Origin: Lysobacter lycopersici
Lineage (GTDB): Bacteria > Pseudomonadota > Gammaproteobacteria > Xanthomonadales > Xanthomonadaceae
DNA: 64,000 nt
Assembly (NCBI RefSeq): GCF_007556775.1
Contig: NZ_CP041742.1
Coordinates: forward strand, 124,001 to 188,000
Direction: 5' to 3'
A program made the translations under genes and the position numbers. The notes under the pieces are model-generated. The model ran no database searches, was not told the DNA's origin, and was given only the letters and a program-made list of their open reading frames with translations. Positions 1 through 64,000 of this stretch are shown here, in pieces. How positions within the stretch are numbered: position 1 is the first letter of the stretch; each line of letters opens with the position of its first letter.

Positions 1-387
1 AACATGGTCACGAAGTGGGGCCTGTCCGAACTCGGGCCGATCACCTTCGGCGAGGAGGAGGACGAAGTGTTCCTCGGCCGTTCCGTCACCCAGCACAAGA
101 ACGTGTCCGACGAGACAGCACGCAAGATCGACGAGGTCGTGCGCGGCATCCTCGACCGTGCCTACGCGCGCACCACGCGGATCCTCACCGAGAACATCGA
201 CAAGTTGCACGCGATGGCCAGGGCGCTGCTCGAATACGAAACCATCGACGTGCCGCAGATCGACGCGATCATGGAAGGCCGCGACGTGCCGCCGCCGATG
301 GGCTGGGGCAAGAACGGCAATGGCAAGGCCGGCAGCGATGCCGCGCCGCCCGCGCCGTTGGTCGGTGGACCGGCGACGCAAACCTGA
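1..387 (+). CDS. ftsH: ATP-dependent zinc metalloprotease FtsH, C-terminal end (5'-truncated by window)
   Basis: The reading frame is open from the first base and ends in a TGA at 385-387. The 128 or so residues seen are the end of the peptidase domain and the tail: a segment beginning KWGLSELGPITF, then HKNVSDETARKIDEVV, and a last helical stretch ALLEYETIDVPQIDAIMEGR, all typical of FtsH. The catalytic AAA+ and HExxH regions lie upstream of the window. FtsH is a membrane-anchored hexamer that degrades misfolded membrane proteins and short-lived regulators; its modulators HflK and HflC are encoded about 13 kb downstream here. The tail is glycine- and alanine-rich and poorly conserved, as usual. 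Confidence 0.95.
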   Translation, partial: NMVTKWGLSELGPITFGEEEDEVFLGRSVTQHKNVSDETARKIDEVVRGILDRAYARTTRILTENIDKLHAMARALLEYETIDVPQIDAIMEGRDVPPPMGWGKNGNGKAGSDAAPPAPLVGGPATQT

Positions 388-412
388 TCGCCCGTCGATG
401 CGGAGCGCATGG

Positions 413-438
413 AAAAGGCCGGGAATCCCCGGCCTTTT
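413..438. terminator. Rho-independent terminator between ftsH and the convergent gene
   Basis: A perfect 7-bp stem GGCCGGG / CCCGGCC with a 4-base loop is flanked by AAAA on the left and TTTTT on the right, so it can terminate transcription in both directions. It lies between the ftsH stop (387) and the stop of the reverse-strand gene at 469. Confidence 0.85.
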
Positions 439-468
439 TCGTTGGACCGCCTGTGCGTGCGCCCGGCT

Positions 469-2178
469 TCAGCGCCGGGTCTTGCGCTGCTTCACCGCCG
501 GGCTGCCTTCCTGCAACAGGCGCAATTCCCACCCGCCGCCGGACCGAAGGTTGAACGGATTGGTCATGCCGGCGATCACGCCGCTTCCGTCGTCGAGCGG
601 ATACAGGGCGCGGATCCCGTAGTTGTAGGTATCGCCCAGGCCGGAGTAGTTCTCGTTCACCGCCGGCGCATCGGACGAATCGAAGCGCCACAGGTCCGCA
701 CCGTACTGCGCCGCGGCGCCCGCGCCCTGCAGGACCGAAGCGTCGTAGGTTCCGACGAACAGGTGGCCGTTGAACACGGTCATCTGCCATGTGTATTCGT
801 TGCCGCGGTTGCCGAAGCCGGATGGGCCGTACAGCGGGGTCCAGCCGGTCGGAGTCATGGTGAAGGTCTTCGGCGCCGTGCCGGCGGGCAGTTCGCTTTC
901 GCCGTACAGCAACTGGACTTCGCGCGTGTTCGGGTTCTCGAGGTTGCGCCCGCGCCAGAACGACGTGGAGCGATAGACGCCGTCCCGCAGGGCCTGCAGT
1001 TCCTGCGGATTCGCCGGAACGCCAAAGCAGGTCGGCAGCGTGCACGTCTGGTGCACGCTGAACGCCTTGCTGCTCTGCAGGTGGATGGTGCCCCAATACA
1101 GCCAGCCGTCGTAGTACTGCACGGCGCCGCCCGCGTAGCCGAAACGCGCCACGATCGGATCCGGGTCGTACTGCGACGGGCTCCAGATTTGCCGCCAGCT
1201 GTTCAAGTTGGCATTCGTCAGGCCGCCGGCGGGAATCACGGGGCTGATCCAGACGCCGGTGCCGGCGCCGCTTCCGCCCGAAGGCGTGCGGATCGGCACG
1301 GTGCTGACCGCGAGGCGATCCTTGCCTTGGCCATCCACGTACAGGGTGATGTTGGCGACATCGGCGGTGAGCTTGCCGACTTCGGTGAAGCTGCTGCACA
1401 GGTTGCCGCCCAGGCCGCCGTTCCAGCGGAGCACCGCACCGTGGTCCGCCGTGCCGACGCCGACATAGAGCACGCCATCGACCGTCTGCCAGCCGCGGAT
1501 GTAGTCGTAACCGGTAAGCGCGCACGAGCCCATCGACTGCCCGGTGTCGGCCTGGAACGCGAAGATGTTCACGCTGGAATGGTTGAGGCTGGGCCCGCCG
1601 AGGAAGGCGATGTTGTCGATCGACCCGGCACCGCGGAAGCCGAGCGTGTTCTTCAGCAACGGCGTCAATACGGTGTGGTCGACGAGTTCGCCGGTCGCGA
1701 GGTCATAGGAATAGACCCTCGGTGGCCGCCAGTCGCCCAGCGAATCCGGGATCGACGGGAAGGTGCGCGCGTACTGGCTCTGGCCGAACTCGCAGGCGAG
1801 GATGCCGTCGCGGTTGGTGGGTTGCCCGCCGCCGACGCCATCGAGGATGCAGCCGGCGTTGGCCAGCGTTCCGAACCACAACTTTCCGCTCTCTTCGGTG
1901 AGCCCCCAGATGTACGACTGGTTGGTTTTCGGCTGGCCCTGCGAACAGGTGCCATCGGAATTCATTGCCGGGTAGTCGACGCCGAGGCCATTGAAACACT
2001 CGTCGGGGATCGCCTGGGCCAGCAACTGGTTGATCGTCATGATCGGTTGCGGCGTCGGCACCGGAACCGCGGCATGCGCCTGCGGGGACGGATTGGCCCA
2101 GAGGGCCGTTGCCCCGGCGATCGCGGCCAGCGCGCGCGCCACCGAGGTCGAAAAACGGGTCGAAAACATCGTGTTCAT
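469..2178 (-). CDS. Secreted protein of unknown function, possibly beta-propeller
   Basis: A 569-residue protein with an N-terminal signal peptide (MNTMFSTRFSTSVARAL..., probable cleavage after AHA near residue 37). I chose the ATG at 2178 because ACGGAG lies about 8 bases upstream and the signal peptide follows directly; the open frame runs further upstream to 2325 but encodes unlikely sequence. The mature part has repeated short blocks ending in W/Y-aromatic turns (YIWGLTEESGKLWFGTL, GVLYVGVGTADHGAVLRW, GWLYWGTIHLQ, GHLFVGTYDASV) suggesting a beta-propeller that reports values per blade, and several cysteines consistent with export. I do not recognise a named family. It is convergent with ftsH and divergent from the secreted gene at 2455. 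Confidence 0.7.
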   Translation of the reverse strand: MNTMFSTRFSTSVARALAAIAGATALWANPSPQAHAAVPVPTPQPIMTINQLLAQAIPDECFNGLGVDYPAMNSDGTCSQGQPKTNQSYIWGLTEESGKLWFGTLANAGCILDGVGGGQPTNRDGILACEFGQSQYARTFPSIPDSLGDWRPPRVYSYDLATGELVDHTVLTPLLKNTLGFRGAGSIDNIAFLGGPSLNHSSVNIFAFQADTGQSMGSCALTGYDYIRGWQTVDGVLYVGVGTADHGAVLRWNGGLGGNLCSSFTEVGKLTADVANITLYVDGQGKDRLAVSTVPIRTPSGGSGAGTGVWISPVIPAGGLTNANLNSWRQIWSPSQYDPDPIVARFGYAGGAVQYYDGWLYWGTIHLQSSKAFSVHQTCTLPTCFGVPANPQELQALRDGVYRSTSFWRGRNLENPNTREVQLLYGESELPAGTAPKTFTMTPTGWTPLYGPSGFGNRGNEYTWQMTVFNGHLFVGTYDASVLQGAGAAAQYGADLWRFDSSDAPAVNENYSGLGDTYNYGIRALYPLDDGSGVIAGMTNPFNLRSGGGWELRLLQEGSPAVKQRKTRR

Positions 2179-2374
2179 CCGAATCTCCGTGAATTCCCGG
2201 TGCCCTGCCTTGGGCCGGCATGCCGGGAGGGTCTTCTCGAATCGCCGTGCGGGACTTGTTCCCGGATGGCCCGGTGCGTTCCGGCACTGCCCGTCCGGCG
2301 CCAGGGCCGGAGCGAACAGGTCCATGGATTAGACCAGACCTTTCGATGGAATTGGAACGGAGGTCACGGTTATT

Positions 2375-2396
2375 TCCGGACATGGCCGTGTCCGGA
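2375..2396. other. Inverted repeat in divergent intergenic region
   Basis: A perfect 8-bp inverted repeat TCCGGACA / TGTCCGGA separated by 6 bases lies in the 276-base region between the two divergent secreted-protein genes. It is not followed by a T run, so an operator or a leader hairpin is more likely than a terminator. The rest of 2179-2454 shows only the two ribosome binding sites; I could not pick a convincing -35/-10 pair. Confidence 0.4.
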
Positions 2397-2454
2397 TTCC
2401 ACCCCGGCCTGCGTGGCAGCGGACATGGGATTTCCGAACGGAGGCGGATGGCCG

Positions 2455-3666
2455 ATGGATGCGACGGAGGGCAGGCGGAAAACGCCGTGGGCGGGAAGGG
2501 CCATCCTCGCCGCGATCGCGATGGTGGCCACCACCGCCGGGGCACAGGCGATCCCCGGGGAATCGCTGGTGACACGGCAGCCCGACCTGCTCGATTGCGA
2601 GATCAGCCAGGCCCGGAACAAGATCGCCTGGGTCGACCGGTACGGCGCCCTGTGGATCGCGGACGTGGATCCGCAGACGGGCCTGTTCGTTCCCGCCAAC
2701 GGCAAGGGCACCCTGGTCGACGCGGAGGCCATGGCCACGGCCGACCTGCGGATCCTCGGCAACGGCCCGGAATGGATCGCCACCGCGACCGGCGACCAGA
2801 TCGTCTACACCAAGTTCCTCGCCGGGCTGCCGCACGTGCGCACCAATGCACGGCTCGCGCTGGCGCAGCAGGTGAGGGACGGATCCTGGCGCAGCGGTTA
2901 CCTCGCCCCATCCGGCTTCATGCGCGCCGCGCCGTACGCCAGCCGCGACTGGCGCGATCCGGCGCCGCGCATCAGCTACGTCGATCCGAACGGCAACCAT
3001 TACTGGCGCAACCTCGACGATCCCTACAGCGAGCAGCGGATCGAGTCCTATCCGGGGTCGCAGTACTACTACGCGCTGCGCTTCGCCGATGGCGAGCGCG
3101 GAGCCTCGTTCCCGGCGGTGGTGGATGGTGTGTCGCAGGTGTTCTACCGCGACCTCGATGCGGGGACGGAAACACAGCTGACGTTCGATGCCGGCCAGAA
3201 GGACTTGGCCAGCCGCGCATGGATCTGGCGCGCGCCGGAGTTCGGCGGCGACCTGGCCATGTTCACCGTCGTCGACAACGTCGAATTGCGCATCTATCGC
3301 GAAAACCCGGGCCAGCCACAGTGGACTTTGGTCCACCGCATACGGACTCCGCGGGGCGGCATCATCAATTCGCCGGAATATTTCATCTACAACGGCGCTT
3401 CCTACGTGTTCTTCGTCGCCAGCGTCCCGCCCGCGGCGTATCCCTCCGAACTGTTCATCGCCAACATCGACGCAGCCAACCCGTTGTTGCTGCAACTGAC
3501 TCCGGATTCCCCGCGCAGGATCCGTACCGATCCCGAGGTCTTCATCGCGGCCGATGGCCCGTACATCTATTTCAACCGCCAGACCATCGACGCCGCGGGG
3601 AACCAGTACTGCCTGTCCTGCAACGAAGGGATTTTCCGCAGTTATACCGGGCTCGCGCCGCCCTGA
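2455..3666 (+). CDS. Secreted protein of unknown function, TolB/WD40-like repeats
   Basis: A 403-residue protein. The ATG at 2455 is preceded by GGAGG at 2440-2444, whereas the in-frame ATG at 2425 has no site. A signal peptide (AILAAIAMVATTAGAQA) occupies about residues 10-30. The mature protein contains repeated strands such as NKIAWVDRYGALWIADVD, PRISYVDPNGNHYWRNL, SQVFYRDLDAGTETQLTF and GPYIYFNRQ, which resemble TolB/PD40-type propeller blades; the last cysteines (YCLSCNEG) may form a disulfide. Function is unknown. Together with the divergent gene at 469-2178 it separates ftsH from folP, which are usually adjacent in gammaproteobacteria. Confidence 0.75.
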   Translation: MDATEGRRKTPWAGRAILAAIAMVATTAGAQAIPGESLVTRQPDLLDCEISQARNKIAWVDRYGALWIADVDPQTGLFVPANGKGTLVDAEAMATADLRILGNGPEWIATATGDQIVYTKFLAGLPHVRTNARLALAQQVRDGSWRSGYLAPSGFMRAAPYASRDWRDPAPRISYVDPNGNHYWRNLDDPYSEQRIESYPGSQYYYALRFADGERGASFPAVVDGVSQVFYRDLDAGTETQLTFDAGQKDLASRAWIWRAPEFGGDLAMFTVVDNVELRIYRENPGQPQWTLVHRIRTPRGGIINSPEYFIYNGASYVFFVASVPPAAYPSELFIANIDAANPLLLQLTPDSPRRIRTDPEVFIAADGPYIYFNRQTIDAAGNQYCLSCNEGIFRSYTGLAPP

Positions 3667-3730
3667 GCCTTGCGGCGCTTGCGCGGAAGCGCCAGAGTCC
3701 GGGCCTGCTCCCGACGATGGCGTTCCCGCG

Positions 3731-4627
3731 ATGTTCGACACCTCCCCGCAACTCGACTGCGCCGGCCGCATCCTCAGGCTCGACGTGCCGCGGGTGATGG
3801 GCATCGTGAACGTCACCCCGGATTCCTTCGCCGACGGCGGCGAGCATGCGACGGTCGATGCCGCGATCGCACACGGATTGAAACTGGTGGAGGAGGGCGC
3901 AGACGTCCTCGACGTCGGCGGCGAATCCACGCGCCCCGGCGCGGATGATGTGTCGGTCGAAGAAGAATTGAATCGCGTGGTCCCGGTTATCGAAGCGTTG
4001 GCGAAGCGCGTTCCGATCCCGATCAGCATCGACACGTCCAAGCCCGAAGTGATGAGCGCCGCGGTCGCGGCCGGCGCGGGCATGATCAACGATGTCTACG
4101 CATTGCGCCGCGAAGGCGCGCTGGATGTGGCCGCCGAACTCGGCGTGCCCGTCGTGCTGATGCACATGCAGGGCGAGCCACGCACCATGCAGGCGAACCC
4201 GCAATACGACGACGTGGTCGCCGACGTGCATCGATTCCTCGCCGAACGCATCTTCGCCGCGGAGATGGCCGGCATCGTGAAGAAGAACATCGTGGTCGAT
4301 CCGGGTTTCGGCTTCGGCAAGAACGCGCAACACAACCTGCAATTGCTGGCGCAGCTGCGACGCCTCACCGAACTCGGCGTGCCGGTGCTGGCCGGGCTTT
4401 CGCGCAAGAAGACGATTGGCGAACTGACCGGCCGCGACGATCCGCATGATCGCGTCTTCGGTTCGGTCGCCGCGCACCTCATCGCCGCGCAGAACGGCGC
4501 GACGATCCTGCGCGTGCATGACGTGGCCGCGACCGTGGACGCGCTCAAGGTCTGGAACGGGGTCGCCGCGATGCCGGCGCCTCGCGCCGAGGCGAAGCCG
4601 GCGATCCGCTGGCCGGACGAGGACTGA
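3731..4627 (+). CDS. folP: Dihydropteroate synthase
   Basis: FolP condenses 6-hydroxymethyl-dihydropterin pyrophosphate with p-aminobenzoate to form dihydropteroate, the step in folate synthesis targeted by sulfonamides. The 298-residue protein carries the family signatures: GIVNVTPDSFADGG at about residues 24-37, DVGGESTRPGA at 61-71, the IDTSKPEV and ND block, HMQGEPRTMQ and DPGFGFGKN, followed by GLSRKK. It is a full-length TIM barrel. The ATG at 3731 is the only plausible start near the conserved N terminus; a clear Shine-Dalgarno site is lacking. In many relatives folP directly follows ftsH; here two other genes intervene. Confidence 0.96.
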   Translation: MFDTSPQLDCAGRILRLDVPRVMGIVNVTPDSFADGGEHATVDAAIAHGLKLVEEGADVLDVGGESTRPGADDVSVEEELNRVVPVIEALAKRVPIPISIDTSKPEVMSAAVAAGAGMINDVYALRREGALDVAAELGVPVVLMHMQGEPRTMQANPQYDDVVADVHRFLAERIFAAEMAGIVKKNIVVDPGFGFGKNAQHNLQLLAQLRRLTELGVPVLAGLSRKKTIGELTGRDDPHDRVFGSVAAHLIAAQNGATILRVHDVAATVDALKVWNGVAAMPAPRAEAKPAIRWPDED

Positions 4628-4696
4628 GGCTTCCGCGCCTTGCGCGCCCGGTCGCGCGGCGCTTACGCTCAACGTTCCGTCCACCCGGGGAGCCGC

Positions 4697-6739
4697 ATGG
4701 GCCCTGCGTCCACCGCGACCGCATCCCTCGAAGTGGCGCTGGCGCATGCGGCGCGGCTGCTCGAGGCGGAGCCCGTGCTGGCAGAGGAACAGGCCACCGA
4801 AATCCTGCGCGCGGTCGGCGACCATCCGCGCGCACTGCACCTCTTCGCGATGGCCCGCGTCCGCCAGGGCGACGACCAGGCCGCGGTCGGCGTCCTCGGG
4901 CCGTTGGCGCGCGACTGCCCGCGCTGGGCGCAGGTGCACGCCGACCTCGGGGTCGCGCTCGCACGGCTCGGGCGCATGGACGAAGCCGCCGCCGCGCTGC
5001 GGCATGCGGTCACGCTGCAACCCGAATTGCCGGGCGCCTGGCTCGCGCTGGCCGATGCCCTGCGCGCGAATGGCGACGAGGCCGGAGCCGGCGCGGCCTG
5101 CCTGCAGCATGTGCGGCAGTCGGCGAAGGATCCGCGGCTGCTGGCGATCGGCAAGGCGCTGTTCGAGAACCGCCTGCCGGAAGCGGAAGAACAGCTGCGC
5201 GCGCGCCTCGAATGCGCGCCGAACGACGTCACCGCGATCCGCATGCTGGCCGAAGTCGATGCAAGGCTCGGCCGCGACGACGAAGCGCTGGCGCTACTGA
5301 CCCGCTGCCTGGAACTCGCGCCCGGGTTCCACGCAGCGCGCAAGAACCTGGCGCAGGTACTCAACCGCGGCAACCGCCAACCCGAGGCGCTGGCGGAAAT
5401 CGACACGCTGCTCGAGGCAGAACCCGCGCACCCGAGTTACCGCAACCTCAAGGCGGTGGTCCTCGGCCGCGTCGGCGATTACGCGCAAGCGATCGCGATC
5501 TACGAGGAACTGGTGTCCGCCCATCCGCGACATCCGCAATTGTGGATGAGTTTCGGACACGCGCTCAAGACCGCCGGCTTCCTGGATCGGGCGATCGACG
5601 CCTATCGGCGCGCGATCGAAATCGACGCGGCCTGCGGCGAGGCGTACTGGAGCCTGGCCAACCTCAAGACCGTGCGCCTCGACGCCGCCGACATCGCGGC
5701 GATGCAGGCGCAATTGCAGCGAATCGACCTCGCCGACGAACCGCGCCTGCATTTCGATTTCGCCCTCGGCAAGGCGCTGGAGGATGCCGGCGAATACGAA
5801 CGCTCGTTCCGGCACTACCTCGGCGGCAATGCGCTGCGGCTGAAGCTGGTGCCGTACAGCGCCGACGACAACGCCGGCCGCGGCCGCGCCGCGCGCCGGG
5901 TCTATACCCGCGAATTCTTCGCCGAACGCGAAGGCTGGGGCTGCGATGCACCGGATCCGGTCTTCATCGTCGGCCTGCCGCGCGCGGGCAGCACTCTGGT
6001 CGAACAGATCCTGTCGAGCCACCCGGCGGTGGAAGGTACGATGGAGCTGCCCGAGATCATTTCGCTCGCCCGGGCGCTGCGCCGTCGCGCGGAATTGCCG
6101 CAAACCACGTCCTACCACGACATCCTTGCCGGCATCGACGCAGGCGAAGCGCGCGCGCTCGGCGAACAGTACCTCGAACGCACGCGCATCCACCGCAAGC
6201 GCGGCGCGCCCTTGTTCATCGACAAGATGCCGAACAATTTCGCGCACGTGGGCCTGATCAGGCTGGCCCTGCCGAACGCGAAGATCATCGATGCGCGCCG
6301 GCATCCGCTGGCCTGCTGCCTGTCCGGTTTCAAGCAGCATTTCGCGCGCGGCCAGGATTTCACCTACTCGCTCGACGACATCGGCCGCTACTACCGGGAC
6401 TACGTCGAGCTGATGGCGCACTTCGACGAAGTGCTGCCGGGCAAGGTGCATCGCGTCATTTACGAAGACATGGTGGCCGACACCGAGGCCGAGGTGCGGC
6501 GCCTGCTCGATTACTGCGGATTGCCGTTCGACGAGGCCTGCCTGCGTTTCTTCGAGAATCCGCGCGCGGTGCGCACCGCGAGTTCGGAGCAGGTGCGCAG
6601 GCCGATCTACCGCGACGGCGTCGACCACTGGCGCCATTACGAAGCCTGGCTTGGACCGCTGGAACAGGCGCTCGGGCCGGTGCTCGATGCCTATCCGCAA
6701 GCGCCACCGCAAACATCGCCGCGAACACCGGGCGCCTGA
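4697..6739 (+). CDS. TPR-repeat sulfotransferase family protein
   Basis: A 680-residue two-part protein. About residues 15-330 are tandem tetratricopeptide repeats (recurrent W/L..A/G..Y/F..A...P spacing, e.g. AQVHADLGVALARLGRMDEA and YWSLANLKT). The C-terminal part is a sulfotransferase domain: VGLPRAGSTLVEQ near residues 425-437 is the 5'-phosphosulfate loop that binds PAPS, and IDARRHPLACCLSG matches the 3'-phosphate binding region. No signal peptide is visible, so it is probably cytoplasmic. GGAG at 4689-4692 precedes the ATG. The gene is followed after 27 bases by a TonB-dependent receptor, a pairing I know to be common in Xanthomonadaceae and Sphingomonads. The acceptor (protein tyrosine or small molecule) cannot be told. 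Confidence 0.88.
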   Translation: MGPASTATASLEVALAHAARLLEAEPVLAEEQATEILRAVGDHPRALHLFAMARVRQGDDQAAVGVLGPLARDCPRWAQVHADLGVALARLGRMDEAAAALRHAVTLQPELPGAWLALADALRANGDEAGAGAACLQHVRQSAKDPRLLAIGKALFENRLPEAEEQLRARLECAPNDVTAIRMLAEVDARLGRDDEALALLTRCLELAPGFHAARKNLAQVLNRGNRQPEALAEIDTLLEAEPAHPSYRNLKAVVLGRVGDYAQAIAIYEELVSAHPRHPQLWMSFGHALKTAGFLDRAIDAYRRAIEIDAACGEAYWSLANLKTVRLDAADIAAMQAQLQRIDLADEPRLHFDFALGKALEDAGEYERSFRHYLGGNALRLKLVPYSADDNAGRGRAARRVYTREFFAEREGWGCDAPDPVFIVGLPRAGSTLVEQILSSHPAVEGTMELPEIISLARALRRRAELPQTTSYHDILAGIDAGEARALGEQYLERTRIHRKRGAPLFIDKMPNNFAHVGLIRLALPNAKIIDARRHPLACCLSGFKQHFARGQDFTYSLDDIGRYYRDYVELMAHFDEVLPGKVHRVIYEDMVADTEAEVRRLLDYCGLPFDEACLRFFENPRAVRTASSEQVRRPIYRDGVDHWRHYEAWLGPLEQALGPVLDAYPQAPPQTSPRTPGA

Positions 6740-6766
6740 TCGATCCACGACGAGGAGGGGAGGGAG

Positions 6767-9259
6767 ATGGGGAACAAGGCACGCAACACACGGCAACGAC
6801 GGACGGCTTCGGCGCTGGCGCGATTGCCGCTGGCAATGGGCATCTACCTTGCGTTCGGTTCGATGGCCTGGGCGCAGGACGCATCGACGCAGGCGCCGCC
6901 CGCCGACGCGGGGCAGCCCGCGAAGGATGCGCAGGGCAAGACGCTGGAAACGATCACCGTCACCGCGCAGAAGCGCACCGAGAACATGCAGAAGGTGCCG
7001 ATCAGCATCCAGGCGATCGGCGAGACCACGCTCAAGCGCCAGGACATCCAGGACTTCGACGACTACGCCAAGCTGATCCCGAGCCTGTCCTACAGCTCGA
7101 TCGGCGGCGGCGTGTTCTCCGGGCCCGGCTTCGCCCAGGTCTACATGCGCGGCGTCGCCAGCGGCGGCGACGGCAACCATTCGGGTTCGCAGCCGAGCGT
7201 GGGCATGTACCTCGACGAACAGCCGATCACCACCATCCAGGGCTCGCTCGACATCAACATCTACGACGTCGCGCGGATCGAGGCGCTGGCCGGGCCGCAG
7301 GGCACGCTGTACGGCGCCAGTTCCGAGGCCGGCACGGTGCGCATCATCACCAACAAACCGGACCCGAGCGGGTTCGCCGCCGGCTACTCCGCCGAGGTCA
7401 GCGCGACCGAAGGCGGCGGCATCGGCCACGTGGTCCAGGGCTTCGTCAACGCGCCGCTGAGCCCGGCCGCGGCGATCCGCCTCGTCGGCTGGGAGAAATA
7501 CGACGCCGGCTACGTCGACAACATCCACGGCACGCGCACCTTCCCGTCCTCGGGCGTGACCATGGACAACGCCGCGTTCGTCGACGAGAACTACAACTGG
7601 GCGAGGACCGCCGGCGCGCGCATCGCGGCCAGGTTCGAAATCAACGACGACTGGTCGATCACGCCGCAGATCATGGGCCAGCGGCAGAAGGCCAACGGCA
7701 GCGCCGGCTTCGAGCCGAAGATCGGCGACCTGCAACTCCACCACTACTTCCCCGAGAACTCGGACGACCACTGGACGCAAGCCGCGCTGACCGTCGAAGG
7801 CAAGATCGGCAATTTCGACCTGACCTACGCCTTCTCGCACCTCAAGCGCGACGTCGATTCGCAGGCCGATTACAGCGACTACTACTGGTACGACCAGGAT
7901 CCCATCTTCTACGGACAATACTTCTACGACGACGACGGCAACCTGGTGCCGCCGGCGCAGCACATCGACGCCAAGGATGGTTACACCAAGACCAGCCACG
8001 AATTGCGCATCACGTCGCCCAAGGAGAACCGCCTGCGCTTCGTCGCCGGCCTGTTCTGGCAGCAGCAACAGCACGAGATCTTCCAGGACTACCTGGTGGA
8101 TGGCATTGCGTCCTCGATCGAAGTGCCGGGCTGGCCCGACACCATCTGGCTGACCGCGCAGGAACGCGAGGACAACGACAAGGCGGTGTTCGGCGAATTG
8201 TCGTTCGACCTCGTGCCGGGGTTGACCGCGACCGTCGGCGGGCGCTGGTTCCATACCGAGAACAGCCTCAAGGGCTTCTTCGGTTACGGCGCCGGCTTCA
8301 GCAGCGGTACCGGCGAGGCGGCGTGCTTCTCGGACGTGCAATTCCACGGCGCGCCCTGCACCAACCTCGACAAATCGACCAGCGAAAGCGGTTCGCTCGG
8401 GCGCTTCAACCTGAGCTGGCAGATCGACGACGACAAGATGATCTATGCGACCTGGTCGGAAGGCTTCCGCCCCGGCGGCATCAACCGCCGCGGCAACCTG
8501 CCGCCGTACAAGTCGGATTTCCTGACCAACTACGAGTTCGGCTGGAAGACGACCTGGGCCGACAACGCCCTGTCGTGGAACGGCGCCGTGTTCCAGGAAG
8601 ACTGGAAGGACTTCCAGTTCTCCTACCTCGGCGCGAACGGCCTGACCGAAATCCGGAATGCGGGGCAGGCGCAGATCCGTGGACTCGAAACCGACCTGCG
8701 CTGGGCGGCGACCTACAACCTCGCCATCACCGGCGGACTCGCGTTCTACGACGCCAAGCTCACCGAGAACTATTGTGGCTGGTTGCGCGAGGACGGCAGT
8801 TCGGAAACGGTCTGCCCGGCGGGCACGCTCAATCCGAACGGTACCTTCGACGACCCGAGCGACGACTTCCCGGTCGACGGACCGCAGGCGCCGAAGGGTT
8901 CGCGCCTGCCGGTGACGGCGCGCTTCAAGGGCAATCTGACCGCGCGCTACACCACCGACATGTGGGGTGGCGAAGGTTTCGCGCAGGCGGCGTTGTCCTA
9001 CCAGGGCAGTCGCAAGGTGGACCTGCGCGAAGACGCGGCCGCGACCTTCGGCGACCTCGCGGCGTACACGCTCACCGATCTGTCGGTCGGTTTCAGGCGC
9101 AACAACTGGTCGGTCGACCTGTTCCTGAAGAATGCGTTCGACAAGCGCGCGGAACTGGCGCGCTTCGCCGAGTGCAAGATCGAAACCTGCGGCGCCGAGA
9201 CGTACACGGTGGTGACCCAGCCGCGCACGTTCGGCATCCGTTTCTCGCAGGAGTTCTGA
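6767..9259 (+). CDS. TonB-dependent outer-membrane receptor
   Basis: An 830-residue outer-membrane importer. The start at 6767 follows a strong GAGGGGAGGGAG site. A signal peptide runs to about residue 36 (cleavage after AWA), then a TonB-box-like ETITVTAQ at 61-68, a plug domain (ENMQKVPISIQAIGE ... LPSLSYSS-type segments, GPQGTLYGASSEAGTVRI) and a long 22-strand beta-barrel region ending in an aromatic residue (RTFGIRFSQEF), as required for outer-membrane insertion. Substrate is unknown; the 'TVTAQKR' subgroup is numerous in xanthomonads. It lies between the sulfotransferase and an APC permease on the same strand and may form one transport unit with the permease. Confidence 0.93.
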   Translation: MGNKARNTRQRRTASALARLPLAMGIYLAFGSMAWAQDASTQAPPADAGQPAKDAQGKTLETITVTAQKRTENMQKVPISIQAIGETTLKRQDIQDFDDYAKLIPSLSYSSIGGGVFSGPGFAQVYMRGVASGGDGNHSGSQPSVGMYLDEQPITTIQGSLDINIYDVARIEALAGPQGTLYGASSEAGTVRIITNKPDPSGFAAGYSAEVSATEGGGIGHVVQGFVNAPLSPAAAIRLVGWEKYDAGYVDNIHGTRTFPSSGVTMDNAAFVDENYNWARTAGARIAARFEINDDWSITPQIMGQRQKANGSAGFEPKIGDLQLHHYFPENSDDHWTQAALTVEGKIGNFDLTYAFSHLKRDVDSQADYSDYYWYDQDPIFYGQYFYDDDGNLVPPAQHIDAKDGYTKTSHELRITSPKENRLRFVAGLFWQQQQHEIFQDYLVDGIASSIEVPGWPDTIWLTAQEREDNDKAVFGELSFDLVPGLTATVGGRWFHTENSLKGFFGYGAGFSSGTGEAACFSDVQFHGAPCTNLDKSTSESGSLGRFNLSWQIDDDKMIYATWSEGFRPGGINRRGNLPPYKSDFLTNYEFGWKTTWADNALSWNGAVFQEDWKDFQFSYLGANGLTEIRNAGQAQIRGLETDLRWAATYNLAITGGLAFYDAKLTENYCGWLREDGSSETVCPAGTLNPNGTFDDPSDDFPVDGPQAPKGSRLPVTARFKGNLTARYTTDMWGGEGFAQAALSYQGSRKVDLREDAAATFGDLAAYTLTDLSVGFRRNNWSVDLFLKNAFDKRAELARFAECKIETCGAETYTVVTQPRTFGIRFSQEF

Positions 9260-9345
9260 CGCAGTGCACGCCGGGCCCGCCACGCGCGGGCCCGGCATCG
9301 CGCTGGATCGATTCCGCTTCCACGACGAATATCCACGAGGCTCAC

Positions 9346-10764
9346 ATGCAGTCATGGCTCCGCCGCAAGGACATCGACCGGGTCACGGTCCACGAGGAAG
9401 GGCGCAGGCTGGTTCCGACGCTGGGCTGGCCGCACCTGGTCGCGCTCGGCATCGGCGCCATCGTCGGCACCGGCATCTACACCTTGATCGGTGTCGCCGC
9501 GAACCTCGCCGGTCCGGCGGTGCTCGTTTCGTTCCTCGTCGCCGGAATCGTTTGTGCCTGCGCCGCGCTCGCCTATGCGGAAATGGCCACGCTCATGCCC
9601 GCGGCCGGCAGCGCCTACACCTACAGCTACACCGTGCTCGGCGAAACCATCGCCTGGGTCGTGGGCTGGAGCCTGATCCTCGAATACACCCTGGTGGTGA
9701 GCACGGTCGCGGTCGGCTGGTCCGGCTATGCGGTCGGCTTCATCAAGGGCCTCGGCATCGATTTGCCGACGGCGCTGACGGTCGGCCCGCACGCAGGCGG
9801 GCTCATCAACCTGCCGGCGATCCTCATCACCTGGGTCGTCGCCGGCGCGCTGATCGCCGGCACCCGCGAAAGCGCGACGGTGAATGCGTTCCTCGTGGTG
9901 TTCAAGCTGCTCGCATTGGCGGTGTTCGTCGCGATCGCGCTGCCCGCGTTCGATGCCTCGAACCTGCATCCGTTCATGCCGCACGGATTCGTCGAAAGCA
10001 TCGGCCCGGACGGCAAGAAATACGGGGTGATGGCGGCGGCGGCGATCATCTTCTTCGCGTTCTACGGCTTCGACGCGATTTCCACCGCGGCCGAGGAAAC
10101 CAAGGATCCCGGCCGCAACCTCAGCATCGGCATCGTCGGTTCGATGGTCGGCTGCACCCTGATCTACATGATCGTCGCGCTGGCCGCGGTCGGCGCGATG
10201 AACTACGGCGTGTTCGGGCAGAGCCCGGAACCGCTGGCGCTGATCATGCGCGAACTCGGCCATGGCGCGGCGGCGAAAATCGTCGCGGCGGCGGCGGTCA
10301 TCGCGTTGCCGACCGTGCTGCTCGCGTTCTTCTACGGCCAGAGCCGCATCTTCTTCGTGATGTCGCGCGACGGCCTGTTGCCGCGTTCGCTGTCGAAGGT
10401 CGGCAAGCGCGGCACGCCGGTGGCGATCACCGTGTTCACCGCCATCGTGACCTCGGCGCTGGCCGGCGTCGCGCGCCTCGACGAAATCGCCGCGCTGGCC
10501 AACGCCGGCACGCTGATCGCCTTCGTCGCCGTCGCTGCCTGCCTGCTGGTACTGCGCAAGCGCGACCCGAACCGCCCGCGCGTGTTCCGCACGCCGCTGG
10601 CCTGGATCGTCGGCCCGGTCGCGATCCTCGGCTGCATCTACCTGTTCATGAGCCTGCCGACGCGCACGCAGTTGTGGTGCCTGTTGTGGAACGCGTTCGG
10701 CCTGCTCGTGTATTTGCTGTATGCGCGGCGCAGCAGCCTGCTGGCGCGGGGAAGCGATGCCTGA
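9346..10764 (+). CDS. APC-family amino acid permease
   Basis: A 472-residue inner-membrane transporter with about 12 hydrophobic segments. The motif LGIGAIVGTGIYTLIG near residues 35-50 is the APC-superfamily helix-1 signature, and FYGFDAISTAAEETKDPGRN is the conserved loop after helix 6; both are typical of the cationic amino acid transporter (YfnA/CAT-like) subgroup. ACGAGG at 9335-9340 precedes the ATG. It follows the TonB-dependent receptor by 86 bases without an evident terminator, so co-transcription is plausible. Substrate cannot be read from sequence. Confidence 0.9.
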   Translation: MQSWLRRKDIDRVTVHEEGRRLVPTLGWPHLVALGIGAIVGTGIYTLIGVAANLAGPAVLVSFLVAGIVCACAALAYAEMATLMPAAGSAYTYSYTVLGETIAWVVGWSLILEYTLVVSTVAVGWSGYAVGFIKGLGIDLPTALTVGPHAGGLINLPAILITWVVAGALIAGTRESATVNAFLVVFKLLALAVFVAIALPAFDASNLHPFMPHGFVESIGPDGKKYGVMAAAAIIFFAFYGFDAISTAAEETKDPGRNLSIGIVGSMVGCTLIYMIVALAAVGAMNYGVFGQSPEPLALIMRELGHGAAAKIVAAAAVIALPTVLLAFFYGQSRIFFVMSRDGLLPRSLSKVGKRGTPVAITVFTAIVTSALAGVARLDEIAALANAGTLIAFVAVAACLLVLRKRDPNRPRVFRTPLAWIVGPVAILGCIYLFMSLPTRTQLWCLLWNAFGLLVYLLYARRSSLLARGSDA

Positions 10765-10774
10765 GGAGTTTCTG

Positions 10775-10855
10775 TTGTCATTCTGAACGCAGTGAAGAAC
10801 CTGCTTTTCATCAGCAGACGAAAAAGCAGGTCCCTCGCTACGCTCGGGATGACAT
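10775..10855. repeat. Palindromic intergenic repeat (GTCATTCTGA... type)
   Basis: The left arm GTCATTCTGAACGCAGTGAA with AACCTGCTTTT pairs imperfectly with the right arm AAAAGCAGGT and CTCGCTACGCTCGGGATGAC, giving a long interrupted hairpin. It fills the gap between the permease stop (10764) and miaA (10865). The TGTCATYCTGA...GGATGACA format is a widespread REP-like or small MITE-like element in proteobacteria. Confidence 0.75.
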
Positions 10856-10864
10856 GATCGAAAG

Positions 10865-11872
10865 ATGAGCGCCGATATCCGCCCATCCGCCGTTGCGGTG
10901 ATGGGCCCGACCGCGTCGGGCAAGACGGCGTTCGCGCTGGAACTGGCCGAACGCTTCGATGGCGAGATCGTCAGCGTCGATTCGGCGCTGGTCTATCGCG
11001 GCCTCGACATCGGCGCGGCCAAGCCGATCCGCGAAGAGCAGGCCCGCGTTCCGCATCATTTGATCGACGTGCGCGAACCGTGGCAGCCGTATTCGGCCGC
11101 GGAATTCGCCGAAGACGCGCGTCGCGCCGTCGACACGATCCTTGCGCGCGGAAAACTGCCGATCCTCGCCGGCGGCACCGGCCTGTATTTCCGTGCGCTG
11201 CTGCACGGACTCGCCGACATGCCGGAAGCAGACGAAGCGATGCGCGCCGAAATCGCGTCCGAAGCCGAGGCGCTTGGTTGGGCGGCCTTGCATGCGCAAC
11301 TCGCGCAGGTCGATCCCGAAGCCGCTGTGCGCATCCACGCCACCGATGCGCAACGCATCCAGCGCGCGCTGGAAGTGTTCCGGCTCACGGCAAAGCCGAT
11401 CAGCGCATGGCAACGCGAAGCGCGCGGCGAACGCCTGCCGGTGAAGGTGCTGAAACTCGTCCTCACGCCGCAGGATCGCGCGACCTTGCATGCACGCATC
11501 GAAGCGCGTTTCGACGCGATGCTCGCCGCCGGCTTCCTCGACGAAGTGCGTGCGCTGCGCGATCTGCCTGAATTGCGTTCGCATCCCCGCCCGCTGGAGT
11601 TGCCGGCGTTGCGTGCGGTGGGGTATCGGCAGGCATGGGAATATCTGGATGACCCCTCTCCCGGCGCTACGCGCCACCCTCTCCCTCAAGGGGAGAGGGA
11701 AAAAACTTTCCGCGACCACGCGATCTTCGCCACGCGCCAGCTCGCCAAGCGCCAGTTCACCTGGCTGCGCGGCGAAACCGATGCGCTGTGGTTCGATCCT
11801 GCGACGCAGCGCACGCAACTGGACGCCGCGACAACGGCTTTCCTCGGCGCCACGCGCAGGCCGGTCGGGTAA
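10865..11872 (+). CDS. miaA: tRNA dimethylallyltransferase
   Basis: MiaA transfers a dimethylallyl group to A37 of tRNAs reading UNN codons. The 335-residue product has the P-loop GPTASGKT at 14-21, the [16 protein letters not shown] block, the [11 protein letters not shown] motif and the late [15 protein letters not shown] motif. It is longer than the family norm of about 315 because residues about 264-279 are encoded by a CCCTCTCCC-type repeat lying in frame between the conserved [10 protein letters not shown] and ATRQLAKRQ segments. The Shine-Dalgarno site is poor. As in most gammaproteobacteria, hfq follows. Confidence 0.95.
11653..11700. repeat. CCCTCTCCC-type palindromic repeat inside miaA
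   Basis: The stretch starts CCCCTCTCCCGGCGC and ends CCCTCTCCC, TCAA, GGGGAGAGGG. It is the short form of repeats found between genes at 48373, 56509 and 57507. Here it lies inside the miaA reading frame and encodes [16 protein letters not shown] without breaking the frame. Confidence 0.85.
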
Positions 11873-11966
11873 GATCGGGGCGTCGCCGCCGCGGGGAGTG
11901 CGGGTCGGGCGATGCGGATCCGGCAAGACCGGACCGGACACAACAAAAACCAAGTTGGGGAAAGCC

Positions 11967-12245
11967 ATGTCCAAGGGCCAGTCTTTGCAGGATCCGTTCC
12001 TGAACGCGCTTCGCCGCGAACGCGTGCCGGTGTCGATCTACCTCGTCAACGGCATCAAGCTGCAGGGCACCATCGAATCCTTCGACCAGTTCGTGGTCCT
12101 GCTGCGCAACACGGTCAGCCAGATGGTCTACAAGCACGCCATCTCCACCGTGGTCCCGGCACGCAATGTCCGCGTCGGCGCCACCGCGGCTACGGCCGCG
12201 GGCGACGACGGCGGTTCCGACGAAGGCGGCGACGAGGCGGAATAA
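11967..12245 (+). CDS. hfq: RNA chaperone Hfq
   Basis: Hfq is a hexameric Sm-like protein that anneals small RNAs to mRNAs. The 92-residue product has the Sm1 core ([37 protein letters not shown]) and Sm2 motif [12 protein letters not shown]; the C-terminal tail is alanine-rich then acidic ([14 protein letters not shown]). The ATG at 11967 is preceded by GGGGA at 11957-11961. It sits between miaA and hflX in the classical order. Confidence 0.98.
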
Positions 12246-12279
12246 CCCGCTGCAACGGCTTGGTTTCGGGGCGATCGCC

Positions 12280-12285
12280 CATAAT
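12280..12285 (+). promoter_or_regulatory. Candidate -10 box of hflX, possibly leaderless
   Basis: CATAAT lies 8 bases before the hflX ATG at 12294. A -10 at this distance would put the transcription start at or next to the start codon, and no Shine-Dalgarno site is visible. No good -35 is seen. Confidence 0.35.
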
Positions 12286-12293
12286 TCGTCCCG

Positions 12294-13601
12294 ATGCCGA
12301 CCCAATTGTTCGAACGCTCCCGCAAGGGCGAAACCGCCCTGCTGATCCAGCCGCATGCCGGAGGCAAGCCGGACGAGGGCGTGGTCGAGGAATTCGCCGA
12401 CCTCGCGCGTTCGGCCGGGGCCACCGTCGCGCACCTGCTGCACGCGCGCATCGACCGCCCCAACCCGGCCACGCTCATCGGCAGCGGCAAGCTGGAGGAA
12501 GCCAAGGTCGCCTGCGACGCGACCGGCGCCGACCTGGTGCTGGTCAACCACCAGCTCACCCCGGTGCAGGAGCGCAACCTCGAGCGCGCGCTGGAACGGC
12601 GCGTGGTCGACCGCACCGGCCTGATCCTCGACATCTTCTCGCAGCGCGCGCGCAGCGCCGAAGGCAAGCTGCAGGTGGAACTCGCCCAGCTCAAGCACAT
12701 GGCCACGCGCCTGGTGCGCGGCTGGACCCACCTCGAGCGCCAGCGCGGCGGTTCGATCGGTTTGCGCGGCCCCGGCGAAACCCAGCTCGAAACCGACCGC
12801 CGCCTGCTGCAGAAACGGGTGGACATGCTGCAGAAGCGGCTGGAAAAGGTCGAAGTGCAGCGTACCCAGATGCGCCGCGCGCGGGTGCGCAGCGAATTGC
12901 CGCGCGTGGCGCTGGTCGGCTACACCAATGCCGGCAAGTCCACGCTGTTCAACGCGCTCACCGGCGCCGAGGCCTACGCCGCGGACCAGTTGTTCGCGAC
13001 GCTCGATCCCACCGTTCGGCGAATCGAGCTGCCAGGCGGCGGCGTGGTGCTGGCCGATACCGTGGGTTTCGTCCGCGACCTGCCGCACGAACTCGTCGCC
13101 GCGTTCCGTTCCACCCTGAGCGAAGCGCGCGAGGCCGACCTGCTGCTGCACGTGATCGATGCCGCCGACCCGTTGCGCGCCGAACGCGTCGCCCAGGTCG
13201 ACGAGGTGCTGCGCGAAATCGGCGCCGGCGAAATTCCGCAACTGATGGTGTTCAACAAGATCGACCGGATCGAAGGCGCGACGCCGCGCGTCGACGCGCA
13301 CGGGGACGAACGCACCGCGGCGTGGATGTCCGCGCGCGACGGCGATGGCCTCGGCCTGTTGCGCGAGGCGCTGGGCGAACGCCTCGGCCTGCGCCGCGTC
13401 AGCGGCGAAGTCCTGCTCCCGACCGATGCCGGCCGCCTGCGCGCGCGCCTGCATGCGCTGGAAGCGGTGCGCGGCGAATCCCACGACGACGAGGGCTGGC
13501 GCCTGCACGTGGACCTCGCGTTGGCCGACGCCGCGCGCCTCGCGGCGCAGGCCGATGGCGCGCCGATCCGGGCGCTTTTGCCCGAAATCGAAGCCGAGTA
13601 G
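12294..13601 (+). CDS. hflX: Ribosome-associated GTPase HflX
   Basis: HflX is an Obg-HflX superfamily GTPase that binds the 50S subunit and rescues stalled or heat-damaged ribosomes. The 435-residue protein shows the N-terminal HflX domain (HQLTPVQERNLERAL, ERQRGGSIGLRGPGETQLE), and a G domain with GYTNAGKST near residue 209, DTVGFVRDLPH (G3) and FNKID (G4). It follows hfq by 48 bases. The ATG at 12294 lacks a Shine-Dalgarno site and may be translated from a leaderless transcript. Confidence 0.97.
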   Translation: MPTQLFERSRKGETALLIQPHAGGKPDEGVVEEFADLARSAGATVAHLLHARIDRPNPATLIGSGKLEEAKVACDATGADLVLVNHQLTPVQERNLERALERRVVDRTGLILDIFSQRARSAEGKLQVELAQLKHMATRLVRGWTHLERQRGGSIGLRGPGETQLETDRRLLQKRVDMLQKRLEKVEVQRTQMRRARVRSELPRVALVGYTNAGKSTLFNALTGAEAYAADQLFATLDPTVRRIELPGGGVVLADTVGFVRDLPHELVAAFRSTLSEAREADLLLHVIDAADPLRAERVAQVDEVLREIGAGEIPQLMVFNKIDRIEGATPRVDAHGDERTAAWMSARDGDGLGLLREALGERLGLRRVSGEVLLPTDAGRLRARLHALEAVRGESHDDEGWRLHVDLALADAARLAAQADGAPIRALLPEIEAE

Positions 13602-13619
13602 GGCGGGTCTCGACCCGCC
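13602..13619 (+). terminator. Hairpin immediately after hflX
   Basis: GGCGGGTC / GACCCGCC pair perfectly over 8 bp around a 2-base TC centre directly after the hflX stop; the downstream sequence is only modestly T-rich. It could be a weak terminator or an mRNA 3'-end stabiliser before hflK. Confidence 0.5.
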
Positions 13620-13642
13620 TTCGTCGGCTTTTCATGATCACG

Positions 13643-13648
13643 TAGAAT
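13643..13648 (+). promoter_or_regulatory. Candidate -10 box for hflKC
   Basis: TAGAAT lies 27 bases before the hflK ATG and downstream of the hflX hairpin, so hflKC may have its own promoter. No convincing -35 is present. Confidence 0.3.
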
Positions 13649-13675
13649 CGCGGCAAGACCAGCAACGGAGCCTGC

Positions 13676-14746
13676 ATGGCCTGGAACACACCCGGCGGCA
13701 ACGATGGCGGCAAGCGCGGGGACGACTGGCTCTCGCGCCTGTCGGGCCCGTTCCGCGGTATCGCCGGCGACGGCGGCTACCTGCGCTGGATCGCGATCGC
13801 GGTGGTCGTGATGCTCGCGCTCGACAGCTTCGTGCTGGTGACCGAACAGCAGCGCGGCGTGGTGCTGCGCTTCGGCCAGTTCGCGCGGGTGATGCAGCCC
13901 GGTCCGCACCTGAAGATGCCGTGGCCGGTCGAACGCGTGATCAAGGTCGAAGCCACCCAGATCCAGACCTTCAGCGACAACGTGCCGGTGCTGACCAGCG
14001 ACGAGAACATCGTCAAGGTCGAGATCAACGTGCAGTACCGCGTGCGCGACCCGCAGCTGTACCTGTTCGGCACGCGCGATGCCAGGGAAGTGCTGGCGCA
14101 GGCCGCCCTCAGCACCGTGCGCGAGCAGGTCGGGCGCTCCAACCTCGACACCGTGCTCGGCGCGCGCGAGGCGTTGGCGGTGTCCGCGCGCCAGCGGTTG
14201 CAGAAATCCCTCGACGCCTACCGCACGGGCCTGGTCGTGACCGAGCTCAACCTGCCCAACGCGCGTCCGCCGGAAGAAGTGAAGCCGGCCTTCGACGACG
14301 TCAACAGCGCGCAGCAGGACCGCGACCGCCTGGTGAGCGAGGCCCAGGCTTATGCCGCGCGGGTCGTGCCCGAAGCCCGCGGCAAGGCCGCGCGCGTGCG
14401 CACCGTGGCCGAGGGCTACAAGACCGCGGCCATCGCCACCGCGACCGGCGATGCGCAGCGTTTCGACCTGCTCGTCGCGCAATACAAGGCGGCGCCGGAG
14501 GTCACCCGCAAGCGCTTGTGGCTGGAGACCGTGCAGGACGTGCTGTCGCGCAACCGCACCGTGGTCGGCGGCGACGGCCGCCAGCTGATCTACGTGCCGA
14601 TGTCGGCGCCCACGCAGGCGCCTGCCGCGACTACGCCCCCGTACTTGCCCGACGTGCTGTCGCCGGCGGTCACGGCCACGACCGTCGCCGACGACGTGCG
14701 CCCGGGCCGACAGCCGCGCAGCGACGATCGCGAGGTGAACCGATGA
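13676..14746 (+). CDS. hflK: FtsH protease activity modulator HflK
   Basis: HflK is an SPFH/prohibitin-type membrane protein that with HflC forms a large cage around FtsH and limits its access to membrane substrates. The 356-residue product has a glycine-rich N terminus, one transmembrane segment at about 38-58 (LRWIAIAVVVMLALDSFVLV) and a band-7 domain (TEQQRGVVLRFGQF, PGPHLKMPWPVERV, SDNVPVLTSDENIV). ACGGAG lies 5 bases before the ATG. Its TGA overlaps the hflC ATG (ATGA), indicating translational coupling and a 1:1 supply. Confidence 0.97.
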   Translation: MAWNTPGGNDGGKRGDDWLSRLSGPFRGIAGDGGYLRWIAIAVVVMLALDSFVLVTEQQRGVVLRFGQFARVMQPGPHLKMPWPVERVIKVEATQIQTFSDNVPVLTSDENIVKVEINVQYRVRDPQLYLFGTRDAREVLAQAALSTVREQVGRSNLDTVLGAREALAVSARQRLQKSLDAYRTGLVVTELNLPNARPPEEVKPAFDDVNSAQQDRDRLVSEAQAYAARVVPEARGKAARVRTVAEGYKTAAIATATGDAQRFDLLVAQYKAAPEVTRKRLWLETVQDVLSRNRTVVGGDGRQLIYVPMSAPTQAPAATTPPYLPDVLSPAVTATTVADDVRPGRQPRSDDREVNR

Positions 14747-15606
14747 ACCGCCGGCTTCCGCTCGTCGCCCTGGTCGTGCTTGTCCTGGCCTTGTTCGGTT
14801 CGATCTACGTCGTGGGCCAGGGGCAGAGCGCCATCGTGCTCAACCTCGGCAAGGTCGTGCGCAGCGACATCGGCCCCGGCCTGCACTTCAAGTGGCCGTT
14901 GATCGAAAGCAGGCTCGTGTTCGACCGGCGGTTGCAGGTCATCCCCGCCGATCCGGAGCGCTACCTGACGCTGGAGCGCAAGGACGTCAGCGTGGATTTC
15001 TTCGCGGTCGGCATGATCGAGGACGTGCGTGCGTTCTACCGCGCCACCGGCGGCGACGAGAAGATCGCGGTCGAGCGCCTCGCGCCGATCATCAAGGATT
15101 CGCTGCGCAACGAGATCAATTCCCGCACCCTCGCGCAGGTGGTGTCGGGCGACCGCTCGCAGATCATCGGGCCGCAGCTCAGGGGCATCAACGAGGGTGC
15201 GTCGAACATCGGCGTGCGCATCGTCGACCTGCGGATCAAGCAGATCGACCTGCCCACGGACAGCGACGTGATCAAGCAGGTCTATGCGCGCATGAGCGCG
15301 CAACGCAAGCAGGTCGCGGCGGGGTTGCGCGCGGAAGGCGCGGAACAGGCCAACGAGATCAACGCCAAGGCCGACCGCGACCAGACCGTGATCATGGCCG
15401 AGGCCGAGCGCGACGCGCAGAAGCTGCGCGGCGAGGGCGATGCCGAGGCCGCGCGGATCTACGGCGAGGCGGCTTCGAAGGATCCGGGCTTCTATGCGTT
15501 CCAGCGCAGCCTCGAGGCCTATCGCAAGGCCTTCGACGGCGGCAGCGACGTGATCGTGCTCGAGCGCAACGACCCGTTCCTGCAGTACATGCGCAGCGAC
15601 CACTGA
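14743..15606 (+). CDS. hflC: FtsH protease activity modulator HflC
   Basis: The partner of HflK in the periplasmic HflKC-FtsH complex. The 287-residue protein has a transmembrane segment at about 5-25 and an SPFH domain (VGQGQSAIVLNLGKVV, GPGLHFKWPLIES, DRRLQVIPADPERYLT) with a heptad-like, charged C-terminal helix rich in A, E and R. The ATG at 14743 overlaps the hflK stop. Confidence 0.97.
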   Translation: MNRRLPLVALVVLVLALFGSIYVVGQGQSAIVLNLGKVVRSDIGPGLHFKWPLIESRLVFDRRLQVIPADPERYLTLERKDVSVDFFAVGMIEDVRAFYRATGGDEKIAVERLAPIIKDSLRNEINSRTLAQVVSGDRSQIIGPQLRGINEGASNIGVRIVDLRIKQIDLPTDSDVIKQVYARMSAQRKQVAAGLRAEGAEQANEINAKADRDQTVIMAEAERDAQKLRGEGDAEAARIYGEAASKDPGFYAFQRSLEAYRKAFDGGSDVIVLERNDPFLQYMRSDH

Positions 15607-15609
15607 CCG

Positions 15610-15798
15610 ATGTCGGATTTGTGGAGTGCGCTCTGCCTCGTGGCCATCCTCGAGGGGCTGTTCCTGTTCGCCGCGCCGGGCGCGTGGAAACGCGCCGCGG
15701 AACAATTGCATGCACTGCCCAACGAACGCCTGCGCCAGGTCGGGGCGGCGCTGCTGATCGCCGGGCTGGTGGCACTGTGGCTGGTGCGCGGGGGCTGA
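15610..15798 (+). CDS. DUF2065 (YjeT-like) small membrane protein
   Basis: A 62-residue protein with two hydrophobic segments (about 5-22 and 42-59) separated by a short charged loop with RAAEQLHALPNERLRQVG. The length, two-helix form and place directly behind hflC (3 bases after its stop) match the DUF2065/YjeT family, which co-occurs with hflKC in many gammaproteobacteria. Its function is not established. Confidence 0.88.
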   Translation: MSDLWSALCLVAILEGLFLFAAPGAWKRAAEQLHALPNERLRQVGAALLIAGLVALWLVRGG

Positions 15799-15839
15799 AC
15801 AGCCCGCATCCGCGGCTCGCACCCGGGGTCCGAACCCCG

Positions 15840-17195
<1,356 letters not shown>

Positions 17196-17209
17196 TCGCG
17201 ACGCCGTTC

Positions 17210-17240
17210 GCCGGGGCATGACTTTCGGGCATGCCCCGGC
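17210..17240 (+). terminator. Terminator-like hairpin after purA
   Basis: A perfect 11-bp stem GCCGGGGCATG / CATGCCCCGGC with a 9-base loop begins 15 bases after the purA stop. There is no T run, so termination may need Rho or the hairpin may protect the 3' end. Confidence 0.6.
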
Positions 17241-17302
17241 GCGCCCGCGAACGCGATGATGCGGGGTCGGGCGGCCGGGTGGCCGCTGCCACGGAGCCCC
17301 GC

Positions 17303-19954
17303 ATGCGTCGCCCCCTGATTGCCGCCATCGCCCTCGCGCTCGCCGCGGGTCCCGTCGCCGCGTTCGCACAGGAAGCCGCCGCGCCGCCGGTGGTGAACGC
17401 GACCACCCAATTGCCGCGTGGCGTGAGCCCGACGCACTACGCCATCGAAGTCACGCCGCATGCGGAACGGATGACGTTCGACGGCAAGGCGAAAATCGAC
17501 CTCGTCGTGGCCGAGGCCACCGACCGCATCGTGTTGCAGGCGATCGACATGACGTTCGCCAACAGCCGCCTCGCCGCCGCCGACGGCAGTTCGATGCCGG
17601 CGCAAGTCACCGTCGATGCCGACGCGCAGACCGCGACGTTCGCGTTCGACAAGCCGCTCGCGCCGGGCCGCTATACCTTGTCCACCGACTACAGCGGCGT
17701 GATCGGCACCCAGGCCAACGGCCTGTTCGCGCTGGATTACCCCACCGATGCCGGCAAGAAGCGCGCGCTGTTCACCCAGTTCGAGAATTCCGATGCGCGG
17801 CGCTTCATCCCTTCGTGGGACGAGCCGAACTTCAAGGCCACCTTCGACCTGACCGTGAACGCGCCGGCCGGCGACATGGTGGTCAGCAATATGCCCGCGG
17901 CGTCGACGAAGGACATCGGCAACGGCATGAAGCAGGTGGTATTCCGGACTTCGCCGAAGATGTCCACCTACCTGCTGTTCATGGCCATGGGCGATTTCGA
18001 CCGCAGCACGATCCGCGGCGAGAACGGCACGGAAATCGGCGTGATCGCGCAGAAGGGCAAGGTCGAGCAGGCCCGCTACGCGCTCGAAGCCAGTCGCGAC
18101 GTGCTGCGCGAATACAACGACTACTTCGGCGTGCCATACCCGTTGCCCAAGCTGGACAACATCGCCGCCCCGGGCCGCAGCCAGTTCTTCAGCGCGATGG
18201 AAAACTGGGGCGCGATCTTCACCTTCGAATATTCGCTGCTGCTCGACCCGGCCATCGCCAACGTTTCCGACCAGCAGCGCGCCTTCACCGTGGCCGCGCA
18301 CGAAATCGCGCACCAGTGGTTCGGCGACCTGGTGACGATGGCGTGGTGGGACGACCTGTGGCTGAACGAAGGCTTCGCCACCTGGATGGAAGGCCGCACC
18401 ACGCGCAAGCTGCATCCGGAATGGGACATCGACGGCGTCGACGCCGCCTACACCAGCCGTGGCGCGATGGGCCGCGATGCCTATGCCACCACGCATCCGG
18501 TGGTGCAGCACGTCGAGACCGTGGAGCAGGCCAGCCAGGCCTTCGACGGCATCACCTACGGCAAGGGCTCGGCGGTGATCGGAATGCTCGAGGATTACGT
18601 CGGCGCCGATGCCTGGCGCGATGGCGTGCGCAGCTACATCAAGCAGCATGCCTACGGCAATGCGGTGACCGACGACCTCTGGCGCGAGATCGACAAAGCG
18701 GCGCCGGGCAAGGATCTCATGCAGGTCGCGCACGATTTCACCCTGCAACCCGGCGTGCCCTTGATCAAGGCCAGCGCGAGTTGCGAGGCCGGCGCGACCA
18801 GGGTTGCGCTGGAACAATCCGAATACACCGTCGATCGCCCCGGCAAGGCGCCGCTGCGCTGGCATGTGCCGGTCAGCGTGCGCGGCGGCGACGGCAACGT
18901 GGCGCGCGTGCTGGTCGATGGCGAGGCCAGCGTGACGCTGCCCGGTTGCGGCGCGCCGGTGGTGGTGAACGCGGGACAGAAGGGCTATTACCGCACCCTG
19001 TACGCGCCGGCGCAGTTCAAGGCGCTGGGCGATGGTTTCGCGAAGCTGCCGGTGGTGGACCAGCTCGGGGTGATGATGGACGCCAGCGCACTGGCGCAGA
19101 CCGGGCAACAGCCGGAATCAGACCTGCTGGACCTGGCCGACAAGGTGCCGCTCGATGCCTCGCCCGACCTGTGGCAGATGGTCGCCGGCGTGCTCGGCGG
19201 CATCGACGACATGTACAAGGGCCAGCCGGAACGGCAGGCCGTGTTCCGCGAGTACGCGCTGTCGCGGCTGTCGCCGAAGTTCGAACAACTCGGCTGGGAA
19301 AGCCGCGAAGGCGATTCGTCCACCGTCAAGGACCTGCGCACGAGCCTGATCGGCACGCTCAGCGGCATGGGCGATGCCAAGGTGATCGCCGAGGCGCGCC
19401 GGCGCTTCGCCGCTTCGGCCAGCGATCCCGCGGCGATGCCGCCGGACTTGCGGCGCACGGTTCTGGGCATCGTCGCCTACAACGCCGATGCTGCGACCTG
19501 GGACAAGCTGCATGCGATGGCGCGCGGCGAACAGTCGTCGATGATCCGCGACCAGTATTACGGACTGCTCGCGCGCACGAAGGACAAGGCGTTGGCGCAG
19601 CGCGCGCTGGACATGGCGCTGACCGACGAACCCGGCGCCACCAACGCCGCGGGGATGATTTCCGCGGTGTCGTGGGAGCATCCGGACATGGCCTTCGATT
19701 TCGCCCTGGCCCATCGCGAACAGGTCGACACATTGGTCGACACCACTTCCCGCGCGCGCTACTACCCCGGGCTGGGCAGCGGTTCGACCGATCTCGCGAT
19801 GGTGGACAAGATCCGCGCGTTCGCCGACAAGTACATCGCCCCGACCTCGCGCCGTTCCGCCGAGACCGCGATCGCCTCCATCCAGACCCGGCTCAAGCTG
19901 CGCGCGCAGCAACTGCCGCAGGTCGATGCGTGGCTGAAGGAACACGGCGGCTGA
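17303..19954 (+). CDS. Exported M1-family aminopeptidase
   Basis: A gluzincin aminopeptidase of 883 residues. The ATG at 17303 has ACGGAG six bases upstream and starts a clear signal peptide (MRRPLIAAIALALAAGPVAAFAQ). The substrate-recognition motif SAMENWG is near residue 298, and the zinc site HEIAH near 333 is followed by the WLNEGFATWME glutamate 18 residues later, so all catalytic residues are present. The ERAP1-like C-terminal helical domain is complete. The cleavable signal without a lipobox suggests a periplasmic or secreted enzyme that trims peptides for nutrition, in keeping with a proteolytic lifestyle; an M28 peptidase lies downstream. Confidence 0.95.
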   Translation: MRRPLIAAIALALAAGPVAAFAQEAAAPPVVNATTQLPRGVSPTHYAIEVTPHAERMTFDGKAKIDLVVAEATDRIVLQAIDMTFANSRLAAADGSSMPAQVTVDADAQTATFAFDKPLAPGRYTLSTDYSGVIGTQANGLFALDYPTDAGKKRALFTQFENSDARRFIPSWDEPNFKATFDLTVNAPAGDMVVSNMPAASTKDIGNGMKQVVFRTSPKMSTYLLFMAMGDFDRSTIRGENGTEIGVIAQKGKVEQARYALEASRDVLREYNDYFGVPYPLPKLDNIAAPGRSQFFSAMENWGAIFTFEYSLLLDPAIANVSDQQRAFTVAAHEIAHQWFGDLVTMAWWDDLWLNEGFATWMEGRTTRKLHPEWDIDGVDAAYTSRGAMGRDAYATTHPVVQHVETVEQASQAFDGITYGKGSAVIGMLEDYVGADAWRDGVRSYIKQHAYGNAVTDDLWREIDKAAPGKDLMQVAHDFTLQPGVPLIKASASCEAGATRVALEQSEYTVDRPGKAPLRWHVPVSVRGGDGNVARVLVDGEASVTLPGCGAPVVVNAGQKGYYRTLYAPAQFKALGDGFAKLPVVDQLGVMMDASALAQTGQQPESDLLDLADKVPLDASPDLWQMVAGVLGGIDDMYKGQPERQAVFREYALSRLSPKFEQLGWESREGDSSTVKDLRTSLIGTLSGMGDAKVIAEARRRFAASASDPAAMPPDLRRTVLGIVAYNADAATWDKLHAMARGEQSSMIRDQYYGLLARTKDKALAQRALDMALTDEPGATNAAGMISAVSWEHPDMAFDFALAHREQVDTLVDTTSRARYYPGLGSGSTDLAMVDKIRAFADKYIAPTSRRSAETAIASIQTRLKLRAQQLPQVDAWLKEHGG

Positions 19955-19963
19955 GCCATTCGC

Positions 19964-19985
19964 GACGGGCCACGTGCGGCCCGTC
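19964..19985 (+). terminator. Hairpin after the M1 aminopeptidase gene
   Basis: A perfect 8-bp stem GACGGGCC / GGCCCGTC with a 6-base loop lies 9 bases after the stop codon. No T run follows. Confidence 0.5.
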
Positions 19986-20051
19986 GTCGCCTCATTGGCC
20001 GTTCGCGCGGGCGCAACGCGTGTGCATGGGAGAGACCGCAGGGAACGGCCC

Positions 20052-21524
20052 ATGCGCAATGCCATCCGCTTCGCTTTCGCCATGGTGCTCGCGGCGTCGC
20101 TGGCCGCGTGCGAGAACAGCAGTTTCGAACCGCCCGAGCGTAGCGGCCCGATCGGGCTGGTCGACACCGGCAGCGGCAAGCAGGCGTGGTTGACGACCAG
20201 CCAGGAGGAAGAGCGCTCGCGGCATGTCGGTGGTGGCAGCCGGCGGGTTGGAAAGTGGGTCACCGAGTACTACTACCACCTGCGCCTGCAGGCACATGAC
20301 CCCGATACCGCGCGGCGCCTGTGGCTGAAGGAGCTCAAGGTGCTGCGCGACAAGGAAGGAGGTCGCGGCGCGGGACTCCGCATCCTTGGACAGCAGGGCG
20401 GCATCGTCTGGGTCTGGGTGCACGACCAGGTATTGGCCTTGTCCGCACGCGATGGCGCCGTGGTGGCCGATCGCGCCAGGATCGTGCAGGCCAACCCCGG
20501 GATCGCCGATGCGCTGCCGAGCGAGTTGAAGTTCCATACCTTCGTGGGCGAACTGGTGATCACCCTGGCCGACGCCAGGCGCGTGCGCATCTCGCTACCC
20601 GATTTCCGGGCGATTCCGTACCAGGCGCCCGACGAAAAGCAGTTCAGCCAGGCAGTCAGCATGGGTACGACCTGGAACGGCGGATACCGGACCGAGGAGT
20701 TCGGCGTGCGCCATGGACGCTTCGATGGCGCGTGGATCGGCCTGCTCAGCGAGCGCGAGGCGCGCGACGGCGAGAACGACAAGTGGGGCGACAATTACGC
20801 GGATTCCGCCGATATCGACGACGAGGGCGAACTGGCCCGGCGCACGTTCTGGCGGGTGGCGGACACTGCCTGGAACGACGATTTCCTGGCGCACGGAGGA
20901 CGCAAGGGCGTGCAGGGCTATTGCGAGGACCGGATCTCGATCGTCGAGAACCAAGAGGATATGCAGCGCCTGATGCAGGCCAACGACATCGAGCAGTACG
21001 CCCGCAACCGAGGTGCAGACCAGGGCACGCGACGCCAACGCATGCGCGATTGCGTCGAGAATTTCGACGAGGAGCGTTTCAAGCGGATCGAGAAACTGGA
21101 TCGCATCGCCGGTGCCGGCGAATGGCTGCAGGGCCGCCTGTTGAAAGCGCAGGCGGTGCCCGGTTCGCCGCAGTGGGTCCAGCGCGGGATCGTGATGAAG
21201 CCGGCGGTGCGTCCGCCGCTGCGCCTGGAGGATCCGGATGGCGTCCTGGTGCTGCATCGCACCCGTATGGACGCGCAGGGGCGGCTGGCATTGTCGCGAC
21301 TGGACGCCAGCTTTTCGAAAACGCTGTGGACGGCGGTGTTGCGCTACACCGAGCTGAGCAATCGCTGGGAAAACGGTTCCCACCTATTGCTGTACGGCAA
21401 CTGGAACGCGGGCCAGCCCGGTTCCAGCGACATGCACGAGGCGCTGCTTTCGCTCGATCTGGACACGGGTCGCTGGAGCGGCTGGGACATCGGCGCGGAG
21501 GCGGCGATCGCGCCGCCGTCCTGA
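20052..21524 (+). CDS. Lipoprotein of unknown function
   Basis: A 490-residue protein starting with a lipoprotein signal (MRNAIRFAFAMVLAASLAAC; lipidated Cys at residue 20), so membrane-attached in the envelope. The rest is soluble and mixed alpha/beta, beginning with strand-rich repeats (GLRILGQQGGIVWVWVHDQV, LALSARDGAVVADR, HTFVGELVITLADARRVRI) reminiscent of PQQ-like or propeller blades, followed by a charged helical section with many D/E/R residues. It may belong to the group annotated PA2928-like in other genomes, but I cannot confirm this. No obvious operon partner. Confidence 0.72.
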   Translation: MRNAIRFAFAMVLAASLAACENSSFEPPERSGPIGLVDTGSGKQAWLTTSQEEERSRHVGGGSRRVGKWVTEYYYHLRLQAHDPDTARRLWLKELKVLRDKEGGRGAGLRILGQQGGIVWVWVHDQVLALSARDGAVVADRARIVQANPGIADALPSELKFHTFVGELVITLADARRVRISLPDFRAIPYQAPDEKQFSQAVSMGTTWNGGYRTEEFGVRHGRFDGAWIGLLSEREARDGENDKWGDNYADSADIDDEGELARRTFWRVADTAWNDDFLAHGGRKGVQGYCEDRISIVENQEDMQRLMQANDIEQYARNRGADQGTRRQRMRDCVENFDEERFKRIEKLDRIAGAGEWLQGRLLKAQAVPGSPQWVQRGIVMKPAVRPPLRLEDPDGVLVLHRTRMDAQGRLALSRLDASFSKTLWTAVLRYTELSNRWENGSHLLLYGNWNAGQPGSSDMHEALLSLDLDTGRWSGWDIGAEAAIAPPS

Positions 21525-21564
21525 TTCGCTTCGCGCGCGGTTCGCGCGCATCGACGCGAATCGC

Positions 21565-21570
21565 TAGGCT
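21565..21570 (+). promoter_or_regulatory. Candidate -10 box for the M28 peptidase gene
   Basis: TAGGCT lies 29 bases before the ATG at 21600; the TAGGxT form recurs at 40761. No firm -35. Confidence 0.25.
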
Positions 21571-21599
21571 TGCGTTTCCAGTCGCCGGAGGAAGTCGCC

Positions 21600-22988
21600 A
21601 TGCGTCGAATCGCAATCGCCGGGATCGCGTTGCTGGCGTCGCTGCCGGTGCTGGCCGCGGACGCACCGAAGCCGGTTCGCCATCCCGAACTCGATGCCAT
21701 CGCCGCCGCGGTCTCGCCGAAGTCGCTGCGCGAATTCGATGCGGCATTGGTCGGTTTCGGCACCCGCCAGACACTGTCCGACACGAAATCCGATACGCGC
21801 GGCATCGGTGCCGCACGGCGCTGGGTGAAGTCGCAGTTCGAAAGCTTCTCTACCGATTGCGGCGGCTGCCTCGAAGTGGTCACGCCTTCGCAGGTGTTCA
21901 CCGGCAAGCGCACGCCGCCGCAAGGCGTGGAAGTGATGGACGTGGTCGCGATCCAGCGCGGAACCAGCGATCCGGATCGCGTCGTGGTCATCACCGGCCA
22001 CCTCGATTCGCGCTGCACCGACGTGATGGATATCGAATGCGATGCGCCCGGCGCCAACGACGACGCTTCCGGCGTGTCCGCCTTGCTCGAGGCCGCGCGG
22101 GTGCTGAGCAGGCACAAGTTCGCCGCGACCATCGTGTATTCGGCCGATTCGGGCGAGGAGCAGGGCCTGTACGGCGGCAAGGTGATCGCGCAGTATGCGG
22201 TCGACCACGGCTGGAAGGTCGAGGCCAACCTCAACAACGACATCGTCGGCAGCCCGCTCGGTGGCGACGGCCAGCGCGATGCGAACTCGGTGCGGGTGTT
22301 CTCCGAAGGCACCAAGACCAACGAAACCGCGGAACAGGCCGACTACCGCCGCTACCATGGTGGCGAAGTCGATTCGCCTTCGCGCAACATCGCGCGTTTC
22401 ATGCAATCGTTGGCCGAACGTCACCTCGGCGATTTCCGCGTGCGCATGGTCTACCGCACCGACCGCTACGGCCGCGGCGGCGACCAGGTCGAGTTCCTGT
22501 CGCAGGGTTTTCCGGCGGTGCGGGTGACCGAATCGCACGAGGATTACACCCACCAGCACCAGGACCTGCGCACCGAAGGCGGCGTGCGCTACGGCGACAC
22601 CATCGATCATGTCGATTTCGACTACCTCGCCAATGTCACCCGGCTCGATGCGATCACGCTCGCCGCGCTGGCGAATGCGCCAGCGCCGCCCGACGGCATC
22701 GAGATCAAGGGCCAGCTCGACTACGACACCACGCTGTCGTGGCAGGCATCGCCTGGCGCGACCGCTTACCGCGCGTGGTGGCGGGATACCACCGCGGCGC
22801 AATGGCAATCATCGCGCGACGCAGGAAATGCCACGTCCATCGTGCTCAAGGGCGTGAACATCGACGACTGGTTCTTCGGCGTCTCCGCGGTGGGCGCGGA
22901 CGGTTGGGAAAGCCCGGTCGCGTTCCCGGGCTTCGCCGGCAGCTTCACCCGGTCGCCGCCGCCGGATGCAAATCCTCCGGCGAAATGA
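21600..22988 (+). CDS. Exported M28-family zinc peptidase with C-terminal Ig/FnIII-like domain
   Basis: A 462-residue cocatalytic zinc aminopeptidase-type enzyme. GGAGGAA lies six bases before the ATG at 21600, and the signal peptide ends near residue 20 (LPVLAA). Zinc ligands and the acid are visible in order: ITGHLDSR (His), GANDDASG (bridging Asp), DSGEEQGLYGG (catalytic and ligand Glu), NNDIVG (Asp) and SHEDYTHQHQ (His). The last 90 or so residues (DYDTTLSWQASPGATAYRAW) look like a fibronectin-III-type domain. It is likely a secreted or periplasmic aminopeptidase. Confidence 0.93.
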   Translation: MRRIAIAGIALLASLPVLAADAPKPVRHPELDAIAAAVSPKSLREFDAALVGFGTRQTLSDTKSDTRGIGAARRWVKSQFESFSTDCGGCLEVVTPSQVFTGKRTPPQGVEVMDVVAIQRGTSDPDRVVVITGHLDSRCTDVMDIECDAPGANDDASGVSALLEAARVLSRHKFAATIVYSADSGEEQGLYGGKVIAQYAVDHGWKVEANLNNDIVGSPLGGDGQRDANSVRVFSEGTKTNETAEQADYRRYHGGEVDSPSRNIARFMQSLAERHLGDFRVRMVYRTDRYGRGGDQVEFLSQGFPAVRVTESHEDYTHQHQDLRTEGGVRYGDTIDHVDFDYLANVTRLDAITLAALANAPAPPDGIEIKGQLDYDTTLSWQASPGATAYRAWWRDTTAAQWQSSRDAGNATSIVLKGVNIDDWFFGVSAVGADGWESPVAFPGFAGSFTRSPPPDANPPAK

Positions 22989-23042
22989 GCCTTCGAGCGG
23001 GCATTCACGCAATGCAGCCGGCATTCGTGCGATGAACAGCAC

Positions 23043-24260
23043 ATGGATCTCAAGAGCGGCTATCCCTGGTGGGCGGTGCGCAACGGGCTGTTGCATGCCT
23101 TCCCGCGGCTGGAGCGCGACTTGCGCTGCGACGTCGCGGTCGTCGGCGGCGGCATCACCGGTGCGCTGATCGCCAGTGAATTCGCGGGCCATGGGCACGA
23201 CGTCGTCGTGGTCGAGGAACGCGACGTCGGCTGGGGCAGCACCGCCGCCAGCACCGCGCTGCTGCAGTACGAGATCGACACCCATTTGACCGACCTGGCG
23301 GAACGCGTCGGCGAAGGCGATGCCTTGCTCGCCTATCGCGCCTGCGTGGCCTCGGTCGAGGCGCTGCAGGCCATGCTCGGGCGCATGCGCGACGTCGGCT
23401 TTCGCAAGTCGGACAGCCTGTATTTCGCCAGCCGGCGCCGCGACGTGCGCGATCTGCGCGAAGAGTTCGCGATGCGACGGCAGCACGGCTTCGACGTGCG
23501 CTGGCTCGCGCAGGCCGAGGTGCGCGAACGTTACGGCTTCGACGCGCCCGCGGCGATCCTCAACCGCCCGGCCGCCGGCGTGGATCCGTATCGCTTCGCG
23601 CTGCACCTGTTGCAGGCGCTGGAGAAATCCGGCGCGAACGTGTTCGACCGCAGCCGCGTCGCCGCGATCGAGCCGCGCTCGCGCGACGTGCTGCTGCGCA
23701 CCGAGGCCGGTCCGCTCATTGCCGCGAAACACGTGGTGCTGGCCGCCGGCTACGCGACGCAACAATGGCTGCCGGAAAAGGTGGCCAGGAACCGCAGCAG
23801 CTATGCGTTGATCGGCGATCCGCTGGATCCCGGGCCGCTGGATGCGTTCCGGCGGACGATGGCCTGGGACACCGCGCGGCCCTACCTCTACTTCCGCATC
23901 ACGCCGGACAACCGCCTGCTGGTCGGCGGCGAGGACGATGCGGTCGACATCCCGGCGCGGCGCGACCGGCGCGTTCCGAAGAAAGCTGCAAAGTTGCTGA
24001 AGCGCATGCACGCATTGTTCCCGGACGCCGGAATCGTGCCGGCATTCTCGTGGGCCGGCACCTTCGCCGAAACCGAGGACGGGTTGCCGTTCTTCGGGCC
24101 CCACCGTGCATTGGGCCCGCGCGTCCACTACGCCATGGCCTACGGCGGCAACGGCATCACCTACTCGATGCTCGGCGCGGGCCTGCTGCGCGCATTGGTC
24201 GAACGCACGAAGCATCCGCTGGCGAAGCTGTTTTCGTTCGCGCGCGTGGGCGCGGACTGA
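23043..24260 (+). CDS. FAD-dependent oxidoreductase, DAO family
   Basis: A 405-residue flavoprotein of the D-amino-acid-oxidase fold. The dinucleotide-binding motif VVGGGITGALIA is at about 33-44, followed by VVVVEERDVGWGSTAAS, typical of the glycine/sarcosine-oxidase-like group, and a C-terminal FAD-closing motif (YAMAYGGNGITYSMLG). No signal peptide, so cytoplasmic. It is convergent with gcvP, with a shared terminator between them; the link to glycine metabolism is suggestive only. The substrate is unknown. Confidence 0.88.
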   Translation: MDLKSGYPWWAVRNGLLHAFPRLERDLRCDVAVVGGGITGALIASEFAGHGHDVVVVEERDVGWGSTAASTALLQYEIDTHLTDLAERVGEGDALLAYRACVASVEALQAMLGRMRDVGFRKSDSLYFASRRRDVRDLREEFAMRRQHGFDVRWLAQAEVRERYGFDAPAAILNRPAAGVDPYRFALHLLQALEKSGANVFDRSRVAAIEPRSRDVLLRTEAGPLIAAKHVVLAAGYATQQWLPEKVARNRSSYALIGDPLDPGPLDAFRRTMAWDTARPYLYFRITPDNRLLVGGEDDAVDIPARRDRRVPKKAAKLLKRMHALFPDAGIVPAFSWAGTFAETEDGLPFFGPHRALGPRVHYAMAYGGNGITYSMLGAGLLRALVERTKHPLAKLFSFARVGAD

Positions 24261-24280
24261 ATCGACGTCGAAGCAAGCGA

Positions 24281-24306
24281 AAAGGCCCCGCGGTGCGGGG
24301 CCTTTC
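24281..24306. terminator. Bidirectional Rho-independent terminator
   Basis: AAAGGCCCCG pairs perfectly with CGGGGCCTTT around a 6-base centre, with A runs on the left and T-rich sequence on the right. It separates the convergent FAD oxidoreductase and gcvP genes and can serve both. Confidence 0.88.
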
Positions 24307-24326
24307 GTCGTTCCTGTCAATCCGGT

Positions 24327-27263
<2,937 letters not shown>

Positions 27264-27306
27264 GGCGGCATCCGGAAGCGCACGAGGCGCATGAAGGGGA
27301 TGCCCG

Positions 27307-27507
27307 CTCTGTCCTTCTGCCTGAGAGTTTGGAAACACGCGGCGGGGAGGGAGGGCCGCACGGTTTCTTGCCCCTTCGGCGCCGGCATCGCTTCATCCGA
27401 GGCGATGCCGATCTCTCCAGAGTGTGGTCACACGGCGGTCTTGGGCCTGAGCGATTCCGGGCGGTTGCGCCTTCGGCAGCGGCGCAGGCGCCGCTTCTCC
27501 CTCCGTG
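27307..27507 (-). ncRNA. Tandem glycine riboswitch upstream of gcvP
   Basis: Read on the reverse strand, two glycine aptamers follow each other. Aptamer 1 spans 27507-27431, closed by CACGG/CCGTG, and holds GGAGGGAGAAG, GCCGAAGGCGCAACC and CGCTCAGGCCCAAGACCG. Aptamer 2 spans 27422-27307, closed by CTCTG/CAGAG, and holds GGAGAGA, GGCGCCGAAGGGGCAAG and CTCTCAGGCAGAAGGACAGA. The linker is 8 bases. These match the known gcvT-type glycine riboswitch consensus. The expression platform must lie in the 43 bases before the gcvP ATG; such switches usually turn glycine-cleavage genes on when glycine is abundant. Confidence 0.95.
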
Positions 27508-27515
27508 CAGGCGGA

Positions 27516-27521
27516 ATTATA
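27516..27521 (-). promoter_or_regulatory. -10 box of the gcvP/riboswitch transcript
   Basis: A perfect TATAAT on the reverse strand places the transcription start near 27509, exactly at the 5' edge of the first aptamer. The -35 is weak and would fall in the 3' end of the neighbouring LprI-like gene. Confidence 0.7.
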
Positions 27522-27535
27522 GCCCGGGGCCGGGG

Positions 27536-28279
27536 TCAGTCCGGGCTGAATTCGTAGTTCGTGAGCAGGTCGTCGAGGTCGCGCAGATAGGTGCCCTCCA
27601 GCCGGGCGCCGCCGCAGCCACCCTGTTGCAGGACGGTGGCCGCCTTCTCGGTGAAGTGCACCGTCAGCGCGCAGCCGTCCGCCGGGGCCTGGCCGTCGGC
27701 GTCGGCGGCCTCGAGGATGAAGGTGTCCGGGCCGTCCCATTGGAAGGTGTCGCGCTGCAGCTGCGGCAGGCCGGTGCGCTGCGCTTCCGCCTCGTCCTGG
27801 GCGGTGGCGATGATCTTCGAGTTCCTGCGGTCGTACAGGCGCAGGCGGATGTCGGCGTTGCGGATGGCCTGCACCAGCAGGTTGCCGCCACCGTCGCTGC
27901 GCTGGTACACGCCGCTGTTGCGATAGCCGGAGCTTTCGATTTCGTCGGTGCGCAATTGGTATTCGCGGCGCAGGCAGGGCAGGTCGCCCTCCGCGCAGTT
28001 CGCTTCGATCTCGCTGTCGTTCTTGTCGATGCGGCGGATTTCGGACAACCAGTGGCGCTGGTCGTTGCGCACGTAGGCGCGGATCGCGCCGTTCCATTCG
28101 TCGAGTTCGCGCTTGTAGGCGGCGGCGATGCGTTCGTCGTATTCCGACAGCTTCGGGTCGGCGCAAACGGCCTTATCCACCCCGGTGCGCGCCTTGGCGC
28201 AATCGAAGCTGGCGGCCTGCGCGGTCGCGATTCCAGCCAGCGACAGCAAGGCGAACATCAGGGCGCGCAGGATGGCCAT
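27536..28279 (-). CDS. Exported LprI/DUF1311-like protein
   Basis: A 247-residue protein with a signal peptide (ALMFALLSLAGIATAQAA) followed by the LprI N-terminal pattern: SFDCAKARTGVDKAVCAD, then DERIAAAYKREL, a W residue and two further cysteines (ANCAEGDLPCLRREYQLR), expected to be disulfide-bonded. LprI-type domains are linked to lysozyme inhibition in mycobacteria, but most proteobacterial members are untested. The C-terminal half, with a GG-rich strand region, is unfamiliar. GAGGAAA precedes the ATG. Its 3' end reaches into the gcvP promoter region. Confidence 0.75.
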   Translation of the reverse strand: MAILRALMFALLSLAGIATAQAASFDCAKARTGVDKAVCADPKLSEYDERIAAAYKRELDEWNGAIRAYVRNDQRHWLSEIRRIDKNDSEIEANCAEGDLPCLRREYQLRTDEIESSGYRNSGVYQRSDGGGNLLVQAIRNADIRLRLYDRRNSKIIATAQDEAEAQRTGLPQLQRDTFQWDGPDTFILEAADADGQAPADGCALTVHFTEKAATVLQQGGCGGARLEGTYLRDLDDLLTNYEFSPD

Positions 28280-28337
28280 GGCGTGTTTCCTCGTGGAAGG
28301 CGATGCGGATGGAAACGTCGAATGTCGGCCATCGGGG

Positions 28338-29606
28338 TCAGGCCTTGCGCCGCATCCACAGATACACCGGCAATCCGGCCAGCAACAGCACCGCGCCCCA
28401 GGCCAGGGCTTCGGCGCCGGTGCCGATCAGTGCGTACACGCTGTATGCAAGTGCGAACAAGGCGATGAACCGTCCCTTGCGGTCGCCGCGCCACAGCCAT
28501 GCCGCGCTGTCCACCAGGTAGGGCAGGAGGATGGCCGCGGTGGACAGCAGGATCGAGAACGTGAACAAGGCCACCAGCGAACGACTGAAGTTCGCGGCGA
28601 TCAGCAGCGAGGCGAGCAGGCTGCTGGCGACCAGCCCGAACGCCGGCGTGCCGCCCTTGTCGAGCATGGTGAAGGGCTTCGGCATCAGGCCGTCGCGGGC
28701 GGCGGCGAACGGAATCTGCGCGGACAGCAGCACCCAGCCGTTCAAGGCGCCGAGGCAGGAAATCGCGGCGACGATCGCGATGCCGATGCCGGCCCAGGAA
28801 CCCCACAGCATGCTCGCCGCATCCGCCATCGGTGCGGTCGATGCCTTCAGCTGTGCAGCCGGCACGATGCCGATCACCGCGGTGACCGCGACCACGGTCA
28901 CCACGCCGGCGAGCAGCGTGCCGATGATCGTGGCGCGCGGAATGGTGCGCTCGGGCTGGTCGATGGCACCGGCGGGGACGGTGGCGACTTCCACGCCGCA
29001 CAACGCGAACAGTGCCAGCGCGACGCTCGCATTGACGGCGCTCGGCAAGGACTCGCCGCTCGGATTGAACGGAACGAAGCGGTCGGCGTCCACGAACCAC
29101 ACCGCGATGCAGGCGAACAGCAGCAATGGCACGAACTTCAACACGGTCAGCAGTAGCTGCATGCGGCCGGCCTCGCGCACGCCGACCAGGTTCACGCCGG
29201 CGCACAGCCACAGCCCGCCCAGCGCGAGCGCGGCCGCGCGCAGCGGCGTGGCCGTGGCCGCGGGGAACAACGCGCCCACGCTGCCGGCGAAGGCCACCGC
29301 GATCGCGGCGTTGCCGCACCAGATCGAGATCCAGTAGCTCCATGCGACGAAGAAGCCAGGTGCGTCGCCGAAGGCATTGCGTGCGAATACATACGGACCG
29401 CCGGTCTGCGGCCAGCGTTTCACCAGCAGCGAGAACGTCCATGCCAGCGCCAATGCGCCGGCCAGGGTGATGCCCCAGCCGAGCAGGCTGGCGCCGCCGT
29501 ATTGCGCCATCGACGCCGGCAAGAGGAACAAGCCGCTGCCGATCATGCTGCCGACCACGAGCGCGGTCGCCATCCACAGGCCGAGCGGTCTGCTTTCGGT
29601 GCTCAT
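28338..29606 (-). CDS. APC-family amino acid permease (AdiC/YjeH-like)
   Basis: A 422-residue membrane protein with about 12 hydrophobic segments. The helix-1 motif VVGSMIGSGLFLLPAS near residues 15-30 and the later GVEVATVPAGAIDQPERTIPRAT are signatures of the basic amino acid/polyamine antiporter (APA) branch of the APC superfamily. GGGGGA precedes the ATG at 29606. It lies 32 bases downstream of the Rieske oxygenase gene and is probably co-transcribed, so it may import the oxygenase's substrate or a precursor. Confidence 0.88.
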   Translation of the reverse strand: MSTESRPLGLWMATALVVGSMIGSGLFLLPASMAQYGGASLLGWGITLAGALALAWTFSLLVKRWPQTGGPYVFARNAFGDAPGFFVAWSYWISIWCGNAAIAVAFAGSVGALFPAATATPLRAAALALGGLWLCAGVNLVGVREAGRMQLLLTVLKFVPLLLFACIAVWFVDADRFVPFNPSGESLPSAVNASVALALFALCGVEVATVPAGAIDQPERTIPRATIIGTLLAGVVTVVAVTAVIGIVPAAQLKASTAPMADAASMLWGSWAGIGIAIVAAISCLGALNGWVLLSAQIPFAAARDGLMPKPFTMLDKGGTPAFGLVASSLLASLLIAANFSRSLVALFTFSILLSTAAILLPYLVDSAAWLWRGDRKGRFIALFALAYSVYALIGTGAEALAWGAVLLLAGLPVYLWMRRKA

Positions 29607-29638
29607 GCGATTTCCCCCTGGCCCCGGTTTGATGAACG

Positions 29639-30724
29639 CTAGGCGTGGTCCGGCGCGGCCATGCGATACGCCGCGCGCAGCAGTTCGTGGAAATGGTGTA
29701 CGCCGGTTTCGCGCAGGGGATTCAATCGTCCCGGAACGTAGCTGCCCGAGGCGAAGCCGCGCTGCACGTCCTCGCAGATGCCGAGGTCCTCGTGCTGCAC
29801 TTCGTCGCTGAAGTCGAGGTCGGCGTCGCGCTTCGCCTCGTCCGCGCCGGGCGCGTAATAGCTGTCGAACATCACCCGGCAACGATCCACGCCGAGCGGG
29901 ACGACCGTGTTCGTCTGCAAGCGGCCCGGCAGGACGTTCAACATCGTGTTCGGCCACAGCCAGTAATACAGCGCATCGCCATTGCCGTAGAGAGAGGCGT
30001 CGGCGCTTTCATCAGGCACGCGCAGCGGGCTCCACTGCAGCGAATACCAATCCGAAAGCTCGGTGCGGTAACTGCGGTAATCGAGCAGCTTGTTCAGTCC
30101 GGGATGGACATGCGGGACGTGGTAGCCCTCGAGGTAGTTGTCGACATACACCTTCCAGTTGCAGGCGATGTCGTAACTCGCGCGATGGTGGTTGCCGTAA
30201 TGCTCCAAGCCGCGATCCGCGCCGAGCCGTGCATCGATGCCGGCGACGAATGCGTCGAAATCCGGTGCGTCCGCAGTGTCGACCGCGGCGAACACCATGC
30301 CCTGCCACACCTTCACCGCGAGTTGCGGCAGGCGGATGTCCGCAACATAGAAATCCACCGCGTCCTTCATTTCCGGCGCGGAACGCAGCTGTCCTTCCAG
30401 CGTGTAGGTCCAGCCGTGGTAGCGGCAGCGCAGCGCCTTCGCGCCGAGGCCGTCGCATTGGGCGATGGGTCCGGCGCGGTGCCGGCAGACGTTGTGGAAC
30501 ACGCGGATGGCATCGTCCGCGCCGCGCACCGCGATCACCGGCAATCCGCCGAGGTTCGCCACCACGTGGTCGCCGGCGCCGCGCAGTTGCGAGACGTGCG
30601 CGACCAGCTGCCAGGCGCGGTCGAAGATCGCGCGGCGGTCGACGCCGGCCATTGCGGGCTCGACGTAGAACCGCGCGGGCAGGGCAGTGGCGGTGGCGGC
30701 GGGCTGCGAGGCGAGGTCGTCCAT
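29639..30724 (-). CDS. Rieske non-heme iron oxygenase, alpha subunit
   Basis: A 361-residue ring-hydroxylase-type oxygenase. The Rieske [2Fe-2S] ligands are Cys80-x-His82 and Cys100-x2-His103 (CRHRAG ... CRYHGW). The catalytic mononuclear iron site is in DNYLEGYHVPHVHPGL (Glu199 bridge, His202, His207) with a later acidic stretch. This NWKVYVDNYLEGYH arrangement resembles choline/glycine-betaine/carnitine-monooxygenase-type enzymes as much as aromatic dioxygenases. No reductase or beta subunit gene is adjacent, so electrons must come from elsewhere. The ATG at 30724 has only a weak ribosome site. Confidence 0.88.
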   Translation of the reverse strand: MDDLASQPAATATALPARFYVEPAMAGVDRRAIFDRAWQLVAHVSQLRGAGDHVVANLGGLPVIAVRGADDAIRVFHNVCRHRAGPIAQCDGLGAKALRCRYHGWTYTLEGQLRSAPEMKDAVDFYVADIRLPQLAVKVWQGMVFAAVDTADAPDFDAFVAGIDARLGADRGLEHYGNHHRASYDIACNWKVYVDNYLEGYHVPHVHPGLNKLLDYRSYRTELSDWYSLQWSPLRVPDESADASLYGNGDALYYWLWPNTMLNVLPGRLQTNTVVPLGVDRCRVMFDSYYAPGADEAKRDADLDFSDEVQHEDLGICEDVQRGFASGSYVPGRLNPLRETGVHHFHELLRAAYRMAAPDHA

Positions 30725-30825
30725 GGCGCGAGTATGGCGCGGGGGCGGCTTGTCGTGTCCACCGCCCAGGGCAGGCGCAGGCGATGCCGCATCGATCCGA
30801 GTTGCGAAGCGGCCCCAGCCGGGCT

Positions 30826-31578
30826 TCAACCGTGGGCAATCGACCGAGCGGGCCGTTGCCGCACCAGCGCCACCATGCCCGCCATCACCGCGAGCAAGGC
30901 CAGCGAGGCGACGTAACGGCTGAGCGCGAGGCCGCCGTGATCGACCGGCTTGTCGAGCAGGTCGCCAAGCACCGCACCCAACGGGCGGGTCAATACGAAC
31001 GCGGCCCAGAACAGGGCGATCCGCGAGAGCGTCGTCCACCGGTACAGCAGCAGCCACAGCGCCAGCAGCAGCGTGCCGAACACCAGCGCGCCGCCGGCAT
31101 AGCCGAGGCCGAGGCTATCCGCGGTCCAGTCGCCGAGCGCGGTGCCCAGCGTCTGCGAGCACATGATGGTGAGCCAGTAAAAGAATTCCGATTTACCGCT
31201 GGAAACCGAGCCGAGTTGCAGCGAACCGGTCGCGCGATGCCAGGCGTAGAACGATGCCATCAGCAGCGCGAACAGCAGGGATGCACCACCCGGATAGCCG
31301 ATGCCCAGCGAACGGTCGGCGAAGTCCGCCAGCGTCGTGCCCACCGTGGTGGCGCCGACCATCGCCAGCCAGTACAGGCTCGGGCGGAACGCGGAAGCGG
31401 AGATCTGCGCGGCGACAGCCGCCAGGAACAGCACGCCGAAGATGGCGCTGCCGAGCAGGTAGCCGGCGTGCATCGACATGGTGACCGCGTCGCCACCCGT
31501 TTCGCCGAGCGTGGTGGCCAGGATCTTGGTGATCCAGAACACGAGCGTGGCTTCGGGCACCTTGCTCGTGGTCGTCAT
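30826..31578 (-). CDS. Multi-pass membrane protein, COG4705-like
   Basis: A 250-residue protein made of about eight hydrophobic segments in two similar halves. Each half carries repeats of the form KILATTLGETGGD, GATTVGTTLADFADRSLGIGY, CSQTLGTALGDWTADSLGLGY and RPLGAVLGDLL: T-x-x-G/L-D clusters within membrane helices, the mark of the uncharacterised COG4705 family. Function unknown. It ends an operon with the PAP2-type phosphatase (2 bases between) and is divergent from a two-component system, which may control it. Confidence 0.8.
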   Translation of the reverse strand: MTTTSKVPEATLVFWITKILATTLGETGGDAVTMSMHAGYLLGSAIFGVLFLAAVAAQISASAFRPSLYWLAMVGATTVGTTLADFADRSLGIGYPGGASLLFALLMASFYAWHRATGSLQLGSVSSGKSEFFYWLTIMCSQTLGTALGDWTADSLGLGYAGGALVFGTLLLALWLLLYRWTTLSRIALFWAAFVLTRPLGAVLGDLLDKPVDHGGLALSRYVASLALLAVMAGMVALVRQRPARSIAHG

Positions 31579-31580
31579 GT

Positions 31581-32381
31581 TCACGAACTTCGATCCCCAT
31601 CGTTCGCGGCTTGCATCCCGGGATGCACTGTCCGGCGCACGGAAAGCCGGTGGATCGCGAGCGCGACGAACCAGCAGATCGCGAGCGTCCACAGGTCGTG
31701 CGAGAGGTAGTGCGCGCCGCGCAGCTGCTGCGCGATGCCGAGGATCGCGCCGGCGCCGATGCCGATGGCAAGGCCGATCCGTCGCCACGCGGGGCGCACG
31801 CTGGCGAAGAAGAAATACAGCGCCACCCAGGCGTAGCCGGCACTGGCCTGGCCCGCGGGGAAGCAGCCGCTGGGTTTGATGCCGGCCGGCCGCGCCTGCA
31901 ACAGGGTGAAGTAGGGGTGCGATCCGCCGTAGATCGCGGCATCCCACGGGCAGTCCATGCGGGTGAGGTGCTTCAGGCTGGACACCAGCAAGGTCGAAAC
32001 GGCGACCGACAGCAGCAACACCAGCAAAGGACGACGCAAGGGTTTCCAGCGTGCGTCGATGGTCGCGCGCAAGGTCATCGCCAGCACGCCGAGCCACGCG
32101 AGCGTGCTCAATGCCTTGCCGCCGCCATGCAGCACGCGGGTCAGCACGAAGCTGCCACGCAAGGTCCAGTGCGCGCCCTCCGCGGCGAAGATGCGGTCGG
32201 CGATCCAGCGGTCGCCTCCCATCGGGACCAGCACGATGCTGGCCAGCAGCAGCGCGGCCAGCGGCGCGGCGACCGGCGAACGCCACCATGCGGACGACCC
32301 GCCTGTACGGTTCGGAATGTCCCGGCGGGGCTGGGTGGTGGAAACGAGCGGGATCGTGGACAAGTCGGCATTCCGGGCCAT
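31581..32381 (-). CDS. PAP2-family membrane phosphatase
   Basis: A 266-residue integral membrane protein with five or six hydrophobic segments and the three PAP2 motifs: KHLTRMDCPW, SGCFPAGQASAGYAW (with the central histidine of the usual PSGHA replaced by Gln, a notable variation) and RGAHYLSHDLWT (catalytic His and Asp). Such enzymes dephosphorylate lipid pyrophosphates or lipid A and are often regulated by two-component systems. It is divergent from the OmpR-type regulator with about 80 bases between and precedes the COG4705 gene. Confidence 0.85.
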   Translation of the reverse strand: MARNADLSTIPLVSTTQPRRDIPNRTGGSSAWWRSPVAAPLAALLLASIVLVPMGGDRWIADRIFAAEGAHWTLRGSFVLTRVLHGGGKALSTLAWLGVLAMTLRATIDARWKPLRRPLLVLLLSVAVSTLLVSSLKHLTRMDCPWDAAIYGGSHPYFTLLQARPAGIKPSGCFPAGQASAGYAWVALYFFFASVRPAWRRIGLAIGIGAGAILGIAQQLRGAHYLSHDLWTLAICWFVALAIHRLSVRRTVHPGMQAANDGDRSS

Positions 32382-32460
32382 GACGTGGTGATGCTCGGCA
32401 CCGGCGTGTCGGAACACGGTCGGAGGAATCGACGCCGCCGGTCGTACACTGCAATCACGC

Positions 32461-33180
32461 GTGGTGCGACGGGATGCGGCGACGGTGCGATTGCTGGTGG
32501 TCGAGGACAACCGGGAACTGGTCGCGAACCTGTTCCAGTACTTCGAGGCGCGCGGACACGTGCTCGACGCCGCGCCCGACGGCGTGGTCGGCCTGCACCT
32601 GGCCACGAACCACGCCTACGACGCGATCGTGCTCGACTGGATGCTGCCACGCATGGACGGCACGGAAGTACTGCGCAGGCTGCGCGGGGAACACGGGTCG
32701 GACGTGCCGGTGATCATGCTGACCGCGCGCGGGGAACTGCCGGACAAGGTGCATGGCCTGCGCTCGGGCGCCGACGATTACCTCACCAAGCCGTTCGCAT
32801 TGCTGGAACTGGAGGCGCGGCTGGACGCGCTGGTGGCGCGTTCCACCGCGCGTTCGCGCCGGCGCGTGCTGCAGGTGCACGACCTTCGCTTCGACCTCGA
32901 CACGCACGAGGTGCGCCGCGGCGACGCGCTGCTGCACCTGTACCCGGCCTGCCGGAAATTGCTGGAAACGCTGATGCGCGCGAGCCCCGCGGCAGTCGGC
33001 CGCGAACAGCTCGAACGCGCGCTGTGGGGCGACGATGCGCCGGACCGCGACATGCTGCGTTCGCACGTCTACGACCTGCGCCGCGCCATCGACGGCCCGT
33101 TCGAAACCAAGTTGCTGCATACCATCCCGCGCGTCGGCTACCGGCTCGCGATGGCCGGGGAAGGCGATGGCGGCGAGTAA
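32461..33180 (+). CDS. OmpR/PhoB-family response regulator
   Basis: A 239-residue two-domain regulator. The receiver has Glu15-Asp16, the phosphorylated Asp59 (LDWMLP), Thr89 and Lys110 (TKPF). The winged-helix output domain (residues about 140-230) contains SHVYDLRRAIDGPF and IPRVGYRL, typical of PhoB-type DNA binding. The start is uncertain: GTG at 32461, or GTG at 32485, which begins RLLVVEDN. TACACT at 32445-32450 lies 10 bases before the first GTG, so a leaderless start is possible. It overlaps its kinase gene by 14 bases. The neighbouring PAP2 operon is the likeliest local target. Confidence 0.92.
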   Translation: MVRRDAATVRLLVVEDNRELVANLFQYFEARGHVLDAAPDGVVGLHLATNHAYDAIVLDWMLPRMDGTEVLRRLRGEHGSDVPVIMLTARGELPDKVHGLRSGADDYLTKPFALLELEARLDALVARSTARSRRRVLQVHDLRFDLDTHEVRRGDALLHLYPACRKLLETLMRASPAAVGREQLERALWGDDAPDRDMLRSHVYDLRRAIDGPFETKLLHTIPRVGYRLAMAGEGDGGE

Positions 33181-34465
33181 GCGCAGCCTCAGCCTGCGCA
33201 TCACCCTGTGGGTGGTGCTCTACATGCTGGTGTTGTCGGTGGCGGTCATCGCGCTCGGCAATTCCATCAACGAACATGCCGAACGCATGGTCTGGAAGTC
33301 CATGCTGCATTCGGAAATCGACCATTTCGACCGCCGCCGCATCGACGACCCGAGCTACCGCTGGCGCGACATCGAGGGCGCGTCCCTGTTCGGTTGGGGC
33401 AGCGGCAGGCCGATGCCGCCGGAACTCGCGCGCTTCAAACCGGGCCTGCACGACGACGTGCGCTTCGAAGGACGCGACCATGTGTTGCTGGTGCGCATGG
33501 TGGACGGCCAGCGCCAGGCGCTGATGATGGATATCGGCGAGTTCGAACGGGACGAGTTCAGGCTGTCGGCGGCCATGCTCGCGGGCGTGGTGCTGGTGCT
33601 CGTGCTGCTCGGCGCCGGGATGGGCTGGACCTTGCGGCGGCTGGTGCGTCCGCTCGCGGACATGGCCGGCGACATCGGTCGCCTGCGCCCGGACCACGCC
33701 GGCCAGCGCGTCGCGCCCGCGGCCAACGCCAGTTCCGAAATGGTGGTGATCGCGAACGCGCTCAACGATTACCTTGCGCGCAACGAACGCTACGTCGACC
33801 GCGAGCACCAGTTCATCGCCACCAGCAGCCACGAGTTGCGCACGCCGGTCGCGGTGATCGCCGGCGCGGCGGAACTCGCGCTCGACGGCGGATCGGTGCC
33901 CGACGCCGTCCGCCACCAGCTCGAACGGATCCTGCGCACCGCGCGCGGCGTGGAGCAGTTGATCGCGCTGCTGCTGGTGCTCGCGCGCGATCCGGCGCGG
34001 CTGTCCGCGATCAGCGAGACGTTCCGGCTCGATGCGATGCTGCCGGAGCTGGTCGAGGACCATCGCCACCTGTGCGCGGGCAAGGACCTCGAGCTGGCGA
34101 TCGCCCCGTCGCCGCCGTGCACGCTGCACGCGCCCGCGGGCATCGTGCGCGCCGCGATCGGCAACCTGCTGCGCAACGCCATCGAGAACAGCGACCGCGG
34201 CACGATCACGCTCGCGCTCGGCGACCGTGGCGTGGTCTCCATCGAGGATCCCGGCCATGGCATGGCACCGGAGGAAATCGGCGCGCTGTATGCGCGGATG
34301 GCGCGCGAGGGCGATGCGGGTGCCGCGCGCAGCGGAGGCGGGATCGGCCTCGAACTCATCGCGCGCCTGTGCGAGCACCTCGGTTGGGGCCTGCGCATCG
34401 AACCGCGCCCGCCGCAGGGCACGCGCGTCGTCCTCGAGCTCGGCGCGGCGCTGGCGGCGGCGTAA
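33167..34465 (+). CDS. Sensor histidine kinase
   Basis: A 432-residue classic kinase. Transmembrane segments are at about 11-30 and 130-150, enclosing a periplasmic sensor of roughly 100 residues with several histidines. A HAMP-like linker (RRLVRPLADMAGDI) follows, then the phosphorylated histidine in SSHELRTP near residue 222, the N box NLLRNAIENS, and G boxes EDPGHGM and GGGIGLELI. GGGGAAGG precedes the ATG at 33167. The gene overlaps the response regulator and must be translationally coupled to it. The periplasmic signal is unknown. Confidence 0.93.
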   Translation: MAASKRSLSLRITLWVVLYMLVLSVAVIALGNSINEHAERMVWKSMLHSEIDHFDRRRIDDPSYRWRDIEGASLFGWGSGRPMPPELARFKPGLHDDVRFEGRDHVLLVRMVDGQRQALMMDIGEFERDEFRLSAAMLAGVVLVLVLLGAGMGWTLRRLVRPLADMAGDIGRLRPDHAGQRVAPAANASSEMVVIANALNDYLARNERYVDREHQFIATSSHELRTPVAVIAGAAELALDGGSVPDAVRHQLERILRTARGVEQLIALLLVLARDPARLSAISETFRLDAMLPELVEDHRHLCAGKDLELAIAPSPPCTLHAPAGIVRAAIGNLLRNAIENSDRGTITLALGDRGVVSIEDPGHGMAPEEIGALYARMAREGDAGAARSGGGIGLELIARLCEHLGWGLRIEPRPPQGTRVVLELGAALAAA

Positions 34466-34471
34466 TCGCGA

Positions 34472-35398
34472 TCAGGACTTCTGCGATTCCTGGTAGCGCT
34501 CGAGGTAGTACTTGTATTCGTTCCAGAGGTGCGAATAGCGCGGTTCGAACGTGCGCCGCAATTCGTACAGCATCGCGATCCGCGAATCGCGACGTTGCAG
34601 CATCTCCTGCAGCAGCGTGATGTCGTCCGCGTCCAGGACGTGGCCTTCGGCGAACTCCGGCGGCAGTCCCGGCTCCACGTATTCGGTGTTGCGCCGCTTG
34701 ATCTCCTCGGCGCCATCGCGGTCGCGGGTGTAGTAGTAGATCGACCATGCGCGCCGCGCGAATCCCTCGGGCGCGCGGATGCGATCGAACGCGTGCCAGG
34801 ACGTTTCCGAAGTCTCGAAGATGAAGACCCGGTTTGCCATCGGCGCGAACGAGGCGACCATGCTGGCGTCGCCATACACGTTCGGGTCCAGGTGCGCCTG
34901 GATGTTGCCGCCCCATTCCGGTTTCCATTCCGGATTGAGGTAGAGCAGGAAGTTGAGGCGGCGGTGCGAAAGGGTTTCCGGGTGGTAGTTAAAGTCGAGG
35001 TGCGGCGGCAGCATGGCGCCGTTGCGGCTCTCGCGGATGCCGGCGCCGAAATAGGCCGGGTCGGCTTCGAAGGCGGGAATGCCGGTGAGGCGCGTCAGGT
35101 AATCGAGGAACTCCGGTTCCGCGCACACCGCGTCGAGCTCGCGGAACGCAGGCGGGAAAGTCGCGGGCTCGCTGTTGGCGTAGTTGCGGCGCGGGCCTTC
35201 GCTTTCGCCGGCGCAGAAGCGGTCGTATTCGGGCGTTCCGGAAGCGGGGAAGCCGGCGATCAGGCGCTGGATGAATTCCGGGCGGAAGAAGCCGTCGATG
35301 CTGACATGCGGGAACGGGTACGCGCCCTGGAATTTTTCGGCGAGCCGGGCGCATTCGCCTTCGTCGCGCACCGCGACGAGCTGGTTGAAGGTCGACAT
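34472..35398 (-). CDS. 2-oxoglutarate/Fe(II)-dependent oxygenase, prolyl-4-hydroxylase-like
   Basis: A 308-residue protein with the facial triad His133-x-Asp135 (PHLDFNYHP) and His202 (SWHAFDRI), followed by an Arg for the 2-oxoglutarate carboxylate (RRAWSIYYY). The NFLLYLNPEWKPEWGG segment is typical of prolyl-hydroxylase-like (COG3751) enzymes, which in bacteria modify proteins, sugars or small molecules. AAAGGAG precedes the ATG. The gene ends convergently with the histidine kinase only six bases away and lies downstream of the HExxH gene on the same strand. Substrate unknown. Confidence 0.82.
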   Translation of the reverse strand: MSTFNQLVAVRDEGECARLAEKFQGAYPFPHVSIDGFFRPEFIQRLIAGFPASGTPEYDRFCAGESEGPRRNYANSEPATFPPAFRELDAVCAEPEFLDYLTRLTGIPAFEADPAYFGAGIRESRNGAMLPPHLDFNYHPETLSHRRLNFLLYLNPEWKPEWGGNIQAHLDPNVYGDASMVASFAPMANRVFIFETSETSWHAFDRIRAPEGFARRAWSIYYYTRDRDGAEEIKRRNTEYVEPGLPPEFAEGHVLDADDITLLQEMLQRRDSRIAMLYELRRTFEPRYSHLWNEYKYYLERYQESQKS

Positions 35399-35428
35399 GC
35401 GCGGCTGCTCCTTTCCGATAACGGGATC

Positions 35429-35914
35429 TTACGTTCCATCGCCCGCAGGGAGCGGGGCCAGGCGCCGCGTCGCCTCGTCGGCCAGTCCGCGCGCCCGCAA
35501 CCACGCCCAGGCCGATTCCGAATCCCGTTCGAAATAGGCCCGGGCCGAACCCAGGCGGAAGGTGTAGCCCCAGGCATCCATGTCCGCCAGGACGCGCTCG
35601 CGCCCGACGCCGGGCAGCTCGTCGCCGAGCAGCGCCTGCAGCACGCACACCGCGTCCTCTTCCTCGATCGAATCGGTGGCGTCGGTGTGCACCACCGCGC
35701 GCCGGTCCGGCGGCAATACGATCAGGTGCGCGGCTTCGTGCAGCAGCGAATGCACCGGCGTGTCGGCGCGCGCATGCACGGCATTGCCGACGAGGCCGGC
35801 TTCGCATTCGCCCCAGTAGCTGCCGGGTATCGGTTCGCCGTCCGCGATGCGCACCAGTTCGAGGCCGTAGCGCGCGAGCAGCTCGGAAGCATCGTCGAAG
35901 CGGATGTCCGACAT
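35429..35914 (-). CDS. Small HExxH-motif protein, putative metallopeptidase
   Basis: A 161-residue protein with no signal peptide. His59-Glu60-Ala-Ala-His63 (LLHEAAHLIVL) is a zinc-binding peptidase motif, followed about 20 residues later by an acidic cluster (DSIEEEDAV) that could supply the third ligand. No named family is recognised. I prefer the ATG at 35914 (MSDIRFDDAS); the frame is open further to 35977, but that extension is encoded by a palindromic repeat. It lies directly downstream of minE on the same strand. Confidence 0.65.
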   Translation of the reverse strand: MSDIRFDDASELLARYGLELVRIADGEPIPGSYWGECEAGLVGNAVHARADTPVHSLLHEAAHLIVLPPDRRAVVHTDATDSIEEEDAVCVLQALLGDELPGVGRERVLADMDAWGYTFRLGSARAYFERDSESAWAWLRARGLADEATRRLAPLPAGDGT

Positions 35915-35938
35915 CCGCAGGACGATCGGTTCCACGAA

Positions 35939-36004
35939 TGTGGGAGCGACGGAAGTCGCGACGCTTTCGTTCACCATCTGGTCGCGACTTCCGTCGCTCC
36001 TACA
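35939..36004. repeat. GGAGCGACTTC-type inverted repeat
   Basis: The left arm TGTGGGAGCGACGGAAGTCG continuing CGAC is mirrored by GTCGCGACTTCC and GTCGCTCCTACA, forming a 24-bp imperfect stem with an 18-base loop. It separates minE from the HExxH gene. Arms of the same kind recur at 57435-57492. Confidence 0.85.
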
Positions 36005-36013
36005 AAAGCAGGA

Positions 36014-36280
36014 TCAAGCCGCGCTCGCGCGCTCGTCCGGCAGCGCGACCGAGATGTCGAGGATGTCGTGATCGCCTTCCTTGACCACGTCCACCTTGAC
36101 CGCGTCGGCGTCGATGCTGACGTACTTGCGGATCACCTCCAGCAGCTCCTGGCGCAGCAGCGGCAGGTAGTCGCGGCCGCCGGCCAGGGTGCGCTCCTGC
36201 GCGATGATGATGCGCAAGCGGTCCTTGGCGATCGAGGCGGTGTTCTTCTTCGTGCCGAAGAGGAAATCGAACATTCCCAT
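36014..36280 (-). CDS. minE: Cell division topological specificity factor MinE
   Basis: MinE stimulates MinD ATPase and drives pole-to-pole oscillation so that FtsZ assembles at midcell. The 88-residue product begins [20 protein letters not shown], has the anti-MinCD helix [11 protein letters not shown] and the topological domain [18 protein letters not shown] chose the ATG at 36280, preceded by GGGGG; a TTG two codons upstream also exists. Only 2 bases separate it from the minD stop. Confidence 0.97.
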
Positions 36281-36282
36281 GT

Positions 36283-37092
36283 TCAACCCCCGAACAGCTT
36301 GTTGAAGAAGCCCTTCTTCTCCACCGTGGTGAAGCGCATCGGGCGTTCCTCGCCCAGCAGCCGCGCGACCGCGTCGTCGTAGGCCTGGCCGGCGTTGGAT
36401 TCCATGTCCATGATCACCGGTTCGCCCTTGTTCGAGGCGTTGAGCACGTCGCCGGATTCCGGGATCACGCCGACGGTCTTGAGGCCCAGCACTTCCTCAA
36501 CGTCCTTCACGCTCAGCATTTCGCCGTTCTCGACGCGCGAGGGGCTGTAGCGGGTGAGCAGCAGGAATTCCTTGACGCGCTCGCCGGCTTCGGCGCGGCG
36601 CGTCTTCGAGGCGAGCAGGCCGAGGATGCGGTCGGAGTCGCGCACGCTCGACACTTCCGGATTCACGACGACGACCGCCTGGTCGGCGAAATACATGGCG
36701 AGGAACGCGCCCTTCTCGATGCCGGCGGGCGAGTCGCAGACGACGTAGTCGAAGCCGTCGTCGGAGAGTTCCTTCAGCACCTTCTCCACGCCTTCCTTGG
36801 TCAGCGCGTCCTTGTCGCGGGTCTGCGACGCGGCGAGCACGAACAGGTTGTCGAAGCGCTTGTCCTTGATCAGCGCCTGCTTCAGCGAAGCCTCGCCCTG
36901 GATGACGTTGACGAAGTCGTACACCACGCGGCGTTCGCAGCCCATGATCAGGTCGAGGTTGCGCAAGCCGACGTCGAAGTCGATGACCGCGACCTTCTTG
37001 CCGTGGCGTGCGAGCCCGCTCGCGAGCGAGGCGCTCGTGGTGGTCTTGCCGACGCCGCCCTTGCCGGACGTGACTACGATGATTTCTGCCAA
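36283..37092 (-). CDS. minD: Septum site-determining ATPase MinD
   Basis: A membrane-associated deviant Walker A ATPase that recruits MinC and MinE. The 269-residue protein starts (M)[20 protein letters not shown] with the P-loop at residues 10-17, has [11 protein letters not shown] and CDSPAGIE switch regions and ends in the amphipathic membrane-targeting helix [11 protein letters not shown]. The conserved N terminus shows that translation starts at TTG 37092, with AAGGAGAA six bases upstream, rather than at any ATG. Confidence 0.97.
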
Positions 37093-37114
37093 AACACTTC
37101 TCCTTCGTGGTCGC

Positions 37115-37882
37115 TCATTCGAGCGCGTCGATCCTGAGTTCATTGTCGTGGAGCGAGATCTGCACCGGCTTGCCGTGCAGTTCGCGCGGGATTTCGTCCA
37201 GCACCTTGTAATGGCCGGCGATGGCGACGAGTTCGGCGCGGAATTCGCGGCAGAAGATGCGCGCCTGCTCGAAGCCCTGCGCGCCGGCGAGCGCGCGGCC
37301 GCGCAGCGCGCCGTAGATGTGGATGGAACCGTCGGCGATGACCTCGGCGCCGGCGCCGACCGCGGCGAGCACGGTCAGGTCGCGGTTGTCGGCGTAGACC
37401 TGTTGGCCGGAACGCACCGGCAGCACTTGCACGAAGCCGGGATTCGCGTTCGATGCAGAAGTCGCGGGAACCGGCTTTGCAGGAGCGGGCTCGACCGCGG
37501 CCGGCTGTGCCGGTGCAGTCGTGGCCGAAGCCCCTCCCACGGGTTCGTATTGCGCGCGAAACTTGGCCAGCAGCGGCAGGCCGAGCTGCACCGCGAGTTG
37601 TTCGTTGTCGCTGCTGCCGTAGGCCAATGCGACCGGGATCACGCCGGCATCGCGCAGCGCGTCGACCAGCGCGCGCGCGTCGGCGAGCGCAGGCGTGCCG
37701 GGCAGGCCGCCGAAATCGACGATGACCGCGGCGCGCGAAAACAGCTTCGGCGCACGGGCGACGCGGTCGCGCATCTCCTCCGCGAGCTTCTCGACATCAA
37801 GCGTGCGCACGCGCAGGTTGGCGATGCCCACCTGGCCGATCTTGAGTTCGCCCGCCTGTTCGTAGTTCGGGTTCGCGGCCAC
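37115..37882 (-). CDS. minC: Septum site-determining protein MinC
   Basis: The FtsZ-polymerisation inhibitor of the Min system. The 255-residue protein has the N-terminal MinC domain to about residue 108 and the C-terminal beta-helix domain from about 150 (VRSGQQVYADNRDLTVL, ADGSIHIYGALRGRALAG). The linker between them is unusually long and Ala/Pro-rich and part of it resembles a palindromic repeat. The start is GTG at 37882, one base after the stop of the upstream GNAT gene and without a Shine-Dalgarno site, so translation probably depends on coupling. Confidence 0.96.
   Translation of the reverse strand: MAANPNYEQAGELKIGQVGIANLRVRTLDVEKLAEEMRDRVARAPKLFSRAAVIVDFGGLPGTPALADARALVDALRDAGVIPVALAYGSSDNEQLAVQLGLPLLAKFRAQYEPVGGASATTAPAQPAAVEPAPAKPVPATSASNANPGFVQVLPVRSGQQVYADNRDLTVLAAVGAGAEVIADGSIHIYGALRGRALAGAQGFEQARIFCREFRAELVAIAGHYKVLDEIPRELHGKPVQISLHDNELRIDALE
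37478..37500. repeat. Repeat-like sequence in the minC linker
   Basis: TGCAGGAGCGGGCTCGACCG followed by CGG matches the intergenic element at 57436-57458 at 20 of 23 positions by eye. It lies in the interdomain linker (about residues 127-135) of MinC, preceded at 37455 by another fragment resembling the repeat (GCAGAAGTCGCGG). Confidence 0.45.
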
Positions 37883-37883
37883 G

Positions 37884-38501
37884 TCAGTGCCCGTTGGTGC
37901 CGGTGGCGGGAAGGGTGCCGCCGCCGATGCGCGGCTGCGAGATCCAGGGCGCGTCGGGCAGGCGCTCGCCGTAGGTTTCGCGCACCCAGGCGTAGCTGCA
38001 CAGCTCCTTCATCAGCATCGCCGCGCGCACGTCGTGCCCTTGTCCATCATGGGCGGGCATGACCCGCTGGCCGACTTCGCGGAAGCCGAAGCTGCCATGG
38101 AACAGCAGCGCCGGGTCGTTGCCCTGCTCGAGGAACACCTCGCAGGCCAAGTGCGGGTAGCGCAGTTCGGCGTGGCTCTGCACGTCGGCGTAGAACACGC
38201 GGCCGAGGCCACCGCCACGGCGGCGGCTGGCGACCACGATGCGGTCGATGTAGAGGAAACGCGGGTAGCGCTCGCGGAACCACGCGTAGTTGCCGCTGTC
38301 GTGCTCGGCGTCCGGGCCGAAGCCGACGAGGAAGCCGGCAATGCCCCCGTCGCGTTCGGCGACGCGGAAATATTCGGCGGTGCGGAAGAAGCGACGGAGG
38401 CGGTTCGCGTCCAGCGGGAGGATGGCGGGGCCGGCGGCGTTGTTGAGGGCGAGCACGGAATCCAGCTCGTGCTCTCGCACGTCGCGGACGACAATCGACA
38501 T
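37884..38501 (-). CDS. GNAT-family N-acetyltransferase
   Basis: A 205-residue protein with a GNAT core: the acetyl-CoA loop RRRGGGLGRVFYADV near residues 93-107 is preceded by the RFLYIDRIVVA beta-strand 4. GGAG seven bases before the ATG at 38501 supports that start over an upstream one at 38534. The gene abuts minC and probably heads the minCDE transcript. Substrate unknown; the C-terminal 30 residues extend past the usual fold. Confidence 0.82.
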   Translation of the reverse strand: MSIVVRDVREHELDSVLALNNAAGPAILPLDANRLRRFFRTAEYFRVAERDGGIAGFLVGFGPDAEHDSGNYAWFRERYPRFLYIDRIVVASRRRGGGLGRVFYADVQSHAELRYPHLACEVFLEQGNDPALLFHGSFGFREVGQRVMPAHDGQGHDVRAAMLMKELCSYAWVRETYGERLPDAPWISQPRIGGGTLPATGTNGH

Positions 38502-38640
38502 TCCTGACTCCGTTTTTCTGGTGGTCCCGGCCATCGTCGCGGCCGCCGCGGATTATCGCACGGCACCCCGCCGCGGGCGACCGCCGCGGCATGACTTCCG
38601 ATGCACTCGGCCGCAACGGGCTTGCGCCTAAGATGGCGGC

Positions 38641-39873
38641 ATGCTTGCGCGCCTCGACCATACCCGCCTGTTGCGCTACGCCGGCCTGTTCACCTGGGCG
38701 GTGGTGGCGCTGCCGCTGGTGTCGCTGTGGCTGCACCCGATCGAACCCTCGCTGGACCTTGGCGAGGAAGCGGCCGCGACCCCGGTGCGGATAGGCGTGG
38801 TCGCATGGTCGGCATACCTAGGTTTCGGCCTGATCTATGCGTGGCTGACCCGCGGGCTGGGTTCGCGCCGGGTAGGGCCGGTGAACTTGCTGCTGCTGAC
38901 GCTCCTGACCGGTTGCGCGGTGGCGATCAGCTACTACAGCGCCAGTGGCCTCGGCAGCATCCTGCTAATGGTGGTGGCCTGCGTATTGCCGTGGCTGTTG
39001 CCGCTGCCGCTCGGCATAGCGTGGTTGGTAGTGAGCCAATTCCTGGTGGTACCGGTGTACGTGCGCGGACTCGGCTTCACCTGGACCGATGCGCTGATGC
39101 AGTCGGTGCTGTATGCGGGTTTTTGCGTATTCGTATTCGTCACCAGCCTCGTCGCACGGCAACAGTCGCAAGCGCGCGAGGACCAGCGCCGGCTGAATGC
39201 GGAACTGCGCGCCACCCGCGCGTTGCTGGCGGAAAGCGCGCGGGTGAACGAGCGCACCCGCATCTCGCGCGAACTGCACGACCTGCTCGGCCACCACCTG
39301 ACCGCGTTGAGCCTGAACCTGGAAGTCGCCGGGCACCTGGTACGGGGCACCGCGCAGGAACACGTGAACCAGGCGCACACCCTGGCGCGGCTGCTGCTCA
39401 GCGACGTGCGCGAGGCGGTCAGCCGGCTGCGCGACGACGACGCCATCGACATGGCGGCGACCCTGCTGCCGCTGGCCGATAACGTGCCGGGGTTGCGGAT
39501 CGACATGCACATGCCCGAACCGTTCCTGCTCGACGACCCCGAGCGCGCGCACGTACTGCTGCGCTGCACGCAGGAAATCATCACCAACGCGGTTCGCCAC
39601 GCCCAGGCTTCGGTCCTCGAGCTCGATTACCGGGTCGAAAACGGCGTCGTCCGGCTGCGCGCACGCGACGACGGCCGTGGCGCGCAGGGCGCGGCCATGG
39701 CCGGCAACGGCCTGCGCGGCATCCGCGAGCGGCTCGACGGCTACGGCGGGCGGCTGGACATCGATCCGGCGCCAGCGCGCGGCTTCGCCCTCGATCTGTC
39801 GCTGCCGCTGCAGGCGGACGCGGCGGCGGTGGCCGCCGTGGTGCCCGGCGAACGCGTGGCGGCGACCGGATGA
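38641..39873 (+). CDS. Sensor histidine kinase, HisKA_3 (NarL-partner) type
   Basis: A 410-residue kinase with five or six N-terminal membrane segments (about residues 10-175) and no large periplasmic domain, like DesK-type sensors of the membrane itself. A coiled segment (RQQSQAREDQRRLNAEL) leads to the phosphoacceptor RELHDLLGHHL (His213). The ATPase domain has NAVRHAQA and GNGLRGIRERL. It pairs with the LuxR-type regulator 55 bases downstream. Confidence 0.92.
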   Translation: MLARLDHTRLLRYAGLFTWAVVALPLVSLWLHPIEPSLDLGEEAAATPVRIGVVAWSAYLGFGLIYAWLTRGLGSRRVGPVNLLLLTLLTGCAVAISYYSASGLGSILLMVVACVLPWLLPLPLGIAWLVVSQFLVVPVYVRGLGFTWTDALMQSVLYAGFCVFVFVTSLVARQQSQAREDQRRLNAELRATRALLAESARVNERTRISRELHDLLGHHLTALSLNLEVAGHLVRGTAQEHVNQAHTLARLLLSDVREAVSRLRDDDAIDMAATLLPLADNVPGLRIDMHMPEPFLLDDPERAHVLLRCTQEIITNAVRHAQASVLELDYRVENGVVRLRARDDGRGAQGAAMAGNGLRGIRERLDGYGGRLDIDPAPARGFALDLSLPLQADAAAVAAVVPGERVAATG

Positions 39874-39928
39874 ACCGCGTCCTGTCCCGCCGGCATTCCT
39901 CTCCCCATTCCCCGCAACGGGAGGTTCC

Positions 39929-40570
39929 ATGATCCGTGTCTTCCTCGTGGACGACCAGACGCTGGTCCGGCAGGGCATCCGCTCGCTGCTGGCGCTGGCC
40001 GAAGGCATCGAAGTGGTGGCCGAAGCCGGAGACGGGCGCCAGGCAGTGGAGCAGATCCCGCTGGTCCGCCCCGACGTGGTGCTGATGGACATGCGCATGC
40101 CGGCGATGTCCGGGCTGGAGGCGCTGCAGACCTTGGCGCGCATCCAGCAGTTGCCGCCGACCATCATCCTGACCACCTTCGACGATGACCAGCTGGTGCT
40201 GGCCGGGATCAAGGCCGGCGCCAAGGGCTACCTGCTCAAGGACGTGTCGCTGGAGCAACTGGTCGGTGCGATCGAGACCGTCGCCGAAGGCGGTTCGCTG
40301 GTGCAGCCGGCGGTGACCCAGCGCCTGCTCTCGGGGCTGGAACACATGCGCAATGATTTCGTCAGCCTCGATCGCCCGGATCCGCTGACCGAACGCGAGA
40401 CCGAAATCCTGCGGCTGATGGCCGGCGGATTTTCGAACAAGGAAATCGCCAACTCGCTGGGCGTGGCCGAAGGCACCATCAAGAACCACGTTTCCAACAT
40501 CCTGAGCAAACTCGGCGTCCGAGATCGCACCCGCGCCGTGCTCAAGGCCTTCGAGTTGCAGTTGGTCTGA
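39929..40570 (+). CDS. NarL/LuxR-family response regulator
   Basis: A 213-residue regulator. The receiver has Asp8-Asp9, phosphorylated Asp54 (VLMDMRMP), Thr83 and Lys104. The LuxR-type helix-turn-helix is at about 148-205 (LTERETEILRLMAGG, FSNKEIANSLGVAEGTIKNH). GGGAGG precedes the ATG. It forms a DesK/DesR-like pair with the kinase upstream. Its last 66 bases are repeated in degenerate form 116 bases downstream. Confidence 0.94.
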   Translation: MIRVFLVDDQTLVRQGIRSLLALAEGIEVVAEAGDGRQAVEQIPLVRPDVVLMDMRMPAMSGLEALQTLARIQQLPPTIILTTFDDDQLVLAGIKAGAKGYLLKDVSLEQLVGAIETVAEGGSLVQPAVTQRLLSGLEHMRNDFVSLDRPDPLTERETEILRLMAGGFSNKEIANSLGVAEGTIKNHVSNILSKLGVRDRTRAVLKAFELQLV

Positions 40571-40584
40571 ACGACCGGATGTCC

Positions 40585-40610
40585 GGCCGCTGTGCTGCAT
40601 CGCAGCGGCC
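40585..40610 (+). terminator. Hairpin after the response regulator gene
   Basis: GGCCGCTG / CAGCGGCC pair perfectly over 8 bp around a 10-base loop, starting 15 bases after the stop. There is no T run, so Rho-independent termination would be weak. Confidence 0.45.
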
Positions 40611-40620
40611 GCTCACCCCG

Positions 40621-40686
40621 AGCAAACTCGGTGTCCGCGATTGCATCCGCGCCGTGCTCTAGGCCTTCGAACCGCAACCGGCCTGA
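40621..40686 (+). pseudogene. Degenerate copy of the response regulator 3' end
   Basis: These 66 bases align without gaps to the last 66 bases of the NarL-type gene (40505-40570), 54 of 66 identical by eye, including the terminal TGA. The frame would read SKLGVRDCIRAVL, then an internal TAG, then AFEPQPA. It is therefore a non-functional remnant of a tandem duplication or of a second, paralogous regulator gene. Confidence 0.8.
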
Positions 40687-40760
40687 TCCGGGCGGTCGGC
40701 CCCGCCACTGCGACCGGCCCGGCCGGCTTCGATCGGTTCCCGTCGGGCGGCGGGAATTGC

Positions 40761-40766
40761 TAGGAT
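40761..40766 (+). promoter_or_regulatory. Candidate -10 box for the SRPBCC-like gene
   Basis: TAGGAT lies 46 bases before the ATG at 40813. No clear -35. Confidence 0.25.
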
Positions 40767-40812
40767 TGCGGGTCTGCACCCCGGTACGGCCGTGGTCCCT
40801 GGAGAATCCTGA

Positions 40813-41949
40813 ATGCTGACCCGTTTGATCGAGATCCTGATTTCGCTGGCGATCGTGGCCGTGCTGTTCGTGCTCGTCAGCCTGGTGCTCCCGTCCCATC
40901 GCCATCTGAGCAAGGACATCGAGACCAATCGCAAGCTGACCACCGTTTACGACACCCTGAACAGCCTGAAGCGGTTCAAGGACTGGAACGTGGTGCCGCT
41001 GCGCGACCCGCGCATGGCGCTGAAGCTGTCCGGCCCCGAGTCGGGCAACGGCGCGCGCCTCGACTACGACTCGGACAAGCCGAACCCGGGCCAGGGCAGT
41101 TGGCAGATCGTCGCCAGCACGCCCGGCGAGAGCGTGACCTATGCGCTGACCAACCCCGAGCGCGGCAGCGACAAGAAGATGACCTTCAAGCTCGAGCCGA
41201 CCGGTCGCGGCGGGCGCAACGTCAAGATCACCCAGACCTACGACGTCGACTACGGTTGGGACCTGCTCGGCCGTTACGCCGGGCTGTACGTCGGCCGCCA
41301 TGTCGGCGACGACATGAAGCTCGGCCTCGAGCGCCTGTCGAACATGCTGGCCTCGGTGCCGAACGTCGATTACAGCAACATCCAGGGCATGTCCGAGATC
41401 CATGTCGCCGACGTTCCGGCGATGAACCTGCTGGTCGTGAGCGCCGGCTCCATCGATCGCGATGACGACAAGCTGCAGGCTTCGATGCGTTCCAACATGG
41501 AATGGATCAACCGCAACCTCGCCGCGAACGGCCTGAGCGCCGCCGGCCCGATGCGCATCATCACCAGCGAAATGGGCCGCGAGAACTACACCTTCGACGT
41601 GGCCGTGCCGGTACGCAAGGGAGGCGCATCGACCGCCAAGGCCGACGACAAGTCCGCCCCCGCCGCGGCGACCCCGGCCCCGGCTCCGGTCGTGGCCAGC
41701 GCCGGGCCGCTCACCGGCCTCAAGCTCACTGGTCCGGTGAAGTACGTGCAGGTGCCGGCCGGGCGCGCGGTGACCGCGACCTACACCGGTTACTGGGCCG
41801 GGCTCGAAACCGTGCACAACGCGCTGCGTGCCTGGGCGATGACGAATGGCTACGAGCCGACCGACCGGCCGTACGATGCCTACACGGGCGGCATCGACAA
41901 TGCTTTCACCGAGAACGGCAAGTACGAAGCCTACTGGGGCCTGAAGTAA
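40813..41949 (+). CDS. Membrane-anchored SRPBCC/GyrI-like protein of unknown function
   Basis: A 378-residue protein with one N-terminal membrane helix (residues about 5-27) and no lipobox. Residues 30-170 look like an SRPBCC (polyketide cyclase-like) domain: the KDIETNRKLTTVYDTLNSLK and FKDWNVVPL start and the LGRYAGLYVGRHVGDDMK end of such folds are seen. A later part, with ADVPAMNLLVVSAG and a C-terminal TYTGYWAGLETVHNALRAW segment, recalls GyrI-like effector-binding domains. An Ala/Pro-rich linker lies between (about 272-296). GGAGA precedes the ATG. No substrate can be named. Confidence 0.78.
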   Translation: MLTRLIEILISLAIVAVLFVLVSLVLPSHRHLSKDIETNRKLTTVYDTLNSLKRFKDWNVVPLRDPRMALKLSGPESGNGARLDYDSDKPNPGQGSWQIVASTPGESVTYALTNPERGSDKKMTFKLEPTGRGGRNVKITQTYDVDYGWDLLGRYAGLYVGRHVGDDMKLGLERLSNMLASVPNVDYSNIQGMSEIHVADVPAMNLLVVSAGSIDRDDDKLQASMRSNMEWINRNLAANGLSAAGPMRIITSEMGRENYTFDVAVPVRKGGASTAKADDKSAPAAATPAPAPVVASAGPLTGLKLTGPVKYVQVPAGRAVTATYTGYWAGLETVHNALRAWAMTNGYEPTDRPYDAYTGGIDNAFTENGKYEAYWGLK

Positions 41950-41983
41950 TCGAAGCCATGCGCCTCCGCGCAACCGCTCCGAC

Positions 41984-42014
41984 GAACGCCGCGCATGTCG
42001 CGGCGTTCGCTTTT
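41984..42014 (+). terminator. Rho-independent terminator
   Basis: A perfect 10-bp stem GAACGCCGCG / CGCGGCGTTC with a 5-base loop is followed by GCTTTT, 35 bases after the SRPBCC-like gene. Confidence 0.88.
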
Positions 42015-42037
42015 GCGCCGCGGGAAACGTCGCGGTG

Positions 42038-42382
42038 ATGCGTGCGTTTGCCGCCGTTGGCGCATGGCTATGCGCGACCGCGGTCGCAACGTCGGCCTAC
42101 GCCGCGCATGCGGTCGAAGGCGCGCAGCAGGCGCGGTTGCAGACCGCGGCGTTGTTCGCGTTCGGGCATGGTCTTGCGCTGGTGGTGCTCGCGCCCCGCG
42201 TCGCGTCGCGGGCAATGCGGATCGGCCTGGTTGCGTTGCTGGCCGGCGTGCTGCTGTTTTCGGGTAGCCTCGCGGCGGAAGCGCTGTCCGGGGTGCGCCC
42301 GCGCCTGGCGCCGTTCGGCGGCACGCTGCTGATCGCCGGCTGGCTGCTGCTCGGCGCGGCGATGCTGAAAAAGGAAAAATGA
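42038..42382 (+). CDS. DUF423 family membrane protein
   Basis: A 114-residue protein with four hydrophobic segments and the DUF423 pattern: AYAAHAVEGAQQARLQTA near the N terminus (family form: GAFGAH...), HGLALVVLA, LLFSGSLAAEAL and PFGGTLLIAGWLLL. The start may be ATG 42038 or the GTG immediately before it. The role is unknown. Its TGA overlaps the ATG of the next gene (ATGA), implying coupling. Confidence 0.85.
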   Translation: MRAFAAVGAWLCATAVATSAYAAHAVEGAQQARLQTAALFAFGHGLALVVLAPRVASRAMRIGLVALLAGVLLFSGSLAAEALSGVRPRLAPFGGTLLIAGWLLLGAAMLKKEK

Positions 42383-43056
42383 CGATGCCCCGGCATGCAC
42401 GCGGGTTCGACACCGAAGCCGCCACCAAGCATCTTTCGAAGGATCGTCGCTTCGCGCCATGGCTGAAGAAGCTGCCGGTGATCGAAGCCGATCCGCGCTG
42501 GAAGAAACCGTTCGACCCGGTCGATGCACTGGCGCGCGCGATCCTCTACCAGCAGCTCAGCGGCAAGGCCGCGGCGACGATCGTAGGCCGGGTCGAAACG
42601 GCGATCGCCAGCGATCGCTTCCATTGCGACACGCTCGCGCGCTGCGACGACGCGGCGATCCGCGCCTGCGGCGTGTCCGGCAACAAGCTGCTGGCGCTGC
42701 GCGACCTCGCGTTGCGCGAACAACGCGGCGAAATCCCGACGCTCAGGCAGATGGCGACGCTGGACAACGACGCGATCATTGCCGCGCTGGTGCCGATCCG
42801 CGGCATCGGCCGCTGGACGGTGGAGATGATGCTGATGTTCCGCCTCGGCCGCCCGGACGTGCTGCCGGTCGACGATCTCGGCATCCGCAAGGGCGTGCAG
42901 GTGCTGGACAAGCTCGAGGAAATGCCGACGCCGAAGGAACTGCTGGCGCGCGGCGAGCGCTGGGCGCCGTTCCGCAGCTACGCCAGCTTTTATCTGTGGC
43001 GCATCGCCGATGCGGGCGTGCAGGCGAAGACGCCGACCAAGCGTTCGCAGGATTGA
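42379..43056 (+). CDS. DNA-3-methyladenine glycosylase II, AlkA-like (HhH-GPD)
   Basis: A 225-residue base-excision enzyme. It has the ILYQQLSGKAA segment, the helix-hairpin-helix VPIRGIGRWTVEMML and the catalytic aspartate in VLPVDDLGIRKG, the hallmarks of the short AlkA/MAG type that removes alkylated purines. It lacks the N-terminal domain of E. coli AlkA, as many single-domain relatives do. Start codon overlaps the DUF423 stop. Confidence 0.93.
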   Translation: MTMPRHARGFDTEAATKHLSKDRRFAPWLKKLPVIEADPRWKKPFDPVDALARAILYQQLSGKAAATIVGRVETAIASDRFHCDTLARCDDAAIRACGVSGNKLLALRDLALREQRGEIPTLRQMATLDNDAIIAALVPIRGIGRWTVEMMLMFRLGRPDVLPVDDLGIRKGVQVLDKLEEMPTPKELLARGERWAPFRSYASFYLWRIADAGVQAKTPTKRSQD

Positions 43057-43075
43057 GGATCTTGCTGTTGTTTTC

Positions 43076-43211
43076 CGTCATCCCGGCGAAAGCCGGGATC
43101 CAGCCTTTGTCGTCATTCCAGCGCAAGCTGGAATCCATGTTGTTCTTGTTGTTGATTCTCGATCATCAAGACAAGATCAAAATGGGTCCCGGCTTTCGCC
43201 GGGATGACGAG
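43076..43211. repeat. Compound REP element (GTCATCCCGGC type)
   Basis: The outer arms CGTCATCCCGGCGAAAGCCG and GGCTTTCGCCGGGATGACG are inverted copies, with an additional inner arm GTCATTCCAGCGCAAGCTGG at 43112-43131. The element fills the whole gap between the convergent AlkA-like and VanY-like genes. Confidence 0.9.
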
Positions 43212-43213
43212 CA

Positions 43214-44029
43214 TCAAACGGTGTGGTGCCAATGCCACGGCTCGTACACGATGCCGTGCGGGTTGTCGCGCGGATAGCTCATGGCGAAACCGTATCCACC
43301 GGCATTCGCCCGCAGCCACGCGAAAGCCGGGGTTTTTTCGAACGATTCCTCCGCTGGCGGTTCACCGGGCGTGCCGATGTCGAGCGCGGTGCCGGCATGG
43401 TGTTCGCTGAAACCGGGCGCGGCGTTCACCGCGAGGATCTCGTCGACGGCCTCCCCGCGCGCGAGCTTGCGTTCGAAGATGCCGAGTTGGTAGTCGTGGC
43501 TGCGGTAGCCGGAAATCGCCTCGAGCACCACGTCGTCGCGCAACGCGGCTTCGCGCAGGTGCGTCCATGCGCGCATGGACGGTGCGAGCAGCCACAGCGG
43601 GCGGCGCCAGCGGTCGAAGCCGGCGAAGGCCAGCCATTCGGGTTCCGGCACGAGCGCGAGTCCGCTGCGTTGCGCGTATGCATCGGCATCGAGGCCGAGC
43701 GAGTCCAGGCGTTCGTACAGGCGCGACAGCGGCAGGGTGGCGACGTCGTGCCCGATGCCGGCGCGCCGTTCCTCGCCGTGCACGCGCGAAGCATCGAGCG
43801 CATCCAGTGCGGCGTCGAGCCCGGGCTCGGACTTGAGGCGGGGCACCAACGGCATGAGTCCATCGCGTGAATCCGCGGCGAGGTAGCGGCCGTCGCGCTT
43901 GCGCCGCAGCACGGTGTCCGCGCGCGACAGCACGCGTGCATCGTGGTTGCTGCGCGCGCGCAGCAGCGACGCCGGCCAGAGTTCGATCTCGGGCGTATTG
44001 ACCAGCCGCGATGCGGGGCGCCTGCGCAT
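43214..44029 (-). CDS. D-alanyl-D-alanine carboxypeptidase, VanY (M15B) type
   Basis: A 271-residue protein whose C-terminal half is a VanY domain: ISGYRSHDYQLGIF, the zinc-binding SEHHAGTALDIG (His and Asp) and YEPWHWHH (catalytic Glu and ligand His). The N-terminal half is unfamiliar and there is no clear signal peptide, unusual for a peptidoglycan-trimming enzyme. It is the last gene of a reverse-strand run that starts at the SPFH gene, and its stop adjoins a REP element. Confidence 0.88.
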   Translation of the reverse strand: MRRRPASRLVNTPEIELWPASLLRARSNHDARVLSRADTVLRRKRDGRYLAADSRDGLMPLVPRLKSEPGLDAALDALDASRVHGEERRAGIGHDVATLPLSRLYERLDSLGLDADAYAQRSGLALVPEPEWLAFAGFDRWRRPLWLLAPSMRAWTHLREAALRDDVVLEAISGYRSHDYQLGIFERKLARGEAVDEILAVNAAPGFSEHHAGTALDIGTPGEPPAEESFEKTPAFAWLRANAGGYGFAMSYPRDNPHGIVYEPWHWHHTV

Positions 44030-44038
44030 GCGCGCAGC

Positions 44039-44632
44039 TTAGCGCGTCGGCGAAGCCAGTTCGCGCAGGCGTTCCAGCAATCGTTGCGGGTCGCGCGGCT
44101 GCAGCAGCAGGTCGAAGCCGCGCGTGGTCGGCAGCCACAGCAGGCGTTCGCCGTCGCTGGCCGCGACGAAGGCCTTGTGCCAGTTGCGCAGGCGGAACCA
44201 GCCGCTGCGGAAGCCGGGCAGGGCATAGCCGTTGCTTTTCAGCAACGGGCGCAATTCCGGATGTTCGTCGAGGCGCACGACGCGCGCAGCATCGAGCTTC
44301 ATGTCCGGGAATGCGATGCGCTGCTTGTAGAACGTGGTGGCGACTTCGATGCCGCCGGCATCGAGCAGCAGGCGATGGCGTTTCAGCATCCGGTCGAGGA
44401 ACAGGGCGATGGCACCGGTCACGAGCGCCACCACCAGCGTCGCGATCAAGGCATCGGCGCCGCGATTGCCGATTCCCCACCATGATTCGCCGGTGAGGGC
44501 GTGGCCCATCGCCACGCCAACCATCGTCACCAGCACGGGTGCGCCGATGGTGATCGCGAACAAATACGCACGACTGCGACTGCTGGCCGGAACCAGCTGC
44601 AACGCGGAATCGTTGCCGGAATCCTTGCGCAT
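44039..44632 (-). CDS. Two-helix membrane protein with PH-like domain
   Basis: A 197-residue protein with two membrane segments (about residues 22-45 and 58-78) followed by a cytosolic part that starts HRLLLDAGGIEVATTFYKQRI and reads like a bacterial PH domain (YKQRIAFPDM strand, closing helix RDPQRLLERLREL). Start at ATG 44632, without a good Shine-Dalgarno site, 10 bases after the stop of the small membrane protein gene. Function unknown. Confidence 0.68.
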   Translation of the reverse strand: MRKDSGNDSALQLVPASSRSRAYLFAITIGAPVLVTMVGVAMGHALTGESWWGIGNRGADALIATLVVALVTGAIALFLDRMLKRHRLLLDAGGIEVATTFYKQRIAFPDMKLDAARVVRLDEHPELRPLLKSNGYALPGFRSGWFRLRNWHKAFVAASDGERLLWLPTTRGFDLLLQPRDPQRLLERLRELASPTR

Positions 44633-44642
44633 GGTCGTCGGT

Positions 44643-44834
44643 TCAGCGCGCACGCCAGCCCCAGAACGCCAACAGGGCGGCCACGACGCACGCGACCCAT
44701 GATGCCACGGATGGCACAATCCATTCGCCGATTGCGATGGTGGTGCCACTGATCACGCGCCACGCATGTAGCGCGGAAACAATGAAGAAAATCAGAGCAG
44801 AAACGCGGGTGTAGCTGCGGGTGGATGCGTTCAT
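44643..44834 (-). CDS. Small two-helix membrane protein
   Basis: A 63-residue protein with two hydrophobic segments (about 12-28 and 38-58), the second containing VASWVACVVAALLAFWGW. The ATG at 44834 has an excellent GAGGAGGAA site, which is the best evidence that this short frame is real. It lies between the hydrolase and the PH-like gene on the same strand. No family recognised. Confidence 0.7.
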   Translation of the reverse strand: MNASTRSYTRVSALIFFIVSALHAWRVISGTTIAIGEWIVPSVASWVACVVAALLAFWGWRAR

Positions 44835-44862
44835 GGCGTTCCTCCTCGATGCGTATATCGCT

Positions 44863-46191
44863 TCAGTGCGCCTTGATCCAGGCCGCGGTGTCGTCGATCA
44901 GCCGCTGGTCGACGTGGCCCGGCGTGCCGTATTCGGCGAGGCTGCCTTCGCCCTCGCCGGCGATGCCGAGGTGGTTGAGCTCGTCATACAGCTTGAACGT
45001 CACCTTCGGGTCGTCGTGGAACGCGGCTTTCCAGTTTTGCCAGTCGGCATCCACCACCTGGATGTCGCGCGCGCCCTGCAGTACCAGCATCGGCAGCGCG
45101 TCGGTTTCGGCTTCCTTCACCGGATCGAGCGCATCGACGCTGCGCCAGTAGCCGACCGGCTGGCCGAGAATGGATTTCGTCGCCGGATCGGTTTTCGGAT
45201 CGCGGACGAGACGCACCTGTTCGACCAGGGCATTGATCGCATCACGTTCGGCATCGCTGGTCTTGCCGTCGTCCAGCACCGCGAGCCGTCGGTTCTGTTC
45301 GATCACGATGTCGAGCAACGAACGCGAGGGCGCGGCCATCAGCACCAGTCCGGCCACATGGCCGGATTTCGCGGCGATGCGCGGCGCCATCATCCCGCCC
45401 TGGCTGTGGCCGAGCACGAACACGCGCGCCGGATCGATGCCGGGCGCCTTGCACAACGCGGCCACCGCGAGCACGGCGTCATTGGTGGTTTCGTCGTCGA
45501 CGCCGAAATCTCCGCTGGCGAAATCCTGCGGTCGTGCGTGCGTGCGTTTCTCGTAGCGCAGCACGGCGATACCCTGCGCGGCGAGGCCGCGCGCGATGTC
45601 GAGGAAGGGCTTGTTCGCGCCGATGGTTTCGTCGCGATCCTGCGGGCCGGAGCCGTGCACGAGCACGACAGCGGGGAACGGTCCATCGCCATTGGGCATC
45701 GCCAGCGTACCGGGCAGGGCGCGTTCGCCTTCGCCGACGCTGAAGTCGGTTTCGTGGAAGTCCGCATCCGCGGCCACCGCCGGTGCGGGCGGTGGTGGCG
45801 CTGGCTGGATCAGGAAACCGACGATCTTGCCGTCATCCCCCACCGCGACCTTCGCCACCAGCTCGCCCTTGGCGTAGTGCAACGGGATCGTCGCCAGTTG
45901 CGCGCCGTTCGCCGATTCGACCACGGGTTCGCCGCGGCCTTTCGCTTCGCCGGCCTGTGCGGGCAGCGATTCCCACACCGCCTGCAGCTTGTCGACCGGA
46001 ACCGCGGCGGCCATGTCGGCGCCGAACATCGCTTCGGCCTGTGCGTATTCGCCGGAGTCCATGTGCGCGAGCAATTGCCGCGCGGTGGCTGCCGCATCCG
46101 GCCGCTTCGCTTCGCCCTCCTGCGCGGCCGCGGCCAGCGGAACCAGCATCGCCAGCGCCAGCAGCACCGACTTCATCCGTTCATTCGCCAT
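44863..46191 (-). CDS. Exported alpha/beta hydrolase with N-terminal DUF3887-like domain
   Basis: A 442-residue protein with a signal peptide (MKSVLLALAMLVPLAAAAQ). Residues about 30-125 resemble DUF3887 (RQLLAHMDSGEYAQAEAMF ... VWESLPAQAGEAKG), and the rest is an alpha/beta hydrolase with the oxyanion region VVLVHGSGPQDRDET, the nucleophile elbow LGHSQGG and a late DELNHLG histidine. The ATG at 46191 has AAGGAGAA and overlaps the preceding ribbon-helix-helix gene by 11 bases. Likely a periplasmic esterase or peptidase of unknown substrate. Confidence 0.9.
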   Translation of the reverse strand: MANERMKSVLLALAMLVPLAAAAQEGEAKRPDAAATARQLLAHMDSGEYAQAEAMFGADMAAAVPVDKLQAVWESLPAQAGEAKGRGEPVVESANGAQLATIPLHYAKGELVAKVAVGDDGKIVGFLIQPAPPPPAPAVAADADFHETDFSVGEGERALPGTLAMPNGDGPFPAVVLVHGSGPQDRDETIGANKPFLDIARGLAAQGIAVLRYEKRTHARPQDFASGDFGVDDETTNDAVLAVAALCKAPGIDPARVFVLGHSQGGMMAPRIAAKSGHVAGLVLMAAPSRSLLDIVIEQNRRLAVLDDGKTSDAERDAINALVEQVRLVRDPKTDPATKSILGQPVGYWRSVDALDPVKEAETDALPMLVLQGARDIQVVDADWQNWKAAFHDDPKVTFKLYDELNHLGIAGEGEGSLAEYGTPGHVDQRLIDDTAAWIKAH

Positions 46192-46363
46192 CGTCTTCTC
46201 CTTCGCTTGCGGGCGATTTCAACCGTCCGGCCTTGCGCAGCGCCTCGCGCAGCGCGTATTCGATCTGCGCGTTGAGGCTGCGCAACTCGTCGTCGGCCCA
46301 GCGCTGCGCCGCGGCCAGGACCTCGGCGTTGATGCGCAGCGGATAGGCCTTTTTCTCCGCCAT
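46181..46363 (-). CDS. Ribbon-helix-helix (Arc-like) DNA-binding protein
   Basis: A 60-residue protein: [20 protein letters not shown] then [20 protein letters not shown], the strand-helix-helix of the MetJ/Arc fold, and an acidic tail. It starts 7 bases after the SPFH gene stop and overlaps the hydrolase start, so the three genes form one operon. It could act on the palindrome at 47290-47308. It may equally be an antitoxin-like orphan; no toxin gene is adjacent. Confidence 0.82.
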
Positions 46364-46370
46364 GGCGCGG

Positions 46371-47255
46371 TCAGTACAAGGTGCCGGCGTTGACGATCGG
46401 CTGCGTGCTGCGCTCGCCGCACAGCACGACCAGCAGGTTGCTGACCATCTGCGCCTTGCGCTCCTCATCGAGTTGCACCACGCCGTTCTTCTGCAGTTCG
46501 GCCAGCGCCATCTCGACCATCCCGACCGCGCCCGCCACGATCCGCGTGCGCGCGGCGATGATCGCGTTGGCCTGCTGGCGCTGCAGCATCGCCTGCGCGA
46601 TTTCCGGCGCGTAGGCGAGGTGGCTGATGCGCGCGTCCAGCACCTGCACGCCGGCATCGGCGAGGCGTTCGGCCAGTTCGTCCTTGAGGTGCTGCGAGAT
46701 TTCGGTCGCGTGGCTGCGCAGCGCGACCTGGCCTTCCTCGTGCTGGTCGTAGGGGTAGCTGGTCGCCATCGTGCGCAGCGCCGATTCGGACTGGATGTGG
46801 ACGAAGCTCTCGTAGTCGTCGACGTTGAACACCGCCTCGGACGCGTCCACCACCTGCCACACGATCACCGCGGCGATCTCGATCGGCGAGCCGTCCAGCT
46901 CGTTGACCTTGAGCTTGCCGCTTTCGAAGTTGCGCACGCGCAGCGAGATCTTCTTCTTCGAATAGAAGGGGTTGTTCCAGCGCAGGCCGTTGGCCTTGAC
47001 CGTGCCCACGTACTTGCCGAACAGGCTGATCACCGCGGCCTGGTTGGGCTGGACCGTGTATAGGCCGATCAGGCTGAGGAAGGCGAGCAGGCCCAGCAGC
47101 AGGCCGCCGACGATGCTGCCGCCGGAGGCGACGCCGGCGTTGTCCGGATCGGGGCCGATGCCGGTCGCGACCAGCCAGACGGCGACGGCCAGCGCCACCA
47201 CGACGCCGAGCAGAAAGGGAATGCCGGACAGGGAACGGATGGGGTTTTCTTTCAT
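46371..47255 (-). CDS. SPFH-domain (band 7) membrane protein
   Basis: A 294-residue protein with two N-terminal membrane segments (about 11-31 and 46-66), then an SPFH domain: [57 protein letters not shown]. The C-terminal helical part has the [20 protein letters not shown] segment of stomatin/flotillin-like proteins. I chose the ATG at 47255. The gene heads the SPFH-RHH-hydrolase operon and may organise membrane microdomains. Confidence 0.9.
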
Positions 47256-47289
47256 GTGCGTTTCTCGCCGCCCGGAATGGGCGCGAGAG

Positions 47290-47308
47290 AATGATATCGA
47301 ATTGATAT
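47290..47308. promoter_or_regulatory. Perfect palindromic operator candidate upstream of the SPFH operon
   Basis: TGATATC GAATT GATATCA has perfect 7-bp inverted arms. It lies 34 bases before the SPFH ATG in an AT-rich patch that stands out from its surroundings. A ribbon-helix-helix protein is encoded in the operon and is the natural candidate for autoregulation. Confidence 0.55.
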
Positions 47309-47340
47309 CAGAATTCAAGAGCCGGGATCAGCCGCCCCAA

Positions 47341-48264
47341 TCAATCTCCAGCGGGATCGAGGTAAAAGATCGGGGCCGGCCGGAATTCGCCACTGGCGTA
47401 AAGCCCGGCGCCGTTCGCCGACCAGGCCAGGGCTTCGGCCTGCGGCAGCAGCGCCGGCAGGGGCTCGATCCGCGGCTTGCGCGCGACCACCTGTGCCCAG
47501 GTTTCGCCGGTCTTGCGCGGGTAGAACAGCACGTCCTGGTAGGTGAGGACGGCCAGGGTGCGGCCATCCGGCGACACGTCGGCGGCGGTGACCTGACCGA
47601 CCAGCCGCGCGGCCTTCGGGCGATCGCGCAGCGACTGCGCATCGGCCTGCGGCACGCCGGCGAGGCTGCCGATCCGGCGCGCGACCACGGTCGCGCCGGC
47701 GGCAGGCCGCAGCGGCACTTCGAACAATTCCGGCGGATGCCGTTTCTTCGAAATCAGCAGCACCTTGCCAGCGGCCGCGTCGACGAACGCCGCCTCGCAG
47801 TCGCGCGGGCCGTCGGGCCAGCGGAACGACACCGACCACGCCGGGCGCAGCGCCGTGTCCTCCAGCGATGCCGGTTCCTCGACCACGTGCAATTGCAGCG
47901 TGCGGCGCAGGCCACCGTTGTCGCCGGTGTCCGCGATCAGGATGTAGTGCTTGCCGTCTAGGTCGAACGCGTCGAGGTCTTCCCAGTCGGTGTTCGCCAC
48001 GCCTTCCACTCGGTCGCTCGCGAGGAGGCTGCCGCGTGGGCTCACCGCATACAGCACCGGCGTGTTGCCGCCATCGTTCTCCACCCACAGCACGTCCGTG
48101 AGGCGGCGTGATGCGGCCATGCCGCTCACTTCGCCGAGAGCGTCGTCGACCATCAGCCCGGACAGGCGCGCGAACGGCTCGCGTTCGTCGCCGCAACCGG
48201 CGAGCAGCGCGAGCGCGAGCGCGCAGGCGGGGCATCCGATGCGGGGGAAGGTGGATCGGCGCAT
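47341..48264 (-). CDS. Lipoprotein, probable beta-propeller
   Basis: A 307-residue protein with a lipoprotein signal (CPACALALALLAGCGDE; lipidated Cys in LLAGC). Blade-like repeats follow: SGMAASRRLTDVLWVENDGG, LDAFDLDGKHYILIADTGDN, VTAADVSPDGRTLAVLTYQD and ALAWSANGAGLYASGE. The ADTGDN and VSPDGRTLA forms suggest a phytase- or SdiA-regulated-like propeller of unknown function. Start at ATG 48264 rather than the upstream in-frame codons, which precede no signal peptide. Confidence 0.8.
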   Translation of the reverse strand: MRRSTFPRIGCPACALALALLAGCGDEREPFARLSGLMVDDALGEVSGMAASRRLTDVLWVENDGGNTPVLYAVSPRGSLLASDRVEGVANTDWEDLDAFDLDGKHYILIADTGDNGGLRRTLQLHVVEEPASLEDTALRPAWSVSFRWPDGPRDCEAAFVDAAAGKVLLISKKRHPPELFEVPLRPAAGATVVARRIGSLAGVPQADAQSLRDRPKAARLVGQVTAADVSPDGRTLAVLTYQDVLFYPRKTGETWAQVVARKPRIEPLPALLPQAEALAWSANGAGLYASGEFRPAPIFYLDPAGD

Positions 48265-48372
48265 GCGCGAAGCATCGCAGATCGGCGCGTCCTGGCGCAT
48301 CCCGTGGTGCGGGTACACTGGTCGCCGAACTTTGCCCGCCGCGGCGCGGTCGAAACCGTGATGCACAAAAAT

Positions 48373-48426
48373 GCCCCTCACCCGCCTTCGGCACCCTCTC
48401 CCCATCGCATGCAATGGGGAGAGGGA
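48373..48426. repeat. CCCTCTCCC-type palindromic repeat
   Basis: Starts CCCCTCACCCGCCTTCGGCA and ends CCCTCTCCCCAT ... ATGGGGAGAGGG. It lies 20 bases before the hypothetical gene at 48447, so its purine-rich right arm is in that gene's leader. Confidence 0.85.
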
Positions 48427-48446
48427 AGGCACAAAAGGATGATCCG

Positions 48447-48827
48447 ATGAACGACAGTACCGGTTACGCCGTGTTCTTCTTCCCGCCCGCGCTCGAGGCG
48501 CTGGGCGATGCGATCAAGCCCTACCTGCAGGAAGGCCCGCTCGGGCCGCACGTGCCCTGCCGCGAAGTGGACACCGCCGGTGCCTTCATCGAGATGACGC
48601 TGGAAGGACAGACCGCGAAGGGCGAGAAGGTCGCGCTCGAATTGATGGTGCCGGGCAGCATGGTGCGCATGATCGTGTCCGCGCACAGCGACAGCGAATT
48701 CGGCTTCTACGTGCGCGGCAAGCCGGCGATGCTGGAGCCGGGCATGACCACGACCGCGGCTGCTTCGCAACCCGCGCCGCAATCCGCGCCGGACGCGGTC
48801 GTGGCGAAGGACGCGCCGAAGTCGTAG
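48447..48827 (+). CDS. Conserved-looking hypothetical protein
   Basis: A 126-residue protein with no signal peptide or membrane segment. It opens TGYAVFFFPPALEALGDAI and has a beta-rich middle (AFIEMTLEGQTAKGEKVALE, GFYVRGKPAMLEPGM) and a low-complexity Ala/Gln/Pro tail. AAAGGAT lies upstream of the ATG. Function unknown. Its stop is three bases from the convergent bpt stop. Confidence 0.65.
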   Translation: MNDSTGYAVFFFPPALEALGDAIKPYLQEGPLGPHVPCREVDTAGAFIEMTLEGQTAKGEKVALELMVPGSMVRMIVSAHSDSEFGFYVRGKPAMLEPGMTTTAAASQPAPQSAPDAVVAKDAPKS

Positions 48828-48830
48828 CGT

Positions 48831-49583
48831 TCAGCGCTCCGATCCGACTTCGACGACCGGACCGTTGTCGAACTCCAGCCGCTTCCATTGCCGCCCGTCG
48901 AATCCCTCCAGCGGCGCGAAACGGCGCTTGTAGTCCATCTTGTCGTGGCCGGCGATCCAGTAGCCGAGGTAGAGGTGGCTGCGCGCGTCGCGCGCGGCCC
49001 ATTCGAGTTGCCTGAGGATCGCGAGCGTGCCGAGTCCGCGCGCGGATTCGTCGGGATCGTAGAAGGTGTAGACCGCCGACAGCGCATCGGGCACGAGGTC
49101 GGTGACCGCGACCGCGAGCAGGCGATGGTTTTCGGCTTCGCGCAATTCCAGGAAGCGCCCGTCCGACCAGCTGCCGACGAGGAACTGGTCGAACTCGGCG
49201 GAGCCGTGGTCGTCCATGCCGCCGCCGGGGTGGCGCGCGCGCAGGTAGCGCTGGTACAGCGCGATGTGTTCGTCGCGGCGTTCGGCGGGCAATACACGCG
49301 CGATGACATCGGCGTTGCGCGCGAGGCAGCGGCGCTGGCCGCGATCCGGACGGAAACCGGCGACGGGGATGCGCACCGCGACGCAGGCCCGGCAGCCGTG
49401 GCAGTGCGGGCGATAGACGATGCCGCCGGAACGACGGAAGCCCCAGCCCAGCGCGACCGGATAGGCCTGCGCCAGGCGCGGGTCGCGCGGATCGATGACG
49501 AGGTCGCGGGCGATGCGCTCGGGGAAATACCCGCAGACGTGGTCACCGGTGTGGAACACGCGCAGTTGTTCGGTTTCGCGCAT
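48831..49583 (-). CDS. bpt: Aspartate/glutamate leucyltransferase (arginyltransferase family)
   Basis: Bpt/Ate transfers an amino acid from charged tRNA to N-terminal acidic residues, marking proteins for ClpAP. The 250-residue protein has the family's N-terminal cysteine pattern ([13 protein letters not shown], then [18 protein letters not shown]) and the C-terminal GNAT-like core with [16 protein letters not shown] and [15 protein letters not shown]. The bacterial length and pattern suit the leucyltransferase Bpt. Confidence 0.93.
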
Positions 49584-49690
49584 GAACGGAGTCTAGCGCT
49601 GCGCGGTCGCGCTGGTCGCGACGGTCAACCGCCACCCGGCCGGGGCGTTTACCGTGGCAGGCGACGCCCCCCGTCGCCACGAGGATCACG

Positions 49691-50314
49691 ATGAAAAACC
49701 CCATGCCCCATCCCCGCGCGCTGCTGGCGCTCGCGTTCGCCGCCGTACTCGCATCGACCGCTGCCTGCGCGCAGCAGGCGGCCACGCCCTCGACCTCCAC
49801 CGACGCCCCGCGCCAGCGGCTCGACGCCAACGGCGATGGCATGATCGACAAGAGCGAAGCGGCCAAGGCCCCGCGCCTCGCGCAGAAGTTCGACCAGCTC
49901 GATACGAATCACGACGGTCGCTTGACCGCGGACGAATTACCGCACGGCCAACGTGGCGATCGCGGCGGACGCGATGGAAACGATGGCTCCGGCGGCGGCA
50001 TGCACGAGCGCATGATGCAGCTCGACACCGACCACGATGGCCGCATCAGCAGCAAGGAAGCAGCGGCGAAGCCGGAACTGGCGCAGCGTTTCGCCCAGAT
50101 GGATTCCAACCACGACGGATTCCTCGATCGCAGCGACTTCGAGGCGCGCAGGCAACAGAAGCGCGATGAGTGCTTCGCGAACGCGGATGCGGACAAGGAC
50201 GGAAAGTTGAGCCGCAGCGAGTACGACAGCGCGCACCAGCAGTGCCAATCGCACGGGGGCATGCGCGGTCCGCGCGGCGGCGGCGACACGCCTACGCCCC
50301 CGCCCGCGGGCTGA
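49691..50314 (+). CDS. EF-hand calcium-binding exported protein
   Basis: A 207-residue protein with a signal peptide ending ASTAACAQQ, possibly a lipoprotein (Cys26). Five EF-hand loops are visible: DANGDGMIDKSE, DTNHDGRLTADE, DTDHDGRISSKE, DSNHDGFLDRSD and DADKDGKLSRSE, each with acidic residues at the calcium-coordinating positions. GAGGAT precedes the ATG. Its role (calcium storage or sensing in the periplasm) is unknown. The stop codon directly abuts that of the convergent gene. Confidence 0.9.
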   Translation: MKNPMPHPRALLALAFAAVLASTAACAQQAATPSTSTDAPRQRLDANGDGMIDKSEAAKAPRLAQKFDQLDTNHDGRLTADELPHGQRGDRGGRDGNDGSGGGMHERMMQLDTDHDGRISSKEAAAKPELAQRFAQMDSNHDGFLDRSDFEARRQQKRDECFANADADKDGKLSRSEYDSAHQQCQSHGGMRGPRGGGDTPTPPPAG

Positions 50315-51121
50315 TCAGCGCGGTTTCGGCTGCGCCTCGGCGACGAAGCTCCACTGGCCGTCGTCGAGGCGCAGGTCGTAAGTACGGTCTTGCGGTTGCA
50401 GCGGTTGTTCCGTGCGCCGCAGGACCACGCTGCCGCCTTCGGGCGTGCGCACGTAGTCGCGCAGCGCGAGCAGGATCGCCGGCTGTTTCGTCGCACGGAC
50501 GCTGATGCCACCGACGTCCTGCACGCAGGCCGACAGCGGCGCGACCCGCGCATCCGCCTTCGCCAACCGCGCGAGCATGTCCGGCGACGGATCATTTCCA
50601 CCAAGACCGATGCAGGCGGTGCGGTCGCCGAGGTCGGCGAGTTCGCCGAGCAACAGCAATTCCGCCATGCGATCGGGCAATGCAGCCGGAAGCGGTGAAT
50701 CGACGGTCGCGGTCGAAATCGGCGCCTTCGGTTTCGAGGCATGCCGCACCGTGAAGCTGCCGACCGCCACCGCAATGGCAATCGCCGCGAGCAGCACCAA
50801 CTTCAGTCGCCCGCTGCGCTTGCGCGGCTTCGAGTCTTCGCCATCCCCCGCGGGCAGGTAGCTGTCGAGCGGCGTGCGGGTGGAATCGAGCAGGCCGGCG
50901 CCGCGCATCAGTTCGCGCGCACGCGGCTGGTCCTCGGCGTTGACGATCCACACCGCCGGTTCCGGCCCTTCGCGCGCGTCGTCGCGATAGCTGAAATTGC
51001 CGCGGATCGCGCCGCGGTAGGAACGCCCGTCGGTGATGCGCACCTCGATGCCGTGTCCTTCGAGCAGGCGCGCGACGCCTTCGACGTTTTCCAGCCGCGG
51101 GCTGGCGAAGATGCGGCGCAT
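50315..51121 (-). CDS. DUF2007 domain protein with membrane anchor
   Basis: A 268-residue protein. The N-terminal 75 residues are a DUF2007 (signal-transducing protein-like) domain: RLENVEGVARLLEGHGIEVRI and WIVNAEDQPRARELM. A basic stretch and one membrane helix at about 107-123 follow, then an exported C-terminal domain of about 120 residues with two cysteines. The ATG is one base after the tesB stop (TGACATG), so translation is coupled. Confidence 0.8.
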   Translation of the reverse strand: MRRIFASPRLENVEGVARLLEGHGIEVRITDGRSYRGAIRGNFSYRDDAREGPEPAVWIVNAEDQPRARELMRGAGLLDSTRTPLDSYLPAGDGEDSKPRKRSGRLKLVLLAAIAIAVAVGSFTVRHASKPKAPISTATVDSPLPAALPDRMAELLLLGELADLGDRTACIGLGGNDPSPDMLARLAKADARVAPLSACVQDVGGISVRATKQPAILLALRDYVRTPEGGSVVLRRTEQPLQPQDRTYDLRLDDGQWSFVAEAQPKPR

Positions 51122-51122
51122 G

Positions 51123-52004
51123 TCAGGCCTTCTTGTCCGGAACCACGCGGATCATGCCTTCCTGCACCGTGCTCGCGACCAGCCGGCCGTCGCGGTCGTA
51201 GATGAGGCCGCGTGCGAGGCCGCGCGCGTTCTGCGCGGTCGGGCTGTCGATGGCGTACAGCAGCCAGTCGTCGGCACGGAACGGGCGGTGGAACCACAAC
51301 GCATGGTCGAGCGAGGCCATCGCCACGTTCGGCTGGTAGTAGCTGATGCCGTGCGGGAAAGTCGCGGTGCCGAGCAACTGGAAATCCGACGCATACGCGA
51401 GCAGCGCGCGATGCAGTTCGGGCGCGTCGCCGACCTTTTCCGAGAGGCGGAACCACACCTGCTGGAACGGCGGGCGCTTGGTCGGATTGAGTTCGTCGCG
51501 CGGATAGATGTGGCGGAACTCGAACGGGCCGGTGCGGTCGAGCCAGCGCTGGACCTTGGTCGGCAGTTTCGCCAGCACGTCGAGCGGGATCGCCGGCGCC
51601 GGGGCGAGGTCCTCCGGTTTCGGAACTTCGGGCATGGACATCTGGTGTTCGACGCCTTGTTCCTCCTGCTGGAACGAGGCGGCGCAGAAGAAGATGACCT
51701 GGCCGTGCTGGATCGCGGTGACGCGGCGCACGGAGAAGCTGCCGCCGTCGCGGGTGCGGTCGACGTTGTAGACGATGGGGTGTTCGATGTCGCCGGCGCG
51801 CAGGAAGTAGGCGTGCAGGGAATGCGCGGCGCGCGGTTCGCCGGCCGAATCCATCGTCGCCTGCGCGGCGGACAGCGCCTGGCCGAGGACCTGGCCGCCG
51901 AAGACGTATTTGGTGCCGATGTCGCGGCTCTGGCCGCGGAACAGGTTGTCCTCCAGCCGTTCCAGCGACAGCAGGTCGATCAGTTCGGAGACCGGGGAGG
52001 TCAT
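51123..52004 (-). CDS. tesB: Acyl-CoA thioesterase II
   Basis: TesB hydrolyses medium- and long-chain acyl-CoA to free acid and CoA. The 293-residue double-hotdog protein has FGGQVLGQALSAAQAT, SLHAYFLRAGD, and the C-terminal catalytic block MASLDHALWFHRPFRADDW with the Asp and a GLIYDRDGRLVAS motif with Gln/Thr partners nearby. A reverse-strand TATACT at 52031-52036 lies 26 bases before the ATG and is a likely -10. Confidence 0.95.
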   Translation of the reverse strand: MTSPVSELIDLLSLERLEDNLFRGQSRDIGTKYVFGGQVLGQALSAAQATMDSAGEPRAAHSLHAYFLRAGDIEHPIVYNVDRTRDGGSFSVRRVTAIQHGQVIFFCAASFQQEEQGVEHQMSMPEVPKPEDLAPAPAIPLDVLAKLPTKVQRWLDRTGPFEFRHIYPRDELNPTKRPPFQQVWFRLSEKVGDAPELHRALLAYASDFQLLGTATFPHGISYYQPNVAMASLDHALWFHRPFRADDWLLYAIDSPTAQNARGLARGLIYDRDGRLVASTVQEGMIRVVPDKKA

Positions 52005-52030
52005 GCGCGGCTCGCGGGAAGGGGCGCGTC

Positions 52031-52036
52031 AGTATA
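52031..52036 (-). promoter_or_regulatory. Candidate -10 box of tesB
   Basis: Reverse-strand TATACT, 26 bases from the tesB ATG; -35 not evident. Confidence 0.4.
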
Positions 52037-52125
52037 CGGGGCGGCGCGGGTCGGATCGCAGCCGGATCCGGGTTTGCAGGGTAGGATCACGGAATATCCC
52101 TGTGCATCGTGATCGTTTGTTGTCT

Positions 52126-52554
52126 ATGAAGATATTTCAGGCCTTGGAAGCAGAATATTCGGCGATCCGTTCCTTGAATTCGGATGTCGGAGATATTGCC
52201 TCAAGGATTTTTGCCAATGCGTTCTTGGCCGCCCAACTAGCCCCTGTGTTTTATTCCTTTCTGCTGCGGGCCGGACTTTCCCAAGGCCGTGGTGTTTTCT
52301 TGATTGCCAGCGGAGTCTCGTTCGCGATTACATATGCCGTTGTGAAAATAAAAGGACGTGATTCCGGCGATACCAAGATTTTACTGCGACCGAATGCTGA
52401 TAAGCGCGAGCGGCTCATCCTTGTCGCCTTCTTGATCGCATTCCCCATCGTAGTGACTGTTGCTTCAGTTCACTCACCGTGGCTCGGCGCGATTGTTTAC
52501 GTCCTTGTTTCTTCGATTCCATTGCAACGGTGGCTGGCTCCCAGAGCCGAGTAA
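52126..52554 (+). CDS. Membrane protein of unknown function in an AT-richer patch
   Basis: A 142-residue protein with three or four hydrophobic segments (about 34-50, 57-74, 98-114 and 118-135). Base composition is near half G+C by eye and codons ending in A or T are common (ATA, TTT, ATT), unlike the neighbours. No Shine-Dalgarno site is seen before the ATG. No family is recognised; the gene is probably a recent acquisition. Confidence 0.6.
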   Translation: MKIFQALEAEYSAIRSLNSDVGDIASRIFANAFLAAQLAPVFYSFLLRAGLSQGRGVFLIASGVSFAITYAVVKIKGRDSGDTKILLRPNADKRERLILVAFLIAFPIVVTVASVHSPWLGAIVYVLVSSIPLQRWLAPRAE

Positions 52555-52573
52555 GTCGCCTTCGATCTTGGAC

Positions 52574-53149
52574 TTACGGCTTCAACCGCTCCAGCTTCAC
52601 CTGCCGCATCACTTCCGGCCACGGGAACAGCGGGCCCGGATCCAGTTTGCGCGCGACGAGGATGTTCGGGTCGTCGAAGGCGGTTTCCTGGTCACGGTCG
52701 AGGTCTTCGTGGCCGGCGATGAAGTGCAGGTTCGGGAGTTCCTTCTGCAATTCCTTCAGCAGCGCGACCAGCGCGTCGATCTGGGCTTGTGGATACGGTT
52801 CGGTCATCGCCTGGTGCTTGGAATCGCGCCAGTAGGGATAGCGCCCGGTGTTGACGAGCTCGATCCCGACCGAGCGCGTGTTGTAGCCGCGCACGTGGTT
52901 GGCGATGCGCTCGGGACGCACGTACATCACCACGGTGCCGTCGCGGTCGATGTAGTAGTGGCCGCTGTTGCCGGTCTGGCTGCCGGAATACAGGATACGT
53001 TCGCCGTATTCGCGCGAAAGCTGCAGCGTCGGCACCTCGGTGCAATGGATCACGACCAGGTCGATCTTCGACAGCGGACGCGGGTCCAGCCGTTCCTCGT
53101 AGGGCAGCGGTTCGAGCAGCACGGGCGGCGGCGGAAGGTCTGGAAGCAC
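52574..53149 (-). CDS. N-acetylmuramoyl-L-alanine amidase (Amidase_2/AmpD-like)
   Basis: A 191-residue zinc amidase that cleaves the bond between N-acetylmuramic acid and the stem peptide. Zinc ligands are His35 (VVIHCTEV), the His in IAGHEDLDRD and the Asp in ARKLDPGPLFPW; YNTRSVGIELVNTG is also family-typical. No signal peptide is predicted, so it is probably cytosolic and recycles muropeptides like AmpD. The start is GTG at 53149, close to a shared promoter with the divergent gene. Confidence 0.88.
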   Translation of the reverse strand: MLPDLPPPPVLLEPLPYEERLDPRPLSKIDLVVIHCTEVPTLQLSREYGERILYSGSQTGNSGHYYIDRDGTVVMYVRPERIANHVRGYNTRSVGIELVNTGRYPYWRDSKHQAMTEPYPQAQIDALVALLKELQKELPNLHFIAGHEDLDRDQETAFDDPNILVARKLDPGPLFPWPEVMRQVKLERLKP

Positions 53150-53155
53150 GGGCCG

Positions 53156-53167
53156 GATGCTAGCATC
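53156..53167. promoter_or_regulatory. Symmetric -10 region serving two divergent, possibly leaderless genes
   Basis: GATGCTAGCATC is a perfect 12-bp palindrome giving TAGCAT on both strands. It is 6 bases before the ATG at 53173 and 7 bases before the GTG at 53149, the spacing of a -10 box for transcripts beginning at the start codon. No Shine-Dalgarno site is present on either side. Confidence 0.45.
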
Positions 53168-53172
53168 GTTGC

Positions 53173-53697
53173 ATGAAAGGGCATTGCATTCTCTCGCACG
53201 GCTTCGAAAGCGGACCGGACGCGACCAAGGTCACCGCACTGGCGGAGGCGGCCGAGCGCCTCGGCTGGAGCCACGAGCGTCCGGATTACACCGACCTCGA
53301 CGCGAAGCGCGAGATGGGCGAACTCGGCGACGTGGCGGCGCGGCTGGAACGCCTGCTCGAACTCGCAGCCGAATGTGCGGCGAAAGGTCCGTTGGTACTG
53401 GCCGGTTCCAGCCTCGGCGCATGGATCTCGGGCGCGGCCTCGCTGCGGGTGCCGGTGCGCGGCTTGTTCCTGATGGCGCCGCCGGTGGCGATGCAAGGCG
53501 CGCTGCCGCTCGATGCCGCGCGCGTGCCGACCTCGATCATCCACGGTTGGCACGACGAGCTGATCCGGGCCGCGGATGTGGTCGACTGGGCGCGCGAACG
53601 CGATGCGCGATTGCTGCTGGTCGACGATTCGCACCGTTTGAGCGATCACGTCGCGGCGAGCGCGGAGGCGTTCGCGGCTTTGCTCGCATCGCTCTGA
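53173..53697 (+). CDS. YqiA-like alpha/beta-hydrolase esterase
   Basis: A 174-residue single-domain hydrolase. The first strand and oxyanion turn are [16 protein letters not shown], the nucleophile elbow is AGSSLGAW (Ser in G-S-S-L-G), and the His is in DDSHRLSD. The size and HGFESGP form fit the YqiA/YcfP group. It lies 4 bases before rlmKL and is probably co-transcribed with it. Confidence 0.88.
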
Positions 53698-53701
53698 ACC
53701 G

Positions 53702-55858
53702 ATGAAATTCTTCGCATCCTGCGGCAAGGGCCTGGAGTACCTGCTGGCCGACGAACTGGTCGCGCTTGGCTGCGCGCGCGCCACCGCGACCGTCGCCGGC
53801 GCGAACGTCGAGGGCGAATTGCGTGATGCGCAACGCGCGGTACTGTGGTCGCGGCTCGCGAGCCGCGTGCTCTGGCCGATTTCTGAATTCGACTGCGGCG
53901 ACGAACACGCGTTGTACGCCGGCGTCGCCGAAATCGACTGGACGCGGCACGTCGCCAGCGGATACAGCATCGCGGTCGATGCGCACGTCTCCGGTTCCGC
54001 GATCACCCATGCGCGTTACGCCGCGCAGCGGGTCAAGGACGCGGTGGTCGACGTGCTGCGCGACGCGACCGGCGAACGGCCCGATGTCGATGTCGAATCC
54101 CCGGATGTGCGCATCAGCCTCGTCATCCGCAAGGGCAGGGCGACGCTGTCCATCGACCTCGGCGGCGGGCCTTTGCATCGCCGCGGCTGGCGCGGCGCGC
54201 AGGGCGAAGCACCGCTCAAGGAAAACCTCGCCGCGGCGGTGTTGCTGCGCGGCGGTTGGCCGCAGACCCATGCCGAAGGCGGCGATCTGCTCGATCCCAT
54301 GTGCGGCAGCGGCACGTTGCTGATCGAAGGCGCGCTGATGGCCGCGGACGTCGCGCCCAACCTGCAGCGTTTCGAACGCGCAATGCCGACACGCTGGCTG
54401 GGTTTCGATGTCGAAGCATGGAACGCATTGCTGGCCGAAGCGCGCGAACGCGCCACGCGCGGACTTGCCGCGCTGCGGCCCTGCATCCACGGCAGCGACC
54501 TCGATCCGCACGCGATCCGCATCGCGCAGGCGAATGCACGCGCGGCCGGCGTCGAAACCGACATCGATTTCGCGGTGCGTGATGTCGCCGACCTTCCCGC
54601 GATGGAGAATCCGCGCGGCGTGGTCGTGTGCAACCCGCCCTACGACGCGCGCCTCGCCGCCGATCCCGCCTTGTATCGCGCGCTAGGCGACGCGTTGAAA
54701 CGTGCGGCGCCCGATTGGCGCGCGAGCCTGCTGTGCGGCGATTTCGAACTGGCGAAAGCCACCGGCCTGCGCGCGAACAAGCGCTACCAGCTGTTCAACG
54801 GCCCGATCGAATGCAGCCTGATCGTCTGCGATCCGGTCGCGCCGCCCATGCGCGAGTCCGCCGCACCGCGCGAGCTGTCGGATGGCGCGCGGATGGTCGC
54901 GAACCGGCTGCGCAAGAACCTCGACAAACTCAAGCGCTGGCGCCAGCAGGACGGCGTGGCCTGCTTCCGCGCCTACGACGCCGACATTCCCGAATACGCC
55001 TGCGCGGTCGATGTGTACACCACCATCGGCGACGACACCTGGCTGCACGTGCAGGAATACGCCGCGCCGGCCGAGATTCACGAGGCGACCACGCGCAAGC
55101 GGCTCAACGAATTTCTGTCCGCGCTGCGCGAAGTATTCGAGATTCCGCGCGAGCGCGTCGCGGTGAAGACCCGAAGCACCGGCAAGGGCGGTTCCAAATA
55201 CGGCAACCTCGACCATCGCGGCGAGTTCCTCACGGTCGAGGAAGGCGCGGCGAAGCTCAAGGTCAACCTGTTCGACCATCTCGACACCGGCCTGTTCCTC
55301 GACCATCGCCCGCTGCGCGCGCGCATGGCGCTCGAATCCCGCGGCAAGCGTTTCCTCAACCTGTTCTGCTACACCGGCGCGGCCACGGTGCAGGCGGCGG
55401 TGCAGGGCGCGACGGAGACCACCAGCGTCGACCTGTCGGCGACCTACCTCGAATGGCTGGCCGACAACCTGCGCGAGAATTCCATCGGCGGCACCCGGCA
55501 TCGCATCGTCCAGGCCGACGCATTGCGCTGGATCGAGCTTGACCGCGGCGAATACGACGTGGTGTTCTGCGACCCACCGACCTTCTCCAATTCCAAGCGC
55601 GCCGACGACTTCGACGTGCAACGCGACCACGTGCGCCTGCTGCGCGCCATCGTGGCGCGGCTCGCGCCGGGCGGCGTGCTGTATTTCTCCAACAACTTCC
55701 GCCGCTTCAGGCTGGACGAAGCCGCGATTGCGCAATTCGCCGGGGTCGATGACATCTCCGCCTCGACCATTCCGCCGGATTTCGCGCGCAACCCGCGCAT
55801 CCACCGCGCATGGCGCATCGCCGCGCTTCACGAAACCGCCATCGACGCGCGCGCATGA
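53702..55858 (+). CDS. rlmKL: Bifunctional 23S rRNA methyltransferase RlmKL (m2G2445 / m7G2069)
   Basis: A 718-residue fused enzyme. The N-terminal THUMP domain (about 1-155; [20 protein letters not shown]) binds RNA. The RlmL methyltransferase (160-385) has [13 protein letters not shown] and the NPPY motif near residue 311. The RlmK half (about 430-718) has [15 protein letters not shown] and [10 protein letters not shown] near 623. Both active sites are intact. The fusion is the normal form in gammaproteobacteria. Confidence 0.97.
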
Positions 55859-55884
55859 TCGCGGCCTGACCACGGAACCGACGC

Positions 55885-56505
55885 ATGCCCCCGCATTACC
55901 GCGATCGACTTCGCTTCTTCGCGCAATGGCTGCGCAACCCGCGGCGGACGGCGGCCGTCGCGCCCTCGGGCACGGAGCTCGTGGCCGCGATCCTCGCCGA
56001 GTTGCCCGATGGCGCCCGCCGCGTGATCGAGCTCGGCGGCGGCACCGGCGCCGTCACCCGCGCGCTTCTCGCCTCCGGCATTCCGGATGCGGGATTGCTG
56101 GTGGTCGAATTGAACGCCGCGTTGCAGGCGCAATTGAGGATCGAATTCCCGGAGGTGCGCGTGGCGCTCGGCGATGCCGCGGAACTGCCGCGGCTGGCGC
56201 GCGAATCCGGCTACCTCGACGCCGGCCCGGCCGATGCGATCGTCTCCGGCCTCGGCTTGCTGGCGATGGAACGCGAGGCGCAGGCGCGGATCCTGCGCGC
56301 GGCGTTCGAATGCCTGCGCCCGGACGGTGCGCTGGTGCAGTTCACCTACGGGCCGCTGTCGCCGGTGCGCGACGAACTGCGCGACGAACTCGGCCTCATC
56401 GCGCGCCACGGCGCCTTCGTGCTGCGCAACGTGCCACCGGCGACGGTGTGGGTGTACCGGCGCAACCGCGCGCGCGCGATCAAGCCGCGCAGCGTGGCGA
56501 GATAA
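55885..56505 (+). CDS. SAM-dependent methyltransferase, phospholipid-methyltransferase-like
   Basis: A 206-residue class I methyltransferase. Opening FFAQWLRNPRRTAAVAPSG followed by motif I VIELGGGTGAVTRALL is typical of the group that includes PmtA-type phosphatidylethanolamine methyltransferases and rRNA adenine methyltransferase relatives. Later motifs (ADAIVSGLGLLAM, LRPDGALVQFTYG) agree. No membrane segment. Substrate is uncertain. Confidence 0.82.
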   Translation: MPPHYRDRLRFFAQWLRNPRRTAAVAPSGTELVAAILAELPDGARRVIELGGGTGAVTRALLASGIPDAGLLVVELNAALQAQLRIEFPEVRVALGDAAELPRLARESGYLDAGPADAIVSGLGLLAMEREAQARILRAAFECLRPDGALVQFTYGPLSPVRDELRDELGLIARHGAFVLRNVPPATVWVYRRNRARAIKPRSVAR

Positions 56506-56508
56506 TCG

Positions 56509-56628
56509 CCCCTCTCCTGGCCTGCGGCCACCACGCCCCGGCCCGTCGGCCTGCATGCCGACGGGCGTTCGCGGGCTCGCAGCTTCGCTGCTCGAAATCC
56601 CCGCTTACCCCACGAGGGGAGAGGGGAT
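56509..56628. repeat. CCCTCTCC-type repeat with inner palindrome
   Basis: Outer arms GCCCCTCTCC and GAGGGGAGAGGGG enclose a second palindrome (CCCGTCGGC...GCCGACGGG at 56542-56566) and a CGCAGCTTCGCTGCTCG stem. It occupies the gap between the methyltransferase and aqpZ. Confidence 0.85.
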
Positions 56629-56645
56629 GGCAATCGACAATTATC

Positions 56646-57380
56646 TCAGCGCTGGTCGCCGACGACGTCCGGGCGATCCGGGCCCAGCCATTTGTAGATC
56701 AGGCCGCCGATGATGCCGCCGACGATCGGCGCGACCCAGAACACCCACAGTTGCGAAATCGCGCCGGAACCGGCGAACAGCGCGACGCCGGTGGAACGCG
56801 CCGGGTTCACCGAGGTGTTCGTCACCGGAATGCTGATCAAATGGATCAGCGTCAACGCGAGGCCGATCGCGATCGGCGCGAACCCGGCGGGAGCCTTGCG
56901 GTGGGTCGCGCCCATGATCACCACGATGAACATCGCGGTCATCACGATTTCGCACAACACCGCCGCGGCCATGCCGTAGCCGCCGGGCGAACGCGCGCCA
57001 AAGCCATTCGTGGCGAATGCGCCGGCCGCGTTCGGGTCGATGGCGAAGCCCGGCGCGCCGCTGGCGATCTGGAACAGGATGAAACCGGCGAGGATGGCGC
57101 CGAGCACCTGCGCGACGATGTAAGGCACGAGGTCGCGGGTGGGGAAGCGGCCGCCGGCCCACAGCCCGAAACTCACCGCCGGGTTGAAGTGCGCGCCGGA
57201 GATGTGGCCGAAAGCGTAGGCGCCGGTGAGCACGGTGAGGCCGAAGGCCAGCGACACGCCGAGCAGGCCGATGCCGAGCGGGTTGCCGTCGCCACCGAAG
57301 TTGGCGGCGAGCACGGCGCTGCCGCAACCGCCGAGCACCAGCCAGAACGTTCCCAGGAATTCCGCTGCGAATCGCTTCAT
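56646..57380 (-). CDS. aqpZ: Aquaporin Z
   Basis: A 244-residue water channel with six membrane helices and two re-entrant NPA motifs: [12 protein letters not shown] and [10 protein letters not shown]. The [19 protein letters not shown] segment with its His and Arg matches the narrow water-selective filter of E. coli AqpZ, which argues against a glycerol facilitator. The ATG at 57380 follows GGGAGCGACAC; the frame extends upstream only through repeat sequence. Confidence 0.95.
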
Positions 57381-57434
57381 GTGTCGCTCCCCGATGGCCG
57401 GACGCCCGGCCTGCGAGCGGAGCATAACCCGCTG

Positions 57435-57492
57435 TTGTAGGAGCGGGCTTGACCGCGACTGCTCCTGTGGGAGCGACTTCAGTCGCGACAAA
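57435..57492. repeat. GGAGCG(ACTTC)-type repeat pair
   Basis: Two adjacent arms in direct orientation, TTGTAGGAGCGGGCTTGACC and TGTGGGAGCGACTTCAGTCG, lie upstream of aqpZ. The first resembles the minC-linker sequence at 37478 and the second resembles the element at 35939. Confidence 0.8.
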
Positions 57493-57506
57493 ATCTCGCG
57501 GGATTC

Positions 57507-57623
57507 GCCCCTCACCCGCGTAACTCGCGCCATCCATGGCGCTCGCCCTTCGGGCCAGCTTCGCTGTTCGCGGGCGCTCCTGCGCCCGCAGTCGGCCACC
57601 CTCTCCCTCAAGGGGAGAGGGAA
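57507..57623. repeat. CCCTCTCCC-type repeat, long form
   Basis: Starts CCCCTCACCCGCG, contains inner stems (CATCCATGG..., GCGGGCGCTCCTGCGCCCGC) and ends CACCCTCTCCCTCAAGGGGA followed by GAGGG. It abuts the stop codon of the lipoprotein gene at 57624 and has the same terminal sequence as the copy inside miaA. Confidence 0.85.
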
Positions 57624-58007
57624 TTATTGGACCTGCAGCGTGGCCTTGGGCGCGTCGCCGCGTTCGAGCGCTTGCAGGGTGATGGTGCGGCCGTTGGCGT
57701 CGAAGGATTTGGGATCGAGGTTGGTGTGCAGGACGAAGTCCTGCGCGGTCATCGCGTTCGCCGGTGTCCAGCGCATGGCGATGGTGGCATCGCCGGCCCA
57801 GACGCATTGGACGTCGGGGCGGCAGCGGGAATCGCCGTTGAGTTTGATGTAGTCGAGGCGGCTGTTGTCGGCGAGTTGTGCGGATTGGCTGGGCGCGAGG
57901 GTGATGGTGCTGCCGTCGGCGACGGTGTTCGCATCCGCCGCGGGCGAGGCCGGCGCGGTGGTGCAGGCGGCGAGGGCGAGGAAGGCGAGGGTAGTCAGCA
58001 GGCGCAT
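57624..58007 (-). CDS. Small lipoprotein of unknown function
   Basis: A 127-residue protein with a lipoprotein signal (MRLLTTLAFLALAACTTAP; Cys15). The mature part is beta-rich with LAPSQSAQLADNSRLDYIKL and two cysteines (SRCRPDVQCVWAGDATIAM) likely to form a disulfide; such proteins are common in xanthomonads and are unassigned. Its stop adjoins a repeat. Confidence 0.8.
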   Translation of the reverse strand: MRLLTTLAFLALAACTTAPASPAADANTVADGSTITLAPSQSAQLADNSRLDYIKLNGDSRCRPDVQCVWAGDATIAMRWTPANAMTAQDFVLHTNLDPKSFDANGRTITLQALERGDAPKATLQVQ

Positions 58008-58086
58008 GGGGAGTTCCGGTCTGAAAGAGCAGTCAGGCTACATGACGCATGTAAAGCCACGTCAAAAGCGAAACCACGCTGGCTCC

Positions 58087-58434
58087 CTAAAGAGAAAGCA
58101 GACGCCTGACAAAGCGGCCGTCCAAATCGTAAAGATAGAAAGCTCCCATTCCGGGGGCGCTCACGCATGACTTCGCCTCCTCGTTTGGAGTTGCCGTGTC
58201 CATGCCGACAACAATGTTCTTTCCATCTTTGCTTGGTGCGACCGAGTAGGCGCATTGCCAAATCGTTTCATGACAGCCTTTCCAAGTTCTTGTCTTCGCA
58301 TCCTCCAACGCCAGCTTTTCTTCCTTACTCAGATTCTTTTCGGATTTCGGATTCGGATAGCAATCAAGATAGTACGGTTGCTGTGAGCAGCCGCACAAAA
58401 GACCGATAGATACCGCCAGTATGCCAAAGCGCAT
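58087..58434 (-). CDS. Small Cys-rich lipoprotein in an AT-richer patch
   Basis: A 115-residue protein with a short lipoprotein signal (ILAVSIGLLCGCS; Cys16) and six further cysteines, e.g. LDCYPNP, KGCHETIWQCAY and AKSCVSAP. Codon use is noticeably richer in A/T (AAA, AAT, GAA) than in neighbours, suggesting recent transfer. No family recognised. Confidence 0.65.
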   Translation of the reverse strand: MRFGILAVSIGLLCGCSQQPYYLDCYPNPKSEKNLSKEEKLALEDAKTRTWKGCHETIWQCAYSVAPSKDGKNIVVGMDTATPNEEAKSCVSAPGMGAFYLYDLDGRFVRRLLSL

Positions 58435-58491
58435 GGATATGGCTGTCTTGGCCGAAAGGTGATTGATACTGCGCCTGCAAATCCAACTCGG

Positions 58492-59172
58492 TCAATCGGA
58501 TGATCGATCCCGCCTCGACGCAATCCGATCTGCGAGGCGTGTCGGTTCCGGCAAGCGATACGTGGTGACGTAGCGCATCACCAGTTCCGGCGCGGATGCC
58601 ATCGCCACCTTGTGCCCTGGGGAAACGATCAGCGGCAGGCAACCCACCTTGCTGCGCAGCAGCCAGCCGATCTGCTCGCTCTTGTCGCGCAAGGGCGTGA
58701 ACGCGCCGCGCATGTCGTGCAGGGCCATGCGCGCTTCGCCGATCAGGATCTTCTTCGCCACGCCGATGCTCGGCAATCCCGTCGCGACGCCGAAATGCGC
58801 GGCGATGCCGAGCCGGCGCGGATGCGCGATGCCGTGGCCGTCGACGAAGGCGAGGTCGGGCTTCGCCTTCAGCATCTCCAGCGCGGCGAACAACGCCGGC
58901 AGTTCGCGGAAACTCAGCAGGCCGGGGATGTAGGGCATCGCCGTCGGTAGGCGCGCGACCTGTTGGTCGAGGACTTCGCGTATGTTGGCGTCAAGCAACA
59001 CGGCTGCTGCACAGGTTGTCGCGCCTTCGTCCTCGAAGCCGACGTCGAACCCGGCGATGGTGCGCAGCGGCTTCGCGAAGCCATCGCGCAGCGAGACCTC
59101 ACCCGCAAGTTCGCTTTGCAGCTTGCGCAGCTCGGCGGCGTTGTGGTTCCAGGTCGGGATTTCGCGAGCCAT
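58492..59172 (-). CDS. nfi: Endonuclease V (deoxyinosine 3'-endonuclease)
   Basis: Nfi nicks DNA one base 3' of deoxyinosine. The 226-residue protein has the active-site acids in IAGFDVGFED (Asp43), LLSFRELPAL (Glu) and FVDGHGIAHPRRLG (Asp), plus the GLPSIGVAKK lysine motif. AAGGGGAA precedes the ATG. It lies downstream of mfd on the same strand, separated by a REP element. Confidence 0.95.
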   Translation of the reverse strand: MAREIPTWNHNAAELRKLQSELAGEVSLRDGFAKPLRTIAGFDVGFEDEGATTCAAAVLLDANIREVLDQQVARLPTAMPYIPGLLSFRELPALFAALEMLKAKPDLAFVDGHGIAHPRRLGIAAHFGVATGLPSIGVAKKILIGEARMALHDMRGAFTPLRDKSEQIGWLLRSKVGCLPLIVSPGHKVAMASAPELVMRYVTTYRLPEPTRLADRIASRRDRSSD

Positions 59173-59188
59173 CCGATTCCCCTTGTTC

Positions 59189-59269
59189 CGTCATCCCGGC
59201 GAAAGCCGGGACCCAGTCTTTTGGGTTTCGGCATCCAGAGCTAGGTTCCGGCTTTCGCCGGAATGACGA
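59189..59269. repeat. REP element (GTCATCCCGGC type) between mfd and nfi
   Basis: Arms CGTCATCCCGGCGAAAGCCG and CGGCTTTCGCCGGAATGACG are inverted copies around a 40-base centre. It is nearly the same sequence, in the same orientation, as the copy inside mfd at 61452-61531, and it lies 2 bases beyond the mfd stop. Confidence 0.92.
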
Positions 59270-59271
59270 TT

Positions 59272-62200
59272 TTAATTGGTCGCGAGTGCAGTCAGCAGGC
59301 CACGTGCGGCGTTGAAGCGCGTCGCCGCATCCGGCAGGTCGAGCGAAATCCGCAGTTTGTCCGGACCATCCATTTTGTAATGCTTCGGCTGGCCCTGGAT
59401 CAGGCGGATCACGGTCATCGGATCGACGTTGGGTTTCGCCTCGAACTGCAATCGCCCGCCTTCCGCGCCGAGCACGAGCTTGCGGATGCCGAGCACGGTC
59501 GCCTGCAATTTCAGTTCGGCGATGGCGAACAGGTGCTTGGCTGCATCCGGCAACAGGCCGAAGCGGTCGATCATCTCGACCTGCAGCTCGCGCAGTTCGT
59601 CCGCATCGCGCGCACCGCTGATGCGCTTGTACAGCGTCAGGCGCGCGTGCACGTCGGGCAGGTAATCCTCGGGGATCAGCGCCGGCACGTGCAGTTCCAC
59701 CTCGCTGCCGCGGTGCTCGGTGGCATCGAAGTCCGGCAGCTTGCCGGCCTTGATCGACTTGACCGCGCGTTCCAGCAGTTCGGTGTAGAGGCTGAAGCCG
59801 ACTTCGGCCATCTGCCCGGACTGGTCTTCGCCCAGAAGTTCGCCGGCGCCGCGGATTTCCAGGTCGTGCGTCGCCAGGGTGAAGCCCGCGCCGAGTTCGT
59901 CCATCGATGCGATCGCGTCCAGCCGCTTCTGCGCGTCGGCGGTGATGCTGCGGTGGTCGGGCACGACGAGGTAGGCGTAGGCGCGGTGGTGCGAACGGCC
60001 GACGCGGCCGCGCAGCTGGTGCAATTGCGCGAGGCCGAAGCGGTCGGCGCGCTCGATGATGATGGTGTTCGCGTTCGGGATGTCGATGCCGGATTCGATG
60101 ATGGTCGAGCACAGCAGCACGTTGAAGCGCTGCTTGTGGAAATCGAGCATCACCCGCTCCAGCTCGCGTTCGGGCATCTGCCCATGTGCAATCCCGATGC
60201 GCGCCTCCGGCACCAGCGCCTCGAGCTGCGCCTGCATGCGGCCGATGCTCTCGACGTCGTTGTGCAGGAAATACACCTGGCCGCCGCGGCCGAGTTCGCG
60301 CTGGAAGGCTTCGCGCAACTGCTGGTCGTCCCAGGCGGTGACGAACGTCTGCACCGCGAGCCGGTGCGCCGGTGGTGTGGCGATGATCGAGAGGTCGCGC
60401 AATCCCGCCATCGCCATGTTCAGCGTGCGCGGGATCGGCGTCGCGGTGAGCGTGAGCAGGTGTACGTTCGCGCGCAGCGCCTTCAGCGCTTCCTTCTGGC
60501 GCACGCCGAAGCGCTGTTCCTCGTCGACGATCACGAGGCCAAGGTCCTTGAAGCGCACGTCCTTCTGCAGCAGGCGATGGGTGCCGACGATGACGTCGAT
60601 CTTGCCTTCGGCGAGCTTGACCAGTTCGGCCTCGATTTCCTTCTTGGTCTTGAAGCGCGACAGCACTTCCACCTTCAGTGGCCAGTCGGCGAAGCGGTCG
60701 CGCATGGTGCGGTAATGCTGTTCGGCCAACAGCGTGGTCGGCACCAGCACCGCGACCTGCTTGCCCGCCGTCGCGGCGACGAACGCGGCGCGTACCGCGA
60801 CTTCGGTCTTGCCGAAGCCGACATCGCCGCAGACCACGCGATCCATCGGTTGCGAACTGGCGAGGTCGCGGATCACTGCCTCGATCGCCGCGTGCTGGTC
60901 GGGGGTTTCCTCGAACGGGAACGCGGCCGCGAACGGTTCGTACAGCGCGCGATCCGTCTCCAGCGCGAGTCCCGCGCGCGCCATGCGCCGCGCCTGGATG
61001 TCGAGCAGTTCCGCGGCGACGTCGCGGACTTTCTCCGCGGCCTTCCTCTTCGCCTTCGCCCACTGCTCGCCGCCGAGCGAATGCAGCGGCGCGGTCTCGG
61101 CCGAGGCGCCGGAATAGCGCGCGACCAGGTGCAGTTGCGCGACCGGCACGTACAGGCGGTCGCCCTTGGCGTATTCGATGTCGAGGTATTCGCCGGAAAT
61201 GCCGCCGGCTTCCAGCGTCACCAGCCCGCGGTAGCGGCCGACGCCGTGGTCCTCGTGCACGATCGGCGCGCCTTCGGCGAGTTCGCCGAGGTCGCGGATG
61301 ATCGCTTCGGGTTCGCGACCCGCGCGTTTCCGACGGCGCGGCTGCGATGCGCGTTCGGGGAACAGCTCGCGCTCGGTGAGCACGCAGAGTTGCGGCGCAT
61401 CGAGGGCGAAGCCGTCGTCGAAGGGAGCGACGGTGATGGCGAAGTTGATGCTGTCATCCCGGCGAAAGCCGGGACCCAGTTTTTGCGTTTCGGAATCGAG
61501 AGCTGGATTCCGGCTTTCGCCGGAATGACGAGCAAAAGCAAAGGATTGGAAATCCGCGACGACCGCCGGCTTCAGTTCAGCCGCGGCCATCACCTCCAGC
61601 AGCGCTTCGCGGCGGCCGGCGGAATCGGCGGCGACGAGCACGCGGCCGGGATAGCTGGCGAGGAAGCTGCGGATCGCGTCGCCCGCCGGTTGACCGCGTG
61701 GTGCCAGCGGCAATTCCGGCGCCGGTTGGGTGCCGGTGCCATGCGCTTCGGCGTAGCGCGGATGGTCCTTGGCGCAGACCTCGATGCAGGGCTGCGCGTT
61801 GAAACGCTCGCGCAGGGTTTCCGGCGACAGCCACAGCTCCGTCGGCGGCAGCAGCGGGCGTTCGATGTCGTGGCGGCGTTGTTCGTAGCGTTCGCCCGCC
61901 TGCGCCCAAGCATGGTCCGCCGCGGCGCCGAGGCCATCGCCGAGCAGCGGCAGCGTGTTCGCGCCGAGGTAATCGAACAATGTCGCCGTCTTGTCGAAGA
62001 ACAGCGGCATCCAGGCTTCGATGCCGGCCGGCGCGAGCCCGGCCTTCAGGTCCTGGAACAGCGCGCTGCGCCGGGTGTCGATGTCGAAGCGGTCGCGCAG
62101 GGCTTCCATCGCGCGTTTCGTCGACATCTCGTCCAGCGGCACTTCGCGACCTGGCAGCATGCGCACCGCATCGACCTTGTCGAGCGAGCGCTGCGTTTCC

Positions 62201-62811
62201 GGATCGAAGGCGCGGATCGAATCGATTTCGTCGTCGAGCAATTCCACGCGATAGGGTTCGTCGGCGCCCATCGGGAACACGTCGAGCAGGCCGCCGCGGA
62301 TCGCGTAATCGCCGGGATCGAGTACCTGCGGCACCAGCCGGTAGCCGCCGGCCTGCAGGCGCAGGCGTTCGGCGTCGAGATCGAGTTTCTGCCCGACCGC
62401 GACATCGAAACTGTTGCCGGCGATGTAGCTGGTCGGCGGCAGGCGCTGCATCAGCGTCGCCACCGGCACGATCACCACGCCGCGTTTCAGCGTCGGCAGT
62501 CGCTGCAATGCCGCGAGCCGGCGCGAGACGATTTCCGGATGCGGGCTGAACTGGTCGTAGGGCAGGGTTTCCCAATCCGGGAAATGCACGACCGGCAGCG
62601 ATGCATCGTCGCCGAGCAAGGTGAGCACGTCGGTTTCCAGCCGGTCCGCGGCGTGGTTGTCGGCGAGCACCAGCAGCAGCGGGCCGGCATGCGCGCGCGC
62701 GGCTGCGACCACCGCCCAGGCCAGCGCCGAGGACGAGCCGGGCGAACGCCACCAGGCGCGGCGGTGTCCGCCCGAAGGCAGGACCGGAATGAAGGAAGTG
62801 GGGTTCGACAT
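59272..62811 (-). CDS. mfd: Transcription-repair coupling factor Mfd
   Basis: Mfd removes RNA polymerase stalled at DNA lesions and recruits UvrA. The 1179-residue protein has the UvrB-homology N-terminal part (FPDWETLPYDQFSPHPEIVS), the RNA polymerase-interaction region (VHEDHGVGRYRGLVTLE) and a RecG-like translocase with GDVGFGKTEVAVRAA, DEEQRFGV and TATPIPRTLNMAM. It is about 25 residues longer than usual because residues 427-453 are encoded by a REP element in frame. A reverse-strand TAAAAT at 62822-62827 is 10 bases from the ATG. Confidence 0.97.
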   Translation of the reverse strand: MSNPTSFIPVLPSGGHRRAWWRSPGSSSALAWAVVAAARAHAGPLLLVLADNHAADRLETDVLTLLGDDASLPVVHFPDWETLPYDQFSPHPEIVSRRLAALQRLPTLKRGVVIVPVATLMQRLPPTSYIAGNSFDVAVGQKLDLDAERLRLQAGGYRLVPQVLDPGDYAIRGGLLDVFPMGADEPYRVELLDDEIDSIRAFDPETQRSLDKVDAVRMLPGREVPLDEMSTKRAMEALRDRFDIDTRRSALFQDLKAGLAPAGIEAWMPLFFDKTATLFDYLGANTLPLLGDGLGAAADHAWAQAGERYEQRRHDIERPLLPPTELWLSPETLRERFNAQPCIEVCAKDHPRYAEAHGTGTQPAPELPLAPRGQPAGDAIRSFLASYPGRVLVAADSAGRREALLEVMAAAELKPAVVADFQSFAFARHSGESRNPALDSETQKLGPGFRRDDSINFAITVAPFDDGFALDAPQLCVLTERELFPERASQPRRRKRAGREPEAIIRDLGELAEGAPIVHEDHGVGRYRGLVTLEAGGISGEYLDIEYAKGDRLYVPVAQLHLVARYSGASAETAPLHSLGGEQWAKAKRKAAEKVRDVAAELLDIQARRMARAGLALETDRALYEPFAAAFPFEETPDQHAAIEAVIRDLASSQPMDRVVCGDVGFGKTEVAVRAAFVAATAGKQVAVLVPTTLLAEQHYRTMRDRFADWPLKVEVLSRFKTKKEIEAELVKLAEGKIDVIVGTHRLLQKDVRFKDLGLVIVDEEQRFGVRQKEALKALRANVHLLTLTATPIPRTLNMAMAGLRDLSIIATPPAHRLAVQTFVTAWDDQQLREAFQRELGRGGQVYFLHNDVESIGRMQAQLEALVPEARIGIAHGQMPERELERVMLDFHKQRFNVLLCSTIIESGIDIPNANTIIIERADRFGLAQLHQLRGRVGRSHHRAYAYLVVPDHRSITADAQKRLDAIASMDELGAGFTLATHDLEIRGAGELLGEDQSGQMAEVGFSLYTELLERAVKSIKAGKLPDFDATEHRGSEVELHVPALIPEDYLPDVHARLTLYKRISGARDADELRELQVEMIDRFGLLPDAAKHLFAIAELKLQATVLGIRKLVLGAEGGRLQFEAKPNVDPMTVIRLIQGQPKHYKMDGPDKLRISLDLPDAATRFNAARGLLTALATN
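61452..61531. repeat. REP element inside mfd, in frame
   Basis: The full palindrome TGTCATCCCGGCGAAAGCCG ... CGGCTTTCGCCGGAATGACG lies within the coding region. Read as protein it gives RHSGESRNPALDSETQ, then KLGPGFRRDD, with no stop and no frame change. Confidence 0.93.
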
Positions 62812-62876
62812 CGAACTCGCGATTTTAAGCGAAGCCCGCCGCTCGACGTGGCAGGCGACCGCTCAGTGCGGCATGT

Positions 62877-63431
62877 TCAATGCGGATGCGGTGCGCGCAG
62901 TTGCAGCACCATGCGCACCAGCGAAGGCTGGTCGGGCGAGGCTTCGCGCTTGAAGTCCAGCGATTCGGCCAGCGAGATCATCGGGTGGTTGTGGTCGAGC
63001 ACGTCGCCGTAGAGGCGTTCCAGCCGGCGACCCTTGGCCCAGCGCACCAGCCGCCGCATCAGGTGCCGGCCCAGGCCCATGCCGGTGAGGTAGTGGCTGA
63101 CGAGGATCGCGAATTCCGCGTCGCGGGTGCCGGGATTGATGGCCGCGCGCGCGACCGCGCCGACCAGGGCTTCGCCCGGCGGTAGCGGTTCCGCGGCGAC
63201 CAGCGCGAATTCGCCCTTCGGGTCCGGCCGGGTCAGGCGTTCGGCCATGGCCGGGCTCAATTCCGACATCGCGTGCAGGAAACGCTGGCGCACTTCCTCT
63301 GGTTGCAGCAGCGGGAACGCCGCGCGCAACGGGTCGGCGTCCTCGGGACGGATCGGGCGAACCAGCACCCGGCGGCCATTGCGCAGCCGGAGTTCTTCGT
63401 GCCAGGGGGGAAGGCGGTTGCGGGCGACCAT
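62877..63431 (-). CDS. GNAT-family N-acetyltransferase
   Basis: A 184-residue protein with an opening LRLRNGRRVLVRPIRPEDAD and a GNAT acetyl-CoA loop GMGLGRHLMRRLVRWA near residues 117-132, preceded by AEFAILVSHYLTG. This resembles the acetyltransferase domain of Pat-like protein acylases but is standalone. It precedes mfd with 65 bases between and is divergent from the CDF gene. Substrate unknown. Confidence 0.85.
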   Translation of the reverse strand: MVARNRLPPWHEELRLRNGRRVLVRPIRPEDADPLRAAFPLLQPEEVRQRFLHAMSELSPAMAERLTRPDPKGEFALVAAEPLPPGEALVGAVARAAINPGTRDAEFAILVSHYLTGMGLGRHLMRRLVRWAKGRRLERLYGDVLDHNHPMISLAESLDFKREASPDQPSLVRMVLQLRAPHPH

Positions 63432-63466
63432 CCGGACATGCTGCCATGGACAAGGTTAAGACTTGC

Positions 63467-63498
63467 TTGACGGATATCCCGCGCGCGATTGCTAAACT
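63467..63498 (+). promoter_or_regulatory. Candidate promoter for the CDF transporter gene
   Basis: TTGACG (63467-63472) and an extended -10 TGCTAAACT (63490-63498) precede the ATG at 63529. The 20-base spacer is longer than ideal, but the extended -10 compensates. Confidence 0.35.
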
Positions 63499-63528
63499 GC
63501 CGCGCTCCACGCGACGATCCCCCCGACC

Positions 63529-64000
63529 ATGGCCGGCAACGGCGATTCCAACCGCGCGATCGTGTTCGCGCTCGGCGCCAATTTCGCCATCGCCTGCGCC
63601 AAGGGCGTGGCCGCGTTCTTCACCGGCTCCAGCGCGATGCTGGCGGAAACCGTGCATTCGCTGGCCGATTGCGGCAACCAGTTGCTGTTGCTGCTGGGCA
63701 TGCGCCAGGCACGCCGCGAGGCATCGCCCGAACACCCGCTGGGGCAGGGCAAGGCGATCTATTTCTGGTCGTTCCTCGTGGCGCTGATGCTGTTCACCGT
63801 CGGCGGCCTGTATTCGCTGTACGAAGGCTGGCACAAGCTCGCGCACCCGGAACCGCTGCGCCAGTGGTGGTGGGCGGTGGGCGTGCTGGTCTTCGCCATC
63901 GTCGCCGAGGGCGTCTCGATGCGCGCCTGCCTGCAGGAAGTGGCGCGCGCGCGCAGCGGGCGTTCGCTGTGGCAGTGGTTCCACGCCAGCCGCCAGGCCG
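63529..64000 (+). CDS. Cation diffusion facilitator transporter, N-terminal part (truncated by window)
   Basis: The first 157 residues of a CDF-family metal/proton antiporter. Residues 10-35 form helix 1, and the metal-site helix 2 reads SSAMLAETVHSLADCGNQ with His and Asp positions of the zinc/iron site. PLGQGKAIYFWSFLVALMLF, GLYSLYEGWHKL and a further helix (WWAVGVLVFAIVAEGVSM) agree with the family. The gene runs off the window. Confidence 0.88.
   Translation, partial: MAGNGDSNRAIVFALGANFAIACAKGVAAFFTGSSAMLAETVHSLADCGNQLLLLLGMRQARREASPEHPLGQGKAIYFWSFLVALMLFTVGGLYSLYEGWHKLAHPEPLRQWWWAVGVLVFAIVAEGVSMRACLQEVARARSGRSLWQWFHASRQA

Follow-up and report, generated by a model that had tools for sequence, protein, structure and literature searches.

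The miaA gene of Lysobacter lycopersici contains, in frame, a stretch of 50 nucleotides that is identical to an intergenic sequence of the same genome. Very probably the stretch arose by insertion of a palindromic repeat of the BoxC/PIT/TM-like kind, whose dispersed copies stand mainly between genes, and was then retained in an exposed loop of the protein, one of a few permissive loops that are shared with related species. The analysis covers a window of 64,000 nucleotides (the whole stretch of DNA presented above), the genome from which it comes (G000, one contig of 2,596,073 bases, completeness 99.98) and a set of relatives that appear to belong to Thermomonas, a sister genus.

The course of events that we propose is as follows. 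An element in the order C-rich block, small hairpin, C-rich block, loop, G-rich block would spread its copies through the genome, and selection would remove most of those that land in genes. The consensus of the element has no stop codon in four of the six frames, so that the reading frame can remain open where a copy lands in a loop that tolerates it. This, together with an encoded peptide that is short, rich in Pro, Gly, Arg and Glu and probably disordered, would be why copies in surface loops or linkers survive. The miaA insert would have stayed because it is in frame and falls between two helices, in an exposed loop, and, as few loops qualify, related species would come to be occupied at the same ones.

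A palindromic repeat in frame within miaA

The features concerned are listed here by their positions in the window.
10865-11872, + strand: miaA, complete, insert-bearing, 335 amino acids, tRNA dimethylallyltransferase by TIGR00174, Pfam IPPT and Foldseek
11653-11702, + strand: repeat element within miaA, in frame, its 50 nt identical to the intergenic copy G000:C1:2165199
11654-11701, + strand: insert peptide, residues 264-279 of MiaA, by translation
11654-11662, + strand: first CCCTCTCCC block (the third strand, if the element is read as a triplex motif)
11663-11675, + strand: small hairpin GGCGC-TAC-GCGCC between the C-rich blocks, of a sequence that differs among copies
11677-11699, + strand: main hairpin, CCCTCTCCC-TCAAG-GGGAGAGGG
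11967-12245, + strand: hfq-like gene downstream, which we take to be Hfq from the start of its reading frame (first 34 residues)

Read from 11653 to 11702, the element consists of C, CCCTCTCCC, the small hairpin GGCGCTACGCGCC, A, CCCTCTCCC, TCAAG, GGGAGAGGG and AAA. The copy at 2165199 with which it shares its longest exact match, 50 nt, lies outside the window and was called intergenic; to 53 copies from Thermomonas the longest exact match is 16 nt. An earlier note on this DNA had placed an in-frame repeat at 11653-11700 and held that a coding gene had absorbed it. The repeat is real, and the 50-nt identity with intergenic DNA bears out the absorption; the peptide itself is encoded at 11654-11701, one base away from where it had been put. 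The RNA of 11640-11715 folds with -29.9 kcal/mol (z -3.44), a value that none of 200 shuffles equalled. Rfam returned no structured RNA above its gathering cut-off at the element, its two matches of 14.9 and 16.5 bits (cut-offs 72 and 71) being at chance level.

The rest of the protein is a normal MiaA. The TIGR00174 profile matches residues 10-313 with 291.2 bits, far above its cut-off and over nearly its full length (profile positions 2-286 of 288), and Pfam IPPT matches with 283.3 bits. All the invariant columns of a 19-row alignment are retained. The enzyme would be active and the peptide neutral for it. In the AlphaFold2 model (mean pLDDT 88.4), whose closest solved structures by Foldseek are those of Escherichia coli MiaA with tRNA (best 2zm5_A, TM-score 0.81 by query length), the insert sits in an exposed, low-confidence loop, residues 263-274, flanked by the helices 252-262 and 275-302. 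The pLDDT is 63 for residues 261-270 and 77 for 271-280, and the model lets the second helix begin with the final five residues of the insert.

The core of this loop has 21 residues in L. lycopersici versus 9 in most relatives. The comparison of MiaA lengths that had been suggested thus came out as foreseen: relatives are 12 residues shorter at exactly the position of the insert. A net gain of 12 codons from an element that codes for 16 is not a clean insertion in its present form, and part of the native loop codons must have been lost, at insertion or afterwards. Upstream, between a permease-like gene and miaA, an inverted, repeat-like sequence (GTCATTCTGAACGCAGTGAAGAA ... TCGGGATGACA) is found at 10775-10856.

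Copies in the window and in the genome

On both strands of the window CCCTCTCCC occurs eight times, versus 0.35 expected (none of 100 shuffles reached 8). Two related copies lie between called genes.
48375-48425, + strand: related copy between the divergently transcribed called genes 47341-48318 (-) and 48447-48827 (+)
57509-57621, + strand: related copy with a long middle, between the called genes 56646-57380 (-) and 57624-58007 (-)
Both had been cited, at 48373 and 57507, as the same repeat as that of miaA. They are real and related, and they stand between genes as claimed, but their middles differ: the C-rich blocks CCCTCACCC and CCCTCTCCC are 10 nt apart in the first and 81 nt apart in the second, and the two C-rich blocks of the miaA copy are 14 nt apart. 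Close to the second copy, at 57434-57492, stand GTAGGAGCGGGCTTGACC / GTGGGAGCGACTTCAGTCGCGAC, which resemble REPs of the GTAG type. Elsewhere in the window a glycine riboswitch aptamer (61 bits) occupies the minus strand at 27299-27430.

Genome-wide, copies were counted with a strict hairpin pattern, CCCTCTCC-N3-12-GGAGAGGG, the loop range having been widened after a narrower pattern with a 3-nt loop gave three places only. The pattern finds 57 hairpins in the L. lycopersici genome, versus none in a reversed control; 16 of them were aligned to derive the consensus and the other 41 were listed only. Stop-to-stop frames around 21 copies of the middle motif were uninformative in this G+C-rich genome, and genes were therefore called with a custom caller based on codon usage. 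By these calls eight of the 57 hairpins fall within genes and the other 49 between them, while random placement would put 51.9 in genes if the whole genome is as densely coding as the window (91%). This depletion suggests that selection acts against most genic copies. Within genes the hairpins interrupt miaA, murL, murU, tsaB and priA (two sites), the PriA insert being read from locus L002 since the gene coordinates in L053 were faulty. Similar peptides are thus met again in other proteins of the same genome, as the search proposed for them had anticipated. Two more hairpins stand at gene 3′ ends, in lgt and in a glycosyltransferase-like gene; there (L064, L198) the repeats encode the final residues and adjoin the stop codon.

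The genome holds two Y1_Tnp genes, and the repeat does not flank them as a REP mobilised by a RAYT flanks its Y1 transposase gene: there is no CCCTCTCC within 1.5 kb of the gene at L164, and a single one at the very edge, about 1.5 kb off, at L165. A RAYT as mobiliser was therefore set aside for want of flanking copies; it might act in trans. Palindromes of another kind, GTGGGAGC, adjoin the Y1 transposase gene at L165.

Loops occupied in Thermomonas and their origin

MiaA was detected in 194 of the 198 sampled genomes of the family. Its loop was read in the fetched loci, four distant ones excepted (L154, L157, L158, L159), and the segment from AVGY to QLAK has 33 residues in 105 of the 117 parsed loci and is longer in 12, with some genomes counted twice. 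Long loops derived from the repeat belong to L. lycopersici (L004) and to five Thermomonas genomes, G166 (L023/L086), G200 (L077), G208 (L078), G210 (L082/L145) and G182 (L079/L095); all six hold three or four repeat blocks at no more than one mismatch. Six other long loops (L013, L015, L016, L022, L040, L074) hold no block at one mismatch and were left uncounted. That of L016 (PALPAPERE) resembles the repeat as a peptide only. The loop of L077 joins two repeat halves of different type and a spacer, 46 residues in total.

The same holds for other proteins. Among the Thermomonas genomes read, repeat blocks occupy the MiaA loop in five of 24, the MurL loop in five of 22 (G050, G166, G182, G208, G210), the PriA C-terminal site in four of 20 (G166, G182, G208, G210), the MurU loop in one of 17 (G213) and the TsaB loop in one of 22 (G201). 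A recount by DNA blocks bore out the occupied sites; the fetched genomes that fall outside these counts number three for MurL, seven for MurU, three for PriA and three for TsaB. Overlap probabilities computed with 2400 genes were set aside, as they disregard gene length and kinship. Empty loops are near-constant in length, 9 residues in most MiaA, 25 or 26 in MurL (31 in G212), 17 in MurU and 27-29 in PriA. TsaB differs: 8 of the 21 Thermomonas loops without a block have 11-23 residues, the others 9 or 10, so that a long loop proves nothing by itself. The 31-residue MurL loop of G212 holds one block, possibly a remnant, and was left uncounted; those of G149 and G203 hold one chance-like block each. 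G212 (L081/L092) sits within the insert-bearing clade and has no strict hairpin in its whole genome; its MiaA loop is canonical, its PriA loop is one residue longer than most and the one block of its MurL loop may be a worn one.

Strict hairpins number 57 (L. lycopersici), 35, 30, 26, 13 and 4 in the six genomes with a repeat-derived MiaA loop, and 16 of the other 20 Thermomonas hold from none to four. Many hairpins yet no MiaA insert are found in G213 (17), G050 (11), G202 (9) and G201 (8). The earlier note would have been undone by the same peptide in repeat-free genomes. It was not seen there: the three hairpin-free Thermomonas (G130, G206, G212) have the short MiaA loop. In four Thermomonas genomes followed hairpin by hairpin, called genes contain 12 of the 53 listed copies (G182, 6 of 21 listed out of 35 in all; G200, 2 of 13; G050, 3 of 11; G201, 1 of 8). 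The genes are valS, hrpB, murL (G182 and G050), mfd, tsaB (G201), one more near its 3′ end, and a gene for an E2-like dihydrolipoyl acyltransferase that carries a hairpin in both G182 and G050 and whose best NCBIfam score is below cut-off.

If a composite repeat had been inserted once, long ago, in the common ancestor of L. lycopersici and Thermomonas, and had later been partly deleted or, in most species, wholly lost, this same-site pattern would be plain inheritance. We regard this as rather unlikely. It agrees with the MiaA of G200, which has both repeat halves where others have one or the other, and with G182, G208, G166 and G210, which fall in the same clade and each have an insert in MiaA, MurL and PriA alike. 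The tests allow a single origin of the MiaA inserts within Thermomonas (p 0.43 for the five-gene tree and 0.11 for that of MiaA), and likewise a MiaA clade without G212 (p 0.16). For the MurL inserts of G182 and G050 the best match of each is the other, above the remaining copies in their own genomes. Transfer, an ancient insertion that was lost elsewhere, or elements that are alike would each account for this; G050 stands far from the G182 clade, and the five-gene tree speaks against grouping it with the insert clade (p 1.5e-5).

Several observations go the other way. The miaA insert is identical over its 50 nt to a present intergenic copy, whereas no Thermomonas MiaA is more than 80% identical to that of L. 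lycopersici; the insert must therefore be young or gene-converted. Inheritance would also need many precise losses, since the empty MiaA, MurL, MurU and PriA loops are so constant in length. Six of the seven L. lycopersici inserts score best against their own genome (56 other copies, neighbours within 3 kb excluded) rather than against the 53 Thermomonas copies, the miaA insert with 100 versus 69. The exception is the PriA C-terminal insert, which scores 87 against G182 and 72 against its own genome, with exact matches of 37 and 36 nt respectively; for the murL insert the exact matches are 18 nt in its own genome and 16 nt in Thermomonas. Hairpins of 21 nt make up 3 of 57 copies in L. lycopersici, 21 of 21 in G182, 12 of 13 in G200, 11 of 11 in G050 and 1 of 8 in G201.

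Tree tests that include L. lycopersici lean the same way. In AU tests a single clade of insert-bearing MiaA with L. lycopersici and G212 has p 0.030, and one uniting the MiaA of L. lycopersici with that of G200 has p 0.012; these groups were chosen with the trees already in view, which makes p values near 0.03 weak. A much lower value (p 6.7e-87) came from a one-clade test that omitted the nested insert-free rows L081/L092, and the fairer test supersedes it. With unread genomes scored as empty, and G205 and G211 dropped for missing data, the fewest changes on the five-gene tree (24 genomes) are four for miaA, four for murL, three for the PriA C-terminal site, two for murU and two for tsaB. A count of eight changes for MiaA overstates repeat gains, because its insert label took in L013, L015, L016 and L040. 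The C-rich-first MiaA inserts of L. lycopersici, G166 and G200 stop at nearly one position before TTCCGC, a common end that shared descent or site preference would also produce.

The N-terminal linker of PriA gives a different kind of evidence. It holds CCCTCTCCC in L. lycopersici, versus an unrelated translated palindrome in seven Thermomonas loci picked for their peptides (L281, L285, L286, L289, L291, L296, L300), of the type GGGGTC(A/G)GAGTC or GGGGTCAGGTTC, also GGGGTCGGAGTC..., and worn in L289. A search of the window for GGGGTCRGAGT with one mismatch found no more than chance. One insertion cannot explain both palindromes, and unrelated elements thus reach this linker independently. Our judgement is that most shared sites saw at least two gains, which is not proven for each, and many of these sites would have been hit independently; the evidence decides only in part between this and an ancient insertion held in common and lost in places.

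Starting from retention of an inserted repeat in permissive loops, one may go further and see the BoxC-like palindromes as natural insertion probes, with, in this family of bacteria, a few fixed loops (in MiaA, MurL, MurU, TsaB, PriA and the E2-like enzyme) invaded repeatedly, through site preference or usefulness. The unrelated family would then also be an invader of the PriA linker, and usefulness might lie, for example, in mRNA hairpins placed in miaA ahead of the hfq-like gene. This extension is speculative and we consider it unlikely. That the insert is functional outright, its peptide modifying MiaA or its mRNA hairpin tuning miaA and the downstream gene so that selection keeps the site, has little chance of being right. 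The strong RNA hairpin, the occupation of the same sites in several species and the hfq-like gene next downstream would suit it; the peptides nevertheless vary in type and length among species, related species lack them, the genes that carry inserts have no single function in common, and confidence in the model of the MiaA loop is low. It is very improbable that miaA is decaying or misassembled, as an insert in a conserved enzyme gene might suggest: the frame is full-length with its invariant columns and a family score far above cut-off, the sequence comes from one 2.6-Mb contig of completeness 99.98, and inserts of the same kind recur in other assemblies. A native variable loop, rich in Pro, Gly and Arg by chance, can be dismissed almost outright, since, although some relatives do have longer loops that lack a repeat block (L013, L015, L016, L022, L040, L074), the miaA insert is identical to intergenic DNA over 50 nt, shows three repeat blocks and has the symmetry of a hairpin.

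Likeness to known repeat families

The nearest relatives of the element are the motifs named BoxC, PIT or TM_ECO. According to the part of the source consulted (PMC4666352), these are G/C-rich intrastrand triplex motifs, linked to genome instability and always intergenic in E. coli MG1655, where close inverted pairs of two types have been described. Two of their blocks, CCCTCTCCC and GGGAGAGGG, are identical in the miaA element. The minus strand reads CCCTCTCCC-CTTGA-GGGAGAGGG and so shows the C-rich stem of 9 nt, loop of 3-6 nt and G-rich stem of 9 nt of the definition, as excerpted from PMC4666352. The second loop, of 3 nt before a second G-rich stem in TM_ECO, has 14 nt here (TGGCGCGTAGCGCC) and could form a hairpin of its own, which makes the miaA copy a relative of TM_ECO outside the strict sense. 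The MiaA inserts of G182 and G210 (CCCTCTCCC-CCC-GGGAGAGGG-GTT-GGGGTGAGGG) fit the published layout, 3-nt second loop included. The difference lies in the location: the source's E. coli copies are always intergenic, whereas those found here also lie within conserved genes. A widespread family of repeats, known from E. coli as intergenic, can thus turn into protein sequence of conserved enzymes.

Repeats within genes of other bacteria offer a second comparison. Rickettsia belongs to another class of proteobacteria. Its palindromic elements (RPEs) lie in frame inside unrelated protein genes, where they seem to be tolerated, in the accessible passages of PMC10969869 and PMC3733652. The repeat of L. 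lycopersici, a palindrome that reads in frame within conserved genes and occurs between genes as well, is of this kind by description, not by descent; the first RPEs reported, in those passages, are of some 150 bp, while the present element has about 50 nt and is mostly intergenic. REPs, defined as seldom overlapping genes in the excerpt of PMC12306157, are nonetheless recorded inside some. Those of the GTAG and CGTC types lie within DNA- and RNA-handling genes, such as recB of Xanthomonas or truA/truB of S. maltophilia, and in recB different REPs occupy about one site in two species (extracts of PMC3733652). The likeness to the present repeat is in this insertion; those extracts describe further genes of that functional class entered at sites that differ, while in the present case the sites in five proteins are shared. 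The conserved core of the 16 aligned copies has no GTAG or CGTC tag at either end, and neither CCCTCTCC nor GGAGAGGG occurs in the text of PMC3733652. Among the matches listed in the openly licensed literature, none reports CCCTCTCCC-type repeats inside MiaA, MurL, MurU, TsaB or PriA, MiaA being the one of these names queried.

These inserts draw a natural map of the loops where conserved enzymes take some 8-38 extra residues, the recurrent ones marking places where proteins tolerate inserts, and sister species with and without inserts make the movement of the repeat, and its limits, testable. Intragenic repeats are already known, as RPEs of Rickettsia and as intragenic REPs; what is new is a BoxC-like family within conserved genes, and its recurrence at sites shared between species.
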